Assembly: GCA_028698395.1 (NCBI GenBank)
Contig: JAQVDG010000023.1
Coordinates: forward strand, 1 to 13,474
Reading direction: 5' to 3'
Origin: Weeksellaceae bacterium
GTDB lineage: Bacteria > Bacteroidota > Bacteroidia > Flavobacteriales > Weeksellaceae
DNA: 13,474 nucleotides
Shown piece by piece: positions 1 through 13,474 of the stretch; position 1 is the stretch's first letter, and every line of letters begins with the position of its first letter. The notes below the pieces were generated by a model. The model saw only the letters and a program-made list of their open reading frames with translations. It was not told the DNA's origin and ran no database searches. A program made the translations under genes and the position numbers.

Positions 1-1
1 A

Positions 2-460
2 AATTGTTACCTTTGTATCGACATCATTAAACATTATCAAAATGCTTATGAAGCAATTCATCAGACACAATTTCAGGCGAACAATGACAATGATAGCATT
101 GTTGACAACAGTTTCCTCATTAATTCTACTGAATCATTTGGAAATTGGTATCTGCCTTTCCAGCTAGCGTATATCCTAGCGTGGTTCAATTGGGCTAAAC
201 GTATTATTCCAACCATCTCATCTGCCCCCTTATTTTTTTATTCTTATATACTTTCATTACATTATTGTACTCTCCAACTGTCTCTTACACTTGGCGCTAA
301 CGGCTGGGGGTGTGGCAAGTGTGGGAGAGCGTGTTACGTTTTCGTCCCCCGACGAAAACGCCCGAGCGGGCGAAACCGCTCCGAAGCTCCAGTGTCAACC
401 CACATTGGCTACACCCCTTGTTACCAACTGGCCTTTAGTTATTTGTCTTATTCAGAATAG
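2..460 (+). CDS. Possible 3' end of an unknown gene, start outside window
   Basis: A plus-strand frame is open from base 2 to a TAG at 458-460, about 152 codons, with no plausible start inside the window. The first 90 or so residues have a protein-like composition, with a run rich in Trp, Phe and Tyr (for example GNWYLPFQLAYILAWFNWAK). From about base 290 the frame runs through the GC-rich F1 palindrome, where the translation becomes rich in Cys, Arg and Gly and looks like read-through of a repeat. If the gene is real, its original C-terminus has probably been replaced at the repeat boundary. It would be the only plus-strand gene here, converging on module A. I do not recognise the family. 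It may equally be a chance open frame or a decayed gene. Confidence 0.3.
   Translation, partial: NCYLCIDIIKHYQNAYEAIHQTQFQANNDNDSIVDNSFLINSTESFGNWYLPFQLAYILAWFNWAKRIIPTISSAPLFFYSYILSLHYCTLQLSLTLGANGWGCGKCGRACYVFVPRRKRPSGRNRSEAPVSTHIGYTPCYQLAFSYLSYSE
293..426. repeat. F1 long palindromic repeat, copy a
   Basis: This is an interrupted inverted repeat. The outer arms are GGCGCTAAC (293-301) and GTTACC (420-425). The inner 19-bp arms are 307-325 and 399-417, both centred on GGGGTGT/ACACCCC, with few mismatches. The 73-base interior holds two perfect small hairpins: 338-346 with 351-359 (GTTTTCGTC/GACGAAAAC) and 359-364 with 367-372 (CGCCCG/CGGGCG). Bases 286-314 match 11679-11707 (copy c) at 28 of 29 positions. 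The element sits between the possible plus-strand gene and module A. It is far richer in GC than the surrounding genes. Confidence 0.85.
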
Positions 461-506
461 GTTTTATTACAACCAATTCAGTGATTTTTTCTTAACTACA
501 TCTTAG

Positions 507-566
507 GCGCACTCTTTTGAAAGCTTTGGATGAAGCGTGGACTGTGCGGCTTGCAAATGTGTGCGC
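507..566. repeat. F2 hairpin repeat, copy a
   Basis: Outer stem GCGCAC (507-512) pairs with GTGCGC (561-566). The internal loop is TCT (513-515) opposite TGT (558-560). The inner stem TTTGAAAGC (516-524) pairs with GCTTGCAAA (549-557) with one mismatch. A loop of about 24 bases contains GCGTGG. It lies about 10 bp past the stop of the radical SAM gene, so it would be folded in that gene's mRNA. No U-run follows on the minus strand, so it is not a standard intrinsic terminator. Confidence 0.85.
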
Positions 567-576
567 ATACGAAATA

Positions 577-2508
577 TTATAAGCATTCTATTGATTCAAA
601 AACGCTATATTTTTCACTCTTAATAAGTTTGTCAAACTTTGATTTAAGCTTAAATAACTCGTTATTTGAATCCAAAAGGTCTTCACGTTTTATCTTATAA
701 TGATTCAAAACGTTATCTATTTTTGAGTTATTTGTTAGTTCATTTATGTCATTAAAAATATTTCTTTCAATTATTTGTTTAGCAATTGTCAATTCATCCT
801 TGTTTAAAGAACTGAAACTTTTCCACCATTCTTGAGTATAGCCTTCCTTTTCAAAAAAGAACCTGAAAAGTAGATAAGTTTCAGGCATATAAAGAAGTTT
901 ATTAAACTCCTCCTCATCGTGGCCAAAAGCTTTGTAGAAGAAACTTTTGCCTTTACCTATTTTACCCTTAGTTGCATTTAAAATAACTTGAATTGCTCTT
1001 ATGAATTTTCTATTCCAATTTTTTCCCAAATAGTCTCTATTAAGGTGGTATTCACCAAAAATTGGATGATATTTCATTGGAAAGGAATAAATATCTAGTT
1101 TATGAGAATCACATAATTCTACATTCATTTTTAAACGTTGATATAATTCAATAGGCTCATCCTCGTAATTGTATAATAAGTAGTTAGAGAAATGTTTAAT
1201 GCCGAATTTTTTTGCTTTAAGAATAGCTTCCAAATAATCATCCTTATAATCCATACTATCAAAAGCTATTCTTAGCGGTTTTATTGGAATTTGGCTTAAC
1301 AACTTTGCCTTTTCATCTGTAAAAAGCCTTGCATCAACCCCTTGATTGAAATCAACATATCTTGATTTGGGCACTCTATTACGATGTTTTTCATACAGAG
1401 GAGAAATAATAGGGTAAACTTCATTTATCTTATCAATCGTTGCCGTTTCAGGTTTTAAAAGATAATTGTTAAGCAATAAGTTATAAATGTATTGTTTATT
1501 CTCCCCTTTAAGTTTATCTATAAGTTCATTGAAAATTGTTATAGTTTTTCTAATGTATGCATTGTTGTTAATACCTTGATTTAAGTTGTTGATGGAAATT
1601 TCAAGTTGATTAGGTTCAATATATTTTGTTTTTTTATCAAAACCGTTATTCATAATATCACTAACTATCTCAGCAAATTTAGGGGATGCTAAAACATTAT
1701 TGTCAAGTAATAGTAGATTCCTTTTTGCACCATACTTAATATCAACCCCTCTTATTTTGTCGGACAATGAAATGAATTTATTAAATTTTGGCTCTATTAC
1801 TGGGACTGCACAAAATTTGCACTTTCTTACACAACCCCTTGTAGTGTAACCATAATAAGCTTCGTTTTCAGGATATTTATACTCTATCTCATCAAGTATT
1901 GAATAATCAAGAGGAAGGTCGTCAATTATTATATTGTTGTCATCTAAAACGCCTGCTTTATTCAGCAAACCAGTATGAACATTCCTTAAATTTGTGTGAC
2001 TCTTTATTTCTTCTGGAATAACAGAAGCCATAACACCACCAACCCATAATTCATTTTCGTCCTTAACCAGCGATTTGCAAAATTCAATAGTATTAATTGT
2101 AATTTGCCAATTAAAAGTAAATAGTGTTGTAACGCACACTCTATCCCAGAAAGGTTCTTTCAAGTATTGCTTCTTCCAGTAATAGTCTTTATAAAAAATG
2201 ATAGCGTTTAGTAGCAAAACTTCATATTCAGATTCATTTGTATTTAAATCATCTAGAATAGATTTATTTCTTTTCTTAATATACTCTCTTATAATGAAAT
2301 AATTAGATTTCCAATTGAATTTGGAGTCAATTTTTCTTAATTTAGAAATACATAGATTTACTATGTGATTTATTATGAGGTCTTTCAAATCACCTTTAAA
2401 AAAAACAACATTATCACCTAACATCTTGTGATAGGTGGCTAATTTCATTAACCCAATAGGTGGATATTTATTTCTGTAATTAGGTTCAATTAGTAGTACA
2501 TTTCTCAT
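577..2508 (-). CDS. Large radical SAM protein, last gene of module A
   Basis: This 643-residue protein has the radical SAM signature CxxxCxxC at C226, C230 and C233 (GCVRKCKFCAVP), the site for the [4Fe-4S] cluster that cleaves S-adenosylmethionine. The N-terminus (MRNVLLIEPNYRNKYPPIGL) and the WVGG at 156-159 resemble the B12-binding-like Rossmann region before the radical SAM barrel in MiaB- and BchE-type enzymes. I see no clear cobalamin-ligand DxHxxG motif. After the core, about 250 residues show no domain I know. The substrate cannot be read from sequence; a nucleic acid or peptide is possible. The ATG overlaps the end of the GHKL gene by 4 bp (ATGA), which indicates translational coupling. 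A tRNA-modifying enzyme is an alternative, but the operon partners favour a role with DNA. Confidence 0.8.
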   Translation of the reverse strand: MRNVLLIEPNYRNKYPPIGLMKLATYHKMLGDNVVFFKGDLKDLIINHIVNLCISKLRKIDSKFNWKSNYFIIREYIKKRNKSILDDLNTNESEYEVLLLNAIIFYKDYYWKKQYLKEPFWDRVCVTTLFTFNWQITINTIEFCKSLVKDENELWVGGVMASVIPEEIKSHTNLRNVHTGLLNKAGVLDDNNIIIDDLPLDYSILDEIEYKYPENEAYYGYTTRGCVRKCKFCAVPVIEPKFNKFISLSDKIRGVDIKYGAKRNLLLLDNNVLASPKFAEIVSDIMNNGFDKKTKYIEPNQLEISINNLNQGINNNAYIRKTITIFNELIDKLKGENKQYIYNLLLNNYLLKPETATIDKINEVYPIISPLYEKHRNRVPKSRYVDFNQGVDARLFTDEKAKLLSQIPIKPLRIAFDSMDYKDDYLEAILKAKKFGIKHFSNYLLYNYEDEPIELYQRLKMNVELCDSHKLDIYSFPMKYHPIFGEYHLNRDYLGKNWNRKFIRAIQVILNATKGKIGKGKSFFYKAFGHDEEEFNKLLYMPETYLLFRFFFEKEGYTQEWWKSFSSLNKDELTIAKQIIERNIFNDINELTNNSKIDNVLNHYKIKREDLLDSNNELFKLKSKFDKLIKSEKYSVFESIECL

Positions 2509-4061
2509 TTTAATTCTTCCTCAATTTTCTTAATTACACTTTCTGCTGTACTATTATCAAGAGCGTCACGAATAATTGAATATATTTTACTTACGAGTTT
2601 TCTTTGCTCCTTTGTAAGACTACTAAGTTTGTCCGTACGGAAAGTTAGTTTTTCTTCATTGTCATCAGATATAGTTATGCCATTGACATCAGATGAGTTT
2701 TGAGGCTGAACAACTCTGTCCAATATTTTTTTTACAGGTTGTAAACCATTTGAAACAACTTCTTGCTCAATTTTTTCTATCCTTTTTTGAGCTCTTATTG
2801 CTTCTTCCTTTTTCTTTTCAAACTTGTCCTTATACTCTTGGTGTTCTTTTTTGTCCGTAAAACCCGATTCTTTTTTTTGCTTATATTCCTCTTCAAATGT
2901 TTTTAGTTCTTCAATTTTCTTTACAGAACTATTTATTTCTGAAGCGGTATAGCAAAGTTTGTAAATATTGGTATGGAAAAAAGTTTTAAGTTTGTTTTCA
3001 AATTCAAAAAAAATCTTGTTTTCTGTAAAGTAATCTCTTCTTGAGTTTGGAATAAGGTCAGGATGAACACCGTGAACTTCTCCAACAAAGTAAAAATGAA
3101 ATCTTCGGTCTCTTTGAAGTTTTAATAGTGTGTACTCATCGCCTATCTGAATATTTGACTTTCTTAAACGAAAACCTCTAGTGTAATTTACTTGGTTTAA
3201 AGATTGGTTTTTTTCTGAAACACTATGCCAACCCCAGTACAAAAGTTTTCCATCATTAGCATATTCTTTAAAAAAAACTACATCAATAATCTCATCTTCT
3301 TTCTTTTTATCGTTTTCATCACCCTTATAGATTAATGTTGAATAACCTTTGAAAAGTCGTTCAGTATTAAGGAAAATTTTATATTCATCTAGTGCAAATT
3401 TATTATCTTCAACATCTTTGTAAACAAGTGATTTATAGATAAATCTTGTTGGAAAGGGGAGAGGAGCAACCATTGATAAATACTTCTCTATTTCCTTTTT
3501 ATCCAACAAGTCATCATTTGTAACCTCTTGAAGAATAACTTTGAAATAATGTGCATCCTGTTTTTCTTCAAAAACTTCAAAAGATGTAACTTTTTTTATT
3601 ACTGATATAGCTTCTTCCTTATCCCTTCGATTATTTATGATATCCTTTAAGTTTTCTGCGTCCCAAGTTAATCTTGATTTAGTTTTTTCACCCGAAAAAG
3701 ATGTTTCAAAAATTAATTTCTCACAATATGCTAATCCACCTAATCTACCAATGCCTCTGAAACCTTTGTCAACCCCTCTTTGCTTAGTTGATTGAGCAAT
3801 GTTCTGTAAGATTGGTCTAACTTCGCTTTGCTTAATTCCTGTCGCATTATCTTCAATAGTTATTGTTCTATTTTCAGCATCAATAAAAATATGAATCTCG
3901 CCTTCACAAGGATTTAATAATCCTTCTTTTATTGCCTTATCTATTTGGTCAGCTGAATTTTGTATGTATTCTCTATATATGAAACGAGAATCGTCATACA
4001 TACCTAATGTTAAGGATTCAATAACATCTTTGCCAATTATTGGTGAAAAATCATTATCCAT
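2505..4061 (-). CDS. GHKL (HSP90/MutL-type) ATPase with C-terminal coiled coil
   Basis: This 518-residue protein has a clear N-terminal GHKL ATPase domain. The N box is E31-YIQN35-SAD38, with the catalytic-type Glu and Mg-binding Asn. The G1 box is D71-NATG75, and the G2 ATP-lid is GFRGIGRLGG at 100-109. The family dimerises through the ATPase domain on ATP binding, as in HSP90, MutL, gyrase B and MORC proteins. Residues around 150-370 are probably the transducer region. About 375-440 is strongly charged (Lys/Glu-rich) and predicted coiled coil, followed by a tail of about 75 residues. It overlaps the HerA gene by 8 bp and the radical SAM gene by 4 bp. MORC/MutL-like ATPases beside nucleases are known in bacterial conflict systems, so an ATP-gated clamp or sensor is plausible. 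That role is inference. Confidence 0.85.
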   Translation of the reverse strand: MDNDFSPIIGKDVIESLTLGMYDDSRFIYREYIQNSADQIDKAIKEGLLNPCEGEIHIFIDAENRTITIEDNATGIKQSEVRPILQNIAQSTKQRGVDKGFRGIGRLGGLAYCEKLIFETSFSGEKTKSRLTWDAENLKDIINNRRDKEEAISVIKKVTSFEVFEEKQDAHYFKVILQEVTNDDLLDKKEIEKYLSMVAPLPFPTRFIYKSLVYKDVEDNKFALDEYKIFLNTERLFKGYSTLIYKGDENDKKKEDEIIDVVFFKEYANDGKLLYWGWHSVSEKNQSLNQVNYTRGFRLRKSNIQIGDEYTLLKLQRDRRFHFYFVGEVHGVHPDLIPNSRRDYFTENKIFFEFENKLKTFFHTNIYKLCYTASEINSSVKKIEELKTFEEEYKQKKESGFTDKKEHQEYKDKFEKKKEEAIRAQKRIEKIEQEVVSNGLQPVKKILDRVVQPQNSSDVNGITISDDNEEKLTFRTDKLSSLTKEQRKLVSKIYSIIRDALDNSTAESVIKKIEEELK

Positions 4062-5712
4062 TTTTGAATTGCTTATAAATTGGTTTTGGGAACTTAATAT
4101 TTAATAACGACCTAAAAATGGGATTTTGTAATATATATTCACCCTGCTTAAGTCTTGTTAACATTGATTTATAAACTGGCGGCACATATTGATAATCTGG
4201 TTTTGAAATCTCTATTGCATTTGTTCGACCATAAGCGTGAGTTGAACAATTCCCTTTAACTCTATCGTGAATATCGCTTTTAAACTGCTCCGCTGCAAAA
4301 AGAATTATTCCTAAAGAACGTCCTCTTTCAGTAATATCTAGTAATTGGCGAAGTATTGGTGAACTTTTTGGAACTTCTTTTGATGCGTATTTGTTTAACT
4401 CATCAATGAATATTATAATTTTTGAAGGAATTTCTGATTCGCTACGGTCATTAGCTTGCCCTAATTTCAAATCATAAATTGACCTGATAACATCTCCAAA
4501 CACAAATCCTTGAGTTTCTTCATCTAATTTTGCAACATCAACTACATACAAGTCGTTTTTTTGAATATTAAGAATCGCTTCCTTAAGTCTTACTTCGCAG
4601 TCTTTTGTTTTACTGCTTAAAGAGTTTGAGAAGATTGTAGTTTTCTCAATTGTTTTTCTGAAGAGACGATAAAATTTTCTCCAACTTAAAACTGTTATTT
4701 CTTTATCTTTACCTGTACTACCAGATTTTGTGTGTTCATAAACTTCTTTAAGTAGTTCTGACCAATTTGTAATACCATTAAAACCTCCTTGCCCAGTTGC
4801 AATATAATTCACAATTGACTCCATAGTTTGATTAGGGTCATCAACATTGGAAAATAACAGGTCAATACTTTCTTTGTCATCTTCGAATATATATTTATAG
4901 AGGCAAGCCTTTCCAAGTTCCATCTGACTTTTAACATCTCTACCGTATGTTGATGTGAAGATATCTTTTGAATATGGGTAGAAGTATTTGGCATTCTGAA
5001 ATGGGGAAGTTGTTAATCCAAGCATTTTGTATATAGCCAAATCATCTTCTGTTAATTCTGTGTTTGGTTCATCAATTGCCAATAAATCTCTACCTTTTAC
5101 ATTAAACAAAACATAAGCAACAGATTCATCAGAATTGGCTTCTAGATACTTATCTTGAATTGCTTTAAGCAAAAACATTGCGTATGAGGTCTTTGAAGCA
5201 AGTCCTGAAATACCAGAAATATTCAAGTGAGCACCCTCAGGGCCAATTAAAAATTGTGAATTAAAATGAACAGGAATAGTAACACTATTTGGTTGCTCAT
5301 ACATTTCAATAAAACCGCACGTTAGGGGATTTTTAATATCTTTTAATCCTAATGCTTCTTTAATATCATCTTCATCAGCTAGGCTTACATATGACCCATC
5401 AAGAACTGGAGTATAAATGTTCTGGGAGTTTCCAACTACTTTTGCGTGTACATAATTCATCCCAATTCGCTGTGTATATTGCTGATAATTAACGTCTCCA
5501 AAATCACTAGAGATAAAACCAGCAAGAAAACTTGAGTTATCTGTCAAATGAGAAATTTCTTGTACTACTCCAAAAGTTATTGAGTTTTTAATGTGATTAA
5601 CTTTTACCACATCGAATGGTCTTATAATCAATTCTTTGTCAGTCCAGAAAAAAAAGTCGTCAACGGTAGTTGGTACTTTTTCTGTTGCAATAATTTTTCC
5701 AATTTGTTTCAT
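4054..5712 (-). CDS. HerA-like hexameric DNA-translocase ATPase
   Basis: This 552-residue protein belongs to the HerA/FtsK-type ATPases. Residues 1-110 match the HAS beta-barrel (RPFDVVKV, SITFGVVQEI). The P-loop region is 167-175, with K174-T175. Then come VLFNVKGRDLL (201-211), a Walker B at 432-438 (IIIFIDE, D437-E438), TERGRSLGI (461-469) and the sensor AAEQ (473-476). The arginine-rich C-terminal core includes YGRT (494-497). The P-loop is atypical: it reads GISGLASKT, lacking the usual Gly before Lys. HerA forms a hexamer that pumps DNA and activates the NurA nuclease. Here the gene starts directly after the NurA stop (TAAATG), which supports one complex. It overlaps the GHKL gene by 8 bp. 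Confidence 0.88.
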   Translation of the reverse strand: MKQIGKIIATEKVPTTVDDFFFWTDKELIIRPFDVVKVNHIKNSITFGVVQEISHLTDNSSFLAGFISSDFGDVNYQQYTQRIGMNYVHAKVVGNSQNIYTPVLDGSYVSLADEDDIKEALGLKDIKNPLTCGFIEMYEQPNSVTIPVHFNSQFLIGPEGAHLNISGISGLASKTSYAMFLLKAIQDKYLEANSDESVAYVLFNVKGRDLLAIDEPNTELTEDDLAIYKMLGLTTSPFQNAKYFYPYSKDIFTSTYGRDVKSQMELGKACLYKYIFEDDKESIDLLFSNVDDPNQTMESIVNYIATGQGGFNGITNWSELLKEVYEHTKSGSTGKDKEITVLSWRKFYRLFRKTIEKTTIFSNSLSSKTKDCEVRLKEAILNIQKNDLYVVDVAKLDEETQGFVFGDVIRSIYDLKLGQANDRSESEIPSKIIIFIDELNKYASKEVPKSSPILRQLLDITERGRSLGIILFAAEQFKSDIHDRVKGNCSTHAYGRTNAIEISKPDYQYVPPVYKSMLTRLKQGEYILQNPIFRSLLNIKFPKPIYKQFKNG

Positions 5713-6897
5713 TTAGAATAGATTTAGAAAGTGAATGTCACTCAAGTATTTGCTTTTCAGGAATTTCTCAGTAAGATATACAGGATATAAATGGTTTGCC
5801 CACCGCTTATCATTTCCATAACAAACAGGATTCCTTTCATTAATAATATTAGCTGTTATTACATCAATTAGGTCAGATTCTAATCCGTATTCATTTTCGT
5901 TGTCAGTAATTAGAATTTTTTCAATCTTAACTATTCCTGCAAATGGACTTTCAGTATATTTTGAATCTCTGATTCGCACATACCAAACGCTGTATTTGTA
6001 ATCACCAAGATATGACCACTTTTCCATATCGTGTTGAAACATATAAGCAGGGGTTCTATGGTATAATTTTAATTTAGCTAAAGCAGCTGCATTGCTTTTC
6101 CCGCTTTTATCCTTACTAAATTCTGGATTAAAGAGTTTTGAAACACCAATTACACACCTATAATTGTTTTTAATTTTTGATAGTTCTTTAAAGTCACCTG
6201 TTTTCATTGGCTTGTATTGCAATGAACCATCCTTTAGCAAGTAACTATCTTCATTCAATAAATTTTTATTAGTTAAATTAGAAACAATCTTTTTTTCACA
6301 CTCCACCATTTCATCTTGAATTGCTGCAATTCCTAAGTGTTCATATTTTAAGTCTGCTGAGTCTTGGTTTAATTTTGAAGAATAACTCAAAACATTTGAA
6401 AATTTCACACCTGCTTTTTTTACTCTTTCAACTGAATTAATCTTGTCTTTTATATTGTTAAAAAATAATTCAGTATTCTTAACTTCTGGATTAGCTTCTG
6501 TTGGCAATGATATAACAAGGTTATTTTCAAGTTCACAACAGCAAAATTTACTTGGGGATTTCCTTTCACAGCAAGCAACTCCGATTTGCCCTGCCATAAT
6601 CGGGAATATCCTTTTGTTTATTTCAATATCATCAACTTTATATGTTCTTCTTGAGCCATCTAAGAAGAACTTAAATAAAGGTTCTGTTTGTGATAATTGC
6701 TTTGCTTTTTTTGATAAATCTTTGGTTTGTTTTAATGAAGTATCAGTTTCTCCATATCTGTCTTTAAGTATTGTAAAGTTTTGACTTTCTTCGTATTTCA
6801 ATGTTGGAACCTTTAATTCATCATCAGCACAGTATTTATAAGAATCATAGCAAATTCCATTTGATACATCTTCTAATATTTCTCTTATTTTTCTCAT
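5713..6897 (-). CDS. NurA-like nuclease, first gene of module A
   Basis: This 394-residue protein shows the spread-out NurA pattern. FFLDGSRR has D80-G81-S82 for the first metal-binding Asp. LKDGSL at 221-226 gives a second Asp (D223). GVSKLF (251-256, K254), YHRTPAYMFQHD (279-290, R281) and a C-terminal HLYPVYLTEKF (369-379) match later NurA blocks. NurA is a Mn-dependent 5'-3' nuclease that works with HerA, the product of the next gene. It is unusual in having five Cys in a short stretch (C109, C110 and C119-C121), which could bind metal. An ATG at 6897 with AGGA only 3 nt upstream is the chosen start. The motifs are convincing but the family is divergent, so a search should confirm it. Confidence 0.72.
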   Translation of the reverse strand: MRKIREILEDVSNGICYDSYKYCADDELKVPTLKYEESQNFTILKDRYGETDTSLKQTKDLSKKAKQLSQTEPLFKFFLDGSRRTYKVDDIEINKRIFPIMAGQIGVACCERKSPSKFCCCELENNLVISLPTEANPEVKNTELFFNNIKDKINSVERVKKAGVKFSNVLSYSSKLNQDSADLKYEHLGIAAIQDEMVECEKKIVSNLTNKNLLNEDSYLLKDGSLQYKPMKTGDFKELSKIKNNYRCVIGVSKLFNPEFSKDKSGKSNAAALAKLKLYHRTPAYMFQHDMEKWSYLGDYKYSVWYVRIRDSKYTESPFAGIVKIEKILITDNENEYGLESDLIDVITANIINERNPVCYGNDKRWANHLYPVYLTEKFLKSKYLSDIHFLNLF

Positions 6898-6917
6898 ATT
6901 TCCTTGTATTCAGATTT

Positions 6918-6925
6918 CAAAGTTA
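6918..6925 (-). promoter_or_regulatory. Candidate -7 box for module A operon
   Basis: Read on the minus strand the bases are TAACTTTG, matching the Bacteroidota sigma-ABfr -7 consensus TAnnTTTG. The box ends about 20 bp before the NurA start. The -33 position (around 6944-6949) reads only TATGGT, a weak match to TTG. The F2 hairpin copy b begins just upstream of this promoter. One consensus match in AT-rich DNA is modest evidence. Confidence 0.35.
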
Positions 6926-6952
6926 CTAAAAATCTATAACCGTACCATAGAG

Positions 6953-7013
6953 ATGCACTCTTTGCCAAGGCTTAAGCCTGTGCGAAGGCCCAAGGCCTTG
7001 GCAATGTGTGCAT
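6953..7013. repeat. F2 hairpin repeat, copy b
   Basis: This copy is perfectly paired. The outer stem is ATGCAC (6953-6958) with GTGCAT (7008-7013). The internal loop is TCT (6959-6961) opposite TGT (7005-7007). The inner stem is TTGCCAAGGC (6962-6971) with GCCTTGGCAA (6995-7004). The 23-base loop is unlike those of the other copies. It lies about 55 bp upstream of the NurA start and brackets module A together with copy a. Confidence 0.92.
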
Positions 7014-7092
7014 TTACCTTTATTATTTTGGAATAAAACCTTTAATATTTACTTATTTAGTCAATGTCGTGAAAATCTGTCTTATAGGCTTG

Positions 7093-7225
7093 TTGGTAAC
7101 GGTTGGCGGTATGAAACGTTGGGGATTGCGGGCTACTATCCTGTCCAGCTACACCGAACTTAATGCGGGGCAGAACGCTTGCATAACCACTTAAACCCCA
7201 ATGTTTTATACCGCGTGTTACCGCC
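7093..7225. repeat. F1 long palindromic repeat, copy b
   Basis: Outer arms are GGTAAC (7095-7100) and GTTACC (7217-7222). Inner 19-bp arms are 7106-7124 and 7196-7214 (GCGGTATGAAACGTTGGGG against CCCCAATGTTTTATACCGC), with only two non-canonical G:T positions. The 71-base interior shares TATCCTRTCC and GCTAC with copy c. The stem sequence differs from copies a and c but stays paired. The copy lies midway between two F2 hairpins in the 479-bp gap between modules A and B. I see no gene in that gap; open frames there only read through the repeats. Confidence 0.87.
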
Positions 7226-7299
7226 TGGTGTTCTTTGTTTTCAGTCATTTTTCCTTTCAATTTGCTACATCGTTTCTGTCTGCCGTGCGTTGGGGTAGG

Positions 7300-7361
7300 C
7301 AAGCTCTTTGGCTGGTTTTGGTCGTGCGTTGGATTTTTCGAGCGACCAGCCAATGTGCTTG
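7300..7361. repeat. F2 hairpin repeat, copy c
   Basis: Outer stem CAAGC (7300-7304) pairs with GCTTG (7357-7361). The internal loop is TCT (7305-7307) opposite TGT (7354-7356). The inner stem TTGGCTGGT (7308-7316) pairs perfectly with ACCAGCCAA (7345-7353). GTGCGTTGG occurs both just upstream (7285-7293) and in the loop (7324-7332). It lies about 15 bp past the stop of the TPR gene and opens candidate cassette B. Confidence 0.92.
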
Positions 7362-7376
7362 ACTACGAAGCGTGGG

Positions 7377-8573
7377 CTATACTTTAACCTTCAATTGAAT
7401 TGCTTTTTCTTTTTTGTCTTCTGTCGCTGGTAATATTTTAAATTCCACTTCTAAACCAATAGCTATTTTTTTAATGATTTCTTCTGTCGTGTTTACTCGA
7501 AAGTAAACTGATTTATTGCCGTCAAATTTTATAAAACCATCTGCACCCTTTTCGTCATTATGTAAAATTCGGTCAATCTTTCCAGTTTGTCTTTGGGTTG
7601 TATTTTGTCTCGGTGCATTCTGTTGTGGATTAAAACTGCTCCAGTAATTTTTTAATTCTCTTTTTAACTCTGGCAATTTTTCAATTGTGATTTGCTCAAA
7701 AGAAAATTGAGCTAATGCCGAAGAAACTGAATTTGGAACATTCCATTCTTCTTTTAGTCTCAAGAGTTTTGATAATGAATAATGTTTAAAGGATAATTCC
7801 TTTTCATCTTTTAATGCCAACAATTCCGCTATTAAAACAAGTAGCCCAACTTTATATTCTAGGTCGCCAAAATTATTAATTGCACTTATGGCAAATTTAA
7901 AAGCCTTTTCATAATCGCCATTTTCCTTATAAATCTGAGCAACTTCGTTTTGAATAAACCATTCTTTTTTTCGCTTAAGAATCAAAAGCAATTCATTTAG
8001 TGCGTCAGCAGAATTGCCAAGATGTTTTTTTGATAATGCTATTCTTCTTGCAAACCAAACTTCATTTGAATAGTGGAACTTTTCAAATGATTCGAGAGCT
8101 TTCTTTGATAAATCAAAGCATTCTTGATAATGTTGTGTTTCAAAAAGTGCTTTAGTCTTAACTGCATACCAATCTTCTTTGCTTGATGCAAGTTCCATTG
8201 GTTTCTTTTCTCCTTTTCGTTCAACTTCAATGGTTCTACATTCTGTATCAAGTGAATCAACGGAAACCAAATCGCAAAATCTATTTACAACAGTCCAATT
8301 TACAGAAGGTTTGTCTTTGAATTTTTTAAGTAAATATGAAAAGTTCTTTGGGTCTAAAACTACATTATATTGCTCAATGAAAGTGAAAATTACATCGTAA
8401 TGATTTGTTTCAATTAATGCTGAAATCATTTCATAAACGATAAATTTGTTTAATCCAATTTGTTCGGGTGTAAACTCATTCTTGCCATCTTTGAAATACT
8501 TTAATGTCTCAGCAAATTTTTTCTCTTTGTTGAGTTTCGATATAGCTTGACTAAAGTCGAATAATGAAGCCAT
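7377..8573 (-). CDS. TPR-like protein with C-terminal cold-shock-like domain
   Basis: This 398-residue soluble protein has two parts. Residues 1-310 are helical and TPR-like, with helix pairs visible around 135-165 (WYAVKTKALFETQHYQECF), 170-200 and 204-235 (NEVAQIYKENGDYEKAFKFA). A polar Gln/Asn linker spans about 316-329. Residues 330-398 resemble a cold-shock/OB domain: TGKIDRI, then KGADGFIKF (342-350) in place of RNP1, and VYFRV (356-360) in place of RNP2. Such domains bind single-stranded RNA or DNA. No signal peptide or membrane segment is seen. It starts 3 bp after the stop of the NERD-helicase gene, so the two are surely co-transcribed and probably act together. Its exact role is unknown; an adaptor or nucleic-acid sensor for the helicase is a guess. 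Confidence 0.8.
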   Translation of the reverse strand: MASLFDFSQAISKLNKEKKFAETLKYFKDGKNEFTPEQIGLNKFIVYEMISALIETNHYDVIFTFIEQYNVVLDPKNFSYLLKKFKDKPSVNWTVVNRFCDLVSVDSLDTECRTIEVERKGEKKPMELASSKEDWYAVKTKALFETQHYQECFDLSKKALESFEKFHYSNEVWFARRIALSKKHLGNSADALNELLLILKRKKEWFIQNEVAQIYKENGDYEKAFKFAISAINNFGDLEYKVGLLVLIAELLALKDEKELSFKHYSLSKLLRLKEEWNVPNSVSSALAQFSFEQITIEKLPELKRELKNYWSSFNPQQNAPRQNTTQRQTGKIDRILHNDEKGADGFIKFDGNKSVYFRVNTTEEIIKKIAIGLEVEFKILPATEDKKEKAIQLKVKV

Positions 8574-8576
8574 AGT

Positions 8577-11540
8577 TTAAGCTTTGATTTGATTAATAGC
8601 ATTAATGAAAGAATTCCATATTGCTTGATTTGAATAATACTTTGCTGTGATTTTGCTAAAAGCACCGTCACCGTTATAATCAACTTCTAAATCTAATTCG
8701 TCATTTTCTGTGCTAAACAATTTGATTCTATCCTTAAAATTGGTTTGAATGATTTGGCTAAAAAATACATTGTCCTGTTTTAAAATATTTGATAGAATTT
8801 CGTATTGATTTTTTCGCCAAATGTCTTTAACAATGCCTAAATCAAATGAAAGGCTTTTGGATTTTAACTTTTCAATAATTTCATTACCAAAAGCCGTGTC
8901 TCCGCCTGATAATGATGGAAATCTAAATTTTCCTTGACCATTATAGCTAAAAGAAATAATAGTGGTTTTTGTATTATTTTTTAAATGGTAACGTTCTTGC
9001 CAGTTCAGATTTTCAACTCTTTCGATTTCCGTGTCAATTAGTTTACTTAAAACGAAATCTTTAAACTCAGTCAAACGGTTTTCGGTTTCTTGGCTTTCAG
9101 CAATGTAAAAAAACTCGTTTGTGGCATTTGCAGAATTGCTATCAACAAATTCAGTTTTATCAAAAGGGCTTATTGGTTTGTAATTGATTAAAGAAACTTT
9201 TTTTCTTGCTCTACTAATTCCAGTATAAAGCCATCTGAAATGATTTTCGTTTGTTGTTCCAGCTTTTTCAACATTGAAAATTACTTCTTGCCACTTATAA
9301 GACATTGACTTATGAACTGTCATTGCCCAACCAAACCGCAACAAAGCAGAATTTTTAAATTTATAATACTCTGTTGATGGGTCTTTCCTTAAAGTTGCTT
9401 CAATATTTGAACGATGTTTTTTGCTTGCGGATTTAAACAGTCTTTTCTGTTCTCTTATTTTTTCATCTAATTTAGTTTTAACCTTTTCTCCACTTTCAAG
9501 TTTTTGCTTTAAAACTTTAATTTCAGTTTCCAGCAAAACATATTTTTCTGATTTTAGAATTTCCAAATATTCGGTTGTATTTTCAAATGGATGCGACTTT
9601 AAATATTCAGCAATGTATGAGTTCAAGAGAATTTTGAACGCTATAATTTCATTTTTTGATAACTCAGCTTTTGCATTTATCCTATAGTTTTCTAGGCTTA
9701 AAACAATTGCTTTTTGTCCAGTTTCATTGAGAGTTAAAGAAATTTCTCTAAAAGTTAGAACTGTTGATTCTTGGTTCTTTTTGGTTTTTATTGTTTTTTC
9801 TATCGGTGTGTTATTGACTGCTGTTATTGTTGCAAACTGTCCATTGTAAACTTTTTTTGGTTCAGCAAAAGGGTCATTTATATCTTCAATAGATATGTTG
9901 TTATTGAATAGAACCAAATCATTTATGGCAATATCTTGTCCGTTTTTGATTATTGATTGTTTAATCCAATAATTTACTTTTTGTGATTCTTCGTTGCTGA
10001 AACATAGAATATGACACTCAGTTTTATCGTGGATAATATCAGAAACCGCCTTTGTAACATCTTCTTTTTGTAAAAAGCAAAAACTGTCGCCTGCAATAAA
10101 TTGAAGTGAATTGAAATATTTAGTGCGAATTTTATCAACGCAAAACAATGCTTCCTTATTGATAACAGAAAAGTCGGGTTTGTCTAATAGTTGATAAGCG
10201 TTGGTTTTTAACTTATACGCTTCTTCTAAATACAAAGGATTTAAAGGCGATTCATCAGTTTTTCCTAATTGAAGTTGAAAAGGGTCACCAATGAAAATTA
10301 TTTTTCTTTTGGTATTTGCTAAATTTGTGAAGCTCAAAAAATCTTTCAGCAAATAACCTGTACCAAAAATTAAATCAATGGATTGATTAAACGAATCTGA
10401 CACAAGTTGTGATTCATCAACGATGAATAAAGCGTTTTCAGCGTTATCACAGTTTTTTAAAGGAATTTCTTCAACTTGTAATTCTTCTGAATCATTGGTT
10501 TCGTCTATTTCTTCGGGGTTCTCTTGTTCTTTGGTTTGCTCGTCTTCTTGCTTATTGTTTTTTTGTCCACCATAAATGTATGAGTAAATGCTATTTACTC
10601 TGTCTAATCCGCCAATCGTAAGCAAGTTGTTTGCTACTCGACTTGATGAAGCAAAAATTTCAGTTTCCTGTATTCCCAAGTTGTAGGCAAGTTCCTGAAT
10701 AAAAGGAATTAGATATGATTTACCACTATTAGAAGTTCCTTGTAAAACGAAAATTTGTTGTTCTGGATTTTCTAAAAATGTTTTTATTTCAGTTAATGCT
10801 GAATGTTGGTCGGCATAAAGCTTTTTAAAATCAAGTGTAGCCGATTTATCGGCAAACACTTTTAATTTATCTTCAAGCGGTTTGTCGTCAAACTTAAACT
10901 TGTCAGCACGAAATACTTTTTTAAAAGCATCATAGGAATTTGGCGAAATGTTTACATCCTTGTCGGAAACATCAATAATATCCAATAAGCCTTCAAGGAA
11001 AGTTATTTTGTCGAGAATGAAAAAATTGAGTGCTTCATTTAATGGAATTCGTCCGTTCAATTCGGTTTCTTCTTGAAAACAAATTATTCTTACGGTATGG
11101 TTTGGATTAAATATATCGCCTGTTTTCAGGTCTTTTTGAATGTACTTGTTGTAAACTTCTGAAAATCGTCTTTTCTGATTTTTTAATTGAATGAACGGAT
11201 TTATGGAACTACCGCCTTTGATTTGGTCGCCAGTTGCATTTGTCCAAATACCCATTTCAAAATTTCTTTCGTTGGGGAGATTTATTTTGCCACTAAAATT
11301 TTTGAAGTCAATAATACAAACTACTTGGTCTGTAATAAGCAAAGCATCAATTTGAAGTCTTTCGTCAACTTCACAAAATGGGCTTCCAATTAGAAGTCCA
11401 GAACGTCCATTGTCTGCGAAAGATTTATGTAAGTGTCTTGCGAACTCGCGGAAAAAAGTATTTTCATAATTCTTTGAGTATGTATTTTTTCTAACTTCTA
11501 ACATATTCCAATCATTGATATTTTGTTTGTGTGTCGGCAA
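8577..11540 (-). CDS. NERD nuclease-domain and SF1 helicase fusion
   Basis: This protein of up to 987 residues joins a nuclease-like domain to a helicase. Residues 25-200 resemble a NERD/restriction-endonuclease fold: QIDALLITDQVVCIIDFKN (63-81) with D65 and D78-F-K80 as the D...(D/E)xK site. The helicase has Walker A GTSNSGKS (268-275), DESQ (375-378), GDPFQL (418-423), TVHKSMS (741-747) and YTGISRAR (772-779), the SF1 motifs I, II, III, V and VI. An acidic insert (331-358) and a charged coiled-coil-like region (660-710) interrupt the core. The last 200 residues are unassigned. The reading frame can open with TTG at 11540, but that lies 2 bp from the F2 hairpin. The ATG at 11504 (codon 13, MLEVRKN) is the likelier start. 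A nuclease-helicase effector is likely; defence is inferred. Confidence 0.87.
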   Translation of the reverse strand: MPTHKQNINDWNMLEVRKNTYSKNYENTFFREFARHLHKSFADNGRSGLLIGSPFCEVDERLQIDALLITDQVVCIIDFKNFSGKINLPNERNFEMGIWTNATGDQIKGGSSINPFIQLKNQKRRFSEVYNKYIQKDLKTGDIFNPNHTVRIICFQEETELNGRIPLNEALNFFILDKITFLEGLLDIIDVSDKDVNISPNSYDAFKKVFRADKFKFDDKPLEDKLKVFADKSATLDFKKLYADQHSALTEIKTFLENPEQQIFVLQGTSNSGKSYLIPFIQELAYNLGIQETEIFASSSRVANNLLTIGGLDRVNSIYSYIYGGQKNNKQEDEQTKEQENPEEIDETNDSEELQVEEIPLKNCDNAENALFIVDESQLVSDSFNQSIDLIFGTGYLLKDFLSFTNLANTKRKIIFIGDPFQLQLGKTDESPLNPLYLEEAYKLKTNAYQLLDKPDFSVINKEALFCVDKIRTKYFNSLQFIAGDSFCFLQKEDVTKAVSDIIHDKTECHILCFSNEESQKVNYWIKQSIIKNGQDIAINDLVLFNNNISIEDINDPFAEPKKVYNGQFATITAVNNTPIEKTIKTKKNQESTVLTFREISLTLNETGQKAIVLSLENYRINAKAELSKNEIIAFKILLNSYIAEYLKSHPFENTTEYLEILKSEKYVLLETEIKVLKQKLESGEKVKTKLDEKIREQKRLFKSASKKHRSNIEATLRKDPSTEYYKFKNSALLRFGWAMTVHKSMSYKWQEVIFNVEKAGTTNENHFRWLYTGISRARKKVSLINYKPISPFDKTEFVDSNSANATNEFFYIAESQETENRLTEFKDFVLSKLIDTEIERVENLNWQERYHLKNNTKTTIISFSYNGQGKFRFPSLSGGDTAFGNEIIEKLKSKSLSFDLGIVKDIWRKNQYEILSNILKQDNVFFSQIIQTNFKDRIKLFSTENDELDLEVDYNGDGAFSKITAKYYSNQAIWNSFINAINQIKA

Positions 11541-11541
11541 G

Positions 11542-11605
11542 AAAACAGCTCTTTTGCAAACTTTGGTTGCGTGTCGGCTTGTGTGGTTTGCAAATGTGCT
11601 GTTTT
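11542..11605. repeat. F2 hairpin repeat, copy d
   Basis: Outer stem AAAACAGC (11542-11549) pairs with GCTGTTTT (11598-11605). The internal loop is TCT (11550-11552) opposite TGT (11595-11597). The inner stem TTTGCAAAC (11553-11561) pairs with GTTTGCAAA (11586-11594). All pairs are perfect. GTGTCGGC occurs at 11531-11538 and again in the loop at 11571-11578, and GTGCGTTGG follows at 11606-11614. It lies directly upstream of the NERD-helicase gene. No TAnnTTTG promoter box is visible between it and the gene. Confidence 0.92.
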
Positions 11606-11685
11606 GTGCGTTGGCTGTTCATTTATTTCGTTTTTTTCTGTCTTTATGTAGCAAATTGTCTGCTGTGTCGTTTTTTTTTACACTT

Positions 11686-11818
11686 GGCGGTAACGGCTGG
11701 GGGTGTGTATAGTGCAGGGGATTGAAACGTTATCCTATCCCACGCTACGAAGCTACAAAAAGCGAGAAAGTTTCCTAATCCGTTGATAACCTGCATTATA
11801 TACACCCCTTGTTGGCGG
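11686..11818. repeat. F1 long palindromic repeat, copy c
   Basis: Outer arms are GGCGGTAAC (11686-11694) and GTTGGCGG (11811-11818). Inner 19-bp arms are 11700-11718 and 11790-11808 (GGGGTGTGTATAGTGCAGG against CCTGCATTATATACACCCC). The interior of 71 bases shares TATCCTRTCC and GCTAC with copy b and CGAAGCT with copy a. It separates module B from module C, and no F2 element follows it. Together with F2 copy d it fills most of the gene-free stretch 11541-11852. A T-run (11671-11679) precedes it. Confidence 0.87.
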
Positions 11819-11852
11819 TAGTTTTTTAATTCTACTAATAGTTGTTGTTCAA

Positions 11853-12026
11853 TCAATTATTTTTTTTAGTTTCTTTGGACAGTAAAACAATACCAATAAT
11901 TATTAAACCAAATTTTAAGATATATCCAAAAACTACAACTCCGCTATCAGCATTTGATGGGCTTATTAAACCTCCAATTAAACTTAATAAACCTATACCA
12001 AGCAATATAACTCCAATAACCTTCAT
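11853..12026 (-). CDS. Small two-helix membrane protein, 57 residues
   Basis: An ATG at 12026 opens a 57-codon frame ending in TGA at 11853-11855. The protein has two hydrophobic segments, about 3-22 (VIGVILLGIGLLSLIGGLI) and 29-50 (GVVVFGYILKFGLIIIGIVLLS). A short loop (SPSNADS) joins them, and the tail is Lys/Asn-rich and charged (SKETKKNN). It begins 1 bp after the stop of the lipoprotein gene, which supports a real co-transcribed gene even though it is very short. The family is unknown. It is probably an inner-membrane protein. The low-complexity plus-strand frame over the same bases is its shadow. Confidence 0.65.
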   Translation of the reverse strand: MKVIGVILLGIGLLSLIGGLISPSNADSGVVVFGYILKFGLIIIGIVLLSKETKKNN

Positions 12027-12027
12027 A

Positions 12028-13017
12028 TTAATTAAATTTTAGTGAATAAATTGATTTTTTGAAAACTTCTTCAAAATCGTTAAAGTTGTTTTCTTTTGTC
12101 ATTGCTGTTATAACATATGCAAAATTCTCTTTATAAAAATAAACCTCAATAGCCTTTGTGTTGTAAGTTGGGCTAGTGTAGTAAATCATAAACGCCTTAT
12201 GATTCTCAATGAAATTTTTTTCAGATTTAACAATTATATGCGATAGATTCTGTTGCTGAAATAATTGTTCCATTATTTCTTTTGTGTAATCGTGTGCGCT
12301 TATTGAGTATTCTTCTTTTGTCCGAGGATAAACAGCAACGACTATTGAACTACCAGTTTTTGTGTTTTGGAACTTTAAGTCAGTATGTTGACCTGAGGGT
12401 TTTACTAATTCAAATTCGCTTGGATAAAAAATACTATATTTATATTTATCGCTACCAGCCTTATTAAAATTTTTACTACTCGAATTTGCAACACAATTCA
12501 ACTGCTTGCTCAATACAGAACTATTAACCTTGCATTCTAAGGTATGCATTAAGTTATCTTCAAGCATAAATGAAACAGTTAATATACTTGAATTTTTTAG
12601 TGATTCAATTTGATTTTCTTTAATTAAAAAAACACCAATTGCAGCTTCACTTTTCTCGATATACGATAAACCTGAGTTTACTAGTTTGAATGTCAGCATC
12701 TCATTGCTCTCAAGACGAATAGTTAAATCACTGGTAATTTTTGATGCAATTTCAAAAAATCTAACGAGTGCAGATAAATAGTATTCATAACCATTTGAAG
12801 ATATTGAAATGCCAACCTGAAGTTTGTTGTCTGAGGAAATTGGTATTGGGGGGTATTGTGTTACAATTATACCATCATCACGTTTAATTATTTCATAGTC
12901 ACAGAAATCAACTATTTTTTGATTAGATTGTTTGCTCGTATTTGTATTATTTTGCTGATTTTGAGTACAACTAATAATAGCAAATTGGCAGATGATAATT
13001 ATTATTAACCGTTTCAT
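12028..13017 (-). CDS. Lipoprotein with PsbP/DUF1795-like C-terminal half
   Basis: This 329-residue protein begins with a lipoprotein signal peptide: MKRLIIIIICQFAIISC, with C17 as the lipidated residue of a relaxed lipobox (IISC). An Asn/Gln-rich linker follows to about residue 33. Residues 40-175 form a beta-rich region I do not recognise. Residues 190-328 resemble the Mog1/PsbP/DUF1795 fold, with YSIFYPSEFELV, DLKFQN, SSIVVAVYP, AFMIYYTSP, AYVITAM and a terminal FKKSIYSLKF. Such domains occur in many envelope lipoproteins of unknown role. It lies 11 bp after the upstream secreted-protein gene and 1 bp before the small membrane protein gene, so the three form one envelope operon. No link to modules A and B is visible beyond adjacency. 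Confidence 0.75.
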   Translation of the reverse strand: MKRLIIIIICQFAIISCTQNQQNNTNTSKQSNQKIVDFCDYEIIKRDDGIIVTQYPPIPISSDNKLQVGISISSNGYEYYLSALVRFFEIASKITSDLTIRLESNEMLTFKLVNSGLSYIEKSEAAIGVFLIKENQIESLKNSSILTVSFMLEDNLMHTLECKVNSSVLSKQLNCVANSSSKNFNKAGSDKYKYSIFYPSEFELVKPSGQHTDLKFQNTKTGSSIVVAVYPRTKEEYSISAHDYTKEIMEQLFQQQNLSHIIVKSEKNFIENHKAFMIYYTSPTYNTKAIEVYFYKENFAYVITAMTKENNFNDFEEVFKKSIYSLKFN

Positions 13018-13028
13018 TTTTTTGTTTT

Positions 13029-13451
13029 TTAGAAGGTTAGCATTAGACCATATGATGACTGGTAAGTAATCATTTTCATAACAATCTGATTTTCATATTT
13101 ATTTGATTTAGTTATATCTATTATTGAGAAGTTGATAAGTATGATATCATCGGTATTACTATCAGTTCTTTTGTATTTAAAATCAGAGCCTTCTTTTCCG
13201 ATATATTTGAAGTAGCCACCATAACCAAACTTGCCATTTGCAGTCATTTTTATATAATAGCTACCATCAGATTTGTGTCTAAAAAATATTTCAGATGGGG
13301 CAGGTTTTTTTATTTGTCCCCAAATAATTGGTTTATTTCTAGTTATAGAATTGTTTGTAACAATGCCTTTCACTGAATATTCTTTTTCATTGGATTGTGC
13401 AAAACCCAAAAATGGAATTATAAAGACAATGAATAATAGTATATTTTTCAT
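13029..13451 (-). CDS. Small secreted protein of unknown function
   Basis: This 140-residue protein has a classical signal peptide: MKNILLFIVFIIPFLGFAQS, with likely cleavage after FAQ or at the AQ-S junction, as is common in Bacteroidota. The mature part of about 120 residues is beta-rich, polar and Lys/Tyr/Gly-rich (FGYGGYFKYIGKEG), with no Cys in the mature region. I do not recognise the family. It is the first gene of the envelope operon in this window. Only 23 bases upstream are visible, so the promoter cannot be judged. Confidence 0.7.
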   Translation of the reverse strand: MKNILLFIVFIIPFLGFAQSNEKEYSVKGIVTNNSITRNKPIIWGQIKKPAPSEIFFRHKSDGSYYIKMTANGKFGYGGYFKYIGKEGSDFKYKRTDSNTDDIILINFSIIDITKSNKYENQIVMKMITYQSSYGLMLTF

Positions 13452-13474
13452 TATTTCGTGTTGTTTATGGTAAC

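Follow-up and report, generated by a model that had tools for sequence, protein, structure and literature searches.

A NurA-HerA-GHKL-radical SAM operon as one configuration of a candidate modular defence system

Four closely spaced genes from a Weeksellaceae bacterium (contig JAQVDG010000023.1) raise the question of whether they form an undescribed anti-phage system and, if so, how its parts would work together. The window, by which we mean the whole stretch of 13,474 nucleotides that was analysed, carries them as a minus-strand operon running from 6897 to 577 in the order NurA, HerA, GHKL ATPase and radical SAM (rSAM) enzyme according to the ORF calls (Table 1). The ORF coordinates confirmed the same-strand arrangement and the junctions of the original prediction, namely 0 bp between NurA and HerA, an 8-bp overlap between HerA and GHKL, and a 4-bp overlap between GHKL and rSAM. 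ARAGORN detected no tRNA in the window, and Rfam at its gathering thresholds returned nothing there.

Table 1. Coordinates of the operon genes and neighbouring features in the window
Feature	Position	Strand	Length and evidence
NurA nuclease, operon gene 1	5713..6897	-	394 aa; fold match to NurA structures; conserved D80, D223, H369
HerA-type DNA translocase	4054..5712	-	552 aa; HerA 7f6d_B, E 7.3e-49; Walker residues invariant
Hsp90-like GHKL ATPase	2505..4061	-	518 aa; Pfam, HtpG model, HtpG structure and profile matches
rSAM with B12-binding-like N-terminal domain	577..2508	-	643 aa; PF04055, predicted model, phrog_9298
TPR-OB-fold protein, neighbour	7377..8573	-	398 aa; PADLOC TPR, E 3.4e-47; defence context, outside core
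NERD nuclease / superfamily-1 helicase / TBP-TOTE, neighbour	8577..11540	-	987 aa; PDC-M16A, E 2.3e-83; TBP-TOTE, E 1.5e-16; defence context
attC-like imperfect palindrome, possible cassette boundary	285..428	+	fold z -3.83
attC-like imperfect palindrome between operon and neighbour gene pair	7084..7233	+	fold z -2.28
attC-like imperfect palindrome beyond neighbour gene pair	11678..11824	+	fold z -4.59

The motif residues from which the genes had been named proved invariant in family alignments of 48 (NurA), 34 (HerA), 39 (GHKL) and 39 (rSAM) sequences, and folds and profiles back the NurA, HerA and radical SAM identities. In NurA, D80, K222-D223, H369, Y371 and P372 were invariant; they include the acidic residues that we take to be catalytic and the HxYP motif. 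NurA had no real match in Pfam, and its sequence profile alone matched the D. radiodurans HerA-NurA complex (7f6d) weakly (E 0.35). The AlphaFold model (pLDDT 84.8), searched against PDB libraries, gave only three matches at E 0.001 or better: 7f6d_G of that complex (E 8.6e-11), T. maritima TM1739 (1zup, annotated as a putative RNase H-like nuclease and presumably a NurA; E 6.9e-9) and S. solfataricus NurA (2ygk, E 9.4e-7). Their TM-scores, 0.41-0.51 by query length, were modest. On this predicted model, the window nuclease has the NurA RNase H-like fold. HerA carries the Walker motifs of HerA/FtsK ATPases, with K174, D437-E438 and R463-G-R-S-L-G468 invariant, and its profile matched D. radiodurans HerA. 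The nuclease and translocase folds are thus those of the known HerA-NurA complexes (7f6d, 2ygk), from which the window NurA is remote in sequence; we know of no radical SAM or Hsp90-like partner of these complexes.

The third gene had been compared to MutL/MORC-like GHKL ATPases. Its GHKL boxes stood, with N35, D71, G75 and G100-G105 invariant, but in the searches run its closest relatives were Hsp90/HtpG. It matched HATPase_c_3 (E 1.2e-10), two HtpG models (E 2.3e-9 and 9.5e-9) and an HtpG structure (E 1.5e-11), and the best 60 of 139 matches were all Hsp90, HtpG or their paralogues, so the MutL/MORC assignment was set aside. For the Hsp90-type middle domain, the extent of the match depended on the alignment: the profile from A6 aligned columns 18-351 to HtpG 21-343 (probability 94.9, E 4.5e-8), and that from A8, a wider alignment, stopped at column 138. 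As regards the C-terminal dimerisation domain, the local alignment ends at column 351. These sequence matches indicate that the protein carries an Hsp90-type GHKL ATPase domain, and a role as an ATP-gated clamp or sensor is possible.

The rSAM matched PF04055 at E 9.4e-7 and 29.6 bits (cut-off 29.5), and its sequence profile found no related match in the PDB. The predicted structure (pLDDT 91.8) consists of a B12-binding-like domain followed by a radical SAM barrel, as in cobalamin-type radical SAM enzymes, and the modelled fold resembles that of both cobalamin-type and MiaB/RimO-type enzymes. Its best match, AprD4, is not known to use cobalamin. The first Foldseek match was MgmA, annotated as a glutamine methylase of methyl-coenzyme M reductase (9ccb, E 1.6e-8). 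The likeness to MiaB/RimO would suit a DNA repair or tRNA-modification operon in which NurA-HerA processes DNA ends and phages play no part. The methylthiotransferases MiaB and RimO bind a second cluster through three additional N-terminal cysteines, which are conserved; in the rSAM alignments of 39 and 14 sequences only C226, C230 and C233 were invariant, and a MiaB/RimO-type methylthiotransferase was ruled out by the absence of these auxiliary cysteines.

To assess synteny across genomes, loci were sampled by a GHKL anchor, taking the best 80 of 411 confirmed GHKL relatives. The results showed NurA, HerA, GHKL and rSAM in the window order and on one strand in 72 of the 80, a count that applies to the window's subfamily because only these best relatives were sampled and that includes six pairs more than 90% identical in GHKL among the 80. 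In some of the 72 the GHKL was split or accompanied by another one, the HerA frame was split, or further genes were inserted; none of the 72 contained a family member on the opposite strand. Six of the remaining eight were truncated by contig ends. The rSAM was present in 78 of the 80 loci (in L016 as a 61-aa fragment at a contig end, 95.7 bits) and never more than once per locus. The four-gene loci were spread across many phyla, MAG bins being open to foreign contigs, and the totals of the GHKL and rSAM protein searches are lower bounds. In a Bacteroidota sample the rSAM family was rare (5 of 296 genomes, counting G001 and G006, both previously known to hold loci), which together with the spread over phyla argues against a housekeeping operon. 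The recurrence is not due to chance, and the searches run found neither genes that are rarely together, nor a match to a housekeeping operon, nor a fixed locus in a single lineage. These data support the four genes as a recurrent unit that is patchy within one phylum.

The operon was nevertheless not the only arrangement. In 14 loci a second GHKL stood beside its own candidate effector, yet the rSAM remained single; the partner of the second GHKL was NsnB-NsnC in four loci and a 330-aa protein in ten. Compared with the window, NsnB-NsnC, the 330-aa protein, a PIN-GHKL pair or a DpdB-like gene was added or substituted in other loci. The insert in L013 matched the NsnB-like ATPase (E 4.9e-65) and the NsnC-like protein (E 4.3e-11) of PADLOC, and homologues occurred in seven more loci, the PADLOC names deriving from L013 and, for NsnC, from L081. 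In L073 NsnB-NsnC replaced the effectors, in L067 and L081 a single GHKL served two effector sets, and in L009 and L052 an inserted gene had no GHKL of its own. Regions of alphaproteobacterial plasmids carried DGQHR-rSAM-GHKL in four of four cases, PIN with a second GHKL in three of four and a helicase gene in three of four; the L101 DGQHR protein matched DpdB (E 7e-11) and the L102 helicase matched ZorD/DpdE. Neither the 330-aa protein nor the DGQHR protein matched PDB sequences.

We then compared trees of hand-chosen rows. The GHKL tree (59 rows, 33 of the NurA-HerA type, omitting the second GHKL in both L020 and L023) needed 6 changes of effector label (minimum 5; shuffled mean 24.6), and the rSAM tree (45 rows) needed 17 changes of architecture label (minimum 5; shuffled mean 21.3), counts that are not strictly comparable because one tree was labelled by effector and the other by whole architecture. 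None of 200 shuffles of the rSAM tree gave as few as 17 changes, so architecture is still clustered beyond chance. On these trees, GHKL clades track the adjacent effector and rSAM clades do so far less. The original prediction of a four-gene system holds as to the recurrent unit and needs correction as to its composition, since other loci swap or add GHKL-effector modules around a single rSAM; from sequence, the four-gene operon appears to be one form of a modular system, with one rSAM common to several GHKL-effector modules. A further tree, of HerA, comprised 71 rows with near-copies and fragments excluded. A distant HerA also lay beside SbcC/SbcD-type genes on plasmids, a setting that would fit housekeeping.

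To examine the defence context, flanking proteins were scanned with PADLOC, taking two ORFs of at least 150 aa per side where present, from the 29 of the 80 loci that had 6 kb or more of sequence to either side. The 115 flank proteins matched 163 PADLOC families and the 69 control proteins matched 5, figures that count families, not proteins, with related families overlapping; the control drew on 15 of 17 stretches, which all came from Bacteroidota and lay close to the start of a contig, and the flanks span several phyla. Defence-gene surroundings thus exceed the control, in line with what had been anticipated. With these surroundings, the NsnB-NsnC exchange in L073, the DpdB-like and helicase genes elsewhere and the lack of methylthiotransferase auxiliary cysteines all speaking against it, we consider a housekeeping operon highly improbable.

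In the window itself, the operon is flanked by attC-like palindromes, whose core sites on the minus strand are GTTAGCG, GTTACCA and GTTACCG. The core site of integron attC is GTTRRRY, which these sites do not match, and a named integron attC was rejected although the palindromes are present. The palindrome motif TAACGG[CT]TGG.GGT.TG occurred in none of 218 other loci compared, and one exact form of it was absent from the viral contigs searched.

As to known systems, the combination remained unrecognised: PADLOC-DB (2023 version) gave no match for NurA, GHKL or rSAM, that is, three of the four proteins, and HerA matched mad8 weakly. Neither NurA and HerA with a radical SAM enzyme nor radical SAM with GHKL in phage defence was found in the open-access literature, a description elsewhere being possible. 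NsnB/NsnC-like inserts link some relatives to Menshen (NsnA, NsnB, NsnC), which has a DUF262 component (PMC10952713); the window operon was rejected as a Menshen system, with NsnB and NsnC absent among the six window proteins scanned. In the HerA-DUF4297 complex (PMC11291478) a nuclease likewise works with HerA against phages, but there are two components, with DUF4297 instead of NurA, and the word 'radical' does not appear in the text; in its active state this complex is toxic to the cell, which calls for a restraint. HerA/FtsK 'capture' and BREX-related systems are proposed to use a translocase to deliver invader DNA to a nuclease, and the text on them contains no 'radical SAM', 'GHKL', 'Hsp90' or 'NurA' (PMC12839542).

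To place the rSAM further, we examined its viral relatives. The window rSAM matched phrog_9298 (E 6.1e-37) and belongs to this family of phage radical SAM proteins, with the VDFNQGxDAR-type motif; the members are compact and stand-alone, and PHROGs labels them 'radical SAM domain protein' with no function. Compact homologues in viral contigs, mostly about 280-470 aa, lacked NurA and HerA in 61 of 61 cases and a GHKL match in 60 of 61 within the flanks examined, which were at most 8 kb and often cut. Marinitoga camini virus 1 has rSAM, HerA and NurA and no GHKL in the 13-kb stretch examined, so GHKL may not be obligatory. DNA methylase families gave at least 8 matches among 141 neighbours of compact viral rSAMs (of 196 listed, mostly from L141-L189) and at least 3 among 135 genes further away (all listed, L142-L201), with 25 families listed for each; this excess is small and unclear against the control, and a methylase enrichment was not retained. 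Terminases occurred among the direct neighbours (GpA 4 of 141, Terminase_3 3 of 141) and were not among the 25 families listed of 47 for the control. The predicted B12-binding-like fold and the stand-alone viral members favour a putative mark on nucleic acid.

These results make the operon a candidate for an anti-phage role, and we tentatively read it as a modular, restriction-modification-like defence system, a reading that we rate somewhat short of probable. Its basis by comparison is at most one rSAM per locus, effector-matched GHKL clades, exchangeable effectors, scattered lineages and a defence-island setting. The rSAM would write a chemical self-mark on host DNA or on nucleotides entering DNA, and the Hsp90-like ATPase would be an ATP-driven adaptor: where DNA is marked it would hold its own effector inactive, and at unmarked DNA it would load or release that effector. 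HerA would then pump unmarked DNA into NurA, which would degrade it. Additional GHKL-effector modules would heed the same mark, so one rSAM would suffice.

The rSAM might instead modify the GHKLs or effectors themselves, for example by MgmA-like carbon methylation, and so activate or restrain each module. MgmA, a protein methylase, is the first structural match; the rSAM adjoins the GHKL or sits one or two genes off in the sampled loci, overlapping it in the window; and one enzyme for several homologous GHKLs suits the one-to-many pattern, which a shared GHKL-maturing enzyme would produce equally. The compact viral homologues stand alone, however, the Marinitoga virus combines rSAM with NurA-HerA without a GHKL in the stretch examined, and the DpdB-like partner suggests DNA, and this alternative seems to us rather unlikely. 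By analogy with viperin, the rSAM could also produce a modified nucleotide, either to block the replication of phages or as a signal to the GHKLs, a reading that we regard as quite improbable.

A self-mark on DNA would have precedents. According to PMC10853773 and PMC11888242, DpdB and DndB are members of DNA-modification operons, and Dnd, Ssp and Dpd have separable modification and restriction parts, as proposed here. The alphaproteobacterial branch shows Dpd-type kinship in its DpdB-type protein and DpdE/ZorD-like helicase, but the rSAM and Hsp90-like ATPases appear to stand in place of the known modification genes. That an rSAM writer with effector-specific Hsp90-like readers and pluggable effectors (NurA-HerA, NsnB-NsnC, PIN) would be the first known radical SAM-based defence class, answered by phages with compact copies of the writer, is possible and is offered with reserve. 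If true, radical chemistry and Hsp90-type ATPases would join the bacterial immunity toolkit in a one-writer, many-effector design, a DNA modification unreported in the open-access literature searched would be predicted, and a possible function would emerge for phrog_9298, a radical SAM family that is common in phages and uncharacterised.

The original prediction took NurA, HerA, a GHKL ATPase (Hsp90-like in our analysis) and a radical SAM enzyme (rSAM) as a four-gene operon, a candidate defence system, and proposed a check for conserved synteny across genomes. We scanned the GHKL alignment against genome contigs and retained the best 80 of 411 confirmed relatives. The results bore this out, with the four genes in the order of the window and on a single strand in 72/80 of these loci. 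NurA or HerA was absent from seven loci (L033, L044, L063, L067, L071, L073 and L084). Five of these, L044, L063, L067, L071 and L084, lay at contig ends, and L073 carried NsnB-NsnC in place of NurA-HerA. Among the same best 80, rSAM was absent only from L064, where 158 bp separate GHKL from the contig end, and from L033, which consists of HerA-GHKL and a truncated NsnB-like frame. L033 is flanked by unrelated frames on both sides, the downstream one ClpX-like by eye, and is either a remnant or a wrong join. These findings indicate that the four-gene unit is real and widespread.

The proposed check for enrichment near known defence genes also gave a positive result. At E ≤1e-20, 115 flanking proteins from 29 loci matched 163 PADLOC families, compared with 5 families for 69 proteins from 15 random stretches, both figures being counts of overlapping families and not of proteins. 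In viral contig L001, a set of the same four genes adjoined LmuB (E 1.1e-232) and PDC-S06 (E 3.2e-195). Defence genes are therefore the usual surroundings of the operon. Its neighbours in the window, a TPR-OB protein matching PADLOC TPR (E 3.4e-47) and a NERD/helicase/TBP-TOTE protein matching PDC-M16A (E 2.3e-83), constitute a second candidate defence pair. Three palindromes delimit the operon and this pair, two defence-type gene sets, and look like cassette boundaries. They do not match the canonical attC core site, and their motif was absent from the other 218 loci examined.

Coordinates of features in the window and in comparison loci
Feature	Locus	Position	Remark
TPR-OB protein and NERD/superfamily-1 helicase/TBP-TOTE protein	window	7377-11540	PADLOC TPR, PDC-M16A
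attC-like imperfect palindromes (three)	window	285-428, 7084-7233, 11678-11824	same orientation
330-aa protein	L022	13184-14170	homologues in nine further loci, beside second-type GHKL
~485-aa inserted protein	L009	11560-12993	homologue in L052
Compact rSAM convergent with HerA-NurA pair	L105	5998-9824	Marinitoga camini virus 1
rSAM-family gene directly after type IV CRISPR Cas7-/Cas5-like genes	L139	6309-10609	viral contig
rSAM-family gene directly after type IV CRISPR Cas7-/Cas5-like genes	L140	6339-10585	viral contig
Operon in MAG labelled Woesearchaeota (archaea)	L024	3167-4714	

In some loci, additional genes were found between GHKL and rSAM. L013, L025, L034 and L037 carried NsnB- and NsnC-like genes and, after them, a second GHKL; in ten loci the insert was a GHKL of another type with a 330-aa protein behind it. 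The L022 copy of this protein had no match in Pfam, PADLOC or, by sequence search, PDB, and is a candidate new effector. L009 and L052 had an insert of 478-489 aa without its own GHKL; it reads as membrane-bound, and the L009 copy matched nothing in Pfam or PADLOC. Nsn genes accompanied a single GHKL in L067 and L081. The order in L073 was NsnB-NsnC-GHKL-rSAM, an arrangement that L084 resembles up to its contig end, and L083 had a weak additional GHKL after rSAM. No locus among the best 80 of 411 held more than one rSAM. In four alphaproteobacterial plasmid regions (L101-L104), the unit was DGQHR-rSAM-GHKL, the DGQHR protein of L101 being DpdB-like (E 7e-11). A PIN-like gene with its own second GHKL was added in L101, L102 and L104. 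L102 (ZorD/DpdE-like), L103 and L104 had a helicase gene nearby. Judged by gene content, the operon is modular.

On the GHKL tree (59 rows), effector labels required 6 changes, against a minimum of 5 and a shuffled mean of 24.6. The 330-aa, DGQHR and PIN types each formed one clade, and the NsnBC type, L067 and L081 included, formed a single branch (91/98). On the rSAM tree (45 rows), architecture labels required 17 changes (minimum 5, shuffled mean 21.3). Some architecture clustering persists there, since 0/200 shuffles were as low. NurA-HerA + NsnBC loci were scattered as by chance (6 changes, 6 rows), and 330-aa loci nearly so (8 vs 9.2). The two trees indicate that GHKLs follow their effectors and that rSAM is the common part, around which modules are gained and lost.

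From locus titles and tree labels, the unit occurs in Bacteroidota, Bacillota, Chlorobiota, Ignavibacteriota, Acidobacteriota, Planctomycetota, Synergistota, Spirochaetota, Deferribacterota and others. The HerA tree needed at least 4 changes each for Bacteroidota and Bacillota, which fits horizontal transfer but is no proof of it. Among 296 sampled Bacteroidota genomes, the rSAM family was present in five, of which two had been known already and one held a fragment; GHKL was likewise present in five. GHKL immediately adjoined the complete rSAM in 4/4 genomes; the fifth GHKL-bearing genome, G045, had a distant GHKL and no rSAM match. The HerA of L024 clustered with a Bacteroidales copy (100/99), reflecting either transfer or wrong binning. 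L029 and L031, from an Ignavibacteriales-labelled and a Syntrophaceae-labelled MAG, share a 100% identical GHKL, which makes contamination of one bin probable. A distant HerA (22-31% identity) was carried by plasmids from Chloroflexota, Cyanobacteria and Streptomyces (L002, L003, L004 and L006), where it adjoined SbcD/SMC- or exonuclease-type genes; this is a different HerA unit.

The operon was predicted to fall outside named defence systems, and NurA, GHKL and rSAM indeed matched no PADLOC model, while HerA matched mad8 weakly. A search of open-access literature returned no paper on NurA, HerA and radical SAM in defence, or on radical SAM with GHKL in phage defence. The individual parts are already known; as far as we have seen, there is no description of the combination, of a radical SAM enzyme shared in this way or of Hsp90-like ATPases specific to their effectors.

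The window rSAM belongs to the phage family phrog_9298 (E 6.1e-37). An rSAM-anchored scan of viral contigs gave at least 458 confirmed relatives, of which 79 loci were retained. GHKL adjoined 13 of the 18 viral rSAMs above 380 bits, three of these 13 also having NurA-HerA. Around the weaker, mostly compact viral rSAMs, NurA or HerA was found in 0/61 flanks examined and a weak GHKL match in 1/61. Immediate neighbours of compact viral rSAMs (141/196 scanned) included terminase and DNA methylase genes, with a slight methylase excess (at least 8 family matches in 141 direct neighbours vs at least 3 in 135 genes further off). Marinitoga camini virus 1 had no GHKL match within the 13 kb examined. 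In L139 (Cas7-like E 5e-79, Cas5-like E 2.3e-38) and L140 (Cas genes by eye), the rSAM-family gene was succeeded by another radical SAM gene, distinct from it.

Comparison of the loci showed a relation of one rSAM to many GHKL-effector modules, with L067, L081, L009, L052 and the Marinitoga virus as exceptions. This relation could be explained by rSAM writing a mark that all modules obey, and an rSAM that licenses all GHKLs by modifying them would account for it likewise. We prefer the writer for two reasons: viral contigs carry rSAM on its own, and its partner in the alphaproteobacterial plasmids belongs to the DpdB/DndB type, which occurs in DNA-modification operons (PMC11888242, PMC10853773). 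As a writer, rSAM would place the mark on DNA, GHKL would read it, and NurA-HerA would destroy unmarked DNA. A precedent for restraining such a complex is HerA-DUF4297 (PMC11291478), a HerA-nuclease complex that is toxic and requires restraint.
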